From Acidovorax sp. GBBC 1281 (GTDB taxonomy: Bacteria; Pseudomonadota; Gammaproteobacteria; Burkholderiales; Burkholderiaceae_C), in the NCBI RefSeq assembly GCF_028473645.1, contig NZ_CP097269.1, positions 1,062,001-1,126,000 on the forward strand: a DNA stretch of 64,000 nt, given 5' to 3'. Positions 1 through 64,000 of the stretch are shown here, in pieces. Both the position numbers and the translations under genes were made by a program. Under the pieces are notes generated by a model that was not told the origin of the DNA, made no database searches, and worked only from the letters and a program-made list of their open reading frames with translations. The stretch's first letter is position 1. The number at the start of each line of letters is the position of its first letter.

Positions 1-769
1 GCAGTTCGAACTCCGCGGGCGTGGCACGTTCGACGGTCTGCAGGAAGTGACGGAACTCCACGCTGCGATGACGTCGGTGGACCTCGGCGATGACCGTGCC
101 GGCCTTGACATCGAGGGCGGCAAAGAGGTCTGTCGTGCCGTGTCTCAGGTAGTCATGCGTGTGGCGCTCCGGCTGGCCCGGTTGCATGGGTATGGCCGGA
201 GCGGTATCACTGTGGGCCTGGATGGAGGGCTTCTCGTCCACGCACAGCACCAGAGCGCGCTCGGGTGGATGCAAGTACAACCCCACGATGTCACGCACCT
301 TGTCGACGAAGTACGGGTCGGTGGAGAGCTTGAAGCCTTCGGTGCGATGCGGCGCCAATGCAAAGGCACGCCAGATGCGCGAGATGGTGGTCTGGCTCAG
401 TCCCAGATGAGCGGCGAGCGTACGGGTGGACCAATGGGTGGCATTCTCTGGCACGGTCTCCAGCGTCGTGGTGATCACGGCCTCGACCTGCTCGTCCAGG
501 ATCGTGCGCGGAGCGCCTGAGCGGGGTGCATCGTCGAGGCCGGCAATGCCATGCTGGGCAAAGCGCCGACGCCACTTCGACACCGTCATCAGGCTCAAAC
601 CCATGGCTTCGGCAATCGCCGTGTTGGTCGCTGCTGAATCGGCACAGGCCAGCACGATGCGTGCTCGCAGCGCCAAGGCCTGGGCGGTCTTGCGACGGCG
701 TGACCAACCGAGCAACACAGCTCGGTCGGCTTCGCTCAACTCGATAGCAACGGCATGCGGTCGGGCCAT
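1..769 (-). CDS. IS630-family transposase, N-terminal part
   Basis: Transposase that would catalyse cut-and-paste movement of the surrounding element. The frame opens at an ATG (767-769) and stays open for 256 codons to the window edge. It begins MARPHAVAIELSEADRAVL. An N-terminal helix-turn-helix region (about residues 15-70, ending near the KWRRRFAQHGIAGL motif) is followed by the start of the DDE/RNase H fold, including VLCVDEKPSIQ, which carries the first catalytic Asp. The remaining catalytic residues would lie off the window. The frame is uninterrupted, so the gene may be intact. It has the same architecture as the transposase at 53843-54937 but is clearly diverged from it. Confidence 0.85.
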   Translation of the reverse strand, partial: MARPHAVAIELSEADRAVLLGWSRRRKTAQALALRARIVLACADSAATNTAIAEAMGLSLMTVSKWRRRFAQHGIAGLDDAPRSGAPRTILDEQVEAVITTTLETVPENATHWSTRTLAAHLGLSQTTISRIWRAFALAPHRTEGFKLSTDPYFVDKVRDIVGLYLHPPERALVLCVDEKPSIQAHSDTAPAIPMQPGQPERHTHDYLRHGTTDLFAALDVKAGTVIAEVHRRHRSVEFRHFLQTVERATPAEFEL

Positions 770-848
770 GATGTGCTCCCGGGCTGCAAAAAACAGCCGC
801 CAGAAACACATCATAGAAGTTCATGCGAATCTCTGGTGCACACCACTA
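1..848 (-). mobile_element. IS630-family insertion sequence, partial (cut by window start)
   Basis: One end of an insertion sequence. It contains a transposase reading frame that runs off the window edge and about 75 bp of non-coding end. The outer end lies at the TA of 847-848, where the sequence read on the minus strand starts TAGTGGTGTGCACCAGAG. IS630-type elements insert at TA and duplicate it, which fits. The far end and the second TA lie outside the window, so the target duplication cannot be confirmed. It is a different element from the one at 53844-55006: the terminal sequences and transposases differ. Confidence 0.8.
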
Positions 849-1586
849 GTTGTCTTCCGAATCCTCGTCCAGGGGTGCCTCTTCGGTGCCGTCCTGCGCC
901 TCGGGCGACGGGCCGGCTACCGGGTGCGACCACTGCCACAGCAGTTGCGCCACCTCGTCCACCCCTTGCTTCTTGAGGGCCGAGAACATCTTGACCTCGC
1001 CGCCGCCGGCCTGCAGTCGCGTGATGGACAGCGCCTTGGCCTGCTCGGCGCGGGTGAGCTTGTCGGCCTTGGTGAGCAGCACCAGGAACTTCAGGCCCGC
1101 CTCGACGCGGTGGCGCACGGCCTCCAGCAGTGCCTCGTCCAGCTCGGTCAGGCCCAGGCGCGGATCGCACAGCAGCACGATGCCGGTCAGGCTCTGGCGG
1201 GTGACCAGGTAGCTCAGCATCACCTGCTGCCAGCGGATCTTGTCCGAGCGCGACACGGCGGCGTAGCCGTAGCCGGGCAGGTCGGCCAGCACGGCGTCGG
1301 TCACGCCCTGCTTGCCCAGCGAGAACAGATTGATGTGCTGCGTGCGACCGGGCTTCTTGGAGGCGAAGGCCAGTTGCTTTTGCTGCGTGAGCGTGTTGAT
1401 GCAGGTGGACTTGCCGGCATTGGAGCGGCCGACGAAGGCGATCTCGGGCACCTCGATGGGGGGCAGGTGGTGCAGTTGCGCCGCCGTCGTCAGGAACCGC
1501 GTGGTGTGCATCCACCCCATGGCGACTTTGGCGTCCGGTGCGGGCGGGAGGGAGCCAGCAACTGGCGCATGTGATGTAGTCGTCAT
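846..1586 (-). CDS. engB: ribosome biogenesis GTP-binding protein EngB/YsxC (YihA)
   Basis: Essential GTPase of the TrmE-Era-EngA-EngB group that helps assemble the large ribosomal subunit. At 246 residues it shows the P-loop GRSNAGKST (about 53-61), the G3 motif DLPGYG and the G4-type LLTKADK. The ATG at 1584-1586 was chosen (MTTTSHAPVA). The frame stays open far upstream, but that extension runs antisense through the divergent cytochrome c4 gene. The C-terminal tail is acidic and low-complexity, ending DEDSEDN. The stop codon TAG at 846-848 uses the TA of the IS630 junction plus one base of the element, so the native C-terminus may have been longer. GTPase motifs are unaffected. Confidence 0.92.
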   Translation of the reverse strand: MTTTSHAPVAGSLPPAPDAKVAMGWMHTTRFLTTAAQLHHLPPIEVPEIAFVGRSNAGKSTCINTLTQQKQLAFASKKPGRTQHINLFSLGKQGVTDAVLADLPGYGYAAVSRSDKIRWQQVMLSYLVTRQSLTGIVLLCDPRLGLTELDEALLEAVRHRVEAGLKFLVLLTKADKLTRAEQAKALSITRLQAGGGEVKMFSALKKQGVDEVAQLLWQWSHPVAGPSPEAQDGTEEAPLDEDSEDN

Positions 1587-1670
1587 AACGGGGGTTACCA
1601 AGGATAGAGGGCCAGGGGGTCGCATTGTAGAATCGCGCCGTTTTGCGCCCATAACACAAGAACCCTCGAT

Positions 1671-2318
1671 ATGAAGAAATTGCTTGCTCCCATGCTGATG
1701 GCTGCCGTGCTGGCAGTTGCTGCTTTCCCGGCTTTTTCTCAGGCGGCCGCCCCCGCCGCCGCGGCGCAAAAACCCGCCAAGCCGGACCTGGCCAAGGGAG
1801 AGGCCACCTTCACGGCCGTGTGCGTGGCCTGCCACGCGGCCGATGGCAACTCCGCCATCGCCATCAACCCCAAGCTGGCCCAGCAGCACCCCGAATACCT
1901 CGTCAAGCAGTTGCAGGAGTTCAAGTCCGGCAAGCGCAACAACCCCGTCATGAAGGGCTTCGCCTCGGCCCTGTCCGATGACGACATGCGCAACATCGCC
2001 TGGTGGGTGGCGTCCAAGCAGGCCAAGCCGGGCTTCGCCAAGGACAAGGAACTCGTCGCCCTGGGCGAGCGCATCTACCGCGGCGGCATCGCCGACCGCA
2101 ACATCGCCGCCTGCGCCGGCTGCCACAGCCCCAACGGCGCGGGCATTCCGGTGCAGTACCCCCGCCTGTCGGGCCAGCACGCCGACTACACCGCCGCGCA
2201 ACTCGTCGCCTTCCGCGACGGCGTGCGCAGCAACAGCCTGCAGATGACGCAGGTCGCCGCCAAGCTCAACGACCGGGAGATCAAGGCCGTCGCCGACTAC
2301 ATCGCTGGCCTGCGTTGA
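1671..2318 (+). CDS. diheme cytochrome c4
   Basis: Periplasmic electron-transfer protein of 215 residues with a Sec signal peptide (residues 1-24, cleavage near AFSQA-A). Two class I cytochrome c domains follow, with heme-binding CVACH at 51-55 and CAGCH at 148-152. Methionine ligands are likely in NPVMKGF and in LQMTQV. In this family it typically passes electrons to terminal oxidases. It is divergent from engB, with about 85 bp between the starts. It lies just upstream of the cytochrome c maturation genes resB-ccsA, which would attach its hemes. A terminator hairpin follows at 2392, so it is probably transcribed alone. Confidence 0.93.
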   Translation: MKKLLAPMLMAAVLAVAAFPAFSQAAAPAAAAQKPAKPDLAKGEATFTAVCVACHAADGNSAIAINPKLAQQHPEYLVKQLQEFKSGKRNNPVMKGFASALSDDDMRNIAWWVASKQAKPGFAKDKELVALGERIYRGGIADRNIAACAGCHSPNGAGIPVQYPRLSGQHADYTAAQLVAFRDGVRSNSLQMTQVAAKLNDREIKAVADYIAGLR

Positions 2319-2391
2319 CTTCGGGATCAATCCCCCGGGCCGGCCACCGTGCCGCGCCCCTGAACCAACCGCCGATAATCACACCCAAGAC

Positions 2392-2427
2392 GGGCGGGTC
2401 CATCTGAACGGATGGCCCGCCCTTTTG
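2392..2427 (+). terminator. rho-independent terminator after cytochrome c4
   Basis: GC-rich hairpin GGGCGGGTCCATC / GATGGCCCGCCC with one bulged T and a six-base loop, followed by TTTTG. It lies between the cytochrome c4 stop and the resB start. Confidence 0.8.
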
Positions 2428-2437
2428 TCTTTCGTCC

Positions 2438-4612
2438 ATGTCTGAAACCACCCACGGCATCCGCATCCACACCCGCTCGCAGGCCATGCGCGCGGCGGTG
2501 GAACTGCTGTCGTCCATGCGCTTCGCCATCTCGCTGCTGACGGTGATCTGCATCGCCTCGGTGATCGGCACGGTGCTCAAGCAGCACGAGCCCGCCGCCA
2601 ACTACGTGAACCAGTTCGGGCCGTTCTGGGCCGAGCTGTTCATGGCGCTCAAGCTCAACGCGGTATACAGCGCGTGGTGGTTCCTGCTGATCCTGGCGTT
2701 CCTGGTGGCGAGCACCTCGCTGTGCATCGCGCGCAATGGCCCGCGCTACCTGGCCGATGTGCGCAACTACAAGGAAAACGTGCGCGAGCAAAGCCTGGAG
2801 GCCTTCGGGCTGCGGGCCAAAGGGCCGCTGCCCGGCGAAACCCCCGAGGCCGCGGCGCGCCGCATCGGCGACATGCTGGCCGGCGGCGGCTGGAAGGTGC
2901 GGCTGCAGCAGCGCACCACGCCGGCCGGGCCCGGAACGGGCTGGATGGTGGCGGCCAAGGCGGGTGCGGCCAACAAGATCGGCTACATCGCGGCGCACAG
3001 CGCCATCGTGCTGGTGTGCGTGGGCGGCCTGCTGGACGGCGATCTGGTCGTGCGCGCGCAGATGTGGCTGGGCGGCAAGACGCCGTACAACGGCGGCGGA
3101 TTGATCTCCGAGGTCCGGCCCGAGCACCGCCTGTCCGAGCGCAACCCGACCTTCCGCGGGAACCTGCTGGTGGCCGAGGGCACGCAGTCGAGCACCGCCA
3201 TCCTGAACCAGTCCGACGGCGTGCTGCTGCAGGAGTTGCCCTTCGCCATCGAGCTCAAGAAGTTCATCGTCGAGCACTACTCCACCGGCATGCCCAAGCT
3301 CTTCGCGAGCGAGATCGTCATCCACGACAAGGCCACGGGCGAGGCCACGCCCGCGCGCGTGGAGGTGAACCACCCGGCGAGCTACCGCGGCATCGAGATC
3401 TACCAGTCGAGCTTCGACGACGGTGGCTCGCGCCTGCAACTGCGCGCGGTGCCGCTCGCGCCCGGCATAGCGCCCTTCGACGTGGAGGGCGTGGTGGGCA
3501 GCTCCACGCCGCTCACCGCCAGCGCCGCGGGCCAGCCGTTCACGCTGGAGTTCACCGCGCTGCGCACCATCAACGTCGAGAACTTCACCGACACCGGCGC
3601 CGTCACCTCCGGCGCGGACGTGCGCAAGGTGGATCTGCGCCAGGCCATCGAGGCGCGCCTGGGCGCGGGCAACAAGACGGTGACCCGCAAGGAGCTGCGC
3701 AACATCGGCCCCAGCGTGAGCTACAAGCTGCGCGACGCGGCGGGCCAGGCGCGCGAATTCCACAACTACATGCTGCCGCTGGACGCGGGCGACGGGCAGC
3801 CCGCCTTCCTGCTTGGCGTGCGCGACACGCCGTCCGAGCCGTTTCGCTTCCTGCGCATTCCGGTGGACGACCAGGGCAGCATGCAGGGCTTCGTGCGCAT
3901 GCGCGTGGCACTGGCCGATCCGGCGCTGCGCGAGCAGGCGGTGCGCCGCTACGTGGCCAAGGCGGTGGACCCCGCGCGCCCCGAGCTGGCCGAGCAGCTG
4001 GCGCAATCGACCGTGCGCGCCCTGTCGCTCTTTGCCGGGGCGGACGCCGGCGCGGCAGGCGCCACCACCGGCAAGGGCGGTGCGCCGGGCCGCGGCGGTC
4101 TGCAGGCGATCTCGGACTTCATGGAGGCCAACGTGCCGCCGGCCGAACGCGAGCGTGCGGGCGAGGTGCTGATCCGCATCCTGAACGGCGCGCTGTTCGA
4201 GCTGGCCCAGCTGACCCGCGAGCGCGCGGGCCTGAAACCCCTGGCGCAGAGCGATGCCACCCAGGCGTTCATGACGCAGGCGGTGCTGTCGCTCAGCGAC
4301 GCGCAGGCCTACCCCGTGCCCCTGGCGTTCGAGCTCAAGGACTTCACCCAGGTGCAGGCCAGCGTCTTCCAGGTGGCACGCGCGCCGGGCAAGAACATCG
4401 TGTACCTTGGCTGCGCGCTGCTGATCATCGGCGTGTTTTCGATGCTCTACGTGCGTGAACGGCGCCTGTGGGTGTGGCTGGTGCCCAAGGACGGGGGCGC
4501 CCAGGCCACCATGGCGCTGTCGAGCAACCGCAAGACCCTGGACGGCGACCGCGAGTTCGCCCGGCTCACCGACAAACTCATCGGGGCGCGGCCCCACGGA
4601 GACACCGCATGA
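2438..4612 (+). CDS. resB: cytochrome c biogenesis protein ResB (Ccs1)
   Basis: Membrane component of the system II (Ccs) cytochrome c maturation machinery. With CcsA it exports heme and links it to CXXCH motifs in the periplasm. The 724-residue protein has N-terminal membrane segments around residues 23-48 ([19 protein letters not shown]) and 75-92 ([19 protein letters not shown]), and a third around 190-205. A long periplasmic domain follows, then a last membrane segment near the C-terminus ([19 protein letters not shown]). The length suits the long betaproteobacterial ResB form. Its stop overlaps the start of ccsA (ATGA), indicating translational coupling. Confidence 0.93.
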
Positions 4613-5979
4613 ACACCGCCGCCACGGACGCTGCCCGCGATCGCACGAATCGCGCCGATCGCACCATCACCCTGAACGAGGGGTTCCTGGCCCGGCGCAA
4701 TGCCTTCGACTGGGTCTTCGCGGCGCTGGTCGCGGCGGGCGGGCTGTTCGCGCTGCAACGCTACGGCGCGTTCATGGATGTTTACGAAAAAGGCATCCTG
4801 CTCGGCGCCATTCCCTGCACCGTGTGGCTGGGCTGGTTCTGGCGGCCGCTGCGGGTGCTGATGGTGGTGGTGGCCGCTTTCGCCCTGGCGGCCATCGGCC
4901 TGTACCAGCAAGACGGCGCCGGCAGCCTGGCGCGCGCCGACACGGTGTTCGGCCTCAAGTATTTCCTGTCCAGCCAGTCCGCCATCCTGTGGATGAGCAT
5001 GCTGTTCTTCATGAGCACGGCGTTCTACTGGATCGGCATGTTCTCGCGCGGCGAGGGCCGCACCCTGTCGCTGCTGGGCTCGCGCCTGGCGTGGGTGGGC
5101 ATCGGCATGGCGCTCATCGGCACGCTGGTGCGCTGGTACGAGAGCTACCTCATCGGCGCCGACGTGGGCCACATCCCGGTCAGCAACCTGTACGAGGTGT
5201 TCGTGCTGTTTTGCTGGATGACCGCAGCCTTCTACCTCTATTACGAGGCGCAGTACGAGACCCGCGCGCTGGGCGGCTTCGTCATGCTGGTGGTCAGCGC
5301 CGCCGTGGGCTTTCTGCTCTGGTACACCGTGGTGCGCGAGGCGCACGAGATCCAGCCCCTGGTGCCGGCCCTGAAGAGCTGGTGGATGAAGCTGCACGTG
5401 CCCGCCAACTTCATCGGCTACGGCACCTTCGCGCTGTCGGCCATGGTGGCGTTCGCCTACCTCATCAAGCAGCAGGCCGGCGAGACGCGCTGGTACAAGC
5501 TCGCGCCCCTGTGGCTGCTGGGCGTGGTGCTGTGCTTCGAGCCCATCGTGTTCCGCCAGGGCGCCACCGAGAACGGCGGCGGCTACTGGATGGTGTATTT
5601 CGGCGTGTCGGCGTTCATCGTGGCGGGCATCCTGCTCGGGCGCCGGCGCATCGCGGCCCGGCTGCCGTCCTTCGAGGTGCTGGACGATGTCATGTACAAG
5701 GCCATCGCCGTGGGCTTCGCCTTCTTCACCATCGCCACGGTGCTGGGCGCGCTCTGGGCGGCCGAGGCCTGGGGCGGCTACTGGAGCTGGGACCCCAAGG
5801 AGACCTGGGCGCTGATCGTGTGGCTCAACTACGCGGCCTGGCTGCACATGCGCCTGATGAAGGGACTGCGCGGCACCGTGTCCGCCTGGTGGGCGCTGGT
5901 GGGGCTGGGCGTGACCACGTTCGCCTTCCTGGGCGTGAACATGTGGCTGTCGGGGCTGCACAGCTACGGAACGTTGTAG
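4609..5979 (+). CDS. ccsA: cytochrome c biogenesis protein CcsA (heme lyase subunit)
   Basis: Partner of ResB in system II cytochrome c maturation, a polytopic inner-membrane heme-handling protein. The start at ATG 4609, overlapping the resB stop, gives 456 residues. The tryptophan-rich heme-presenting motif [15 protein letters not shown] lies towards the C-terminus, with conserved histidines in the flanking membrane helices (for example [13 protein letters not shown] and [12 protein letters not shown]). The frame is also open upstream inside resB, but no initiation signal there is better than the coupled ATG. The operon is resB-ccsA, and cytochrome c4 upstream is a likely client. Confidence 0.93.
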
Positions 5980-6050
5980 CCCACAATGAATCCTTTCGGG
6001 GCCGGTGCGCGTATAACCGGCATCGTCCCCCCGAACCACAAGGATTCCCC

Positions 6051-7046
6051 ATGCCGATTCCCCGCAGAGACAACGGCTTCATCCACGCCGCCAGCAGCGA
6101 AATCACCCCCCGCGCCGTCTACGAAGGCCGGCGAGACCTCATCAAGCTCATGGCCGGCGGCGCTGCCGGGGCGGCCCTGGCCACCTGGGCCGCGCGCGAT
6201 GCCGGCGCCCAGGCCGCGCGCCCGGGCAAGCTGGCGGCCCTGGCCGGCGGCAAATCGGCGGTGGCGGGCGCCAACACCATGGAAAAGGTGACCGACTACA
6301 AGGACGCCAGCACCTACAACAACTACTACGAGTTCGGCGTGGACAAGGCCGACCCGGCCCGCAACGCCCACACCCTGAAGACCACGCCCTGGACGGTTGA
6401 GGTGGAGGGGCTGGTCAACAAGCCGGGCAAGTTCGGCATCGAGGACCTCATCAAGCTCAGCGCCCAGGAAGAGCGCATCTATCGCCTGCGCTGCGTCGAG
6501 GGCTGGTCCATGGTGATTCCGTGGGTCGGCTACTCGCTGGCCGAGCTGCTCAAGCGCGTGGAGCCGCAGGGCAGCGCCAAGTACGTGGAGTTCGTCACGC
6601 TGGCCGACAAGAAAACCATGCCCTTCGTCGGCTCCGCCGTGCTCGACTGGCCCTACACCGAGGGGCTGCGCATGGACGAGGCCATGCACCCGCTCACCCT
6701 GCTCACCTTCGGCATGTACGGCGAGGTGCTGCCCAACCAGAACGGCGCGCCGGTGCGGCTGGTGGTGCCCTGGAAGTACGGCTTCAAGAGCGCCAAGAGC
6801 ATCGTCAAGATCCGCCTGACCGACAAGGAGCCGGGCACGGCCTGGAACAAGGCCGCCAAGCAGGAATACGGCTTTTATTCCAACGTGAACCCGAACGTGG
6901 ACCACCCGCGCTGGAGCCAGGCCACCGAGCGGCGCATCGGCGAGGATGGCCTGTTCGCCAAGAAGCGCAAGACGCTGATGTTCAACGGCTACGAGGCCCA
7001 GGTGGCCTCGCTGTACGCCGGCATGGACCTGAAGAAGTTCTACTGA
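6051..7046 (+). CDS. msrP: protein-methionine-sulfoxide reductase catalytic subunit MsrP (YedY)
   Basis: Periplasmic molybdopterin enzyme that reduces methionine sulfoxide in envelope proteins, taking electrons from MsrQ. The 331-residue product begins with a twin-arginine signal ([18 protein letters not shown], about 27-44, with cleavage near AGAQA). The sulfite-oxidase fold follows, with the molybdenum-ligating Cys at about 148 in [11 protein letters not shown]. The motif [14 protein letters not shown] is typical of the family. The ATG at 6051 was chosen because the Tat signal begins shortly after it. msrQ starts 50 bp downstream. Confidence 0.95.
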
Positions 7047-7096
7047 CCCGCTCCGCGTCCGACATCCCGCCTCCAGCGCCTTCGAGGGCTGCCGCC

Positions 7097-7717
7097 ATGA
7101 AAAAACTGCTGATGCATCCCGCCGCCAAGCCGGTGGTGTTCGCCCTGTGCCTGCTGCCGCTGGCGTGGCTGGTGTTCGGCGCCGCCACCGACCGGCTCGG
7201 CCCCAACCCGGCCGAGACGCTGATCCGGTCCAGTGGCGACTGGACGCTGCGGGCCCTGTGCCTGGCGCTGGCGGTGACGCCGCTGCGCGTCATCACGGGC
7301 ACGCCGGCCCTGGCACGCTTTCGGCGCATGCTGGGGCTGTTCGTGTATTTCTATGCGGTGCTGCACCTCATGGCCTACGCCTGGCTGGACATGGGCTTCG
7401 ACTGGCCGGAGATCGTGTACGACATCGGCAAGCGGCCCTTCATTCTGGTGGGCACGCTGGCCATCGTGCTGCTCACGCTGCTGGCGGCCACGTCGTTCAA
7501 CCGCGCCATCCGCTGGCTGGGCGCCAAGCGCTGGCAGGCTCTGCACCGGATCGTCTACGCGGTCGCAGGTTTGGCGCTGCTGCACTTTTTCTGGATGCGC
7601 GCGGGCAAGAACAACTTCGCCGAGGTGGCGGTGTACGCGGCCATCCTCGGCGCGCTGCTGGGCTGGCGCGTGTGGAAGCGCTACGCCCGGCGCCCGGTGG
7701 CCGCCCGTACGGCATGA
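7097..7717 (+). CDS. msrQ: protein-methionine-sulfoxide reductase heme-binding subunit MsrQ (YedZ)
   Basis: Inner-membrane b-type heme protein that carries electrons from the respiratory chain to periplasmic MsrP. It has 206 residues and about six membrane helices, for example VVFALCLLPLAWLVFGA and FILVGTLAIVLLTLLAA. Family histidines are visible in YAVLHLMAYAWL, QALHRIVYAVAG and LALLHFFWMRAG. The ATG at 7097 is the first start in frame after msrP that yields the expected length. The pair msrPQ follows the cytochrome c maturation genes and forms a redox cluster with them. Confidence 0.93.
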   Translation: MKKLLMHPAAKPVVFALCLLPLAWLVFGAATDRLGPNPAETLIRSSGDWTLRALCLALAVTPLRVITGTPALARFRRMLGLFVYFYAVLHLMAYAWLDMGFDWPEIVYDIGKRPFILVGTLAIVLLTLLAATSFNRAIRWLGAKRWQALHRIVYAVAGLALLHFFWMRAGKNNFAEVAVYAAILGALLGWRVWKRYARRPVAARTA

Positions 7718-7718
7718 T

Positions 7719-7778
7719 GCTATTAAAAGAATAGCAATATGCCCTAGTACTGATTGTGCTGGAGGCCCTTTTGGCTAG
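7719..7778. repeat. dispersed intergenic repeat, copy 1
   Basis: Copy of a short family seen several times in this window. It has a small AT-rich hairpin (GCTATT...AATAGC), then ATGCCCTAGT, TGATTG and a GGCCCTTTTGGCT end. The cta at 7775-7777, at the edge of the repeat, supplies the stop codon of the minus-strand gene that ends here. Related copies lie near 39577, 42234 (inverted) and 48599. Confidence 0.7.
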
Positions 7779-8629
7779 GATCGCCCCTGCACGGCGTGCA
7801 GGGCCGGCCGCACCTGCCGGGTGGCCGGGTCGATGAAGGCCGTGGGGAACTGGTAGGCCCGGTCGTCGAACAGGTCGATGCCGCACATCAGGTTCTCGAT
7901 CCAGTCGAAGAAATCGCCGATGGCCTTCGGCCCCATGATCGGCGCGCCGTGCTGGGGCACCAGCATGGCGATGTCCATCTGCCGCACCATGCGCACCCAC
8001 AGCCGCAGGATCTTGTTGGACACCATGTAGCGGCGGTGGAACCCTTCCATGCGCGGAATGTGCGGCGCCAGATCGGTCACGGGCTCGCGCGCCTCGGTGC
8101 CCGAGGTCATCGACACGCCCAGGTCTCCCGTGAAGAGGATGCGGCTGACCGGGTCGTAGAAGTGGAAGTTGCCCTCGGAATGCATGAAGTGCGCCGGCAG
8201 CAGCACCAGCTCGTGCCGCCCCAGCGGCAGGTGGCCGCCGCCGTCCGGCACGCCGATCACCCGGTTCTCCGTCTTGCCGACCTTGGTGAAATGCGGTGCG
8301 AAGCGCTCCCACACGCGCGAGATCACCAGCGTGGCCTTGGTGCTGGTCATCCAGCGGTCGAGCGAGGCGATGATGTCCGGGTCGGCATGCGAGGCGATCA
8401 GGTACGACAGCTTATGCGGCGGGAAATGCTTGGACATTCCCATGAACAGCTCGTTGAAGGCGAGGTTGCCGCCCGGGTCGATGATGGCGCCCGTGTCGCC
8501 GTCCACGATCAGGAATTGATTGGCCTGAACGGCCTGCCCGTCCTCCTCGATGAGGTCGGAGAACATCAGGCAGGCGTGGTGCTTGTCTCGGTACAGTTCC
8601 AGCGGTTCCAGGGCCATGGCATGCAGCAT
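7775..8629 (-). CDS. metallo-beta-lactamase-fold di-iron protein (ODP-like)
   Basis: Stand-alone metallo-beta-lactamase fold of 284 residues, related to the oxidoreductase domain of flavo-di-iron proteins but without a flavodoxin or rubredoxin domain. Metal-ligand motifs are visible: HADPD (81-85, the HxExD position carrying Asp), HFMHSEGN (His147/His150), FTGDLG (Asp169) and PQHG (His227). This pattern matches the oxygen-binding di-iron protein (ODP) group known from chemotaxis operons and elsewhere. No chemotaxis gene is nearby, so an oxygen or redox sensing role is inference. A second ATG at residue 5 is an alternative start. Confidence 0.8.
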   Translation of the reverse strand: MLHAMALEPLELYRDKHHACLMFSDLIEEDGQAVQANQFLIVDGDTGAIIDPGGNLAFNELFMGMSKHFPPHKLSYLIASHADPDIIASLDRWMTSTKATLVISRVWERFAPHFTKVGKTENRVIGVPDGGGHLPLGRHELVLLPAHFMHSEGNFHFYDPVSRILFTGDLGVSMTSGTEAREPVTDLAPHIPRMEGFHRRYMVSNKILRLWVRMVRQMDIAMLVPQHGAPIMGPKAIGDFFDWIENLMCGIDLFDDRAYQFPTAFIDPATRQVRPALHAVQGRS

Positions 8630-8696
8630 TCTTGAAAAATGCCAATGTAGGCCGCCCCCCGTGCCCAGGGCTTGATGCGAATCAAGCGATGGCCAG

Positions 8697-9980
8697 TCAG
8701 CCCACCAGTTTTTCGTGGCGGAAGGTGTCGGCCGCCGATTCGCGCGCGCGGATCAGGTGGGCCTGCGTGCCATCCACCAGCACTTCGGCCGGGCGGGCGC
8801 GCGTGTTGTAGTTGCTGCCCATCGAGCTGCAGTACGCGCCGGCCGACAGCACGGCCAGGTGGTCGCCCGGCTGCACCGCCAGCGTGCGGTCGCGGCCGAT
8901 CCAGTCGCCGCTCTCGCAGACCGGGCCCACCACGTCGTACACCCCGGCCGCTGCGCCGGCCGCGGCCGCCTGCACCGGCACGATGGCGTGGAACGCCTGG
9001 TACATCGCGGGGCGCGGCAGGTCGTTCATGGCCGCATCGACGATGCAGAAGTTCTTCTGCTCGCCGGGCTTCACATATAGCACCTCGGTCACGCACACCC
9101 CGGCATTGCCCACCAGCGAGCGGCCGGGCTCGATCATGAAATGGCGGTCGCCGAAGCCGCGCGCATCCAGCTTGGCCAGGAGCTTGGCCCACAGCGCATC
9201 GGCGGCCGGTGGCGTGTCGCCGTTGTAGTCGATGCCCAGGCCACCGCCGAAGTCGATGTGGTGGATCGGAATGCCTGCGGCCTCAATATCCTGGATCAGG
9301 TCGAGCAGTCGATCGGTGGCGTCGAGGTAGGGTGTCTCGTCGGTGATCTGCGAGCCGATGTGGAAGTCGATGCCGGCCACCTGTAGCCCCGGCAGCGACG
9401 CGGCGTGCCGGTAGGCCGCGACGATGCGCTCGTGCGCCACGCCGAACTTGTTGCCCTTGAGTCCGGTGGAAATGTAGGGGTGCGTCTTCGGGTCCACGTT
9501 GGGATTGACGCGGATGCTGATCGGCGCCTTCGTGCCGAAGGCCACGGCCACCTCGCTCAGCACGTCCAGTTCGGACTCGCTCTCGACGTTGAAGCAGCCG
9601 ATGCCGGCCTGCAGGGCCTGCCGCATCTCGGCCCGCGTCTTGCCGACGCCCGAGAAAATGATCTTGCGCGGATCGCCGCCGGCGGCCAGCACGCGTTCCA
9701 GCTCGCCGCCGGACACGATGTCGAAACCGCAGCCCTGGCGTGCGAACAGCTGCAGCACGGCCAGCGACGAGTTCGCCTTCATGGCGTAGCAGATCTGCAC
9801 CTGGCGGCCGGCAAAGCCGCGCTGGTAGGCGGCCAGCGCGTCCAGCATGGACGCTTGCGAATAGACGTACAGCGGCGTGCCGTGCTGCCGCGCCAGGTCG
9901 GCCAGGGGGAGTTGTTCGATGAACAGCGCGTCGCCACGGTAGGCGATGTGGGGATGGCCGGGCAGGGCAGGCAAGGTCAT
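8697..9980 (-). CDS. lysA: diaminopimelate decarboxylase
   Basis: PLP enzyme that makes L-lysine from meso-diaminopimelate, the last step of lysine synthesis. The 427-residue length is normal. The PLP lysine is about residue 68 in CYAMKANSS. The phosphate-binding GGGLGI and the active-site CESGDW are present (VYDVVGPVCESGD). The start overlaps the end of lptM by four bases, so the two are co-transcribed from the left end of the lptM/cyaY divergent region. Confidence 0.95.
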   Translation of the reverse strand: MTLPALPGHPHIAYRGDALFIEQLPLADLARQHGTPLYVYSQASMLDALAAYQRGFAGRQVQICYAMKANSSLAVLQLFARQGCGFDIVSGGELERVLAAGGDPRKIIFSGVGKTRAEMRQALQAGIGCFNVESESELDVLSEVAVAFGTKAPISIRVNPNVDPKTHPYISTGLKGNKFGVAHERIVAAYRHAASLPGLQVAGIDFHIGSQITDETPYLDATDRLLDLIQDIEAAGIPIHHIDFGGGLGIDYNGDTPPAADALWAKLLAKLDARGFGDRHFMIEPGRSLVGNAGVCVTEVLYVKPGEQKNFCIVDAAMNDLPRPAMYQAFHAIVPVQAAAAGAAAGVYDVVGPVCESGDWIGRDRTLAVQPGDHLAVLSAGAYCSSMGSNYNTRARPAEVLVDGTQAHLIRARESAADTFRHEKLVG

Positions 9981-10201
9981 GGGGTCGGGGAGGAAGCGGA
10001 ACGGGAGGGGGCGGTGGGGACGATCGGCGCCGGCGTGGGCGTGTCGCGCATCGGGTCCAGCGTCTGGGGCAGGGTGGCCCGCTGGCTGGCAGCGGGGTCG
10101 GTGGGCAGGTACAGCGGGCCGCGCTGGCCGCAGCCCGACAGGGCCGCCGCACTCGCAGCAAGGGCAAGCGTCCTGACTAGAATTTGCGATGCTCTCAACA
10201 T
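9977..10201 (-). CDS. lptM: LPS translocon maturation chaperone LptM (YifL-like lipoprotein)
   Basis: Small lipoprotein of 74 residues. Signal peptide residues 1-23 end in the lipobox LSGC (Cys24), followed by the family motif GQRGPLYLP and a Pro/Thr/Ser-rich tail. In Escherichia coli LptM helps oxidative folding of the outer-membrane LptD translocon. The gene is coupled to lysA by a four-base overlap and is divergent from cyaY, the common arrangement in proteobacteria. Confidence 0.85.
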
Positions 10202-10213
10202 CCGCCGATTCTA

Positions 10214-10543
10214 ATGACTGACCTCGAATTCCTGGACCACGCGGAAAAGCTCCTGCTCGCTGTCGAGCAAGGCTGCGATCGCATCAACGACACCTCCGAC
10301 GCCGACCTGGACGCACAACGCTCCGGAGGCATGGTGACCATCGCGTTCCAGAACGGCAGCCAGATCGTCATCAACCTGCAAAAGCCGCTGCACGAAATCT
10401 GGCTGGCTGCGCAGTCCGGCGGCTACCACTACCGGTTCGACGGCCAGCGCTGGATGGACACCAAGGGGGCGGGCGAGTTCTTCGAAGCCCTGGACCGCAG
10501 CGCCAGCGAGCAGTCGGGACTGGCGTTGTCTTTCGCGCCCTGA
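10214..10543 (+). CDS. cyaY: iron donor protein CyaY (bacterial frataxin)
   Basis: Frataxin homologue that binds iron and modulates iron-sulfur cluster assembly on IscS/IscU. At 109 residues it has the acidic first helix ([18 protein letters not shown]), the GGMVTIAF strand and the [15 protein letters not shown] motif. The ATG at 10214 (MTDLEF) was chosen. The frame is open ten codons further, but that would run into the lptM start region. The gap to the divergent lptM start is only 12 bp, so promoters must overlap coding sequence. A strong bidirectional terminator follows. Confidence 0.93.
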
Positions 10544-10563
10544 GCGCCTTCGGTCTGTAACAA

Positions 10564-10598
10564 AAAAGCCCTTGCGCGATGGCCGCGCAAGGGCTTTT
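10564..10598. terminator. bidirectional rho-independent terminator between cyaY and PBP1A
   Basis: Perfect 15-bp inverted repeat (AAAAGCCCTTGCGCG and its complement) with a five-base loop. It has an A-tract on one side and a T-tract on the other, so it can end both cyaY and the convergent PBP1A gene. Confidence 0.9.
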
Positions 10599-10632
10599 CT
10601 TTGAGGGGACCGCGTGCCGGCGGTCCATGGGG

Positions 10633-13020
10633 TCAATTGCGGAACAGATCCAGGATCCGGTTGCGCTCCTCGGTCGGCGGGGGCGTCTGCGGCGGCGATC
10701 CGGGCACGGCGGCGGAGGCGTCTTCCATGCCCACGCTGGCAACCCCGGCGTTGCGGGCGAACTCCTCATAGAACCATTCTCCACCCACGTTCACCACGCC
10801 GGGCGGCACGGTGGGTTCGGCCACCGGGACGCCCTTGAGCGCGCGCTCCATGAAGCTGATCCAGATCGGCAGGCTCAGCCCGCCGCCGGTTTCGCGGCTG
10901 CCCAGGTTGCGGGGCGTGTCGTAGCCGATCCAGGTCACCGCGGCCACCGTGGGCTGAAAACCGGCGAACCAGGCATCGACGGCATCGTTGGTTGTACCGG
11001 TCTTGCCGTACAGGTCGGGGCGCTTGAGCGTGGCCTGCGCGCGCGCCGCCGTGCCGGAGCGGGTGACTTCCTGCAGCAAGCTGTCCATCACGAAGGCGTT
11101 GCGCGCATCGATCGCACGGGGGTTGTCGGAGGTGGCCGGCGGCTGGAAGTCCGACAGGATGCGGCCCTTGTGGTCGGTGACGCGGCTGATCAGGTAGGGG
11201 TTCACGCGGTAGCCGCCGTTGGCGAACACCGAATAGGCCGACACCATCTGCATGGGCGTGACCGACCCTGCGCCCAGCGCCATGGTCAGGTAGGGCGGGT
11301 GCTTTTCGGCGTCGAAGCCGAACTTGGACACCCACTCCTGCCCGTTCTTGGGGCCGACCGCCTGCAGGACGCGGATGGACACCACATTCTTCGAGCGCGC
11401 CAGCGCGGTGCGCAGGGTCATCGGGCCGTCGTACTTGCCGTCGTAGTTCTTGGGTTCCCAGGGCTGGCCGCCCGTGACGCCGGCGCTGAAGAACAGCGGG
11501 GCATCGTTCACCACGGTGGCCGGCGTGAAGCCTTTTTCCAGCGCGGCCGAGTAGATGAACGGCTTGAAGCTCGACCCTGGCTGGCGCCATGCCTGCGTCA
11601 CATGGTTGAACTTGTTCTTGTCGAAATCGAAGCCGCCCACCAGAGCCTTGATGGCGCCGGTGCGCGGATCGACCGCCACCAGGGCGCCCTCGACTTCCGG
11701 CAGCTGGGTGATGTCCCAGGTCTTCTTGGGGGTCTGGATCACGCGGATCACGGCGCCGCGGCGAATCTTGACATTCGGCGGCGCCTTGTCGCTCAGGCCC
11801 GATTGGGCCGGTTTCAGGCCGTCGCCGGTGATCTCGATCGGCTCCCCGCTGGCGCGCGCTGCCACGATCTTCTTGGGCGTGGCCTCCAGCACCACCGCCG
11901 ACATCACGTCGCCGTTGTCGGGATGCAGGGCGAGCGTGTCGTCGATCACGTCCTCGGCTTCCTGGGCGTTGGTGGGCAGGGCCACGAACTTCTCGGGCCC
12001 GCGGTAATGCTGGCGGCGTTCGTAATCCATGATGCCCTTGCGCAGGGCGACATAGGCCGCTTCCTGGTCACCGGCATTGAGGGTCGTGTAGACGTTCAGG
12101 CCGCGGGTATAGGCCTCGTTGCCGTACTGGGCGAAGATGAGCTGGCGGGCCATTTCGGCCACGTACTCGGCGTGGATGCGGGTGGAATCCGGGCCGGAGC
12201 GGATCTTCAGGTCCTCTTCCTTGGCGGCGGCGGCCTCCTGCGCGGTGATGAAGCCGTTCTCCTGCATGCGGTCGATGATGTACAGCTGGCGGATGCGGGC
12301 GCGCTTGGGGTTGCTGATGGGGTTGTAGGCCGAAGGGGCCTTGGGCAGCCCGGCCAGCATGGCCGCCTCCGCGATGGAAATGCTCTGCAGCGGCTTGCCG
12401 AAATAAGCCTCCGAAGCCGCCGCAAAACCGTATGCCCTGTTTCCGAGATAAATCTGATTCATGTAGATCTCGAGAATCTGGTTCTTGGTCAGCAGGTGCT
12501 CCAATTTGAAGGTTAGTAATATTTCGTAAATTTTCCGGGTAAATGTTTTTTCGGACGACAAATAAACGTTTCGGGCCACCTGCATCGTGATCGTCGAGGC
12601 GCCCTGGCTCTTCACGCGGCCCAGGTTGGCCAGCGCTGCGCGCACCACGCCCTTGTAGTCCACGCCGCCGTGCTGGAAGAAGCGCGCGTCTTCGATCGCC
12701 AGCACCGCATTGGTCATGACCTTGGGGATGTCCTGGATGGGGGTGAGGTTGCGCCGTTCCTCACCGAACTCGCCCAGCAATGCGCCTTCGACCGAGTACA
12801 CCCGCATCGGCAGCTTGGGCCGATAGTCCGCCAAGTCCGAAATGTCCGGCAGATTGGGATAGGCCACCGCCAGCGCGACGGCGATCGTGAGCGCCACGCC
12901 CACGGCGCCGGCTGCCGCCAGTCCCAGCAACCACGCTGCGCTGCGGACGATCCAGCGCCACCATGCCGGCCGTTTCGGCGGATTCGGGTTGGGGGTCTTG
13001 TCGGTAGGTGATGACGGCAT
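10633..13020 (-). CDS. mrcA: penicillin-binding protein 1A (class A)
   Basis: Bifunctional peptidoglycan synthase of 795 residues. A membrane anchor (about 24-53) is followed by the GT51 glycosyltransferase domain, with the catalytic Glu at about 110 in AIEDARFFQHGG and the QGASTITMQVARN motif. An OB-like insertion comes next, then the transpeptidase domain with PGSSFKP, SKN and KTGTTN motifs. It is divergent from the pilus operon, as in many beta- and gammaproteobacteria. A short AT-rich patch inside the gene near 12510-12560 does not disrupt the frame. Confidence 0.95.
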   Translation of the reverse strand: MPSSPTDKTPNPNPPKRPAWWRWIVRSAAWLLGLAAAGAVGVALTIAVALAVAYPNLPDISDLADYRPKLPMRVYSVEGALLGEFGEERRNLTPIQDIPKVMTNAVLAIEDARFFQHGGVDYKGVVRAALANLGRVKSQGASTITMQVARNVYLSSEKTFTRKIYEILLTFKLEHLLTKNQILEIYMNQIYLGNRAYGFAAASEAYFGKPLQSISIAEAAMLAGLPKAPSAYNPISNPKRARIRQLYIIDRMQENGFITAQEAAAAKEEDLKIRSGPDSTRIHAEYVAEMARQLIFAQYGNEAYTRGLNVYTTLNAGDQEAAYVALRKGIMDYERRQHYRGPEKFVALPTNAQEAEDVIDDTLALHPDNGDVMSAVVLEATPKKIVAARASGEPIEITGDGLKPAQSGLSDKAPPNVKIRRGAVIRVIQTPKKTWDITQLPEVEGALVAVDPRTGAIKALVGGFDFDKNKFNHVTQAWRQPGSSFKPFIYSAALEKGFTPATVVNDAPLFFSAGVTGGQPWEPKNYDGKYDGPMTLRTALARSKNVVSIRVLQAVGPKNGQEWVSKFGFDAEKHPPYLTMALGAGSVTPMQMVSAYSVFANGGYRVNPYLISRVTDHKGRILSDFQPPATSDNPRAIDARNAFVMDSLLQEVTRSGTAARAQATLKRPDLYGKTGTTNDAVDAWFAGFQPTVAAVTWIGYDTPRNLGSRETGGGLSLPIWISFMERALKGVPVAEPTVPPGVVNVGGEWFYEEFARNAGVASVGMEDASAAVPGSPPQTPPPTEERNRILDLFRN

Positions 13021-13281
13021 AGCGTTCCAGGAGAGAGCAACCGGCCATTATAAAAATATGGGCCTCGGCCGTCTGCCATATCGCTCGCGAGGGTGGCGCA
13101 CCTATACCACAGGCGCATGAATATCGGTATCGGAAGAGGCGGCAAATGAGCGTGTGCTTTTGACAACGTTCGCCCCGTAACAGCGCCGTAAAACTCTTGG
13201 CTGGCCTGCAACCTTACTGATAGCATTCATGTGAAGTGTTAAGTTTTGTTGCGTCAAATTGGCAAGTTACGGGGGCTAATC

Positions 13282-14361
13282 TTGATCTCTTTGGGGTCTT
13301 TGTTCAGTCGCCAGTCCGCGCCACTGCTGGGTATCGACATCAGTTCCTCAAGCGTCAAGCTGGTGGAGTTGGGGCGCGACAAGGCGGGAGGGCTGGTACT
13401 GGAGCGATGTGCGATCGAGCAGTTGGAGCGCGGTTGGATCACCGACGGCAACATCGAAAAATTCGATGAGGTCGCTGAGGCCCTGCGCCGGCTGGTCAAA
13501 AAGAGCGGCACCCGCACGAAAAACGTGGCGTTGGCCTTGCCGCCATCGGCCGTCATCACCAAGCGCATCACCTTGCCCGGCGGCATGTCCGAGCAGGAGC
13601 TGGAAGTGCAGGTGGAATCCGAAGCCAACCAGTACATCCCGTTCTCGCTCGACGAAGTGAGCCTGGACTTCTGCGTGGTCGGCCCGAGCAAGAGCTCGCC
13701 CGGCGATGTCGATGTGCTGATCGCGGCGTCGCGCCGCGAAAAGGTGCAGGACCGCCAGGGCCTGGCCGAAGCGGCGGGCCTCAAGCCCGTGATCGTCGAC
13801 ATCGAATCACATGCCTCCCGGCTGGCTGCGGGGCGTCTGATCGAAGCGCTGCCCAACCATGGCAACGATGCCTTGGTCGCGCTGTTCGAGGTCGGCGCCT
13901 TGACCACCAGCATGCAGGTGCTTCGCAACGACGAAGTGCTGTACGACCGCGACCAGGCCTTCGGCGGCGCGCAGCTGACGCAGCTGATCGTGCGGCAATA
14001 CGGGTTCTCGCTGGAAGAGGCCGAAGGCAAGAAGCGCAGCGGCGATCTGCCGGAAGACTACCAGTCGGCTGTGCTGCGTCCCTTCGTGGAAAGCATGGCA
14101 CAGGAAATCGGCCGTGCCCTGCAGTTTTTCTTCACCAGCACGCCCTACAACCGGGTCGATCACATCATGCTCGCGGGTGGCTCAGCGCCGCTGCCAGGCT
14201 TGACCGAGGCCGTGACCCAGCATTCAGGCTGCGCCTGCACCGCCATCAATCCGTTCGACGGCATGGAAATCGGAAGCGCCGTGCGATTGAAGAAGATGGT
14301 GCGCGAGGCGCCTTCCTACCTCACGTCATGTGGTCTGGCCATGCGGAGGTTTCTGCAGTGA
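13282..14361 (+). CDS. pilM: type IV pilus assembly protein PilM
   Basis: Actin-like cytoplasmic ATPase that binds the N-terminal tail of PilN and links the pilus machinery to the inner-membrane alignment complex. Nucleotide-fold motifs are LLGIDISSSSVKLVEL near the N-terminus and IMLAGGSAPLPGL near the C-terminus. No ATG fits. A TTG at 13282 preceded by GGGGG at a good distance gives MISLGSLFSRQS and 359 residues, the usual length. A TTG at 13246 would add 12 residues. First gene of pilMNOPQ; the stop overlaps the GTG of pilN. Confidence 0.93.
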   Translation: MISLGSLFSRQSAPLLGIDISSSSVKLVELGRDKAGGLVLERCAIEQLERGWITDGNIEKFDEVAEALRRLVKKSGTRTKNVALALPPSAVITKRITLPGGMSEQELEVQVESEANQYIPFSLDEVSLDFCVVGPSKSSPGDVDVLIAASRREKVQDRQGLAEAAGLKPVIVDIESHASRLAAGRLIEALPNHGNDALVALFEVGALTTSMQVLRNDEVLYDRDQAFGGAQLTQLIVRQYGFSLEEAEGKKRSGDLPEDYQSAVLRPFVESMAQEIGRALQFFFTSTPYNRVDHIMLAGGSAPLPGLTEAVTQHSGCACTAINPFDGMEIGSAVRLKKMVREAPSYLTSCGLAMRRFLQ

Positions 14362-14984
14362 TTCTCATCAACCTGCTTCCCCATCGCGAGGCGGCCCGAA
14401 AACGCCGCAAGGAATCGTTCCAGGCAACGATGTTCGCGTCCTTTCTGGTGGGGCTCGCCATCGCTGGCGGTATCTATTGGTGGTACCAGATGGTCATCAC
14501 CGCCCAGCAGGACAAGAACACGTTCCTGCAAAGCGAGATCAAGGTTCTGGAAGGCCAGATCAAGGAAATCGCGACCATCGAAGAAGAAATCGCGGCCCTT
14601 AGCGCGCGCCAGAAGGCTGTGGAGGACCTGCAGTCGGATCGCAATCTGCCGGTGCACTTGCTCAATGAACTGGTTCAACAGCTGCCAGATGGGGTTTACG
14701 TTACCAATCTCAAGCAAGTCGACCAGGTGATCACGATGCAGGGGATGGCGCAATCGAACGAGCGTGTGTCGGAGATGCTGCGCAATCTAGCGGACAACAC
14801 ACCGTGGTTCTCCAAGCCCGAATTGGTAGAGATCGTTGCGGCCAACATCGCGCTGAACCCGAGGGAGCAGCGCCGCGTGGCCTCCTTCAACCTACGGTTC
14901 CGGCTGATGCGCACCAGCGAGGCGCAAAAAGCCATGGACGCCGCGAGCGTCCCTGCCACTGCACCCAAAGCGGTTGGAAAGTGA
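14358..14984 (+). CDS. pilN: type IV pilus assembly protein PilN
   Basis: Inner-membrane alignment protein of 208 residues that pairs with PilO and binds PilM through its N-terminal INLLPHREA motif, which is present. One membrane helix (about residues 27-45), a coiled coil (about 50-100) and a ferredoxin-like periplasmic domain follow. The start is a GTG at 14358 overlapping the pilM stop (GTGA). An upstream ATG at 14328 would place ten extra residues before the conserved motif. Confidence 0.93.
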   Translation: MILINLLPHREAARKRRKESFQATMFASFLVGLAIAGGIYWWYQMVITAQQDKNTFLQSEIKVLEGQIKEIATIEEEIAALSARQKAVEDLQSDRNLPVHLLNELVQQLPDGVYVTNLKQVDQVITMQGMAQSNERVSEMLRNLADNTPWFSKPELVEIVAANIALNPREQRRVASFNLRFRLMRTSEAQKAMDAASVPATAPKAVGK

Positions 14985-14986
14985 AC

Positions 14987-15661
14987 ATGGCAACGAAAAA
15001 AGCGTCTTCCGTGGATTTTGTGGCGCTGCAATCCAGCTTGCAGCGGCAGTTTCGCAACCTTGATCCCAAGGATCCTTCTCTGTGGCCTGTGCTGCCAAGG
15101 ATCCTGCTTTGCATGGCCATCGCGGCAGGCATTGCCACCTTCCTTTGGTTCTTCAAGCTGAATGAGTACGAGGCGGAGTTGGAGGCGGAGCAGGCCAAGG
15201 AACTCACCTTGCGCGCCGATTATGAAAAGAAGCTCGTGAAGGCTGTGAGCCTCGACGCGCTCAAGAAGCAGCGCGAGCAGGTTCAGCAGTATGTGATCCA
15301 GCTGGAAAAGCAGTTGCCGAGCAAGGCGGAAATGGCGGCTCTTTTGTCCGATATCAATCAGGCAGGCCTGGGCCGCAGTTTGCAGTTTGAGTCGTTTAAG
15401 CCGGGCCAGATCGTGGTGCGGGATTATTATGCGGAGCTGCCGATTTCCATCAAGGTGACCGGCCGATATCACGATATCGGCGCATTTGCCGCTGATATTG
15501 CCAATCTTTCCCGGATCGTGACGCTGAATAATATTTCCATCCTTCCCTCGGGCAAGGATGGCGGCAGCCTCACGATGGAAGCCACGGCAAGAACGTTCCG
15601 CTATCTGGACCCTGAAGAAATTCAGGCGCAGCGCCAGGCGGCGGGTGGAGCGAAGAAATGA
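14987..15661 (+). CDS. pilO: type IV pilus assembly protein PilO
   Basis: Inner-membrane partner of PilN, 224 residues. A cytoplasmic N-terminus is followed by a membrane helix (about 37-57, ILLCMAIAAGIATFLWFF), a coiled coil (about 60-105) and a periplasmic domain with ISIKVTGRYHDIGAFAADIANL, typical of the family. ATG 14987 lies two bases after the pilN stop. Its end overlaps pilP (ATGA). Confidence 0.93.
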   Translation: MATKKASSVDFVALQSSLQRQFRNLDPKDPSLWPVLPRILLCMAIAAGIATFLWFFKLNEYEAELEAEQAKELTLRADYEKKLVKAVSLDALKKQREQVQQYVIQLEKQLPSKAEMAALLSDINQAGLGRSLQFESFKPGQIVVRDYYAELPISIKVTGRYHDIGAFAADIANLSRIVTLNNISILPSGKDGGSLTMEATARTFRYLDPEEIQAQRQAAGGAKK

Positions 15662-16197
15662 GAATGTGGCACATCGCTTTGCTGGCAGTCTGCGCGGCGT
15701 TGATGGGTTGCGAATCTTCGGGACAGGACGAGCTTCGCCAGTGGATGACGGATTTGCGTGCCAATACCAAGCCGCGCATTACCCCCCTCACCGAACCCAA
15801 GCAATTCCAGCCGCAAAACTATCAGGCGGATGGAGCAACGGACCCCTTCAATTCCATCAAATTGACGCAGGCCCTGAGGCGTGACTCGACCCAATTGGCG
15901 GCCAACGCCACCTTGATTGCCCCAGAAATGGCGCGACGCAAGGAGCCTTTGGAAGCTTATCCCCTGGATACCATGTCCATGGTCGGCAGTTTGAATAAAA
16001 CCGGCACGCCGACGGCCTTGCTCAAGGTGGATAACTTGTTGTACCAGGTTCGAGTTGGTAATTATCTTGGACAGAATTATGGAAGGATTACCCAAATCAC
16101 TGAAACAGCCATTCAGCTGCGGGAAATCGTTCAGGATGCAACGGGTGACTGGATAGAGCGTCAGACCACGCTCGATCTCCAAGAGGGGAAGAAATGA
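15658..16197 (+). CDS. pilP: type IV pilus lipoprotein PilP
   Basis: Inner-membrane lipoprotein of 179 residues that connects PilNO to the PilQ secretin. The signal peptide ends in the lipobox LMGC (Cys18). A flexible linker (FQPQNYQADGATDPF) and the C-terminal beta domain (LLYQVRVGNYLGQNYGRI) are clear. Both ends overlap their neighbours by four bases, so pilO, pilP and pilQ are translationally coupled. Confidence 0.93.
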   Translation: MRMWHIALLAVCAALMGCESSGQDELRQWMTDLRANTKPRITPLTEPKQFQPQNYQADGATDPFNSIKLTQALRRDSTQLAANATLIAPEMARRKEPLEAYPLDTMSMVGSLNKTGTPTALLKVDNLLYQVRVGNYLGQNYGRITQITETAIQLREIVQDATGDWIERQTTLDLQEGKK

Positions 16198-18335
16198 TTC
16201 AGAAAAACAGTTTTGGTACACGCTATCGGGCGTTGTTGTTGGCTGCTGTGGCATCGCTGGGCAGCACCTGGGCCTATGCTCAGACCGCCATCGAGGCCGT
16301 CCAAGGGGTCATGCAGGGCGGTACCGAATTGGTGCGCATCGATTTGTCGCAACCCCTTTCCACCCTGCCGACCGGTTTTGCCATTCAGGCCCCGGCCAGG
16401 ATCGCGCTTGATTTTCCGGCGACGACCAATGCGACGGGCAAGTCGCTGGTGGAAGTCAACCAGGGCAATCTGAAGTCCGTGAACATCGTGCAGGCAGGCG
16501 ACCGGTCCCGCGTCGTTCTGAACCTCAAGCAACCCACGTCGTACCGTGCCGAAATCCAGGGCAAGTCCTTGATGGTGGCGCTGGAGCCCGTGTCGAACAC
16601 GGCGGCGGCGCAGCCGGCGCCGGTGGCGGTTTTCGCGGAAGACCGCAACAGCGATGTCCTGCCGCTGCGTGACCTCGACTTCCGCCGCGGCAGCGACGGG
16701 GCGGGCCGCGTGATCGTGGGCCTGGCCAACAACCAGGTCGGCGTGGATCTGCGTCAGCAAGGCAAGGGCCTGGTGGTCGAATTCCTGAAATCGTCGCTGC
16801 CGGAAGGTTTGCGCCGCCGCCTGGATGTGACGGACTTCGGCACCCCGGTGCAGATCGTCACGACATCGCAGCAAGGTGAGCGCGTTCGGATGACCATCGA
16901 TCCCATCGGCGAGTGGGAGCACAGCGCATACCAGAGCGACAACCAGTTCGTGGTGGAAATCCGCCAGAAGAAGGTGGACCTGAGCAAGCTGACGCAGGGC
17001 CCCGGGTTCAGCGGCGAAAAGCTGTCGCTCAATTTCCAGAACATCGAAGTGCGTTCATTGCTGCAGGTGATTGCGGACTTCACGAACTTCAATATCGTCA
17101 CCTCCGACACCGTCACCGGCGCGCTCACGCTGCGTCTGAAGGACGTGCCATGGGATCAGGCCCTGCAGATCATCATGGACGCCAAAGGTCTCGGCATGCG
17201 CAAGTCCGGCACGGTGCTCTGGATCGCGCCCAAGGACGAAATCGACGCCCGCACCAAGAAGGACTACGAGGCGGCGCTCGCGATCCAGAAGCTCGAGCCG
17301 CTGCGCACACAAGCCTTCCAGCTGAACTATGCCAAGGCGGCCGACATGGTGACCCAACTGGCGACCAGCACGAACAGCGGCGGTACCAGCGGCACGTCCA
17401 CGCGCTTTCTTTCCGAGCGGGGCAGTGCGATCTCCGAGCCTCGGACCAATCAGCTTTTCGTGACGGACACGCCGAGCAAGCTGGAAGAGGTGCGGCAACT
17501 GCTGTCGACGCTTGATGTGGCGGTGCGCCAGGTCATGATCGAAGCGCGAATTGTGGAAGCGCGCGACACCTTCGGCCGATCGCTCGGCGTCAAGCTGGGT
17601 GCATCTGACCTGAGGGCCAGCCGCGGCGGCGACGGTGGCTACGGCATCGGTGGCAACAACCGTGTCGCCTTCGGCACGAGCTACAGCAACGCCGTGTCCA
17701 CGAGCGGCGCCAGTTCCTCGGCCACCGATCCTGGAGGCACGTTCGTCAATCTGCCGGCCCAGCTGTCCACGACGAGTGCGGTGGGCTCGTTTGCCCTGTC
17801 CATCTTCAATTCGGCGGCCAACCGTTTCCTGACCCTTGAGCTGTCGGCGATGGAGGCCGACGGCCAAGGCAAGATCGTGTCCAGCCCGCGTTTGATCACG
17901 GCAGACCAGACGAAGGCCTTGATCGAGCAGGGCACGGAGTACCCTTACTCCGTCACGGCTCCCAACGGCGCCACCACCATCGCCTTCAAGAAGGCGGTGC
18001 TGAAGCTGGAAGTGACGCCGCAGATCACCCCGGAGGGCAACATCATTCTTGATTTGGATGTCAACAAGGACAGCCGTGGCGAGAGCACGACGCAGGGCGT
18101 GGCCATCGACACCAAGCATATCAAGACCCAGGTGTTGATCGAAAATGGCGGGACCGTGGTGATCGGGGGTATTTTCGAGATGGAAGAAACCAACCAGGAA
18201 AATAAAATTCCCGTGCTGGGCGATGTGCCGGTGGTGGGCAACCTCTTCAAGAGCCGGACCAAAGAATCCACGAAGCGGGAAATGCTGGTATTCATCACAC
18301 CCAAGGTCATTTCCGATCGCGGACCAGTTCGTTAA
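16194..18335 (+). CDS. pilQ: type IV pilus secretin PilQ
   Basis: Outer-membrane secretin through which the pilus passes, 713 residues. A signal peptide (about 1-30) is followed by two AMIN domains that bind peptidoglycan, an STN/N0 domain (KLSLNFQNIEVRSLLQVIADF), an N1 domain, and the secretin beta-barrel region with VPVVGNLFKSRTKE and LLVFITPKV-type motifs near the C-terminus. A glycine/serine-rich loop lies around 480-510. It ends the pil operon; the next gene, 13 bp on, is an unrelated lipoprotein. Confidence 0.95.
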   Translation: MIQKNSFGTRYRALLLAAVASLGSTWAYAQTAIEAVQGVMQGGTELVRIDLSQPLSTLPTGFAIQAPARIALDFPATTNATGKSLVEVNQGNLKSVNIVQAGDRSRVVLNLKQPTSYRAEIQGKSLMVALEPVSNTAAAQPAPVAVFAEDRNSDVLPLRDLDFRRGSDGAGRVIVGLANNQVGVDLRQQGKGLVVEFLKSSLPEGLRRRLDVTDFGTPVQIVTTSQQGERVRMTIDPIGEWEHSAYQSDNQFVVEIRQKKVDLSKLTQGPGFSGEKLSLNFQNIEVRSLLQVIADFTNFNIVTSDTVTGALTLRLKDVPWDQALQIIMDAKGLGMRKSGTVLWIAPKDEIDARTKKDYEAALAIQKLEPLRTQAFQLNYAKAADMVTQLATSTNSGGTSGTSTRFLSERGSAISEPRTNQLFVTDTPSKLEEVRQLLSTLDVAVRQVMIEARIVEARDTFGRSLGVKLGASDLRASRGGDGGYGIGGNNRVAFGTSYSNAVSTSGASSSATDPGGTFVNLPAQLSTTSAVGSFALSIFNSAANRFLTLELSAMEADGQGKIVSSPRLITADQTKALIEQGTEYPYSVTAPNGATTIAFKKAVLKLEVTPQITPEGNIILDLDVNKDSRGESTTQGVAIDTKHIKTQVLIENGGTVVIGGIFEMEETNQENKIPVLGDVPVVGNLFKSRTKESTKREMLVFITPKVISDRGPVR

Positions 18336-18348
18336 CTATAGGTAAATA

Positions 18349-20190
18349 ATGAAGTCATTCATCAAAATCATTGCCCTATCGCTGGCTGCCACTCTGGTCG
18401 CTTGCGGTGGCGGCGGGGGGAGCGCTGGCACCACGCCCGGAGGAACGACTCCGGTCAGCACGGCAGCCTCTGTGGAAATCTTGACGTCTGCCACGGGCCT
18501 GGCGTCGGCCGACAAGACCGGCCTGACGTTGACCGCCGTGGTGAAGGACGCCGCCAACAACGCGCTGTCCGCACAGGCGGTGTCGTTCACGGCATCCAGC
18601 GGCACGCTCGCAAGCATCGTGGGCACCACGGCTGCAGACGGCAAGGCGACGGCGGTGCTGACCGCCGGCACGGACCGTTCCAACCGCAACATCGCCGTCA
18701 CGGTGAAGTCGGGATCGATCACGAAATCCATCACCATTCCGGTGACGGGTACCACGTTGACCGCATCGGGTTCGTCGTCGCTCCTGACCGGCGCCACGAC
18801 CAATTTCGCGGTGAGCGTGAAGGACAGCGGCGGTGCGGCCATTGCCGCCAGCACGGTGGCCGTCACGTCGTCCCTGGGCAATGCCATCACCATGGCCAGC
18901 ACTTCGACGGACGCCAATGGCGCCGTGACGTTCGCTTACGCGGCAACGCGCAGCGGTACGGACACCGTGACCATCCAGAGCGCCGGTGCACAGACGCAGA
19001 TTTCCATCAACGTCACCAGCGTGGATTTCGCGTTCTCGGCGCCCACGGCCAACACCGAAGTCGAGGTCAATACGGCGCGGACGGTCTCCGTGCGCTACGC
19101 ATCCGGCGGCGCTGGTGTGGCGGGCAAGGTCATCTCGTTCAGCACCACCCGCGGCTCGGTGTCTCCCAGCCAGGCGACGACCGATGCCAATGGCATTGCG
19201 TCTACGCAGGCTTCGGCCGCATCCGTGGGCGTGGCGACGATCAGCGCGGTGGTGGACAACGGTGCCGTGACCACGCTGCCGCTGAATTTCATCGCTTCGA
19301 CGCCAGCCTCGCTGGTGCTGCAGACGTCTTCCGCCGCTTTGCCCCCGAACGTGGCAGGCAGCTCAGCCAATCAGGTCCAGTTGCGCGCCACGGTGCGTGA
19401 TGCCGCCGGCAACGCCGTCAAGGGCAAGACCGTTTTCTTCACGGCAGTGCAGGACCTGAGCGGTGGCAGCATCAAGACGGGCTCCGCCGTCACGGATGCC
19501 AACGGCTTGGCGACGGACGTCTTCATCTCCGGCGCCACGTCCACGGCCGCCAACGGCGTGCAGATTCGTGCAACGGTCGCGAACACCAATGTGACGGCCA
19601 CGTCTTCGCTCACGATCAGCAGCCAGGCGCTCTTCATCACGATCGCAGCCAACAACACGGTTGAAAAGCTGAACACGACGTACCGCAAGACGTTCTCTGC
19701 TCAAGTGAACGATGCCAACGGCGCACCCGTGGCGAATCAAAATCTGACGCTTTCCTATTGGGTTCCTAACTATCTCAAAGGCTCGCCTTTGGTCTTTAAC
19801 GATGCGGCCTCTGCTTGGGGCTACAACCAAGCAGGCACTGTAATTTCTTGTCTTAACGAAGACGCGAATCGCAACGGTATTCTGGATGCGGGCGAAGATA
19901 CCAATGGCAATGGCCAACTCACGCCAGGTTTGCCTGGAGTGATTGCACCTGCATCGGTGACGACCGATGCGGCCGGCTCTGCCGAGTTCACGTTGACCTA
20001 CGGACAGCAGTACGCCTTTTGGGTGAATTTCGAACTGGCTGCTAAGGCTATCGTGTCCGGGACGGAATCCAGCTCCTTCTTTGCATTCGTGGCAGGGGCC
20101 GCAGTGTCTGACTTGACGGACAAAACGAGTCCGCCGGCTTCCGTTGTGAGCCCCTTCGGAAGAGCAACCAGTTGCAGCAACCCCAACTGA
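18349..20190 (+). CDS. Ig-like repeat lipoprotein with EF-hand-like insert
   Basis: Predicted lipoprotein of 613 residues (lipobox LVAC, Cys19, then a poly-Gly tether). It carries at least four invasin-type Ig-like repeats, marked by recurring T(D/A)ANG or TAADG turns near 95, 188, 279 and 383. Residues 502-527 read like paired calcium loops (EDANRNGILDAGED, then DTNGNGQLTPG). The stretch encoding residues 465-525 is visibly more AT-rich than its neighbours. It sits 13 bp after pilQ, and aroK starts inside its last codons. Function unknown: a surface adhesin or envelope structural role is likely by family. Its placement suggests co-expression with the pilus, which is inference. Confidence 0.8.
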   Translation: MKSFIKIIALSLAATLVACGGGGGSAGTTPGGTTPVSTAASVEILTSATGLASADKTGLTLTAVVKDAANNALSAQAVSFTASSGTLASIVGTTAADGKATAVLTAGTDRSNRNIAVTVKSGSITKSITIPVTGTTLTASGSSSLLTGATTNFAVSVKDSGGAAIAASTVAVTSSLGNAITMASTSTDANGAVTFAYAATRSGTDTVTIQSAGAQTQISINVTSVDFAFSAPTANTEVEVNTARTVSVRYASGGAGVAGKVISFSTTRGSVSPSQATTDANGIASTQASAASVGVATISAVVDNGAVTTLPLNFIASTPASLVLQTSSAALPPNVAGSSANQVQLRATVRDAAGNAVKGKTVFFTAVQDLSGGSIKTGSAVTDANGLATDVFISGATSTAANGVQIRATVANTNVTATSSLTISSQALFITIAANNTVEKLNTTYRKTFSAQVNDANGAPVANQNLTLSYWVPNYLKGSPLVFNDAASAWGYNQAGTVISCLNEDANRNGILDAGEDTNGNGQLTPGLPGVIAPASVTTDAAGSAEFTLTYGQQYAFWVNFELAAKAIVSGTESSSFFAFVAGAAVSDLTDKTSPPASVVSPFGRATSCSNPN

Positions 20191-20717
20191 GTCTCCACCT
20201 CATCGGCCTACCAGGCTCCGGGAAATCCACCGTCGGGCGTCAACTCGCCCGGCGGCTGGGGATTCCCTTCATCGATTCGGACCACGTGATCGAGCAGCGC
20301 ATCGGCTGCTCGATCCGTGGTTTTTTCGATCGTGAAGGGGAAGCCGCCTTTCGCGACATCGAAGAGCAGGTGATCGATGAGCTGACCGTGGGCCGAGGCG
20401 CGGGCCCGGCACATGTGCTGGCCACAGGCGGCGGCGCCGTGTTGCGTGCGCCCAACCGCGACCGCCTGAGGGCGCATGGCAAGGTGGTCTATCTCGACGC
20501 ATCGCCCGAAGACATCGTTCGCCATGTGCGGCACGACACCTCTCGTCCCCTGCTGCAGGGAGCGGACCCGCTGGGCCGGTTGAAGGATCTGCACCAGCAG
20601 CGGGATGCGCTGTACCGGGCCACGGCCCACTACGTGGTGTCCACGGGGCGGGGCAAGACCGTCGCTGCGTTGGTGAATCACATCGCGATGCAACTGGAAC
20701 TGGCCTCCGTCGGCTGA
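20172..20717 (+). CDS. aroK: shikimate kinase
   Basis: Phosphorylates shikimate in the chorismate pathway. The 181-residue product has the P-loop GLPGSGKST (12-20), the shikimate-binding DSDHVIE and [11 protein letters not shown] regions, and ATGGGAVLR. There is no ATG in a sensible place. A TTG at 20172 ([10 protein letters not shown]) overlaps the end of the Ig-like gene by 19 bases and gives a normal length. The pairing aroK-aroB after pilQ is the standard proteobacterial order, here split by the inserted lipoprotein gene. Confidence 0.9.
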
Positions 20718-20947
20718 CGGCGGCGCTGCTTCCACGCTTGCTCACTGTCGTGCCGGTCATCACCGGTGCGGTGCTTCTTTTCGGCAACGCTGCGATCCGT
20801 CCGCTGGCCCCTGGCAGCGCTGGTACAGCGAGCCGCTCACCCATCTCTCCTCGAATGTCCGCATGCCTGGCAGCACGGTACGGATCGGACCTGTGCGTGC
20901 AGAGATCCGTCCGCATGGGAGCCCGGCGGCCCGCTAGACTCTCGACC

Positions 20948-22123
20948 ATGGATCACGACATGCCTCTGGCCCCCCAGGCTTCTCTTTCCCGCGCCGCCCA
21001 CCCATCCGCCGACGCGTTGCCGGGCGATCGCCCCGCGCAGGTGGACATCGCCCTGGGCGATCGCAGCTACCCCATCCTCATCGGCGAATCGTTGCTGGAC
21101 GACCCGGCCACCTACCAGGCCTTGCCGGCCGCCGCGTCGGCCCTGATCGTCACCAATTCGACCGTGGCACCGCTCTATGCGCAGCGGCTTGAGGCTGCGC
21201 TGACGGCGCGCTACCCACGGGTGCTGCAGGTCGTCCTGCCCGATGGCGAAGAACACAAGACCTGGCAGACGCTGAACCTCGTCTTCGATGCGCTGCTGGG
21301 CAACGGCTGCGACCGCAAGACCGTGCTGTTCGCCCTGGGCGGCGGCGTGGTGGGCGACATGACCGGGTTCGCCGCGGCCAGCTACATGCGCGGGGTGCCG
21401 TTCGTGCAGGCGCCCACCACGCTGCTGGCGCAGGTCGATTCGTCGGTGGGGGGCAAGACCGCCATCAACCACCCGCTGGGCAAGAACATGATCGGCGCCT
21501 TCTACCAGCCGCAGTTGGTGGTGTGCGATCTGGCCACGCTCGACACCCTGCCGCCCCGCGAGCTGAGCGCGGGGCTGGCGGAAGTCCTCAAATACGGACC
21601 GATCGCCGACATGGCGTTCCTCGACTGGCTCGAGACCGCGATGGATGCCCTGCGCGCCGGCGACCATGCCGCGCTGGCCCACGCCGTGCGGCGCAGTTGC
21701 GAGATCAAGGCCTTCGTGGTGGGCCAGGACGAGCGCGAGGCTGGCCTGCGCGCCATTCTCAACTTCGGCCATACGTTCGGCCATGCCATCGAGGCGGGCA
21801 TGGGCTACGGCGTCTGGCTGCATGGCGAAGGCGTGGCAGCGGGCATGGTGATGGCGGCCGAGCTGTCGTGCCGGCTGGGGCTGGTGGATGCGGCCTTCGT
21901 GCAGCGACTGCGCCAGCTGATCGAGCGTGCCGGGTTGCCCGTGCGCGGTCCGGTGATCGATGCGGCGGACAACGCGGGCCGCTATCTGGAACTGATGCGG
22001 GTGGACAAGAAATCCGAAGGGGGCGAGATCCGCTTCGTGGTGATCGACGGCCCCGGGCGTGCGGCGGTGCGTGCCGCGCCGGATGCGCTGGTGCGCGAGG
22101 TCATTGACGCCTGCTGTGCCTGA
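20948..22123 (+). CDS. aroB: 3-dehydroquinate synthase
   Basis: NAD-dependent, metal-dependent enzyme forming 3-dehydroquinate from DAHP, the second step of the shikimate pathway. Motifs include [37 protein letters not shown], the metal-site [11 protein letters not shown] and [12 protein letters not shown] 20948 gives 391 residues; an ATG at 20960 (MPLAPQ) is equally possible. The frame stays open to 20738, but that region shows no domain. About 230 bp separate it from aroK. Confidence 0.94.
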
Positions 22124-22160
22124 TGGCTATTGTTTGAATAGCATGAAATTGAAGCCAAGC
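22124..22160. repeat. short AT-rich hairpin of the dispersed repeat type
   Basis: GGCTATT...GAATAGC hairpin between aroB and dgt, resembling the left part of the intergenic repeat family at 7719. It is degenerate, and the assignment is tentative. Confidence 0.4.
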
Positions 22161-22165
22161 GAGCG

Positions 22166-23350
22166 GTGAAAGCCCTTTTGATGCAGCCCCCTGGATTGGC
22201 GCCGTACGCCTGCGACCCGGCCGATACCCGGGGGCGCCGCCATCCTCAGTCGGCGGCGCCCACGCGCTCGGAGTACCAGCGCGACCGCGACCGCATCGTG
22301 CATTCCACCGCCTTTCGCCGGCTGGTCTACAAGACGCAGGTGTTCCTGAACCACGAGGGCGACCTGTTCCGCACGCGCTTGACGCACTCGCTCGAAGTGG
22401 CGCAACTGGGCCGTTCGATCGCCCGCTCGCTGCGCATCAACGAGGACCTGGTAGAGGCCATCTCGCTGGCACACGACCTGGGCCATACCCCGTTCGGCCA
22501 TGCCGGACAGGATGCCCTGCATGAATGCATGGCCGCGCACGGCGGCTTCGAGCACAACCTGCAGAGCCTGCGCGTGGTGGACGAACTGGAAGAGTGCTAT
22601 CCCGATTACAACGGCCTGAACCTCACGTTCGAAACGCGGGAGGGCATCCTCAAGCACTGCTCGCGCGCCAACGCCGAGCGCATGGAGGCGCTGGAGCCCG
22701 GCGGCATCGGCCAGCGCTTCCTGCAGCGCGGGCAGCCCAGCCTGGAGGCGCAACTGTGCAACCTGGCCGACGAGATCGCCTACAACGCCCACGACATCGA
22801 CGACGGCGTGCGCTCCGGCCTCATCACGCTGGCGCAACTGAGCGAGGTGCCGCTGTTCGAGCGCTACCGCGCCGAGGCCGAGCGCGACCACCCGCACCTG
22901 GCGGCGCCGGCGGGCCAGCGACGGCTTCTGAACGAAGCGATCCGGCGCATGCTCAGCGCGCAGGTGTATGACGTGATCGATGCGACCAACGCGGCCATCG
23001 CCCAGTCCGCGCCGGCGCGGGTGGACGATGTGCGCCGAGCACCGCCTTTGGTGGCGTTCAGCGCCGAGATGCGCGCGCAGTCGCAGGGGCTGAAGCGCTT
23101 TTTGTTCCAGAACCTGTACCGCCACCCTCAGGTGATGGAAACCACCGGACGGGCCCAGCAGGTGGTGCGCGATCTGTTCGCGGCCTACACGGACTCGCCC
23201 GAGGCGATGAAGCCGCGCTTCGCGGCGCTTGCCGCGGCCGGCGACGAGGTGCAGCGGATGCGCACGGTGGCGGACTTCATCGCCGGCATGACGGACCGCT
23301 TCGCGGTGCGTGAGCACGAGCGGCTCACCGGGCAGCGGCTGTTGTCCTGA
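22166..23350 (+). CDS. dgt: deoxyguanosinetriphosphate triphosphohydrolase-like protein
   Basis: HD-domain phosphohydrolase of 394 residues that removes triphosphate from dNTPs. The family signature is complete: RTRLTHSLEVAQ with His74 and AHDLGHTPFGHAG with the His-Asp pair at about 103-104. Further on are ADEIAYNAHDIDDG with the last metal Asp. The start shown is a GTG at 22166; the ATG five codons later (MQPPGLAP) is an alternative. The length matches the short type 2 dGTPase-like form found in betaproteobacteria. Confidence 0.9.
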   Translation: MKALLMQPPGLAPYACDPADTRGRRHPQSAAPTRSEYQRDRDRIVHSTAFRRLVYKTQVFLNHEGDLFRTRLTHSLEVAQLGRSIARSLRINEDLVEAISLAHDLGHTPFGHAGQDALHECMAAHGGFEHNLQSLRVVDELEECYPDYNGLNLTFETREGILKHCSRANAERMEALEPGGIGQRFLQRGQPSLEAQLCNLADEIAYNAHDIDDGVRSGLITLAQLSEVPLFERYRAEAERDHPHLAAPAGQRRLLNEAIRRMLSAQVYDVIDATNAAIAQSAPARVDDVRRAPPLVAFSAEMRAQSQGLKRFLFQNLYRHPQVMETTGRAQQVVRDLFAAYTDSPEAMKPRFAALAAAGDEVQRMRTVADFIAGMTDRFAVREHERLTGQRLLS

Positions 23351-23458
23351 TCGGTCCGGCGGCGCGGGCTGCCCGCTGCCGCGGTCTGGTGGCACGGCCC
23401 CACCGCAACGCCCACCCGCGCCCGGCCGATAAAATGGGCGCCCCCGAAGAAAGCCCCC

Positions 23459-24094
23459 ATGACCGAATTGCCCGCCGCCGCCCCGCACGCCTTTCCGCAC
23501 GACACCGTGAAAGAGGACATGGTGCGCTGGCTGGAGCGCGCGGTGATCGGCCTGAACCTGTGCCCCTTCGCCAAGGCGGTGCATGTGAAGGCGCAGATCC
23601 ACTACGTGGTGAGCGAGGCGACCGATGGCCGCGGCCTGCTGGAAGACCTGCAGCGCGAGCTGGAAGCGCTGGCCGAAATCTCCGCCGAGCGCCGCGACAC
23701 CACCTTGCTCATGGCGCCGGGCTGCATGGAGGATTTCCTGGACTTCAACGACTTCCTCGCGCTGGCCGACGATCTGGTCGAGGCCATGGACCTGGGCGGC
23801 ATCCTGCAGGTGGCCTCGTTCCACCCGCAGTTCCAGTTCGACGGCACCGACGTGGACGACGTCACCAACAGCACCAACCGCGCGCCCTATCCAACGCTGC
23901 ACCTGCTGCGCGAGGACAGCATCGACCGTGCGGTGGAGGCCTTCCCCGAGGCCGAGGCGATCTTCGAGCGCAACATCGAAGTGCTGGAAGAACTGGGCGC
24001 CGAAGGCTGGAAGGCACTGGACGTCGGCCCGCGCTGCCCGGTGGCCGGGCGTGCCACGCCGGCAGGCGCTGCCGGCACAGGGGAGGGCGCATGA
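23459..24094 (+). CDS. DUF1415 family protein
   Basis: Conserved protein of 211 residues of unknown biochemical function. Family features are the NLCPFAKAV motif near residues 33-41 and the FHPQFQFDG region. No signal peptide or membrane segment is seen, so it is likely cytoplasmic. Its stop overlaps the start of the methyltransferase gene (ATGA), suggesting a two-gene operon. Confidence 0.85.
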   Translation: MTELPAAAPHAFPHDTVKEDMVRWLERAVIGLNLCPFAKAVHVKAQIHYVVSEATDGRGLLEDLQRELEALAEISAERRDTTLLMAPGCMEDFLDFNDFLALADDLVEAMDLGGILQVASFHPQFQFDGTDVDDVTNSTNRAPYPTLHLLREDSIDRAVEAFPEAEAIFERNIEVLEELGAEGWKALDVGPRCPVAGRATPAGAAGTGEGA

Positions 24095-25044
24095 AGCGCG
24101 CCAAAGCTGCGGCCGGGCAGGGTGGCGCTTCTTCGTCATCGGCGGGGCGGGCCGCGCCGAAGCCCTCGCCTGAAGACCAGGTGCTGCAGGAGCTGCGGCC
24201 GGGCCAGTCCATCGAACTGCTCAAGGCGCTGCACATACTCACGCGGGAAGGGCGGCTCAACCAGGATTCGCGGCGCAAGCTCAAGCAGGTGTACCACCTG
24301 TTCCAGTTCATCGAACCGCTGCTGCAGGAGCTGTCGCAGGAAGGCCACGCGGCCACGCTGGCGGACCACGGGGCGGGCAAGTCGTATCTCGGCTTCATCC
24401 TTTACGACCTGTTCTTCAAAGCCCTGGGGCGAGGGCACATCTACGGCATCGAGACGCGGGCCGAGCTGGTGGAGCACTCGCGCGCCCTGGCCCAGCGGCT
24501 GGCATTCGAGCGCATGTCGTTTCTGAACCTGTCGGTGGCCGAATCCACCGATGCCGCGGCGCTACCGCAGCGCATCGACGTGGTGACGGCCCTGCACGCC
24601 TGCGACACGGCCACCGACGACGCCATCGCCTTCGGGCTGGCCAAGCAGGCGCGCGCGATGGTGCTGGTGCCCTGCTGCCAGGCCGAGGTGGCCGCGTGTC
24701 TGCGCCAGGGCAAGGCGCTGCAGCTGTCGCGCACGCCACTGGCCGAACTGTGGCGCCACCCGCTGCACACGCGCGAAATGGGCAGCCAGATCACCAATGT
24801 GCTGCGCTGCCTGCACCTGGAAGCCAGCGGCTACCAGGTGACGGTGACCGAGCTGGTGGGCTGGGAGCACAGCATGAAGAACGAGCTGATCGTGGCCCGC
24901 TACACCGGCCAGAAAAAGCGCAGCGCGGCCGAGCGGCTGCGGGCGATTTTGGCGGAGTTCGGGCTGGAGCAGACTTTGGCGGCGCGGTTCGGCCTGCCAC
25001 CAGAGGCGGACACGGCGCCCGGGGCGGTTCCGGCAACGGTTTGA
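24091..25044 (+). CDS. SAM-dependent methyltransferase (Methyltransf_32-like)
   Basis: Predicted methyltransferase of 317 residues. The motifs fit the METTL25/RRNAD-like group: a SAM loop reading ADHGAGKSYLGFIL, then ALHACDTATDDAI and VLVPCCQAEVAA, the HAC...TD and PCC signatures. ATG 24091 overlaps the DUF1415 stop. The first 30 residues are Ala/Ser-rich and probably disordered. Substrate unknown; an RNA substrate is a family-level guess. Confidence 0.8.
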   Translation: MKRAKAAAGQGGASSSSAGRAAPKPSPEDQVLQELRPGQSIELLKALHILTREGRLNQDSRRKLKQVYHLFQFIEPLLQELSQEGHAATLADHGAGKSYLGFILYDLFFKALGRGHIYGIETRAELVEHSRALAQRLAFERMSFLNLSVAESTDAAALPQRIDVVTALHACDTATDDAIAFGLAKQARAMVLVPCCQAEVAACLRQGKALQLSRTPLAELWRHPLHTREMGSQITNVLRCLHLEASGYQVTVTELVGWEHSMKNELIVARYTGQKKRSAAERLRAILAEFGLEQTLAARFGLPPEADTAPGAVPATV

Positions 25045-25106
25045 GGGTTTTTGGCCGCATGCCGGGGTTTTGCTTGCCTTCATTGCTATAAAAATAGTAG
25101 CAATCG
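25045..25106. repeat. dispersed intergenic repeat, second variant
   Basis: Starts GGGTTTTTGGCCGCATG, like the copy before hisH (GGTTTTTGGCTCCATGG), and ends in GCTATAAAAATAGTAGC, an AT-rich hairpin typical of intergenic repeats in Comamonadaceae. It directly follows the methyltransferase gene. Confidence 0.55.
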
Positions 25107-25124
25107 CGCCGACCGGGCGGCACA

Positions 25125-26000
25125 TGCGGAATCGGGGACGGATTCCCCCTACCATGGCGCTTGGCTCCACTTCGCGCGACCCCATGGCCCGACTGCCCCG
25201 CCTGACCCTTGCCGGCTACCCGCACCACGTGATCCAGCGTGGCAACAACCGCCAGGCCATCTTCGCCGACCGGCAGGACCACGAAACCATGCTGGCCCTG
25301 CTGACCGAGCAGGCTCGCCGCTGCGGCGTAGCCGTCCATGCCTACGTGCTCATGGGCAACCACTTCCACCTGCTGGCCACTCCCCAGACGGCCGACGGGC
25401 TGCCGCTGATGATGCAGGCCGTGGGGCGCAGCTACGTGCGCTATTTCAACAACCGCCACGCGCGCACCGGCACGCTGTGGGAGGGGCGCTACCGCTCCAC
25501 CGTGCTGCAGCCCGAGCGCTACCTGCTCGCGTGCATGGCCTACATGGATTTGAACCCGGTGCGCTCCGGCGCCACCGCGCAGGCGGTGGACTACCCCTGG
25601 TCCAGCCACGCCCATTGCCTGGGCCTGCGCAACGACCGGCTCATCACGCCGCATGCGTTGTTCTGGGCGCTGGGCAACACGCCCTTCGCCCGCGAGGCGG
25701 CCTACGCCGCGCTGGTGCAGGCGGGCGTCGGCCGGCTGCATCAGCAGGCGCTGACCGATTCCGCACTCACCGGCTGGGCTTTGGGAGACGCCGCGTTCGT
25801 GCAGGCGTTGCAACAGCAGACGGAGCGGCGGGTGATCAAGGGCAAGGCCGGCCGCCCGCCTGCCGTGCCGAAGCCCGTTCCCGAATAATTCCTTCAGGCC
25901 ACATGGCAGCAAGCTTCACTGCTCCTGAATTTGATGTGTCCCCAATAAAAATAAATGCGATCTATTCTCATTGATATTGTGAATCTGACCCCATTTAAAG
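25125..26000 (+). mobile_element. RAYT-type unit (REP-associated tyrosine transposase with flanks)
   Basis: The transposase gene is bracketed by sequence unlike its surroundings. The left flank has AATCGGGGACGGATTCCCC. The right flank (about 25925-26000) is AT-rich and on the minus strand reads GGGGTCAGATTCAC and then TTGGGGACACATC. GGGGAC/GGGGTCAGA ends of this kind are common beside Y1 transposase genes. Boundaries are approximate; no target duplication was identified. Confidence 0.6.
25184..25888 (+). CDS. REP-associated tyrosine transposase (Y1/IS200-like)
   Basis: Single-strand HUH endonuclease of 234 residues. The HUH motif is His60-Phe-His62 in MGNHFHLL, and the catalytic Tyr is probably 120 in MAYMDLNPVRSG. 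The N-terminal motif LAGYPHHVIQRGNNRQ is characteristic. The ATG at 25184 (MARLPRLTLAG) fits the family start. Such genes are usually single-copy and domesticated, maintaining or mobilising REP-like palindromes. It lies between the DUF1415/methyltransferase pair and gltB. Confidence 0.88.
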   Translation: MARLPRLTLAGYPHHVIQRGNNRQAIFADRQDHETMLALLTEQARRCGVAVHAYVLMGNHFHLLATPQTADGLPLMMQAVGRSYVRYFNNRHARTGTLWEGRYRSTVLQPERYLLACMAYMDLNPVRSGATAQAVDYPWSSHAHCLGLRNDRLITPHALFWALGNTPFAREAAYAALVQAGVGRLHQQALTDSALTGWALGDAAFVQALQQQTERRVIKGKAGRPPAVPKPVPE

Positions 26001-26068
26001 TGCTTGCCCGACCTTGCTGCGATGCACTAATCTTGCGCTCCCTGCGACCCATTTCCGAGGAGAGCGCC

Positions 26069-30823
<4,755 letters not shown>

Positions 30824-30873
30824 GGCCCGCCCGATCCACCCGCACCGCATTCAACGATTCAAGGACAGACATC

Positions 30874-32352
30874 ATGGGAAAGACCACCGGCTTCATGGAA
30901 TTCGAGCGCATCGAAGAGGGCTACAAGCCTGTCGGCGAGCGCCTGAAGCACTACAAGGAATTCGTCATCGGCCTGGATGACGCGCAGGCCAAGATCCAGG
31001 GCGCGCGCTGCATGGACTGCGGCACGCCGTTCTGCAACAACGGCTGCCCGGTCAACAACATCATTCCGGACTTCAACGACCTAGTGTACCAGCAGGACTG
31101 GAAGAGCGCCATCGCGGTGCTGCACAGCACCAACAACTTCCCCGAGTTCACCGGCCGCATCTGCCCCGCGCCCTGCGAAGCCGCCTGCGTGCTCAACGTG
31201 AACGACGACCCGGTGGGCATCAAGTCCATCGAGCACGCCATCATCGACCGCGCCTGGGCCGAGGGCTGGGTCAAGCCCCTGCCCCCGAAGCACAAGACCG
31301 GCAAAAAGGTCGCCGTGGTCGGCTCCGGCCCGGCCGGCATGGCGGCGACCCAGCAACTGGCGCGCGCAGGGCACGACGTGACCCTGTTCGAGAAGAACGA
31401 CCGCATCGGCGGCCTGCTGCGCTACGGCATTCCCGACTTCAAGATGGAGAAGTCGCACATCGACCGCCGTGCCGAGCAGATGGCCGCCGAGGGCGTCACC
31501 ATTCGCACCGGCGTGTTCATCGGCGCCGCCAAGGACGGCCTGGGCAAGGGCTCCAAGGTCACCAACTGGGCCAAGGAAACCATCACGCCCGAGCAACTGC
31601 AAAAGGACTTCGACGCCGTGCTGCTGACCGGCGGCGCCGAGCAGTCGCGCGACCTGCCCGTGCCGGGCCGCGACCTGGACGGCGTGCACTTCGCGATGGA
31701 GTTCCTGCCCCAGCAGAACAAGGTCAACGCGGGCGACAAGCTCAAGGGTCAGCTGCGCGCCGACGGCAAGCACGTCATCGTGATCGGCGGCGGCGACACC
31801 GGCAGCGACTGCGTGGGCACCAGCAACCGCCACGGCGCCGTGAGCGTCACGCAGTTCGAGCTGATGCCCCAGCCGCCCGAGATCGAGAACCGCTCCATGA
31901 CCTGGCCCTACTGGCCGATCAAGCTGCGCACCAGCTCCAGCCACGAGGAGGGCTGCGAGCGCGAGTTCGCCATCTCCACCAAGGAACTGCTGGGCGAGAA
32001 GGGCAAGGTCACCGGCCTCAAGACCGTCCGCGTCGAATGGAAGGAAGGCAAGATGGTCGAGGTGGCCGGCAGCGAGCAGGTCCTCAAGGCCGACCTCGTG
32101 CTGCTGGCCATGGGCTTCGTGAGCCCCGTCGCTCAGGTGCTGGACGCCTTCGGCGTGGACAAGGACGCCCGCGGCAACGCCAAGGCCACCACCGACTTCG
32201 ACGGCGGCTACGCCACCAACGTGCCCAAGGTGTTCGCCGCGGGCGACATGCGCCGGGGCCAGTCCCTGGTGGTGTGGGCCATCCGCGAAGGCCGCCAGGC
32301 CGCGCGCTCGGTGGACGAGTTCCTGATGGGGTACTCCGACTTGCCGCGCTGA
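30874..32352 (+). CDS. gltD: glutamate synthase [NADPH], small subunit
   Basis: Beta subunit of GOGAT, oxidising NADPH and feeding electrons to GltB. 492 residues. The N-terminal 4Fe-4S cysteines lie in [14 protein letters not shown] and CPAPCEAAC, the FAD-binding motif is [11 protein letters not shown], and the NADPH-binding motif is [13 protein letters not shown]. The C-terminal [16 protein letters not shown] is typical. Second gene of gltBD. Confidence 0.97.
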
Positions 32353-32396
32353 GGCTTGCCGCCGGCCCCATCGCAGGGCGGCGGCAGGGCGGGCAT

Positions 32397-32428
32397 AAAA
32401 AAAGCCCCTGCCGGATCGGCAGGGGCTT
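32397..32428 (-). terminator. rho-independent terminator between gltD and the stefin-like gene
   Basis: Stem AAGCCCCTGCC with its complement and a tiny loop. The A-tract at 32397-32403 reads as a seven-T tail on the minus strand, so it best terminates the convergent stefin-like gene. It may also end gltBD, although on the plus strand only two Ts follow. Confidence 0.8.
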
Positions 32429-32518
32429 CGGCATCGTCGCCTTGTTGGAAAGTACAGGGCCTTGCAGCCGTGGGCCGCGTGACCTGCCTTTCTTTTCTCC
32501 CTCTCTCCCTCTCCGTGT

Positions 32519-32797
32519 TCAGGGGGTGATCTCGATGATCTGCGTGATGTGTGGCTGGCCCTGGCCCGGCAGGGGTTGGTAGATGTGGAGCTTCACCACG
32601 CGAACGGGCGCATTGGGCACGACGTTCTGCGCTTGCGACAGGAACGAGTAATTGGTGCCCGCCACGACCTGGGTCGCGAAGGCGAATGGCGTGTACTTCG
32701 TGCCCACCAGGGTCACGGCTTCCGCGAAGACTTTTTTGGCTTCCGCGGTCAAATCGAAGTTGAAGCTGGTCCAGCCGCCTGCCAGATTGTTAGACAT
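32519..32797 (-). CDS. stefin/cystatin-like protein
   Basis: Small protein of 92 residues without a signal peptide. It matches the layout of type 1 cystatins (stefins): a Gly-Gly near the N-terminus (LAGGW), the hallmark QVxG loop as QVVAGTNY in mid-protein, and a C-terminal hairpin loop [15 protein letters not shown]. In eukaryotes these three segments form the wedge that plugs papain-like cysteine proteases. The start at 32797 (MSNNLAGGW) is preferred over an ATG three codons upstream because AAGAGG lies nine bases before it. It is a single-gene unit with its own terminator. Protease inhibition is inferred from motifs only. Confidence 0.75.
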
Positions 32798-32806
32798 GTC
32801 GCGCAT

Positions 32807-33147
32807 CCTCTTGGGTTTGGTCGCTGTTTGGTCGATTCCACGAACGTGCGAGCCTCCGTTCCTGGCGATTCCTCCCTCGTTGGCAGGAAACGAGGGCTTG
32901 AATCCAAAAGCATTCCTGGCCCGTATCCCGCCAACGCATTCTGGCGACCGGCCCTCTTTCTGGCCTTAATCGGGTCTGAGAATTCCTGAAAAGTCCTGAA
33001 ATCGGCCCCTTCCCCAGGCGCCCCCCGCGCGCCCTGTTCCCCGTCGCGCAAAGGCCCGGGGAAGGCCAGGGTTTCTCCCGGTCGCCCTTGGCCGCCCCTG
33101 GCCGCTCCTGGCCGCTCCTGGCCGCGCGGGCGCCGCGCCCCGTGCAA
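32807..33147. other. intergenic region with 10-bp tandem repeat
   Basis: 341 bp between the stefin-like gene and the TonB receptor, with no convincing gene. It holds four near-perfect tandem copies of a 10-bp unit of the form TCCTGGCCGC (33086-33125), just beyond the end of the receptor gene. The promoter of the stefin-like gene should lie in the left part, but no clear -35/-10 pair was seen. Confidence 0.6.
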
Positions 33148-35337
33148 TCAGAACTTGTACTGGACGCCCACCGTCACCTGCCGGGGGCTGCCCGGCATGA
33201 CCCAGACGCGGTTGTAGGCACTGTGGTAGTAGGTCTTGTCGAACAGGTTGTCCACGTCCAGCGACACGCGCAGCCGCTTGTCCAGGTTCCAGTAGGTGGT
33301 CAGCTTGGCCACGGTGTAGGCAGGCAGGCGCGGTTCGCCCGTGTCGCCACGGCGCTCGCCCACGTGGGTGAAGCCGCCGCCCACGCCCAGCAGGCCGCCG
33401 CCGGCCAGCGCCATCTCGTGCGTGACGAAGGCGCTGGCGCTCTGGCGGGCGAACTGGGTGATGAGCGGGTCGGCGTCCAGGTAGGTGTAGCTCAGCGCCA
33501 CGCGCCAGCCGGGTGCGACCCAGCCGGCCAGTTCGGCCTCCAGGCCCCGGTTGCGGACCTTGCCGGGCACCGGCACCAGGTACACGCCGTCGTCGTCCCA
33601 GGTGGCCGTGTTGCGCTTGCTGATGTCGAACAGCGCCACGCTGCCGCCCAGGCGCGCATCGGCGCTCTGCCACTTCATGCCCAGCTCGCGCGCGGTGCCG
33701 ATCTCGGGCTGGATCTGCTGGCCGGACGCGGTGGTCTGGGCCTGCGCGCGGAACGATCGGCCGGCGCTGGCGTACACCGACACCTCGGGCGTGGCCAGCC
33801 AGGTCAGGCCCAGGCGCGGCGAGGTGGCGCTCGGGTCCTGGGTGGTGACGCGGCCCGTGCTGCGCTCGTCGATCTCGCCGCGGTAGCGGTCGTGGCGCAC
33901 GCCGGCCAGGAGCTTCCACTGGGGCGTGAGGCTGATCTGGTCCTGCACGTAGAAGGCGGTGGTGCGGTCGTCCACCGTGCGGTCGATGGCGCGGGCCGTG
34001 AGCGCGGGCCGCGCGGCGGCGCCGTACACCGGGTTGGCCACACTGATGCCGTAGCCGAAGCGGCCGCCGCCGGCCTGGGTGAGCATGGTCTGGTCCATGT
34101 CGAAGCGCGACACCTCGGCGCCGACCAGCAGCTCGTGCTGGAAGGCACCGGTCGTGAGGCGCCCGTTCAGGTCGAGCTGCACCGTGGTGTCGTCGGACCG
34201 GAAGTCGCGGCGGATGAGCCGGCGGCACAGCCAGCCGCTGGCCTCGACCGAGGTCTGGCAGGGCGCCGGGCCGTATTGGTGGGACTCGCTGGCCAGGCCG
34301 GCCAGCGAGTTGCGCTTGTATTGAAGGCCGGCGCGCAGGCTCCAATCGGCCGACAGCGCCTGCTCCAGGAAGAACTGGTGCGTCTGGTTGTCCACGGTGA
34401 TGTCGCCGTCGCCGGGTTCGCCGTAAAAGCGCGAGGTGGGCACCGCGCCCAATTGGCCGTTGACCGAGACCACGCCCCGGTCGAGCGGCGCGCGCTGGCG
34501 CAGCCACTCGCCGTCGTAGCGCAGCACGGTGTCGAGGCCGAGCTTCCAGGTGATGGCGGGGGCGATCAGCTCGCGGCGGCTGTGCACGAAGTCGCGGAAG
34601 CTGTCCTTGTCCTCCACCGACACGTTGAGGCGGTAGGCCAGCGTGGCGGGCTCGGTGGCGCTGCCGTTCAGCGGGCCGGTGCTGTCCAGCGCCATGCGCC
34701 TGGCATCGTGCGTGCCGTAGTAGGCCTCGATCGAGTGCGCCGCCTTGAACAGGGGCTGCTTGGTCACCACGTTCACCGTGCCGCCGGGTTCGCTGTTGCC
34801 GTACAGCGCGCCCATGGTGCCCTTGAGGAACTCGAAGCGCTCCACGTTGGCGGTGTCGCGCGGCGCGTTGAAGCCGCGGTTGGCCGGCATGCCGTTGCGC
34901 AGCAGGCTCATGCCCATGTCCTCGTGGCCCACGAAGCCGCGCATGGCCACGTTGTCCCAGATGCCGCCGAAGTTGTTCTGCCGAGAAACGCCGGCCACGT
35001 AGTCCAGCACGTCGTCCAGCCGCTGGGCGCCCAGGTCATCGACCAGCTGGCGCGTGACCACGCGCACGGCCTGGGGCACCTCGCGCAGCGGCGTGTCGGT
35101 CTTGGTCGCGCCCTCCGATTCCTGGGCGTGGTATTGGCCGGACTGCTGGCGGCCGACCACCTCGGTGGCGGGCAGCTGCGGCTCGGCGGCCGGTACCTGG
35201 GCGAAGGCGGGCAGGGCGGCGCCCTGCACCAGGGCCGCGATGCTGGCGGCGGCCAGCAGCGAGCGGCGCGGCGCGCCGGGCGCACGGGCGGTGGCGGAAA
35301 AATGGAGGCGTTGGCCGGTGGCCGAAGGGCGGTGCAT
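33148..35337 (-). CDS. TonB-dependent siderophore receptor (no STN domain)
   Basis: Outer-membrane receptor of 729 residues. Signal peptide (about 1-47, ending LPAFAQ), TonB-box-like stretch (LPATEVVGR), plug domain (for example DVLDYVAGVSRQNNFGG and NSEPGGTVNVVTK) and a 22-strand barrel ending in YKF with a terminal Phe. ATG 35337 (MHRPSATG) has GAGAGAG upstream; the frame is open 37 codons further without a signal sequence. The plug is closely similar to that of the next receptor (RQNxFGGxWDN, SLLRNGM, NAPRDTANVERFEFL), so the two are tandem paralogues. The ligand is probably a ferric siderophore of unknown type. Confidence 0.9.
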   Translation of the reverse strand: MHRPSATGQRLHFSATARAPGAPRRSLLAAASIAALVQGAALPAFAQVPAAEPQLPATEVVGRQQSGQYHAQESEGATKTDTPLREVPQAVRVVTRQLVDDLGAQRLDDVLDYVAGVSRQNNFGGIWDNVAMRGFVGHEDMGMSLLRNGMPANRGFNAPRDTANVERFEFLKGTMGALYGNSEPGGTVNVVTKQPLFKAAHSIEAYYGTHDARRMALDSTGPLNGSATEPATLAYRLNVSVEDKDSFRDFVHSRRELIAPAITWKLGLDTVLRYDGEWLRQRAPLDRGVVSVNGQLGAVPTSRFYGEPGDGDITVDNQTHQFFLEQALSADWSLRAGLQYKRNSLAGLASESHQYGPAPCQTSVEASGWLCRRLIRRDFRSDDTTVQLDLNGRLTTGAFQHELLVGAEVSRFDMDQTMLTQAGGGRFGYGISVANPVYGAAARPALTARAIDRTVDDRTTAFYVQDQISLTPQWKLLAGVRHDRYRGEIDERSTGRVTTQDPSATSPRLGLTWLATPEVSVYASAGRSFRAQAQTTASGQQIQPEIGTARELGMKWQSADARLGGSVALFDISKRNTATWDDDGVYLVPVPGKVRNRGLEAELAGWVAPGWRVALSYTYLDADPLITQFARQSASAFVTHEMALAGGGLLGVGGGFTHVGERRGDTGEPRLPAYTVAKLTTYWNLDKRLRVSLDVDNLFDKTYYHSAYNRVWVMPGSPRQVTVGVQYKF

Positions 35338-35471
35338 GGTGCTCTCTCGTTGGTGGTATGCCAGACAAGACACGCGGCGGCGGAAAAAGGGACACGGTCC
35401 GCGCGATTTTTTTCGTGCCCGTCCCGGGGCCCCGACTCCCACTCCCACCCCCGCCTGCGCCTACACCCCGG

Positions 35472-37898
35472 TCAGAACGCGTGCCGTGCCGTGAACGTGA
35501 TGTGGCGCGGTGCGCCCGGCACCACCCACACGCTGTTGTAGGCGCTGGCGTAGTAGCGCTTGTCGAACACGTTGTCCACCTGCAGCGACAGGCGCAGCGC
35601 TGGCCCTGCCTGCCAATGCGCCAGCAGCCGCGCGGTGGTGTAGGCGGGTAGCCGTGGCGAGCCGGCGTCGCCCGTGCGCTCGCCCACGTGGGTGAGCCCG
35701 CCCCCGAGGCCGAGGGTGTGCGCTCCCGCGCCGCCGCCGCCCCCCAGCGCCCATTCGCGCACCAGCAGCACGCTGCCGCTGGCGCGCGGGAACTGCGGCA
35801 GGGCCTGTTGCAGCCACGCGCCGCCGGCCACCACGGTCCAGCCGGCCACGGGGCTACCCGCCAGCTCCAATTCCACGCCCCGGCTGCGCACGCGCGCGGC
35901 GGCCACGCTGTGGTCCGGATGCTGCGGATCGGTGACGAGCACGTTGCGCTTGGTGATGTCGTAGAGCGCCAGCGACGCCGACAGCCGGTCCTCGGCGGGC
36001 TGCCACTTCACGCCCATCTCGCTCGCCAGCCCTTTTTCGGGCGCGAAGGCGCCGCCCTGCACGTCCACGCCCACGTTCGGGCGGAACGAGGCGCCGACGC
36101 TGGCATACACCGCCCAGCCCGGCACGGGCAGCCAGGTCAATCCCGCGCGCGGCGACAGGGCGCCCTGCGACTGGCGCCGCGTGCCGCCGGCCAGCCGGTC
36201 GTCCACGGCCTGCCGGAAGCGGTCGTGGCGCAGGCCCAGCAGCGCCTGCCACCGCGGCGCCAGTTCGATCTGGTCCTGCAGGTACAGGCCCAGGCCGCGC
36301 TGGTGCTCGTCGGTGGACAGGAAATCCTGCGTCGCCGGCCGCTCGTCGCCGTACACGGGCTGGCGCACGTCGATGCCATCGGCCTGCCAGGTGCCGGCCG
36401 GCGACTGCTGCATGACCTGCGAGAGCCGGAAGCGAAACACCTCCATCCCCGCCAGCAGCGTGTGCCGCAGGCCGCCCGCCTCCCACTGCCCCTGCAGATC
36501 GAGCTGGCCCGAGCGGTCGCTGGAGGCGAAGTCGCGCCAGCGCCGCTGGCGCCACAGCCAGCCGCGTGCCTCCAGGTCGGCCAGCGCTTCGCCGTAGCCG
36601 TGGCCGTAGGTGGTGAAGCCCACCATGGTGCCGCGCCGCGCCATCAGGCCCGCATGCAAGCGCCAGCCGGGGGCCAGGGCGTGGTCCAGCAGCCACTGGT
36701 GCGTCTGGTTGACCATGGCCAGGTCGCCGTCGCCGGGATCGCCGTAGAAGCGCGTGACCGGCACGGTGCTCACCTGCGCGCCGAGCGCCACCACGCCCCG
36801 GTCCAGCGGCGCGCGCTGGCGCAGCCATTCGCCGTCGTAGCGCAGCGTGGTGGCCTCGGCGAGGCGCCAGGTGAGTGCCGGCGCCAGCATTTCGCGGCGC
36901 GTGCGCACGTGCTCGCGAAAACTGCCCTTGTCCTCGGCCACGGCGGTGAGGCGGTAGGCGATGCGCGCGGGTTCACCCGACTCCGGCGCGGTGCCTGCCG
37001 AAGCATCCAGCGGGCCGCCCAGCGTGAGCACGGCGCGCCGTGCGTTCCAGCGGCCCAGGCTTGCCTCGAGCGTGCGCAGCGGCTCCCACGGCGCGGGCTG
37101 CGTCACCACATTGAGCGTGCCGCCGGGCTCGGACACGCCGTACAGCGCCGCCACGGGCCCGCGCAGGAACTCGAAGCGCTCCACGTTGGCCGTGTCGCGC
37201 GGCGCGTTGTAGCCCCGGTTGCCGGCCATGCCGTTGCGCAGCAGGCTCATGCCGGTGTCTTCGTGGCCCGCGAAGCCGCGCAGGGCGATGTTGTCCCAGG
37301 TGCCGCCGAAGTCGTTCTGGCGCGACACGCCGGGCACGTAGTCGAGCGCGTCGTCCAGGCGCGTGGCGCCCAGGGCGTCCAAGGTCGGGCGTGGCAGGGT
37401 GGACAGGGCTTGCGGCACCGCGAGCGCGGGCGTGGACGTGCGCGTGGCGGCGCCGGCCCCGCGCCCGTTGCCGCTCCAGAGGGCGGCGTCGGTGCCCCCG
37501 GCCTCGCGCAGGGCGGTCACGCGCACCACGGGCAGCACGGCGGCGTCCGGCCCGGGCAGGGCCGACGCGGGCGCGGTGGCCATTGCGCCTGCGGGCCGCA
37601 GCACGAAGACGCCCGGCGCCTCCTCGGCCGCCGCGAGCCCCGTGCCCGCCAGCAGCCGCGCCAGCGCCTCGGTCGGCGTGAACCGCCCCGCCACGCCGGG
37701 CGCCTGCAGGCCGCGCAGCAGCGCCGCATCGGCCTGCACCGAGGCCCCGGTCTGCGCCGCCAGGGCCGGCAGCCGGTCGGCCAGCGGTCCCGGGGGCAGT
37801 TCGACCGCCCGTGGCGCGGGGGCCGGCGATTGCGCCGCGGCCGCGCCCGCCAGCAGGCACAGCGCCAGGCAGCCCGACCGCGTGCGCAGCCCGGCCAT
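35472..37898 (-). CDS. TonB-dependent siderophore receptor with STN signalling domain
   Basis: FecA/FpvA-type transducer of 808 residues. After a signal peptide comes an N-terminal STN domain (about 30-95, ELPPGPLADRLPALAAQTG), which contacts FecR in the periplasm. Plug and barrel follow, ending in ARHAF with a terminal Phe. ATG 37898 overlaps the fecR stop (ATGA). The frame is open 52 codons upstream but inside fecR. With fecR and fecI it forms a cell-surface signalling operon in which ligand binding releases the sigma factor. It lies 134 bp upstream of its paralogue without the STN domain. Confidence 0.92.
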   Translation of the reverse strand: MAGLRTRSGCLALCLLAGAAAAQSPAPAPRAVELPPGPLADRLPALAAQTGASVQADAALLRGLQAPGVAGRFTPTEALARLLAGTGLAAAEEAPGVFVLRPAGAMATAPASALPGPDAAVLPVVRVTALREAGGTDAALWSGNGRGAGAATRTSTPALAVPQALSTLPRPTLDALGATRLDDALDYVPGVSRQNDFGGTWDNIALRGFAGHEDTGMSLLRNGMAGNRGYNAPRDTANVERFEFLRGPVAALYGVSEPGGTLNVVTQPAPWEPLRTLEASLGRWNARRAVLTLGGPLDASAGTAPESGEPARIAYRLTAVAEDKGSFREHVRTRREMLAPALTWRLAEATTLRYDGEWLRQRAPLDRGVVALGAQVSTVPVTRFYGDPGDGDLAMVNQTHQWLLDHALAPGWRLHAGLMARRGTMVGFTTYGHGYGEALADLEARGWLWRQRRWRDFASSDRSGQLDLQGQWEAGGLRHTLLAGMEVFRFRLSQVMQQSPAGTWQADGIDVRQPVYGDERPATQDFLSTDEHQRGLGLYLQDQIELAPRWQALLGLRHDRFRQAVDDRLAGGTRRQSQGALSPRAGLTWLPVPGWAVYASVGASFRPNVGVDVQGGAFAPEKGLASEMGVKWQPAEDRLSASLALYDITKRNVLVTDPQHPDHSVAAARVRSRGVELELAGSPVAGWTVVAGGAWLQQALPQFPRASGSVLLVREWALGGGGGAGAHTLGLGGGLTHVGERTGDAGSPRLPAYTTARLLAHWQAGPALRLSLQVDNVFDKRYYASAYNSVWVVPGAPRHITFTARHAF

Positions 37899-38893
37899 CA
37901 GTCCTGCACGGCCGCCGGCAGCACCCGCGCCCAGTAGCGCGTGCGCCAGGCCACGCGCACCGGCAGGGTGCGGGGCAGGGCGTCGAGCACGGCGTCGCTG
38001 CGGTCGATCTGGAAGGCGCCGGTGATGCGCAGCGCGGCCACGGCCGGGTCGCACTGCACCACGCCGGCGCGGTAGCGGGAAAGGTCTTCAAGGAACTCCC
38101 CCAGCGGCTGGTTGCGCGCCACCAGCAGGCCCTCGGTCCAGCGCCCGGCGAACGGGTCGGCGGGCGCGATCGGCGCGATCCGGCCGGCGGTGAAGCGCAG
38201 CGCCTGCCCGGCCGGCACGGTCTGCGCCAGCCCCTGCAAGGTGCGCACGGCCACGGCGCCTTCGTGCACCGTGAGCCGGCAGCCGTCCGGCGCGTCGCGC
38301 GCCACGAAGCGCGTGCCCAGCGGGCGCAGTTCGCCCTCGCGCGTGGCGAGCACGAAGGGGCGGTGGCCGGGCGCGCCGGCGTCCGCGCCGGTCTGCACCA
38401 GCACCTCGCCGTGCAGCAGCCGCACGGTGCGCTGCGTGGGCGAATAGGCCACGTCGATGGCCGTGGCGGTGTTGAGCCACAGGCGCGTGCCGTCGGGCAA
38501 CACGAGGTCGCGGCGCTCGCCCCGCGCCGTGTAGTGGTCGGCCGTGAAGGCCTCGCCCCATTGGCGCCAGGCCAGGTGCGCGGCGGGCAGCGCCACGGCC
38601 AGGCCGCCGAGCGCGCGCAGCGCACGGCGGCGCCCGTTGCCGCGCGCCCGGCCCAGCACGGCCTGCGCGAGCGGTGGGCTGACGAGGCCCAGCTGCGCCT
38701 GCATGCGCTGCGCGCGCTGCCAGGCGCGTTCGTGCTCGGGGTGTTCGGTGCGCCAGCGCTCGCAGGCCGCGTGGTCCTGCGCCGTGGCGTCGCCGGCATG
38801 CAGCCGGGCCAGCCATTGCGCCGCCGCGCGCACGGCGGCGCGGTCCGGGGGCAGGGGTGCGGCGGCGGGGTTCAATCCACCGCCAGGATGCAT
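37898..38893 (-). CDS. FecR family anti-sigma/sigma regulator
   Basis: Inner-membrane regulator of 331 residues. The N-terminal cytoplasmic domain has the FecR signature (AAAQWLARLHAGDATAQD and CERWRTEHPEHERAWQRAQ). One membrane helix lies around 92-108, followed by the periplasmic FecR domain (TARGERRDLVLPDGTRLWLNTAT). It relays the state of the STN-domain receptor to the sigma factor. It overlaps fecI by 22 bases and the receptor gene by one to four bases, so all three are translationally coupled. Confidence 0.92.
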   Translation of the reverse strand: MHPGGGLNPAAAPLPPDRAAVRAAAQWLARLHAGDATAQDHAACERWRTEHPEHERAWQRAQRMQAQLGLVSPPLAQAVLGRARGNGRRRALRALGGLAVALPAAHLAWRQWGEAFTADHYTARGERRDLVLPDGTRLWLNTATAIDVAYSPTQRTVRLLHGEVLVQTGADAGAPGHRPFVLATREGELRPLGTRFVARDAPDGCRLTVHEGAVAVRTLQGLAQTVPAGQALRFTAGRIAPIAPADPFAGRWTEGLLVARNQPLGEFLEDLSRYRAGVVQCDPAVAALRITGAFQIDRSDAVLDALPRTLPVRVAWRTRYWARVLPAAVQD

Positions 38894-39438
38894 GCCTCGA
38901 AGGCCTGCGCCATGTAGCGCTTGACGCTGCGCTCGGTCACGCCCAGCGTGGCGGCGATGCGGGCGTAGTCCTGCCCCTCGATCTGCGACAGCAGGAAGGC
39001 GCGCCGCGCGCGCTCGGGCAGGCCGGCCAGGGCCGCATCCAGCCGGTGCAGCGCCTGGCGGGCCATGGCGTGCTGCTCGGCCGAGGGCAACTGCGCCTCG
39101 GGCAGCGTGGCCAGCGCGTCGAGCCAGGCGCGCTCCAGCGACAGCCGGCGAAAGTGGTTGGCCACGAGCCGGCCCGCCACGGTGACCAGGTAGGCCCGGG
39201 GCTCGCGCGGCGTGGCGGCGTGTGCGTCGGCTTCGGTGCCGGCCTCGGCGCCCAGCCGGTGGGCGAGCAGCCGCACGAAGGTGTCCTGCGCCAGGTCCGC
39301 CGCCTGGTCGGGGCAGCCCAGCCGCGCGCGCAGCCAGCCCAGCAGCCAGCGGTGGTGCGCGCCGTACAGGCGGCCGATCTCTTCAGCCGGCCCGGGGGCG
39401 GGCGCGGCGGCGTGGTGGGCGGCGGACACGGGAGCCAC
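38872..39438 (-). CDS. ECF RNA polymerase sigma factor, FecI-like
   Basis: Extracytoplasmic-function sigma factor of 188 residues. Region 2 is marked by AADLAQDTFVRLLAHR. Region 4 has the helix-turn-helix QIEGQDYARIAATLGVTERSVKRYMAQA. It is the first gene of the fecI-fecR-receptor operon, and a Fur-box-like palindrome lies about 40 bp upstream, as expected for iron-starvation sigma factors. The C-terminal ACILAVD end fits the family. Confidence 0.93.
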   Translation of the reverse strand: MAPVSAAHHAAAPAPGPAEEIGRLYGAHHRWLLGWLRARLGCPDQAADLAQDTFVRLLAHRLGAEAGTEADAHAATPREPRAYLVTVAGRLVANHFRRLSLERAWLDALATLPEAQLPSAEQHAMARQALHRLDAALAGLPERARRAFLLSQIEGQDYARIAATLGVTERSVKRYMAQAFEACILAVD

Positions 39439-39477
39439 GGGCGGGAATCCGATGGGTAAACGCCCGGTGGGCGGTCA

Positions 39478-39502
39478 ATGAGAATGTGTCGCATTATCTC
39501 AT
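39478..39502 (-). promoter_or_regulatory. putative Fur box upstream of fecI
   Basis: Imperfect inverted repeat ATGAGAATG-tgtcg-CATTATCTCAT, close to the GATAAT/ATTATC hexamer pattern bound by Fur. It lies 40 bp before the fecI start, so iron-loaded Fur would repress the operon. Confidence 0.65.
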
Positions 39503-39576
39503 CCGTTGGCGGTGGCCCGACCACGGACCCGTTGCCCGGGCCGGGATGCCTTCTGGTGCACCCTTCGGGTTTTGGT

Positions 39577-39637
39577 TTGATATTTAAATGATAGCGGTAT
39601 GCCCTAGTGATGATTGCGCTGCAGGCCATTTTGGTTC
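39577..39637. repeat. dispersed intergenic repeat, copy 2
   Basis: TTTAAATGATAGC, then GGTATGCCCTAGTGATGATT and GCAGGCCATTTTGG. Same order of segments as the copy at 7719. Confidence 0.75.
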
Positions 39638-39789
39638 TCATCTGCTGGCGCGCGCTGCACCGCCTTGGGGCGCGTTTCGCGCGGTCGGAGACAATACCGG
39701 CCTGGTCCCACCCCCTTCGCGCGTGGTCGCCCGCTGTCCCGGGCCGCCGCGCGCATTGCTTTTCGTCTCTCTGGAACACCCGATACGCC

Positions 39790-40590
39790 ATGAAAAAGAT
39801 TGCAGCCGTTTTATTGATGTCCCTGGGCGCCCTGCTGGCCGGTTGCGGCAAGAACGACAGCGCGCAGCCCGCTGCGGCCGCCGCCCCCGCACCGGCCGCA
39901 GCCACCAAGATCGTGGTGGGCCTGGACGACAACTTCCCGCCCATGGGCTTTCGCGACGAGAAGAACGAACTGGTGGGCTTTGACATCGACATGGCGCGCG
40001 AAGCCGCCAAGCGCATGGGCGTGGCGGTGGAGTTCAAGCCGATCGACTGGAGCGCCAAGGAGGCCGAGCTGTCCGGCCAGCGCGTTGATGCGCTGTGGAA
40101 CGGGCTGACCATCACGCCCGAGCGCAAGCAGAACATCGCCTTCACCGCGCCGTACATGGAGAACCACCAGATCGTCGTGGTGTCGGCCCAGTCCCCCATC
40201 AAGGCCAAGGCCGATCTGGCCGGCAAGGTGGTGGGCGCGCAGGAGGGCAGCAGCGCGGTCGATGCGGTCAAGAAGGAAGACGCCGTGTTCAAGTCGTTCA
40301 AGGAGTTCAAGACCTTCGGCGACAACGTGACGGCGCTGATGGACCTGTCCACCGGCCGCCTGGAAGCCGTGGTGGTCGATGAAGTGGTGGGCCGCTACTA
40401 CGTGGCCAAGAAGCCCGGCGCCTATGCCGTGCTGGAAGAGCACTTCGGCACCGAAGACTACGGCGTGGGCGTGCGCAAGGACGACACCGCGCTGCAGGGC
40501 CGCCTGGACAAGGCCCTGGCCGACATGAAGCAGGACGGCACGGCCGGAAAGATCGCCACCCAGTGGTTCGGCAAGAACATCGTCAAATAA
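39790..40590 (+). CDS. amino-acid ABC transporter substrate-binding lipoprotein
   Basis: Family 3 solute-binding protein of 266 residues. The signal peptide ends in lipobox LLAGC (Cys19), and an Ala/Pro-rich tether follows. Ligand-binding motifs are GLDDNFPPMGFRDEKNELVGFDIDM in two parts and RVDALWNGLTITPERK. It should capture a polar amino acid and deliver it to the permease and ATPase downstream. ATG 39790 gives a proper lipoprotein signal; 61 further open codons upstream lie in the repeat and leader region. A hairpin repeat separates it from the permease gene. Confidence 0.92.
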   Translation: MKKIAAVLLMSLGALLAGCGKNDSAQPAAAAAPAPAAATKIVVGLDDNFPPMGFRDEKNELVGFDIDMAREAAKRMGVAVEFKPIDWSAKEAELSGQRVDALWNGLTITPERKQNIAFTAPYMENHQIVVVSAQSPIKAKADLAGKVVGAQEGSSAVDAVKKEDAVFKSFKEFKTFGDNVTALMDLSTGRLEAVVVDEVVGRYYVAKKPGAYAVLEEHFGTEDYGVGVRKDDTALQGRLDKALADMKQDGTAGKIATQWFGKNIVK

Positions 40591-40597
40591 AGAACAA

Positions 40598-40695
40598 CCC
40601 CCTGAGGCGCTGCGCGCCTTCCCCCTTCTCTCGCATCACTGCGTGATGCGGGAAGGGGGACGCAGCCGGCGCGGCGGGGCGGCCCTTGCGCGGCT
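40598..40695. repeat. hairpin-forming intergenic repeat
   Basis: Element of the CCCCCTGAGGCGCTGCGCG type common in Comamonadaceae. The core 40621-40659 folds as a long imperfect hairpin (CCCCCTTC...CGCATCAC / GTGATGCG...GGAAGGGGG). It lies between the binding-protein gene and the permease gene of one transporter. Confidence 0.7.
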
Positions 40696-40781
40696 GCCGC
40701 TGGCTTTGGGCCGCGCCAGTTGCACAGGCTGCAGGCCTTGCCGGCCGCAGTCGTTTAGCCATGGACTCTCGTAGCTCATAG

Positions 40782-41435
40782 ATGGATTACGTTCTCTCCC
40801 TTCTGGGGCCGATGGCGCAGGGCGCCGCGGTCACGCTGAAGCTCTTCGCCATCACGCTGGTGCTGGCCGTGCCGCTCGGGCTCGCACTGGCGCTGGCGCG
40901 GGTGTCGCGGCTGGCACCGCTGTCGGCGCTGGTCAACGGCTACATCTGGCTCATGCGCGGCACGCCGCTCATGCTGCAGATGCTGTTCATCTATTTCGCG
41001 CTGCCGTTCGTGCCGGTCATCGGCGTGCGGCTGCCGGACTTTCCCGCCGCCGTGGTGGCCTTCGCGCTCAATTACGCGGCGTATTTCGCGGAGATCTTCC
41101 GCTCCGGCATCCAGTCGGTGGACCGGGGCCAGTACGAGGCCGCCCGCGTGCTGGGCATGACCTACGGGCAGACCATGCGCCGCATCGTGCTGCCGCAGAT
41201 GGTGCGCCGCATCCTGCCGCCCATGAGCAACGAGACCATCACCCTGGTCAAGGACACCTCCCTCATCTACGTGCTGGCCCTGAACGACCTGCTGCGCGCC
41301 GCGCGCGGCATCGTGCAGCGCGACTTCACGACCACACCGTTCATCGTGGCGGCGGCTTTTTATCTGACCATGACCCTGGTGCTCACCTGGGGCTTCCAGC
41401 GCCTGGAGAAACGCTATGCCAGACACGACGCTTGA
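40782..41435 (+). CDS. amino-acid ABC transporter permease (HisM/GlnP type)
   Basis: Inner-membrane permease of 217 residues with about five helices. The family region RGTPLMLQMLFIYFALPF and the EAA loop (EAARVLGMTYGQTMRRIVLPQ) that contacts the ATPase are present. It overlaps the ATPase gene by 20 bases. A single permease gene suggests a homodimer. Confidence 0.93.
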   Translation: MDYVLSLLGPMAQGAAVTLKLFAITLVLAVPLGLALALARVSRLAPLSALVNGYIWLMRGTPLMLQMLFIYFALPFVPVIGVRLPDFPAAVVAFALNYAAYFAEIFRSGIQSVDRGQYEAARVLGMTYGQTMRRIVLPQMVRRILPPMSNETITLVKDTSLIYVLALNDLLRAARGIVQRDFTTTPFIVAAAFYLTMTLVLTWGFQRLEKRYARHDA

Positions 41436-42207
41436 CGCGGCGGGCGCGGTGCCCATGATCGAAGCGCGCGGCCTGCACAAGGCCTTCGGCGGCACGCCGG
41501 TGCTGCGCGACGTGTCGCTCACCCTCGGGCGCGGCGAGGTGGTGGCGGTGATCGGGCCCTCGGGCTCGGGCAAGAGCACCTTCCTGCGCTGCCTGAACCA
41601 CCTGGAGACCATCGACAGCGGCCACATCGCCATCGAAGGCGAGGCGCTGGCGACCACCGACGCGTCGGGCCGCTGCACCTACGTGCCCGAGGCCCGCGTA
41701 CGCGGCATCTGCCGCAAGATGGGCATGGTGTTCCAGTCGTTCAACCTGTTCCCGCACCTGACCGTGCTGCAGAACCTGATCGAGGCGCCCATGGTGGTGC
41801 GCGGCATGCCGCGCGAGGCCGCGGTGGCCCGCGCCGAGGCGCTGCTGGCCAAGGTGGGCCTTTCCGAAAAGCGCGACCACTTTCCCGGCCGGCTGTCGGG
41901 CGGGCAAAAGCAGCGCGTGGCCATCGCCCGCGCACTGGCCATGGAGCCCGACATCCTGCTGTTCGACGAGCCCACTTCCGCCCTCGACCCCGAGCTGACC
42001 GGCGAGGTGCTGCGCACCATGCGCGAGCTGGCCAGCGACCGCATGACCATGCTGGTCGTCACCCACGAGATGGGCTTTGCGCGCGAGGTGGCCCACCGCG
42101 TGGTGTTCATGGACCGGGGCGAGCTGATCGAATCGGCCCCGGCGGCGGCGTTTTTCGCAAATCCGCAACATGCGCGCACCCAGGCATTTCTTCGCAGCAT
42201 GCTTTGA
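41416..42207 (+). CDS. amino-acid ABC transporter ATP-binding protein (GlnQ/HisP type)
   Basis: ATPase of 263 residues with Walker A GPSGSGKST, Q-loop MVFQSFNLFPH, signature LSGGQKQRVAIARAL, Walker B ILLFDEPTSALDPE and switch His in VVTHEM. It has the polar amino-acid uptake subclass features. It starts inside the last codons of the permease gene, so the subunits are translationally coupled. Confidence 0.95.
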   Translation: MPDTTLDAAGAVPMIEARGLHKAFGGTPVLRDVSLTLGRGEVVAVIGPSGSGKSTFLRCLNHLETIDSGHIAIEGEALATTDASGRCTYVPEARVRGICRKMGMVFQSFNLFPHLTVLQNLIEAPMVVRGMPREAAVARAEALLAKVGLSEKRDHFPGRLSGGQKQRVAIARALAMEPDILLFDEPTSALDPELTGEVLRTMRELASDRMTMLVVTHEMGFAREVAHRVVFMDRGELIESAPAAAFFANPQHARTQAFLRSML

Positions 42208-42233
42208 CCGGCATTCGGTGGCCGGTAAAATCC

Positions 42234-42290
42234 AAGCCAAATCGGCTTCCAAGGCAATTATTACTAGGGCATAGTGCTATCGAAAAATGA
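42234..42290. repeat. dispersed intergenic repeat, copy 3 (inverted)
   Basis: On the minus strand it reads GATAGCACTATGCCCTAGT, then AATAATTGCCTTGGAAGCC, matching the copies at 7719 and 39577. It fills much of the gap between the transporter and mlaF. Confidence 0.75.
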
Positions 42291-42412
42291 GCATTCGCGC
42301 CCCCTGGATTTTTGCAAACATCCATGCATGTATGTTTGCGTTACCATCGCATGCCCGGGGTTTGCCCTGACCCGCGACAATCACCGGTTGGTCCCCTTCT
42401 TCATCCCTTTGA

Positions 42413-43231
42413 ATGCCTGAGCACCCACTTCTGGTCGAACTGCGCAACGTGACGTTCTCGTACGGCGAGCGCGACATCCTGCGCGACGTTTCGCTGTCCG
42501 TGCCGCGGGGCAAGGTCACGGCGCTCATGGGCGCCTCCGGCGGCGGCAAGACCACGGTGCTGCGCCTCATCGGTGGCCAGCAGCGGGCGCAGCAGGGCGA
42601 GGTGCTGGTCGGCGGCCAGGACGTGGGCCGCATGGATGCCGCCACGCTCTACGCCGCGCGGCGCCGCATGGGCATGCTGTTCCAGTTCGGGGCGCTGTTC
42701 ACCGACATGAGCGTGTTCGAGAACGTGGCCTTTCCGCTGCGCGAGCACACCGACCTGCCCGAGGAACTGATCCGCGACATCGTGCTGATGAAGCTCAACG
42801 CCGTGGGCCTGCGCGGCGCGCGCGACCTCATGCCCAGCCAGGTCTCGGGCGGCATGGCCCGGCGCGTGGCGCTGGCCCGGGCGATCGCCCTGGACCCTGA
42901 ACTCATCATGTACGACGAGCCCTTCGCCGGGCTCGATCCCATTTCCCTCGGCACGGCGGCCCAGCTCATCCGGCAGCTGAACGACGCCATGGGCCTGACC
43001 ACCCTCATCGTCTCGCACGACGTGGAAGAGACCTTCCGCGTGGCCGACCACGTGATCGTGCTCGGCCCCGGCACCTTGGCCGCGCAGGGCACGCCCGACG
43101 AGGTGCGCGCCAGCCGCGACCCGCTGGTGCACCAGTTCGTGCACGCGCTGCCCACCGGCCCCGTGCCGTTCCATTACCCCGGCCCCGACGTGGCGCAGGA
43201 TTTCGGCCCGACCCCCGGAGGTGCGCGATGA
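42413..43231 (+). CDS. mlaF: phospholipid ABC transporter ATP-binding protein MlaF
   Basis: ATPase of the Mla system, which moves phospholipids between the inner and outer membranes to keep outer-leaflet asymmetry. 272 residues with Walker [10 protein letters not shown], signature [15 protein letters not shown] and Walker [14 protein letters not shown]. First gene of mlaFED-mlaA-mlaC-mlaB, with a four-base overlap into mlaE. The C-terminal tail is Pro-rich. Confidence 0.95.
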
Positions 43232-44010
43232 GCTGGTGGCGTCCTTCCGATGTGGGCTTCGCGGTGCGCAGCCACCTGGCCGGCGTGGGCCGCGCGGCGC
43301 GCCTGTTCGGCCGGCTGGTGGCCCTGATCGGCCCCACGCTGCAGCGCCCGGGGCTGGTGCGCGACCAGATCCATTTCCTGGGCAACTATTCGCTGTCCAT
43401 CATCGCCGTGTCGGGCCTGTTCGTGGGCTTCGTGCTCGGCCTGCAGGGCTACTACACGCTGCAGCGCTACGGCTCGGCCGAATCGCTGGGCCTTCTGGTG
43501 GCGCTGTCGCTGGTGCGCGAGCTGGGCCCGGTGGTCACGGCGCTGCTGTTCGCCGGCCGCGCGGGCACCTCGCTCACGGCCGAGATCGGCCTCATGCGCG
43601 CGGGCGAGCAGCTCTCGGCCATGGAGATGATGGCCGTCGATCCGGTGCGCCGCATCCTCGCGCCGCGTTTCTGGGCCGGCGTGTTCACCATGCCGCTGCT
43701 GGCCGCGGTGTTCAGCGCGGTGGGCGTGATCGGCGGCTGGATCGTGGGCGTGCTCATGATCGGCGTGGACGGCGGCGCCTTCTGGGGCCAGATGCAGGGC
43801 GGTGTGGACGTGTGGAAGGACGTGGGCAACGGGGTGCTCAAGAGCCTCGTGTTCGGCGTCACCGTGACGTTCATCGCGCTGCTGCAGGGCTACCTGGCCA
43901 AGCCCACGCCCGAAGGCGTGTCGCGGGCCACCACGCGCACGGTGGTGATGGCGTCGCTCGCCGTGCTGGGGCTGGACTTCGTCCTCACCGCCCTGATGTT
44001 CAGTATTTGA
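43228..44010 (+). CDS. mlaE: phospholipid ABC transporter permease MlaE
   Basis: Permease of the Mla transporter, 260 residues, with about five or six helices and the family stretch [19 protein letters not shown] followed by [21 protein letters not shown]. It forms the inner-membrane core with MlaF, MlaD and MlaB. It overlaps mlaF by four bases (ATGA). Confidence 0.95.
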
Positions 44011-44047
44011 CGGGGCCGCACGCCCGCAACCCCTAGGAAACACACAC

Positions 44048-44548
44048 ATGCAGCATTCCAAGAACGATATCTGGGTCGGCCTGTTCGTCCTGCTGGGCGG
44101 CGCGGCGCTGGTCTTTCTGGCCTTGCAGTCCGCCAACCTGCTCAAGTTGAACTTCCAGACCGGCTACCAGGTCACCGCGCTGTTCGACAACATCGGCGGC
44201 TTGAAGCCCCAGGCGGCGGTGCGCAGCGCCGGCGTGGTGGTGGGCCGCGTGCAGTCCATCACCTTCGACGACAAGAGCTTCCAGGCCAAGGTGACGCTGG
44301 AGCTGCAAAAGCGCTACGCGTTCCCCAAGGACAGCTCGCTCAAGATCCTCACGAGCGGCCTGCTGGGCGACCAGTACATCGGCATCCAGGCCGGTGCCGA
44401 CGAGGCCAATCTGGCCGAAGGCGACAAGATCTCCTCCACCCAGTCGGCCGTGGTGCTGGAAAACCTGATCGGACAATTTCTCTATGGCAAGGCAGAGGGC
44501 GGCGGCAACAGCAGCGCACCTTCCTCCAGCACAGGTGGCAAAAAATGA
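44048..44548 (+). CDS. mlaD: phospholipid-binding MCE protein MlaD
   Basis: Inner-membrane anchored MCE-domain protein of 166 residues. An N-terminal helix (about 10-28) is followed by the MCE domain (YQVTALFDNIGGLKPQAAVR, SAGVVVGRV). The hydrophobic tail segment LENLIGQFLYGKA lines the lipid channel of the hexameric ring. It overlaps mlaA by four bases. Confidence 0.95.
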   Translation: MQHSKNDIWVGLFVLLGGAALVFLALQSANLLKLNFQTGYQVTALFDNIGGLKPQAAVRSAGVVVGRVQSITFDDKSFQAKVTLELQKRYAFPKDSSLKILTSGLLGDQYIGIQAGADEANLAEGDKISSTQSAVVLENLIGQFLYGKAEGGGNSSAPSSSTGGKK

Positions 44549-45309
44549 CGACAACAACGACCATGAAACGGGCCCTGGCCCACGGCAGCGCACTGGCATT
44601 GGGCGCGCTCTTCCTGACGGGCTGCGCCAGCGGCCCCGGGGCCAACCCGCGTGACCCGCTGGAGCCCTACAACCGCAGCATGACGAACTTCAACGACAAC
44701 GTCGATTCGATCATCCTGCGGCCGGTCGCCACGGCCTACCGCGACATCACGCCCGCGCCCGTGCGCACCGGCGTGAGCAACTTCTTCTCCAACCTGGGCG
44801 ATGCCTGGTCGTTCGTGAACAACCTGCTGCAGCTGCGCGGCGAGGGCGCGCTCAACAGCCTGGTGCGCTTCAACGTGAACACGGTGTTCGGCCTAGGGGG
44901 CGTGTTCGACGTGGCCAGCGAAATGGGCGTGGACCGCGCCAAGCAGGACTTCGGCCTCACGCTCGGCCACTGGGGCATCCCCACCGGCCCGTACCTCGTG
45001 CTGCCGCTGCTGGGCCCGTCCACCGTGCGCGACACGCTGGCGCTGCCGGTCGATGCCAAGGGCGACCTCGTCTCGTACGTGGACCCGGTGTCGGCGCGCA
45101 ATTCGCTGTATGCCCTGCGCGTGGTGAACATCCGCTCCAACCTGCTGCGTGCCAGCTCGGTGCTGGACACCGCGGCGCTCGACAAGTACAGCTTCACGCG
45201 CGATGTGTTCCTACAGGTTCGCAGCCAGGAAGGCGGCGCGCCGGCCACCAGCGGCGAGCAAGAATACGACGACGGCGGCGGCAAGCTGCCCGAAGAGCCG
45301 GCGCGCTGA
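44545..45309 (+). CDS. mlaA: outer-membrane lipid asymmetry lipoprotein MlaA (VacJ)
   Basis: Lipoprotein of 254 residues that removes mislocalised phospholipids from the outer leaflet. Lipobox LTGC (Cys27) and the family motifs DPLEPYNRSMTNFND, GLGGVFDVASEMG and FGLTLGHWGIPTGPYLVLP are clear. Having mlaA inside the mla operon, between mlaD and mlaC, is usual in betaproteobacteria and unlike E. coli. The C-terminal tail is acidic and glycine-rich. Confidence 0.95.
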   Translation: MTTTTTMKRALAHGSALALGALFLTGCASGPGANPRDPLEPYNRSMTNFNDNVDSIILRPVATAYRDITPAPVRTGVSNFFSNLGDAWSFVNNLLQLRGEGALNSLVRFNVNTVFGLGGVFDVASEMGVDRAKQDFGLTLGHWGIPTGPYLVLPLLGPSTVRDTLALPVDAKGDLVSYVDPVSARNSLYALRVVNIRSNLLRASSVLDTAALDKYSFTRDVFLQVRSQEGGAPATSGEQEYDDGGGKLPEEPAR

Positions 45310-45443
45310 GAGGCCTTTGCGCGGCGCGGTTGCAGTTGCTTGCATCCGTGCACCGGGCCGACGCATCTGGGCTCCGGCCCGACCCGAGAATGAACGAATC
45401 GAAGGGACGCCGTCTGGGCGTGCCCGAGAAAGGAACGACACTG

Positions 45444-46088
45444 ATGATGAATCGACGCACCCTGGGCCACGCCGCCCTCTGCACCGCCGCCGTGCTTTGG
45501 CTCGGCGCTCCGCTGGCCGTCCTGGCCGCCGAAGAAGCCCCCGATGCGCTGGTCAAGCGCCTGTCGGCCGACGTGCTGGAAACCGTCCGCAACGACAAGA
45601 GCATCAAGGCCGGCGACGTGAACAAGATCATGGCGCTGGTCGACAAGACCATCCTGCCGCACGTCAATTTCCGCCGCATGACCGCCGCGGCCGTGGGCCC
45701 GGGCTGGCGCCAGGCCACGCCCGAGCAGCAAAGGCGGCTTCAGGACGAGTTCAAGACGCTGCTGGTGCGCACCTATTCGGGCGCATTGAGCCAGGTGAAC
45801 GACCAGACCATCACCGTCAAGCCCCTGCGCATGGCCGCCGACGACAAGGACGTGCTGGTGCGCACCGAGATCCAGGGCCGCGGCGACCCGATCCAGCTCG
45901 ACTACCGCCTGGAGAAGACGCCCGGCGACGGCGCCGGCTGGAAGATCTACAACCTGAACGTGCTCGGCGTGTGGCTGGTGGAAACCTACCGCGGCCAGTT
46001 CGCGCAGGAGATCAACGCCAAGGGCGTGGACGGCCTGATCGAGTCGCTGGTGGCCCGCAACAAGGCCAACGCCGCCAAGGGCGGCTGA
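45444..46088 (+). CDS. mlaC: periplasmic phospholipid-binding protein MlaC
   Basis: Soluble carrier between MlaA and MlaFEDB, 214 residues including a signal peptide (about 1-28, cleaved near VLAAE). Family motifs are ILPHVNFRRMTAAAVG, FKTLLVRTYSGAL and VWLVETYRGQFAQEI. The ATG at 45444 was chosen for its signal peptide and the AAGGA upstream. The longer open frame to 45330 has no such features. Confidence 0.93.
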   Translation: MMNRRTLGHAALCTAAVLWLGAPLAVLAAEEAPDALVKRLSADVLETVRNDKSIKAGDVNKIMALVDKTILPHVNFRRMTAAAVGPGWRQATPEQQRRLQDEFKTLLVRTYSGALSQVNDQTITVKPLRMAADDKDVLVRTEIQGRGDPIQLDYRLEKTPGDGAGWKIYNLNVLGVWLVETYRGQFAQEINAKGVDGLIESLVARNKANAAKGG

Positions 46089-46110
46089 CCGTTCGCCGGA
46101 GCCGATCGCG

Positions 46111-46380
46111 ATGCTGGTGCTTCCTTCGGAACTGACCCATGCCCAGGCCAATGCGAGCTTGCGCATGCTGCTGCAGGGGCTCAAGGCCAACCGCGACGAG
46201 CTGCTGGTGGTGGATGCCAGCGCGCTGACCACGTTCGACTCGTCGGCGCTGGCGGTGCTGCTGGGCTGCCGCCGCGCCGCGCTGCTGGAAGGCAAGCGGT
46301 TCGAGGTGAAGTCGCTGCCGGACGGGCTGCAAAAGCTCGCCGGCCTGTACGGCGTGGGCGAGTTGCTGCCGGCCGCCTGA
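46111..46380 (+). CDS. mlaB: STAS-domain protein MlaB
   Basis: Small cytoplasmic STAS protein of 89 residues that binds MlaF and stabilises the transporter. The core motif LLVVDASALTTFDSSALAVLL includes the serine region conserved in STAS domains. It lies 22 bp after mlaC and completes the operon. Confidence 0.88.
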   Translation: MLVLPSELTHAQANASLRMLLQGLKANRDELLVVDASALTTFDSSALAVLLGCRRAALLEGKRFEVKSLPDGLQKLAGLYGVGELLPAA

Positions 46381-46555
46381 GCCCTCCGGGCGCGGCGGCT
46401 GCACGGGGTGCCCGGCCCGTCCGCTGACTGGCTGCCACACCGCCCGGTTTGCCCGTTGCCCGGTGCGGGCGCGAGTCGCCGGCCATCGCTCTTTTGCTTT
46501 CCCATCGCCTTGCGCGGGCACCGGTTGCCGGCACGCCGTAAAATCACCGGCTCCC

Positions 46556-47545
46556 ATGCCCGCAGTCTCCTTCCAGTCCGTCTCCAAAACCTATTCCACG
46601 CCCAAAGGCCCTTTCCAGGCGCTCGACAACGTCAGCCTGGACATCGAGGAGGGCGAGTTCTTCGGCCTGCTCGGGCCGAACGGCGCGGGCAAGACCACCC
46701 TCATCAGCATCCTCGCCGGCCTCGCCCGTGCCACCAGCGGCCACGTGCGCGTGCAGGGCAGCGATGTGCAGGCCGATTTCGCCGCCGCCCGCCGCAAGCT
46801 GGGCGTGGTGCCGCAGGAGCTGGTGTTCGACCCGTTCTTCAACGTGCGCGAGGCGCTGCGCATCCAGTCCGGCTACTTCGGCGTGAAGAACAACGAGGCC
46901 TGGATCGACGAGCTGCTGGAAAACCTGGGCCTGGCCGATAAGGCCGGCTCCAACATGCGCCAGCTCTCGGGCGGCATGAAGCGCCGCGTGCTGGTGGCCC
47001 AGGCCCTGGTGCACAAGCCGCCGATCATCGTGCTCGACGAGCCCACGGCGGGCGTGGACGTCGAGCTGCGCCAGACGCTGTGGCACTTCGTCGCGCGCCT
47101 GAACAAGGAAGGCCACACGGTGCTGCTCACCACCCATTACCTGGAAGAGGCCGAGGCGCTGTGCAACCGCATCGCCATGCTCAAGCGTGGCCCGCAAGGC
47201 GGAAAGGTGGTGGCGCTGTCCACCACGTCCGAACTGCTGCAGGGCGCCTCCACGAACGTCATGCGTTTCAAGACCGACGACGCCCTGCCGCCCGCCGTGG
47301 CGGCCATGGCCCGGGTGACCGGCCGCGTGGTGCAACTGCCAGCGCAGGACGCGCAGGACATCGAGCGCCATCTGGCTGCGCTGCGCGCCGCAGGCGTCTC
47401 GGTGCACGACGTGGAGATCCGCAAGGCCGATCTGGAGGATGTGTTCCTCAACGTGATGGCGCAAAGCAGCTACCCCGACCCGGCGCGCGAGCCCGCGCCG
47501 CCCGAAGGACCCGAGGCCACGGCCGAAGGCGGGGTGCGCCTATGA
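46556..47545 (+). CDS. ABC transporter ATP-binding protein (YadG-like)
   Basis: ATPase of an ABC-2 type exporter, 329 residues. Walker A GPNGAGKTT, signature LSGGMKRRVLVAQAL, Walker B IIVLDEPTAGVDVE and switch His in LTTHYLEEAE. The C-terminal 90 residues form an accessory domain ending in a Pro/Glu-rich tail. ATG 46556 follows mlaB by 175 bp. The permease gene overlaps its end. Substrate unknown; its place between mlaB and ibaG is conserved in related bacteria, which suggests an envelope role. Confidence 0.9.
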   Translation: MPAVSFQSVSKTYSTPKGPFQALDNVSLDIEEGEFFGLLGPNGAGKTTLISILAGLARATSGHVRVQGSDVQADFAAARRKLGVVPQELVFDPFFNVREALRIQSGYFGVKNNEAWIDELLENLGLADKAGSNMRQLSGGMKRRVLVAQALVHKPPIIVLDEPTAGVDVELRQTLWHFVARLNKEGHTVLLTTHYLEEAEALCNRIAMLKRGPQGGKVVALSTTSELLQGASTNVMRFKTDDALPPAVAAMARVTGRVVQLPAQDAQDIERHLAALRAAGVSVHDVEIRKADLEDVFLNVMAQSSYPDPAREPAPPEGPEATAEGGVRL

Positions 47546-48297
47546 CCGGCTGGCAGACCCTGTTCTACAAAGAGGTGCTTCGGTTCTGGAAGGTGAGCTT
47601 CCAGACCGTGGCCGCGCCCGTGCTCACGGCCGTGCTGTACCTGCTGATCTTCGGCCACGTGCTGGAAGACCACGTGAAGGTGTACGACCGCATCAGCTAC
47701 ACCGCCTTCCTGATTCCCGGTCTGGTGATGATGAGCATCCTGCAGAACGCCTTCGCCAACAGCTCCTCCAGCCTGGTGCAGAGCAAGATCATGGGCAGCC
47801 TGGTGTTCGTGCTGCTCACGCCGCTGTCGCACTGGGCCTGGTTCGTGGCCTACGTGGGCTCGTCCATCGTGCGCGGGCTGGTCGTGGGGCTGGGCGTGTT
47901 CGTGGTGACGCTGGCGTTCGCGCGGCCGGATTTCGCCGCGCCGCTGTGGATCCTGGCGTTCGCCCTGCTGGGCGCGGCGCTGCTGTCCACGCTGGGGCTG
48001 ATCGCCGGGCTGTGGGCCGACAAGTTCGACCAGATGGCGGCGTTCCAGAACTTCGTGATCGTGCCCATGACGTTCCTGTCGGGCGTGTTCTATTCCATCC
48101 AGTCGCTGCCGCCGTTCTGGCAGACGGTGAGCCACCTGAACCCGTTCTTCTACATGATCGACGGCTTTCGCTACGGCTTCTTCGGCCAGAGCGACACGTC
48201 GCCGTGGCTGAGCCTGGGCATCGTGGGCATCGCCTGGCTGCTGGTCAGCGCGCTGGCGGTGCACCTGCTGCGCACCGGCTACAAGATTCGCAATTGA
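47542..48297 (+). CDS. ABC-2 type transporter permease (YadH-like)
   Basis: Permease of 251 residues with six predicted helices. The ABC-2 signature lies near the C-terminal half (FLSGVFYSIQSLPPFWQTVS and HLNPFFYMIDGFRYGFFG). ATG 47542 overlaps the ATPase stop (ATGA). It pairs with the preceding ATPase to form a half-size exporter. Confidence 0.92.
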   Translation: MTGWQTLFYKEVLRFWKVSFQTVAAPVLTAVLYLLIFGHVLEDHVKVYDRISYTAFLIPGLVMMSILQNAFANSSSSLVQSKIMGSLVFVLLTPLSHWAWFVAYVGSSIVRGLVVGLGVFVVTLAFARPDFAAPLWILAFALLGAALLSTLGLIAGLWADKFDQMAAFQNFVIVPMTFLSGVFYSIQSLPPFWQTVSHLNPFFYMIDGFRYGFFGQSDTSPWLSLGIVGIAWLLVSALAVHLLRTGYKIRN

Positions 48298-48334
48298 CGA
48301 CGCGACGACGCACCCACGACCCCCGAGCCCATCC

Positions 48335-48577
48335 ATGACCGCCGACCAACTCAAAGACCTCATCGCCGCCGGCCTGCCTTGCGAGCACCTCGCGCTGGAA
48401 GGCGACGGACGGCACTGGTACGCCACCATCGTCTCGGCCGAGTTCGAGGGCAAGCGTGCCATCCAGCGCCACCAGCGCGTCTATGCCACGCTGGGCACCC
48501 GCATGCAGACCGACGAGGTGCATGCGCTGTCCATGAAGACCTTCACGCCCGCCGAGTGGGCCGCGCAGGGCGCCTGA
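48335..48577 (+). CDS. ibaG: BolA family protein (IbaG-like)
   Basis: BolA-fold protein of 80 residues. The glutaredoxin and iron-sulfur binding face has the conserved histidine in VHALSMKTFTPAEW, and HRQ-type helix residues occur in AIQRHQRVYATLG. It lies between the mla/ABC genes and murA, the same order as in E. coli mlaFEDCB-ibaG-murA. The role is probably iron-sulfur trafficking with a monothiol glutaredoxin. Confidence 0.88.
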   Translation: MTADQLKDLIAAGLPCEHLALEGDGRHWYATIVSAEFEGKRAIQRHQRVYATLGTRMQTDEVHALSMKTFTPAEWAAQGA

Positions 48578-48598
48578 TGGCCTGCGGGCGGATGCTCA

Positions 48599-48651
48599 CT
48601 TTTTGATAGCTATATGCCATAGTGTTGATTGCACTGGTGGCACTTTTGACT
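48599..48651. repeat. dispersed intergenic repeat, copy 4
   Basis: TTTTTGATAGCTATATGCC, then ATAGTGTTGATTGCACTGG and TGGCACTTTTGAC. It lies between ibaG and murA and matches copies 1 to 3. Confidence 0.75.
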
Positions 48652-48671
48652 GAAACACCGGGCTCGATGCC

Positions 48672-49955
<1,284 letters not shown>

Positions 49956-50019
49956 GCCGCTGTCGCCGCCCCCCGGTTCCCTGGCGCGTGGCGGCCTGGT
50001 TCCTTTTTTCTTCACCCCT

Positions 50020-50670
50020 ATGACCATGATCACTCTTGCCCTGTCCAAGGGCCGCATCTTCGACGAAGCCCTGCCCATGCTGGCCGCCGCCGGCATCGCG
50101 GTGCTGGACGACCCCGAGAAGTCGCGCAAGCTCATCCTGACTACCAACCAGCCCGACGTGCGCGTGGTGCTGGTGCGCGCCTCCGATGTGCCGACCTACG
50201 TGCAGTACGGCGGCGCCGACCTGGGCGTGACGGGCAAGGACACGCTCATCGAGCACGGCGGCCAGGGGCTGTACCAGCCGCTGGATCTGCAGATCGCTAA
50301 GTGCCGGGTGAGCGTGGCGGTGCGGGACGACTTCGACTACGTCCGCGCGGTGCAGCAGGGCTCGCGCCTGCGGGTGGCGACCAAGTACACCGCCATCGCG
50401 CGCGATTTCTTCGCGACCAAGGGCGTGCACGTGGACATGATCAAGCTCTACGGCAGCATGGAGCTGGCGCCGCTCACGGGGCTGGCCGATGCCATCGTCG
50501 ATCTGGTGTCCACGGGCAACACGCTGCGGGCCAACCACCTGGTGGAGGTGGAGCGGATCATGGACATCAGCTCGCACCTGGTGGTGAACCAGGCGGCGCT
50601 CAAGCTCAAGCAGGCGCCGCTGCGCCGCATCATCGACGCGTTCGCGTCGGTCATCCCCGCCGGCGGCTGA
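50020..50670 (+). CDS. hisG: ATP phosphoribosyltransferase, short form
   Basis: First enzyme of histidine synthesis, joining ATP and PRPP. It has 216 residues, so it is the short HisG type lacking the C-terminal regulatory domain. Such enzymes need HisZ, which is not in this window. Motifs are [26 protein letters not shown] and the PRPP loop [12 protein letters not shown]. First gene of the his cluster. Confidence 0.95.
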
Positions 50671-50786
50671 CGTTGCGCGGGCGCCTCAGATCGCAGCCCA
50701 CGCCGGCCAGGACACGGCAGAATCCGGGCTGCTTCGGGAAAATTGTTTCTCGATGCATCTTGTGTTTCAAAAATCTGAGGTGTTCC

Positions 50787-51140
50787 ATGTTCAAGAAAAT
50801 CCTGGTGCTGGGCTGTCTGGCGCTGAGCGGCGCCTCGTTTGCCGCCGATGCCGACTTCACGCTGGTCAATCGCACCGGCTATGCGCTCAACGAGGTCTAT
50901 ATTTCGCCCACCAAGATGGACAAGTGGGGCAGCGACCGCCTGGGCCGCAACCAGCTGGTGAACGGCGCCTCGCGCAAGTTCAAGTTCGGCGACACCAAGC
51001 ACTGCATCCAGGACATCAAGGTCGTGTTCACCGACGACGCCTCGGAAGTCGAGTGGGAGGGTCTCAACCTCTGCGAACTCGACAAGATCACGCTCAAGTA
51101 CAACCGCAAGACGGGCGACGTGTCGGCAGAGACCGAATGA
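50787..51140 (+). CDS. small secreted protein of unknown function
   Basis: 117 residues with a clear Sec signal peptide (1-20, cleavage near SFAAD). The mature domain of about 97 residues holds two cysteines (73 and 96) that could form a disulfide in the periplasm. Recognisable stretches are FTLVNRTGYALNEVYIS and CIQDIKVVFTDD. Similar short proteins occur in related genomes, sometimes with unreliable functional names. ATG 50787 is chosen for the signal peptide and GAGG upstream. It sits between hisG and hisD, with no evident link to histidine synthesis. Confidence 0.75.
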   Translation: MFKKILVLGCLALSGASFAADADFTLVNRTGYALNEVYISPTKMDKWGSDRLGRNQLVNGASRKFKFGDTKHCIQDIKVVFTDDASEVEWEGLNLCELDKITLKYNRKTGDVSAETE

Positions 51141-51185
51141 GCCCGGCAGCCCCTTCTTCCCCTTCGCGATAGAGATAGAAAAGCC

Positions 51186-52499
51186 ATGAAAGCCACGCCT
51201 GTTCGTTTGCGTACCGATAGCGCCGATTTCGAGGCCGCGTTCCGGGACCGCCTGCATTGGTCCGCCGAGACCGATGCCGCCATCGAGCAGCGCGTGGCCG
51301 ACATCCTGGCCGACGTGCAGGCCCGCGGCGACGCGGCCGTGCTGGAATACACCCGCCGCTTCGACGGCCTGCAGGCCGATTCCATGGCCGGGCTGGAGCT
51401 GTCGCAGGACGAACTGAAAGCCGCCTTCGAGGCCATTCCCGCCGCGCAGCGCGAGGCCCTGGAGGCCGCCGCTGCGCGCGTGCGCCGCTACCACGAGGCG
51501 CAGCGCAAGGCCAGCGGCGAAAGCTGGAGCTACCGCGACGAGGACGGCACGCTGCTGGGCCAGAAGGTCACGCCGCTCGACCGCGTGGGCATCTACGTGC
51601 CCGGCGGCAAGGCCGCGTACCCTTCGAGCGTGCTGATGAACGCCATTCCCGCGCACGTGGCGGGCGTGGGCGAGATCATCATGGTGGTGCCCACACCGCA
51701 GGGCGCGCGCAACCCGCTGGTGCTGGCCGCCGCCCACGTGGCCGGCGTGACCCGCGCCTTCACCTTGGGGGGCGCGCAGGCCGTGGCCGCACTGGCCTAC
51801 GGGACGGCCACGGTTCCGAAGGTGGACAAGATCACAGGGCCCGGCAATGCCTATGTGGCGAGCGCCAAGAAGCGCGTGTTCGGCACCGTGGGCATCGACA
51901 TGATCGCCGGCCCGAGCGAAATCCTGGTGCTGGCCGACGGCTCCACACCGCCCGACTGGGTGGCCATGGACCTGTTCAGCCAGGCCGAGCACGATGAACT
52001 CGCGCAGTCCATCCTGCTGAGCCCCGACGCCGCCTACATCGACGCGGTGCAGGCCGCCATCGACCGGCTGCTGCCCACCATGCCCCGCGCCGAAATCATC
52101 GCCAAGAGCCTCACCGGCCGCGGCGCGCTGATCCTCACCCGCGATATGGAAGAGGCCTGCGCCATCAGCAACCGCATCGCGCCCGAGCACCTGGAGGTCT
52201 CGAGCCGCGAGCCCCACCGCTGGGAGCCGCTGCTGCGGCACGCCGGGGCGATCTTTCTCGGGGCCTACACCAGCGAATCGCTGGGCGACTACTGCGCCGG
52301 CCCCAACCACGTGCTGCCCACCAGCGGCACGGCCCGCTTCTCGTCGCCGCTGGGCGTGTACGACTTCCAAAAGCGCAGCAGCCTCATCGAGGTGAGCGAG
52401 GCCGGTGCGCAGACGCTGGGCAAGATCGCCGCCGAACTGGCCTACGGCGAGGGCCTTCAGGCCCACGCGCGGGCGGCCGAGATGCGCATCAAGCCCTAA
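51186..52499 (+). CDS. hisD: histidinol dehydrogenase
   Basis: Zinc enzyme carrying out the last two oxidations to L-histidine, 437 residues. Motifs are [58 protein letters not shown] and the C-terminal zinc-site region [19 protein letters not shown]. It follows the small secreted protein gene by 45 bp. Confidence 0.96.
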
Positions 52500-52868
52500 C
52501 TAAACACGGGCCAGCTCCACGCGGGCCGCCCGCGCGGGCCCCTGCGCACCGCGGGTGCCGCCATGGGCGGCGGGCCCGCACCGCCAGGCCAGCCACGCGG
52601 CCTGCGTGCCTTCGGCGCTCACCCGCAGCGTGGCGGGGCCGGGCAGGTCCAGGCGCTCGCCGGCCGCCAGAAAATAGTCTTCCTCACAGCCATCGCAGGT
52701 GACCCAGGCGCAGCCCTGCAGTACCTCCAGCACGGCGGACTGATGGGCCGGGCAGGCGAGGGTCTGCACGGGTGCGAGCGGCCGCAGGGTCCGGTGCGTG
52801 GCCGATGGGCCGGCGGCGGCAGGCAAGGAGGGCAGGGCGGCCGGGGTGGGGTGCGTCAGGGAGTTCAT
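52500..52868 (-). CDS. DUF2917 domain protein
   Basis: Protein of 122 residues whose centre matches the DUF2917 pattern: a cupin-like strand set LEVLQGCAWVTCDGCEEDYF, then LAAGERLDLPG. The N- and C-termini are low-complexity. ATG 52868 (MNSLTHPTP) was chosen; the open frame continues through the divergent promoter region without support. It is convergent with hisD, the two genes abutting, and is divergently transcribed from the MocR-type regulator, so it may be that regulator's target. Confidence 0.75.
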   Translation of the reverse strand: MNSLTHPTPAALPSLPAAAGPSATHRTLRPLAPVQTLACPAHQSAVLEVLQGCAWVTCDGCEEDYFLAAGERLDLPGPATLRVSAEGTQAAWLAWRCGPAAHGGTRGAQGPARAARVELARV

Positions 52869-53842
52869 GGGATCGACTGTGCGGGCGCGCGCCGGGACGC
52901 ACCAGCCACAGTCGCCCGCCATGTCGGCCAGTGCAGATGCGCCGCAGGGCCATCTGTGTGGTACCGGTTGGCACCCATCTGTACTGCTGCATCCATTGCT
53001 GGGCAGTACAGAATCGCACGATGGACGCCGCCGACACCACGCCCCTTTATCTGCAGATCGCGGCGCAACTGGCCGAGCTGGTGCGCAACGGCACGCTGGC
53101 ACGGGGCGAAAAACTGCCGTCGGTGCGCGAGCTGGCCCGCCAGCGGGCGGTGGCGCAGAGCATTGTGGTGCAGGCCTACCACTGGCTGGAGGATGCGCGC
53201 CTCATCACCGCGCGCCCGCGCTCGGGCTTCTTCGTCGCGGCGCGCCCCGCCAGCCTGCCCGAGCCGACCACGCCACGCCCGATGCGCCGTGCGCGCGAGG
53301 TTTCGGTGGACTGGCTGGGCCAGCGCATCCTGGGGCGCGATCAGCCGGCCGACATGGTGTCCTACAGCAGCGGCACGCCCGGGCCCGAACTCTTCAACCC
53401 CGACCGGGTGCGGCGCGCCGTCACCCGCGCGGCGCAGCGCCACCGCCACCTGCTGTGCACCTATCCGTCCTCGTCCGGCCACGAGGAGGCGCGCCGCGCG
53501 CTCGCCCGCTATGCCGTGGGGCTGGGCTGCAGCCTCGACCCCGAGAACATCGTGATCACCGGGGGCTGCATGGACAGCATCGTGCTGTGCCTGCGGGCGG
53601 TCACGCGGCCCGGCGACATCGTGGCACTGGAGTCGCCCACGCATTTCTCGTTTCTGGAAGTGCTGCAGGGGTTGCACCTGCGCGCGCTCGAAATCCCCAC
53701 CCACCCGCGCCACGGCCTGTCGCTGGACGCGCTGCAGCTGGCGCTGGAGACGCAGCCCGTCAAGGCCGTGATGGTGGTGCCCACGCTCAGCAATCCGCTG
53801 GGCAGCTGCATGCCGCAGGCCGAGCGGCGGCGCCTGGCGCAC

Positions 53843-54937
53843 CTAGTGTCCTGTCCCGTTAATTCGCCCGCATAGTCTGGCGAGTTTTTCGAGGATGGAG
53901 TCTGCTGTAGCTGTCCAAGTAAACGGCTGGCAGGACTGGTTGTAATTCGCGATGAATGTGTCGATCTTGTTGATCAGATCCTTCACGCTGGTGAACGAGC
54001 CACGGCGGATTGCCCGCGTGGTGATGATCGAGAAGAAGCGCTCGACCTGATTGAGCCAGCTTGAATAGGTCGGAACGAAGTGCATGTGCCAGCGAGGCCG
54101 CTCGGCCAACCAAGCGCGCACCTTTGGATGCTTGTGGCTGGCGTAGTTATCAGCTATGCAGTGCACATCCAGTTCGTCGGGCACTGCCTTGTCGATGGCG
54201 CGCAGGAAGGCAAGGAACTCTTGATGACGATGCCGGGGCCGGCACTGCGCGATCACTTGGCCATTCATCACGTTCAGGGCCGCGAACAAGGTGGTGGTGC
54301 CGTGGCGCACGTAGTCGTGCGTGACACCTTCGACATAGCCAAACCCCATTGGCAGCATCGGCTGCGTACGCTCCAAAGCTTGGCATTGGCTCTTCTCGTC
54401 CACGCACAGCACCAGCGCGTTGTCAGGTGGGTTCAGGTACAGCCCCACAACGTCGCGCAGCTTCTCGATGAACAGCGGATCGGTCGACAGCTTGAAGCTG
54501 TCGGCCCGGTGCGGCTTGAGGTTGAAGGTCTGCAGATAGCGCGCCACCGTGCTCTTGCTGATGCCCGTATCGGCGGCCAGCGTGCGGGTGCTCCAGTGGG
54601 TACCCCCATCAGCAGGCTTGGTGTGCAACGTCTTGGTAATCAACTCAGCAACACGCTCGTCATCTACCGTGCGGGGGCGACCCGGGCGCAACTCGTCGTA
54701 AAGCCCTGCAATGCGATGGCGCGCATAGCGCCCGCGCCACTTGGTGACAGTGCTACGACTGATCCCCAGAGCCTGCGCAACCGCGGTGCTGGCTTTATCT
54801 GTGCCTTCGCAAGTCAGCACGATGCGCGCCCTGAGCGACAACGCCGCTGGCAGCGAACGTGATCGCGCCATGGACGTCAGTTCCGCGCGCTCCACTTCAC
54901 TAAGCGCAATTTCTGTTCGGGTCGTTGCATTGGGCAT
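53843..54937 (-). CDS. IS630-family transposase
   Basis: Full-length transposase of 364 residues. N-terminal helix-turn-helix pair (VAQALGISRSTVTKWRGRY and ADTGISKSTVARYL), then a DDE catalytic domain: LCVDEKSQC, CIADNYASHKHP and the final Glu in SSWLNQVERFF. Its stop codon overlaps the left terminal repeat. It differs from the transposase at the window start. Confidence 0.95.
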   Translation of the reverse strand: MPNATTRTEIALSEVERAELTSMARSRSLPAALSLRARIVLTCEGTDKASTAVAQALGISRSTVTKWRGRYARHRIAGLYDELRPGRPRTVDDERVAELITKTLHTKPADGGTHWSTRTLAADTGISKSTVARYLQTFNLKPHRADSFKLSTDPLFIEKLRDVVGLYLNPPDNALVLCVDEKSQCQALERTQPMLPMGFGYVEGVTHDYVRHGTTTLFAALNVMNGQVIAQCRPRHRHQEFLAFLRAIDKAVPDELDVHCIADNYASHKHPKVRAWLAERPRWHMHFVPTYSSWLNQVERFFSIITTRAIRRGSFTSVKDLINKIDTFIANYNQSCQPFTWTATADSILEKLARLCGRINGTGH

Positions 54938-55006
54938 GGCGGCACCTCAAGGATGGCCCGAAACCATGCAGCTATCGTGCCTGCGAATTAACGGGACAGG
55001 ACACTA
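53844..55006 (-). mobile_element. complete IS630-family insertion sequence
   Basis: Element bounded by perfect terminal inverted repeats of about 24 bp that start TAGTGTCCTGTCCCGTTAAT, with TA at both ends (53844-53845 and 55005-55006) as the target duplication. It is about 1.16 kb long with a single transposase gene. It interrupts the MocR-type regulator. Intact ends and frame suggest it can still move. Confidence 0.95.
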
Positions 55007-55650
55007 GCCGCGCGCCACGGCATGGCCGTGATCGAGGACGCGATCTACAACGACCTCGTGGAAGTGGACGACCTCCGCCGCACGGTCAAGTCGTACGACA
55101 CCACCGGCCACGTCATGCTGTGCGATTCGTTTTCCAAGACTTTGGCGCCGGGCCTGCGCCTGGGCTGGGTGGAGGCGGGCCGCTGGAGCCAGGCGATGCG
55201 CGCCATCAAGGATCTGCAGGCCGGCGGGCAGTCGGCGGTGCTGGAACTGGCGCTGGCCGACCTCATCACGCAGGCCGGCCATGCGGCATCGATGCGGCAG
55301 TTGCGCGCGGCGGTCGCGGCCCGCATGGACGCGGTGCGCGGTGTGATCGCCGCGCATTTTCCGCCAGGCACGCGCGTCAGCGATCCCCCGGGCGGCCTGC
55401 TGTTGTGGCTGGAACTGCCGCGCGCCCTCGACTCGGTGCTGCTGCACGAGGCCTGCCTGGCCGATGGCCTGCTGATCGCACCGGGCACGGTGTTCAGCGC
55501 CAGCGGGCGGTTTCGCAACTGCCTGCGCATCGGCGTGGGCGGCGACTGGACGCCCGCGCACCTGCAGGGCCTGCGCACGGTGGGGGAGACGGCCACCCGG
55601 ATGCTGCGGTCGGCCGCCATGCGTGTGGCTTGAAACCCCACAGGAAAATC

Positions 55651-55681
55651 ACACGAACTTCGTGCTCCACGAAGTTCGTGT
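55651..55681. promoter_or_regulatory. perfect 14-bp inverted repeat upstream of the toxin-antitoxin pair
   Basis: ACACGAACTTCGTG-ctc-CACGAAGTTCGTGT. Each arm also contains its own near-palindrome (CGAACTTCG, CGAAGTTCG). It ends 12 bp before the antitoxin ATG and has no T-tract after it, so an operator bound by the antitoxin complex is more likely than a terminator. Confidence 0.65.
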
Positions 55682-55693
55682 AGCATTTGCCCC

Positions 55694-55918
55694 ATGAAGA
55701 ACGTGACCATCACCATGGACGACGCTGCGGCCGAGTGGGTGCGCGTGGAAGCGGCCAAGCGCGGCAGCAGCGTGTCGCGGCTGGTGGGCGAATGGCTGGC
55801 CGAGAAGATGCGGCAGGAAGATGCCTATGCCCAGGCCATGCGCGAGGCGCTGAGCTTCGAGAGCTGGGGCGCCTCCAACGGCCCCTACGTGCCGCGCGAG
55901 ATCCTGTTCCAGCGATGA
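55694..55918 (+). CDS. ribbon-helix-helix antitoxin, VapB-like
   Basis: Antitoxin candidate of 74 residues. The N-terminal half reads as a ribbon-helix-helix DNA-binding domain (KNVTITMDDAAAEWVRVEA, then SSVSRLVGEWLAEKM). The C-terminal half would wrap the toxin. Its stop overlaps the toxin start (ATGA). The perfect inverted repeat just upstream is a likely autoregulatory operator. Confidence 0.8.
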   Translation: MKNVTITMDDAAAEWVRVEAAKRGSSVSRLVGEWLAEKMRQEDAYAQAMREALSFESWGASNGPYVPREILFQR

Positions 55919-56367
55919 GCACCGCCCCGATCTTCGTCGATACCGAAGTGCTGCTGTCCAGCGTGGACGACCGCGATCCGGCCCGGCAGGCGCGTGCGCG
56001 CGAATGGCTCACTTTCTGCTGGCAGACACGCAGCGGCCGCGTCAGCTCGCAGGTGCTCAACGAGCTGTACAACCAGGCCATTCAGCGCTTTCGGGGGCCG
56101 CACACGCTGCAGCAGGTGCGCGCGCAGGTGCGGCGCTTTCGCGTGTGGCAGCCGCCGCACCTGGACGCCTACACCGTCGACGGCGCGTGGGATCTGCAGG
56201 ACCGCTACGGCCTGGGCTATTGGGATGCGCTCATCCTGTCGTCTGCGCACCAGCAGGGCTGCCGCTACCTGCTGACCGAGGCGCTGCCGCACGACCAGTC
56301 CATGGATGCCGTGCGCCCCATCAACCCCTTCCTCATCGCCCCCCACGAACTGGACACCGCCGAATGA
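55915..56367 (+). CDS. PIN-domain toxin, VapC-like
   Basis: Predicted PIN-domain ribonuclease of 150 residues. The acidic active-site set is recognisable: Asp9 in IFVDTEVLL, Glu50 in VLNELYNQA, Asp104 in GYWDALILSSA, and possibly Glu122. It is paired with the upstream antitoxin by a four-base overlap. Its stop also overlaps the hisC start by four bases, so toxin and hisC are translationally coupled. The target RNA is unknown. Confidence 0.82.
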   Translation: MSTAPIFVDTEVLLSSVDDRDPARQARAREWLTFCWQTRSGRVSSQVLNELYNQAIQRFRGPHTLQQVRAQVRRFRVWQPPHLDAYTVDGAWDLQDRYGLGYWDALILSSAHQQGCRYLLTEALPHDQSMDAVRPINPFLIAPHELDTAE

Positions 56368-57494
56368 CGAGCCCCGCCACCCCCGCTGCCACGCCGCCCA
56401 GCGCCCTCGACCGCATCCGCCCCGACGTGCGCGCCATGCACGCCTACACCGTGCAGCCCTCGGCCGGCCTGCTCAAGATGGATGCGATGGAAAACCCGTT
56501 CCGCCTGCCGGCGGACCTGCAGGCGGCCCTGGGCGAGCGGCTGGGCGCGCTGGCGCTCAACCGCTATCCCGGCGACCGCATCGCCGACCTGAAGGCCGCG
56601 CTGGTCGACTACGTGGGCATGCCGGACGGCCAGGCCATCGTGCTGGGCAACGGCTCGGACGAACTCATCACGCTGCTGGCGCTGGCCTGCGCGCAGCCCG
56701 GCACCGGCCAGCGCGCCACGCTGCTCGCGCCCATGCCCGGCTTCGTCATGTACCCCTTGAGCGCGCAACTGCAGGGGCTGGATTTCGTCGGCGTGCCGCT
56801 CACCGCCGATTTCGAACTCGACGAGCCGGCCATGCTCGCGGCCATCGCCCGGCACCGCCCAGCCATCACCTACATCGCCTACCCCAACAACCCCACCGCC
56901 ACGCTGTGGGACGAGGGCGCGGTGCAGCGCATCATCGACGCCGCGGGCGCGCAGGGCGGCATCGTGGCCATGGACGAGGCCTACCAGCCTTTCGCCAGCC
57001 GCACCTGGATCGACCGCATGCGCGCCGAGCCCGGGCGCAACGCGCACGTGCTGCTGATGCGCACGCTCAGCAAGTTCGGCCTGGCCGGCGTGCGGCTGGG
57101 CTACCTGATGGGCCCCAGCGCGCTGGTGGCCGAGATCGACAAGGTGCGCCCGCCCTACAACGTGAGCGTGCTCAACTGCGAGGCCGCGCTGTTCGCCCTG
57201 GAGCATGCCGGCGTGTTCGCGGCACAGGCGGCCGAGCTGCGGCACGAGCGCGCCGCGCTGCTGGCTGCGCTGAGGGCGATGCCGGGCGTCGAGAAGGTCT
57301 GGGACAGCGAGGCCAACATGGTGCTGCTGCGCGTGGCCGATGCCGCCCGCACCTATGAGGGCATGAAGGCCCGCAAGGTGCTCGTCAAGAACGTTTCTAC
57401 AATGCACCCACTGCTGGCCAATTGCCTGCGCCTCACGGTCGGCAATGCGGCCGACAACGCCCAGATGCTCGCCGCGCTCCAGGCCTCTCTATGA
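56364..57494 (+). CDS. hisC: histidinol-phosphate aminotransferase
   Basis: PLP aminotransferase of 376 residues making L-histidinol phosphate. PLP lysine in [14 protein letters not shown]. Other motifs are [29 protein letters not shown] and [14 protein letters not shown] 56364 overlaps the PIN-toxin stop, and its own stop overlaps hisB (ATGA). Confidence 0.95.
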
Positions 57495-58129
57495 CCTCTT
57501 CTGCACTCGTTCCTTCCGTCCCGTCCGACAGCCCCGACGCCGACCGCATCGCGGAGGTGTCCCGCACCACGGCGGAAACCCGCATCCACGTGCGCGTGAA
57601 CCTCGACGGCACGGGCGAAGCCCGCCTGTCCACGGGCATCGGCTTTTTCGACCACATGCTCGACCAGATCGCGCGCCACGGCCTGATCGACCTGCGCATC
57701 GAATGCGAGGGCGACCTGCACATCGACGGCCACCACACGGTGGAAGACGTGGGCATCACGCTCGGCCAGGCGTTCGCGCGGGCCGTGGGCGACAAGAAGG
57801 GCATCCGCCGGTACGGCCATGCCTATGTGCCGCTGGACGAGGCGCTGTCGCGTGTGGTGGTCGACTTCTCGGGCCGTCCGGGGCTGCACCTGCACATCCC
57901 GTTCACGGCGGGCAGCATCGGCGGCTTCGACACGCAGCTCACGTATGAATTTTTCCAGGGCTTCGTGAACCACGCGGGCGTCACGCTGCACATCGACAAC
58001 ATCAAGGGCATCAATGCCCACCACCAGTGCGAGACGGTGTTCAAGGCCTTCGCCCGCGCGCTGCGCGCCGCGCTGGAGCGCGACCCCCGTGCGGCCGGTG
58101 TCATTCCCTCCACCAAAGGGTCCCTCTGA
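57491..58129 (+). CDS. hisB: imidazoleglycerol-phosphate dehydratase
   Basis: Manganese enzyme of histidine synthesis, 212 residues, the monofunctional form without the phosphatase domain. Metal-binding histidine clusters are in [24 protein letters not shown] and [12 protein letters not shown]. The ATG at 57491 overlaps the hisC stop. The first 25 residues are a variable leader. Confidence 0.96.
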
Positions 58130-58130
58130 G

Positions 58131-58186
58131 GTTTTTGGCTCCATGGGCCTTCAGCGCTCATCCAACATGCGCAAGCAGCTATGAAA
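58131..58186. repeat. dispersed intergenic repeat containing the hisH start codon
   Basis: GGTTTTTGGCTCCATGGGCC, then TTCAGCGCTCATCC and GCGCAAGCAGCTATGAAAAG. This is the second repeat variant. The ATG in AGCTATGAAAAG is the start of hisH, so the repeat forms its leader and start codon. Confidence 0.75.
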
Positions 58187-58849
58187 AGTGAAGCAAAAAC
58201 CGTGGCCGTCGTGGACTACGGCATGGGCAACCTGCGCTCCGTCTCGCAGGCCGTCCAGGCCGCCGCCGAGGGCACCGGCTGGAGCGTCGTGGTCACCTCG
58301 CGTCCCGAGGACGTGCGCGCCGCGCAGCGCGTGGTGCTGCCGGGGCAGGGCGCCATGCCTGACTGCATGAGCGAACTGCGCGAATCGGGTCTGCAGGCGT
58401 CGGTGCTGGAGGCCGCTGCGTCCAAGCCGATGTTCGGCGTGTGCGTGGGCATGCAGATGCTGCTGGACCGCAGCGCCGAGGGCGACACGCCCGGTCTGTC
58501 GCTCATCCACGGCGAAGTGCTCAAGTTCGACTTGGTCGGCCGCCAGCAGCCGGACGGCAGCCGCTACAAGGTGCCCCAGATGGGCTGGAACCGCGTGGGC
58601 CAGGTGCGCCACGGCGGCGCGGTGCACCCGGTGTGGGCCGGCGTGCCGGACCAGAGCTACTTCTATTTCGTGCACAGCTTCTATGCGCGCCCGCGGGATG
58701 CGGCGCACTGCGCGGGCGAGGCCGATTACGGCGGCCCCTTTGCAGCGGCGATTGCGCGCGATAATATTTTTGCCACGCAATTCCATCCGGAAAAGAGCGC
58801 GGAGCACGGCCTGGCGCTCTATCGCAACTTCCTTCACTGGAATCCCTGA
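58181..58849 (+). CDS. hisH: imidazole glycerol phosphate synthase, glutaminase subunit HisH
   Basis: Class I glutamine amidotransferase of 222 residues that supplies ammonia to HisF. Cys88 in [11 protein letters not shown] and the His/Glu of TQFHPEKS complete the triad; [13 protein letters not shown] is the oxyanion region. The start lies within an intergenic repeat. HisF, its obligate partner, is not in this window. Confidence 0.95.
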
Positions 58850-58906
58850 TCTTCAACCCCTTGCCGGGCCTGCGGCCCGACCTGGCACATCCTTAGCCTT
58901 TCCATC

Positions 58907-59653
58907 ATGCTGCTCATCCCCGCCATCGACCTCAAGGACGGACACTGCGTGCGCCTCAAGCAAGGTGACATGGACCAATCCACCACCTTCGGAGAAGACC
59001 CGGGCGCCATGGCCCGCAAGTGGGTGGAAGCCGGGGCGCGACGCCTGCACCTGGTGGACCTGAACGGCGCCTTCGCCGGCACGCCCAAGAACTACACGGC
59101 CATCAAGTCCATCCTGAAGGAAGTCGGCGACGACATCCCCGTGCAGCTCGGCGGCGGCATCCGCGATCTGGACACGATCGAGAAGTACATCGACGGCGGC
59201 CTGCGCTACGTGATCATCGGCACCGCCGCCGTGAAGAACCCCGGGTTCCTGAAAGACGCCTGCAGCGCCTTCGGTGGCCACATCATCGTGGGCCTGGATG
59301 CCAAGGACGGCAAGGTCGCCACCGACGGCTGGAGCAAGCTCACGGGCCACGAAGTGGTCGATTTGGCCAAGAAGTTCGAGGACTGGGGCGTGGAGTCGAT
59401 CATCTACACCGACATCGGCCGCGACGGCATGCTCTCGGGCATCAACATCGACGCCACGGTCAAGCTGGCGCAATCGCTCACCATTCCGGTCATCGCCTCG
59501 GGCGGCTTGGCCAACATGGCCGACATCGAGCAGCTGTGCGCGGTGGAAGGCGAAGGCGTCGAAGGCGTGATCTGCGGCCGAGCGATCTATTCCGGCGACC
59601 TGGATTTCGCCGCGGCGCAGGCCCGTGCGGACGAATTGAACGGCGCTGCCTGA
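58907..59653 (+). CDS. hisA: phosphoribosylformimino-5-aminoimidazole carboxamide ribotide isomerase
   Basis: TIM-barrel isomerase of the histidine pathway, 248 residues. Catalytic Asp8 in IPAIDLKDG and the second Asp in [10 protein letters not shown]. Phosphate-binding loops GGGIRD and [10 protein letters not shown]. It is the last his gene present; in relatives hisF and hisI usually follow at once. Confidence 0.96.
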
Positions 59654-59666
59654 CGCCTCGGTCCGG

Positions 59667-59757
59667 CCGCCTCAGGATGCCTTGCGGCGACTGAGGCGGG
59701 ATTCAGGCTCCGGTCCTTGCAAGCCCCGGTGCCGTGCCATCCGGACCATCGGTCCGG
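59667..59757. terminator. inverted repeats between convergent hisA and the spherulin-4 gene
   Basis: Two GC-rich inverted repeats, CCGCCTCAG...CTGAGGCGG (59667-59699) and CCGGACC-atc-GGTCCGG (59741-59757). No T-tracts follow, so they may act as structural barriers or processing sites rather than classical terminators. Confidence 0.4.
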
Positions 59758-59824
59758 CGGCTTTCCATCCAACGCGATTGCCACCGAGCGCCAGGCAACG
59801 CCCGGCACCAAGCGCGCTTCGGGC

Positions 59825-61030
59825 TCAGCAGCCCGTGACGGCCCGTCCCTGGTTCACCGCAGCCACCGTCTGCAGCAGGTTCGTCCAGTACGAAGGCAGG
59901 GCGTCCCAGGGGTTGCCGACGTCCGCCACCGGGTCGTATTCGAGGTTCGTCATGTAGATGGGACCGGCGTTGTACCGGGCCGAGGCGGCGGTCTGCACGG
60001 CCTGCTGCATGTCGGCGCAGGTGGCGGTGTTGTGCACCAGCGAGCTTTGGCGGCTGTTGGCCAGGGTGTACAGCCAGGGCGCGGTGCGCGGGTCGTAGCT
60101 GGCGTAGGTGCTGTTGCGCCCTTCGAAGGTGACGAGCACATCGGCCACCGCGGCGTAGCCGGGGGCAGGCACCATGCCGGGGTTGCCGATCACGCGCAGG
60201 CTGGCGTCCTTGGCCTTGATGTAGCTGTAGATCTCGCGGTAGAAATCGAGCCGCGTGGTCTCGGAGGCCATTTCGTCCAGGAAGATGCCGCTGATCGCCC
60301 CGCGCCCGAAGAGCGCGATGTAGCTGTCGATGTTGGCCTTGATGCTGGCCAGCGACCGCGAGCCCGTACCGTAGCCGGTATAGACATAGCCCACTACCTT
60401 GCCGCCGGCCGAAACGAACGCGTTGACGGCGCTCACATAGCTGGCCTCCGCCGTGGTGAACACCCCGTTGTTGGGGTTCAGGATGGCGGTGACGGACACC
60501 GCCGGATTGGCCGCCGCGCCGCTGGCCAGCAGGGCCCAGCCCTGGCCCGACGAGGGGTGGAAGTAGGCGGGCACCAGCACTTCCAGCGCCGCAGGGGCCG
60601 GGCGCAGGTACACCACGCGGGTGGCGGTGACCGACTGGCCGGACACGCTGGTGGTGGCACTGATCTCCTGCCGGCCTGCCGCGGCGCCGGACAGGGTGGC
60701 GGTCGCCACGCCCGCGCGGGTGGCGCTGGTGGCCGAGAACGCGCCGGGCAGGGGGGAGAAGTTCACCGCCGTGCCATCGGCCGCGTCGGCGCCGTTCACC
60801 GTGACGCGCGCGCTGATGGCCAGGGCAGCATTCGCGTTGAAGACGGCCTCCGCCTGCGGAGCGCTGAGGGTGATGGCGATGCTGGTCGGGGTGGGGGGCA
60901 CCGGCGTCGTCGGGTCGGTGGAACCCCCTCCACCGCCGCCGCCGCAGGCGGCCAGCAAGGCGGCGAGTGACAGGCCGCACCAGCGGGTGATGCGGGCAAT
61001 GAGGGTGACGCGGGCGGGAATGCGGGGCAT
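59825..61030 (-). CDS. spherulin-4 (GH135-like) lipoprotein A
   Basis: Predicted lipoprotein of 401 residues: lipobox LAAC (Cys29), a poly-Gly/Pro tether, an Ig-like N-terminal domain (about 50-140), then a spherulin-4 TIM-barrel domain (about 147-395). The domain begins ALEVLVPAYFHPSS, with VTAILNPNNGV and GYVYTGYGTG typical of the family. Acidic residues at the expected catalytic places are Asp252-Glu253 (GIFLDEMAS) and Glu303 (VTFEGRN). The fungal member Sph3 hydrolyses GalNAc polymer. Paralogue of the next gene, 86 bp away, and in line with pelG, which suggests a role in Pel polysaccharide processing. Confidence 0.82.
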   Translation of the reverse strand: MPRIPARVTLIARITRWCGLSLAALLAACGGGGGGGSTDPTTPVPPTPTSIAITLSAPQAEAVFNANAALAISARVTVNGADAADGTAVNFSPLPGAFSATSATRAGVATATLSGAAAGRQEISATTSVSGQSVTATRVVYLRPAPAALEVLVPAYFHPSSGQGWALLASGAAANPAVSVTAILNPNNGVFTTAEASYVSAVNAFVSAGGKVVGYVYTGYGTGSRSLASIKANIDSYIALFGRGAISGIFLDEMASETTRLDFYREIYSYIKAKDASLRVIGNPGMVPAPGYAAVADVLVTFEGRNSTYASYDPRTAPWLYTLANSRQSSLVHNTATCADMQQAVQTAASARYNAGPIYMTNLEYDPVADVGNPWDALPSYWTNLLQTVAAVNQGRAVTGC

Positions 61031-61116
61031 GGGATGTCCTTGGCGGGCGGGAAAGGGGATGGCGAGGGGTTGGATGGGGACTGGTGCAATCGGCGTGCCG
61101 GGTGCGGATCTGCGGG

Positions 61117-62337
61117 TCAGCAGGTGGGCAGCGTGGCGCCCCGGTTGACGGAATCCACGGTGCCCAGCAGTCGGGTCCAGTAGGCCGGAAGGGTGTCCCA
61201 GGGGTTGCCTTCCTGCGTGTCGGGGTTGAAGGTGTCGTCGGTGACGTAGATCACGCCGCTGTTCACGCGGGCCGTGGCCGCCGCACGCACCGCGCCCTGC
61301 ATGGCCGCGCAGTCGGCCGCGTCGTGCACCAGGGCGTTCTGGCGCGTGTTGGCCATCTGGTACAGCCAGCCGCCGCTGGCGCGGGGATCGTAGTCGGCAA
61401 AGGCCGCGTTGCGGTTCTCGAAAGTCACCAAGGTATCGGCCACGGCGGCATACGCGGCGTTGGGCACGGTGCCCGGGTTGCCCACCACGCGCAAGCTGGC
61501 GCCTTTGCTCTTGATGTAGTCGAAGAGCTGCCGGTAGTAGTTGATCCGGCCGGGCGCGGACGACATCTCGTCGATGAAAAAGCCGCTCACCAGCCCGGTA
61601 CCGTAGAGGCTGAGGTATTTGTCGATGTTGCCCTTGACCTTGCTGATCGAGCGCGATCCGTAACCGGTGTACACGTAGCCCAGCAGCTTGCCGCCCGCCT
61701 GCACGAAGGCCGTGGCGGCAGCCGTGAACTCGGGGTTGGCGCGGGTGAAGACGCCGTTGCTGGGGTTGAGAATGGCCGTGATGCTGACGGAGGGGTACGC
61801 GCTGGCGCCAGCGGTCATGGCGTCCCAGGGCGAGCCCGCCGAGGGGTAGAAATACGCGGGGACCAGCACTTCCATGGGGGCGGCGGCCGGGCGCACGTAA
61901 AGGATGCGCGAGGCGGTCACGGCGCCGCCGCTCGAGGCCACTGAAGCGGTCAGGGTCTGGCGCCCCAGCCCGGCGGGGGTGAAGGTGGTGCCGGCCTCAC
62001 CGCCGCGCAGCGCGGCCACCGGCGGCGCAAAGCTGCCCGAGGTGGCGGAAAAATCGACGGACACGCCGTCAGTAATGGCGCTGGCGACCCCCGCCTGCAC
62101 CGTGAGGGAGACCGGCACGCTGGCTCCGGCGTCGAATACATCCTGGTCGAGCGGGGCGGCGAAGGCGGCCTGCGCACCTGCCGTGGCGGCTTCGGCTTTT
62201 TGCGCCGAGGTTTCTGTGGGTTCACTGCTGCCGCCCCCGCAGCCGGCCAGCCCTGCGGCGAGCAATCCGGAGACCGACCAGAACGACAGCCGCAGCGCAG
62301 CGCGGCTCGGCAAGGCACGATGGATCGCGTTCGGCAT
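61117..62337 (-). CDS. spherulin-4 (GH135-like) lipoprotein B
   Basis: Second spherulin-4 lipoprotein, 406 residues. Lipobox LAGC (Cys33), a linker, an Ig-like domain (about 62-148) and the catalytic-type domain (about 155-400) starting MEVLVPAYFYPSAG. Asp256-Glu257 (GFFIDEMSS) and Glu307 (VTFENRN) match lipoprotein A. ATG 62337 has a strong AAGGGAGG upstream; the frame continues through pelG without relevance. It starts 71 bp after the pelG stop, in the same direction. Confidence 0.82.
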   Translation of the reverse strand: MPNAIHRALPSRAALRLSFWSVSGLLAAGLAGCGGGSSEPTETSAQKAEAATAGAQAAFAAPLDQDVFDAGASVPVSLTVQAGVASAITDGVSVDFSATSGSFAPPVAALRGGEAGTTFTPAGLGRQTLTASVASSGGAVTASRILYVRPAAAPMEVLVPAYFYPSAGSPWDAMTAGASAYPSVSITAILNPSNGVFTRANPEFTAAATAFVQAGGKLLGYVYTGYGSRSISKVKGNIDKYLSLYGTGLVSGFFIDEMSSAPGRINYYRQLFDYIKSKGASLRVVGNPGTVPNAAYAAVADTLVTFENRNAAFADYDPRASGGWLYQMANTRQNALVHDAADCAAMQGAVRAAATARVNSGVIYVTDDTFNPDTQEGNPWDTLPAYWTRLLGTVDSVNRGATLPTC

Positions 62338-62408
62338 GGCGCCTCCCTTTTTTCTGTGGCCCGGGTGGATTTCAGTTTTTTGCCATTGTCCACCGAACGC
62401 GGGCCGGG

Positions 62409-63782
62409 CTACTGCAGCATGAAGGTTTCGTACTCCAGCCGGTTGAGTTGGCGCGACAGCAGGTACATGCCGGTGCACAGCGTGAGCAGCGTGGACAGCG
62501 CGAAACCGTAGCCATACAGGGCCGCGCCGGCATACAGCGTGAAGCCGGTGAGCGCGATGTTCAGCAGCACGAACTGCACGCACAGCAGCAGCACGATGCG
62601 GCGCTGGTCCAGGTAGAAGAACACGTTCAGGATGGCCATCAGCCCCACCTGCAGGCCCGCGCCGATCACCTGCACGTGCAGCAGCGGCAGGTACAGCCGC
62701 GAGATGCCCAGCACGTCCAGCAGCGCCGGGCCAGCCACGAAGGTGACCAGGATGGCCAGCGTCTGGATCTTGCCGATCTCGCCCAGCCCTTGCTGGATCG
62801 AATAGACCATCTCGTCGCGCATGGCCTCGATGTACTCGAGCGAGCCGCCGCTGCGCACCGCGTCGTAGAACTTGTCGTAGTACTCGACGAAGTCGGTCTC
62901 GATGCGCACCAGGAACACCGCCATGCCCGGAATGATGGACAGGTAGGCCAGGAACACCGGCAGGTCGTAGATGAGCGATGCGCGCAGCCCGCCGATGATG
63001 TTCTGGGACGTCGGCGGGAAGTACCAGAACATGAACTTGTCGATCCAGATCCCGAAGTTGTAGAGGAACCCGATAGCCACGAGCGACGGATACAGCAGCT
63101 TGCGCTCCGCGAAGTCGAACGCGATCAGCCGCCCCTTGGGGTTGAATTCCTGCACCACCAGGATCCACATGCCGGCCAGCAGCAGGTAGTTGCCCAGCAC
63201 GAAGCCCGTCAGCAGCCCCTCCATGCCCCAGGGGCGCATGAAGAGCGAGCCGATCACGATCACCGCGTAGGCCAGCCCGAACAGCACCACGATCTCCTTG
63301 TAGCGCTTCATGCCCGACAGCAGCACCGTCAGCACCCACACGTCGCACATCAGGGTGAAGCCCGCCAGCATCAGCATGCGGTACACCAGCCCCAGGTTGG
63401 GCAGCAGCAGGAACAGCGCGATCGTGCCCAGGGCACCGGCCACGAGCGTGACCACCAGCAGCAGCCCGTGCAGGTTGGGCAGGATGAGGTCCTTGCGCTT
63501 TTCGAAGAGCCGGTCGGACACGAAGCGCGTGAAGGCCAGCTGCACCAGCCCCGTGAGGATCAGGCTGCCCGCCACCATGTAGGTGACCGAGGTCTGGAAC
63601 TGCGTGACCAGAAAGCCCGGCACCACCACGCTGGCGCTGAAGATACCGATGAGCAGGATGCCCACGATGGAGAAGACCCACGGGCCCGAGCCGATCACGC
63701 CCGCATAGGCGTAGGCCTGCACCAGGCTCACCAGCGTGTTCTTGCGCAGCATGCGGCGCAGTTCGAATCCGATGCCAGCCAT
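62409..63782 (-). CDS. pelG: Pel polysaccharide export membrane protein PelG
   Basis: Polytopic inner-membrane protein of 457 residues with about 12 helices, needed with PelD, PelE and PelF to make and translocate Pel, a GalNAc-rich exopolysaccharide of biofilms. The N-terminus MAGIGFELRRMLRKNT and the region AYAGVIGSGPWVFSI are hallmarks of PelG. Its start overlaps the pelF stop (ATGA). The rest of the pel operon lies beyond the right edge. Confidence 0.93.
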   Translation of the reverse strand: MAGIGFELRRMLRKNTLVSLVQAYAYAGVIGSGPWVFSIVGILLIGIFSASVVVPGFLVTQFQTSVTYMVAGSLILTGLVQLAFTRFVSDRLFEKRKDLILPNLHGLLLVVTLVAGALGTIALFLLLPNLGLVYRMLMLAGFTLMCDVWVLTVLLSGMKRYKEIVVLFGLAYAVIVIGSLFMRPWGMEGLLTGFVLGNYLLLAGMWILVVQEFNPKGRLIAFDFAERKLLYPSLVAIGFLYNFGIWIDKFMFWYFPPTSQNIIGGLRASLIYDLPVFLAYLSIIPGMAVFLVRIETDFVEYYDKFYDAVRSGGSLEYIEAMRDEMVYSIQQGLGEIGKIQTLAILVTFVAGPALLDVLGISRLYLPLLHVQVIGAGLQVGLMAILNVFFYLDQRRIVLLLCVQFVLLNIALTGFTLYAGAALYGYGFALSTLLTLCTGMYLLSRQLNRLEYETFMLQ

Positions 63783-64000
63783 CAGCGGGGGCCCTCCGTC
63801 TTCTGGAACGCGGTCTCGTACACGCGGCGGTAGCGGTCGAACATCATGGTGTCGGTGTAGTAGCGCTCCACGCGCGCGATGGCCGCCCGGCTGGCGCTCT
63901 CCCAGGCGGCGGGGTCGTTGAGCAGCGACAGCGAGGCGTCGGCCAGGCGCTGCGGGTCGGCGATCGGCACCACCTTGCCCGAGGCGCCCAGCGCCTTGTC
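63782..64000 (-). CDS. pelF: Pel glycosyltransferase PelF, C-terminal end
   Basis: The last 72 codons of a glycosyltransferase; the start lies outside the window. It reads through GASGKVVPIADPQRLADAS and ends ETAFQKTEGPR, consistent with the C-terminal helices of a GT4 enzyme. The identification rests mainly on the four-base overlap with pelG, the normal order in pel operons. PelF polymerises UDP-GalNAc-type precursors in the cytoplasm. Confidence 0.8.
   Translation of the reverse strand, partial: DKALGASGKVVPIADPQRLADASLSLLNDPAAWESASRAAIARVERYYTDTMMFDRYRRVYETAFQKTEGPR

What the first reader, a model, noticed from the sequence alone, without database searches (positions are those of the whole stretch)
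59825..63782. Two spherulin-4 (GH135-like) lipoproteins appended to a pel operon
pelF and pelG are followed, in the same direction and with short gaps (71 and 86 bp), by two paralogous lipoproteins with an Ig-like domain and a spherulin-4 domain. Both keep an adjacent Asp-Glu pair (252-253 and 256-257) and a downstream Glu (303 and 307), where fungal Sph3 (GH135) has its catalytic acids. Sph3 cuts GalNAc polymer, and Pel is GalNAc-rich. The pair may be envelope-anchored Pel hydrolases, trimming or releasing the polymer in place of or beside the PelA hydrolase domain. Two diverged copies suggest a division of labour. I infer the link; I do not know of it as a described system.
Basis: partly seen in the sequence, partly recalled or inferred. 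Interest (0 to 1): 0.78.

Follow-up and report, generated by a model that had tools for sequence, protein, structure and literature searches.

The report
Biofilm-sugar-cutting lipoproteins in a Pel operon
A bacterium's genes for making the sticky biofilm sugar Pel are followed by two genes for membrane-tethered relatives of a fungal enzyme that cuts the same kind of sugar chain; the pairing is kept across many related bacteria and would give bacterial members of that enzyme family a testable job, though no activity has been shown.

The parts
62409..63782 (-). pelG, 457 aa, putative Pel exporter
   Evidence: PF16933 E 1e-156 over the full length; only PelG match in the genome. Its start overlaps the end of pelF by one base.
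61117..62337 (-). SphA: lipoprotein with Ig-like and GH135 (Spherulin4) domains, 406 aa
61567..61572 (-). SphA D256-E257, matching Sph3 D166-E167
   Evidence: alignment with 5c5g through SphB and family alignment; Sph3 residue names from PMC10485009
61417..61419 (-). SphA E307, matching Sph3 E222
   Evidence: same alignments
61885..62184 (-). SphA Ig-like beta-sandwich domain
59825..61030 (-). SphB: second lipoprotein with Ig-like and GH135 domains, 401 aa, 49% identical to SphA
   Evidence: PF12138 residues 150-389, E 1.8e-47; lipobox LAAC, Cys29; Sph3 5c5g E 3.1e-16; identity
60272..60277 (-). SphB D252-E253, matching Sph3 D166-E167
   Evidence: phmmer alignment with 5c5g
60122..60124 (-). 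SphB E303, matching Sph3 E222
   Evidence: phmmer alignment with 5c5g
60596..60889 (-). SphB Ig-like domain
   Evidence: Big_1 19.6 bits, below its cut-off; aligned with SphA's Ig-like region
63783..64000 (-). 3' part of pelF; the gene continues beyond the window
   Evidence: full pelF read from L004; pelA-B-C-D-E lie further upstream in the same direction

Best explanation
SphA and SphB are GH135 endo-alpha-1,4-N-acetylgalactosaminidases, tethered to the cell envelope (most likely the outer membrane) by a lipid and carried on an Ig-like stalk, that cut the cell's own Pel. Shown here: the gene order, the GH135 domain and (for SphA) fold, conservation of the three acids, the lipobox, an intact PelA hydrolase/deacetylase in the same operon, and co-occurrence with pel. 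Inferred: catalytic activity, outer-membrane location, and the substrate. Because Sph3 cuts acetylated poly-GalNAc and not native, partly deacetylated Pel of P. aeruginosa, the likeliest role is to cut stretches that PelA's deacetylase has left acetylated: clearing or shortening under-modified chains during export, or trimming acetylated Pel at the cell surface. PelA's GH166 domain would handle the partly deacetylated polymer. This would mirror the fungal galactosaminogalactan cluster, which pairs a GH135 with a second galactosaminidase and a deacetylase.
For: GH135 domain and fold. Full pelABCDEFG with intact PelA, whose hydrolase domain is the only GH114-type match in the genome. Co-occurrence: family sample 26 of 41 pelG genomes have Spherulin4 against 10 of 258 without (Fisher p 5e-19); genus level 12 of 22 pelG genera against 7 of 119 others (p 2e-7); order sample without the window's family, 4 of 5 Spherulin4 genomes have pelG against 25 of 286 others (p 4e-4). 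One PelG clade: 19 of 19 genomes carry an intact copy. Triad kept in all 53 distinct pel-linked domains fetched; of 58 unlinked ones 41 read DEE, 16 DGA/DGT/DGN and 1 DQE. In one search (30 genomes searched) pelG was absent from 11 of 11 genomes whose fetched copy is dead and present in 13 of 18 whose fetched unlinked copy is intact; the thirtieth (L214) has pelG, a dead copy and a linked intact one. dN/dS 0.15-0.20. Sph3 specificity: passages of PMC9135694 and PMC12054363.
Against: Adjacency is mostly one inherited block: hisA lies convergent behind the last sph in 37 of 46 linked loci (five genomes are in that count twice) and also beside unlinked sph in Delftia, L191 and G433, where pel lies elsewhere; on the PelG tree 'linked' needs only 2 changes. 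Sph3 did not cut native P. aeruginosa Pel (PMC9135694). Six genomes of the family sample (G328, G343, G435, G473, G490, G587) have distant Spherulin4 genes with the triad and no pelG. Outside the family the phylum sample shows no significant link (1 of 3, p 0.18), and that one (G819) reads DQE. Dead unlinked paralogs also occur in pel genomes (G516, G585, L211, L214, L215), and three MAGs (L170, L188, L213) have an intact clade member but no pelG found. No expression, activity or localisation data.
Confidence: 0.6

Rival explanations
1. The enzymes act outward: they cut GalNAc-rich polymers of other organisms (fungal galactosaminogalactan or other bacteria's Pel), as competition or feeding. 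The link to pel is historical.
For: Sph3's known substrate is fungal galactosaminogalactan (PMC10485009, PMC12054363 passages). Distant Spherulin4 genes occur in genomes without pelG.
Against: In the Comamonadaceae clade, 11 of 11 genomes searched whose fetched copy is dead lack pelG, and every genome of one PelG clade has an intact copy (19 of 19); three MAGs with an intact copy and no pelG found are exceptions. A lipid anchor would keep the enzyme on the cell, which suits self-Pel better but does not exclude foraging.
Confidence: 0.17
2. The Sph domains bind Pel without cutting it, as lipid-anchored tethers that hold the polymer on the cell.
For: Lipid anchor plus Ig-like stalk suits a tether. 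A paralog clade without the acids is retained in many genomes and could be such a binder.
Against: All 53 distinct pel-linked domains fetched keep all three acids, while 16 of 58 unlinked ones have lost two of them.
Confidence: 0.1
3. Passenger genes: sph sits between pel and hisA by inherited position only and serves some other envelope function.
For: pel-sph-hisA is one conserved block; sph stays beside hisA in Delftia, L191 and G433 when pel is elsewhere.
Against: Co-occurrence survives at genus level and, in the order sample, outside the family; the Delftia and Comamonas genomes searched keep an intact copy together with a pelG elsewhere.
Confidence: 0.13

Closest known systems
Sph3 (GH135), Aspergillus galactosaminogalactan cluster
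   Different: Fungal; compared here only over the crystallised domain. Here two bacterial lipoproteins with an Ig-like domain behind a pel operon. Activity shown for Sph3, not here.
PelA GH166 hydrolase domain (P. aeruginosa) and stand-alone PelAH (Bacillus cereus)
   Same: A galactosaminidase encoded with pel; PelAH is an accessory gene beside Gram-positive pel operons (PMC7112168 passages).
   Different: A different family; PelA of this genome already has GH166, so Sph is an added second type.
SIR_1591 of Streptococcus intermedius
   Same: Extra glycoside hydrolase in a pel locus, active on aggregates (PMC12345266 passages).
   Different: Described there as a TIM barrel with DUF4832 and a transmembrane helix, in a Gram-positive locus; that paper's main text does not mention GH135.
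Bacterial Spherulin4 proteins without a pel neighbour (Methyloversatilis, Planctomycetota; Caballeronia and Streptomyces by listing only)
   Same: Same Pfam family and, in those read, the same acids.
   Different: Those read lack the lipobox and have no pel gene within their loci.

Membership tests
GH135 / Spherulin4 | Match to the family profile over its full length | tested here: met
   PF12138 162.8 and 162.4 bits, positions 1-238 and 1-239 of 239
GH135 / Spherulin4 | TIM barrel like Sph3 | tested here: met
GH135 / Spherulin4 | Catalytic acids D166, E167, E222 | tested here: met
   aligned by sequence with 5c5g; the structural aligner prints no residue pairs, so the overlay in space was not read out
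GH135 / Spherulin4 | endo-alpha-1,4-N-acetylgalactosaminidase activity | not testable with these tools
   needs purified protein
Pel biosynthesis operon | pelABCDEFG in order with diagnostic domains | tested here: met
   PelA 9cgy E 1.5e-190; PelB barrel, PelD GGDEF, PelF DUF3492/GT, PelG. PelC (LpoB-like, 22.4 bits) and PelE (TPR) rest on place and fold class.
Pel biosynthesis operon | SphA/SphB act in Pel production or turnover | not testable with these tools
   genetic and biochemical test needed
GH166 (PelA hydrolase) | Profile match of the Sph domains to the GH114/GH166-type Pfam family | tested here: not met
   no PF03537 hit listed for SphA or SphB at E up to 1; PelA itself hits it
Bacterial lipoprotein | Signal peptide ending in a lipobox | tested here: met
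   own pattern search: LAGC and LAAC with hydrophobic stretch before Cys; no signal-peptide predictor was available
Outer-membrane lipoprotein | Sorting to the outer membrane | not testable with these tools
   residue after Cys is Gly, not Asp; the sorting rule is recalled from E. coli

The most novel reading that the evidence does not exclude
One lineage of Gram-negative pel operons carries a two-cutter system that parallels the fungal galactosaminogalactan toolkit: PelA (GH166 plus deacetylase) handles partly deacetylated Pel, and lipid-anchored GH135 enzymes, doubled independently in several genera, cut only the stretches left acetylated, so that the degree of deacetylation sets where the polymer is cut and how much stays on the cell.
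Probability: 0.35. Interest if true: 0.72.

Novelty: new variant of a known kind. Interest (0 to 1): 0.6.

Why it matters
A 2025 structural paper (PMC12054363, passages seen) says most members of GH114, GH135 and GH166 are bacterial, that few are characterised, and that the reason for four such families in bacteria is unresolved. A GH135 fixed in pel operons gives that family a concrete bacterial substrate to test, with natural paralogs lacking the acids as controls. It could also yield a new tool against biofilms with a GalNAc-rich matrix.

Tried and rejected
Rejected: 'in place of PelA hydrolase' (PelA intact). Rejected: counting each neighbouring pair as independent evidence. Considered and weakened: that the unlinked paralog loses its acids only where pel is lost; pel genomes G516, G585, L211, L214 and L215 also hold dead copies, and the tree needs only 2 changes for the rows counted. 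No viral-contig relatives of SphA. Plasmid records hold only distant relatives (11 records, all under 60% identity). Promoter and terminator scan of 59600-62500: 0 promoter-like sites and 2 terminator-like sites against 1.4 expected, one inside SphA and one on the other strand at SphA's start, none in a gap on the coding strand; it decides nothing about co-transcription. Sites fixed between Paracidovorax SphA and SphB: 16, mostly mild changes, no clear specificity switch.

Literature: the ten searches listed no paper that I recognised as describing GH135 in a pel operon; some searches listed only 20 of 21, 125, 94 and 484 papers. Eight papers were opened, each only by passages found by word: PMC12345266, PMC12022489, PMC9135694, PMC7112194, PMC7112168, PMC12054363, PMC10485009, PMC9894940. 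The operon survey PMC7112194 and PMC7112168 hold no 'spherulin' in their main texts. The original Sph3 paper is not held.

Dropped before counts: L223_1 (truncated) and G328u1 (no match) from the triad and tree sets; L167 (start not placed) and the window from the gap list; G330 (split pelG) from the PelG tree; G402 and G514, whose PelG matches are below the cut-off, from the PelG count, and four such genomes. The named-genome scan kept the best 80 of 145 relatives, so triad counts on it are of a capped list.
Full report
What is there. The end of the window holds pelG (63782-62409) and, on the same strand, two lipoprotein genes, here SphA (62337-61117, 406 aa) and SphB (61030-59825, 401 aa), with gaps of 71 and 86 bp. 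Both match Pfam Spherulin4 over the whole profile (E 1.3e-47 and 1.8e-47). By pattern search both have a lipobox, Cys33 and Cys29, followed by glycines. They are the only Spherulin4 matches of the 5.7-Mb genome, which has one PelG.

The operon. Upstream, the same strand carries pelA, pelB, pelC, pelD, pelE and pelF. PelA is 978 aa and matches solved PelA (9cgy, E 1.5e-190) and its isolated hydrolase domain (5tcb, E 4.5e-49). The GH166 Asp/Glu pair and the deacetylase residues checked are present (residue roles from passages of PMC12022489). Across 39 pelA loci the GH166 pair is intact in 39 and the deacetylase residues in 38, the other (L116) not aligning there. The PelA hydrolase domain is the only GH114-type match in the genome. 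So the lipoproteins add a second kind of galactosaminidase; they do not replace the first.

Survey. In 299 genomes of the family, Spherulin4 occurs in 36 and pelG over the cut-off in 41; 26 have both, 4.9 expected. Among the 26, 15 genomes in 6 genera have sph directly behind pelG on the same strand, 4 of them as a tandem pair (G000, G171, G523, G556). In 300 genomes of the order: 10 Spherulin4, 34 pelG, 9 both. In 369 of the phylum: 8 Spherulin4, 29 pelG over the cut-off, 6 both. Leaving out the window's family, the order sample still shows 4 of 5 (p 4e-4), the phylum sample only 1 of 3 (p 0.18), and that one reads DQE. A scan of named genomes kept 77 loci from the best 80 of 145 relatives; 32 have pelG just upstream, 10 of these with a pair. 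They are Paracidovorax, Acidovorax, Xylophilus, Giesbergeria, Simplicispira, Paenacidovorax and unnamed relatives. The gap from pelG to the first sph is 8 to 180 bp, median 57, in 45 rows (some genomes twice). By SphA identity the nearest named relatives of the window are Acidovorax sp. SUPP3334 and Paracidovorax valerianellae, so the window is Comamonadaceae and probably Paracidovorax.

Evolution. On a PelG tree of 40 loci, one clade of 19 holds all 15 linked genomes plus 4 (G093, G133, G433, G580) with an intact sph elsewhere; of the other 21 rows none is linked and 6 have some Spherulin4 elsewhere. Linkage needs 2 changes on that tree and 8 on the Sph tree. This fits one gain beside pel early in that clade, with later separations. 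In line with that, hisA stands convergent behind sph in 37 of 46 linked loci, and also behind unlinked sph in Delftia, L191 and G433. Adjacency is therefore mostly inherited and should be counted about once. What it does not explain is that an intact copy is retained in all 19 genomes of the clade, also where pel and sph are apart, and in the Delftia and Comamonas genomes.

Catalytic residues as a natural control. Of 111 distinct domains, 53 are pel-linked and all 53 read D-E-E. Of 58 unlinked, 41 read D-E-E, 13 DGA, 2 DGT, 1 DGN and 1 DQE. The dead ones lie in a paralog clade that also holds intact members; in the one locus annotated (L202) the gene lies near flhC and PEP carboxylase genes. 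Four more dead copies came from the family sample (G479, G516, G517, G585). In one search (30 of 31 genomes asked could be searched) pelG was absent from 11 of 11 genomes whose fetched copy is dead and present in 13 of 18 whose fetched unlinked copy is intact; one further genome (L214) has pelG, a dead copy and a linked intact one. The five intact ones without pelG are L170, L188, L213 (clade members, all MAGs) and the distant L226 and L230. But G516, G585, L211 and L215 show dead copies in genomes that hold a linked intact one, so the decay does not simply follow loss of pel. These counts are not phylogenetically independent (2 changes on the tree).

Two copies. The Paracidovorax SphA and SphB are separate, well-supported groups; the Xylophilus pair groups with itself, and AU tests reject first copies or second copies of both genera as one clade (p 0.03 and 0.007). 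Doubling thus happened more than once, or gene conversion blurred it. Both copies are under purifying selection against the two nearest relatives (dN/dS 0.19-0.20 for SphA, 0.15 for SphB, 0.05-0.06 for PelG).

How it most likely works. Pel is made as poly-GalNAc, deacetylated by PelA and exported through PelB (PMC12022489 passages). Sph3 cut re-acetylated Pel but not native P. aeruginosa Pel (PMC9135694 passage), yet it disrupts S. intermedius aggregates, whose polymer is GalNAc-rich (PMC12345266 passages). In Aspergillus Sph3 is essential for polymer synthesis and is thought to act on the fully acetylated chain as it leaves the synthase (PMC12054363 passage). A GH135 in a pel operon should therefore act where the chain is still acetylated. 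I infer that SphA and SphB cut such stretches at the envelope. PelA hydrolase makes the secreted short form of Pel in P. aeruginosa (PMC9894940 passages), and PelAH and SIR_1591 show that extra hydrolases beside pel are a known theme (PMC7112168; PMC12345266). What I have not seen described is the family, the lipid anchor and its coexistence with an intact PelA hydrolase.

Limits. No activity, expression or localisation was tested. The large protein database was off, CAZy was not available, and the literature searched is the open part of PubMed Central, seen by listings and passages.

Noticed in passing
window 52772-55633: A transposase gene with a DDE_3 domain (53843-54937, minus strand; IS630-like by recall) lies between the two parts of a GntR/aminotransferase-type (MocR-like by recall) regulator gene (52772-53875 and 55022-55633, plus strand), which looks interrupted.
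   Followed up: partly
window 55687-56367: A PIN-domain gene (possible toxin of a toxin-antitoxin pair) lies among histidine biosynthesis genes.
   Followed up: no
L200-L208, L210-L212, L214-L217: Part of a paralog clade of Spherulin4 lipoproteins in Acidovorax and relatives has lost two of the three catalytic acids (DGA, DGT, DGN; L213 in the clade is intact) yet is retained; in L202 it lies near flhC and PEP carboxylase genes. Possibly a polymer-binding pseudoenzyme.
   Followed up: partly
G330 contig C5, about 145 kb and 212 kb (first part in L133): PelG matches two separate pieces about 67 kb apart, so pelG looks broken and rearranged there.
   Followed up: no
L187, L189 (Delftia): The pel operon lies elsewhere, with pelG about 16.6 kb from sph in D. 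tsuruhatensis, while sph stays convergent with hisA 95 bp away.
   Followed up: partly
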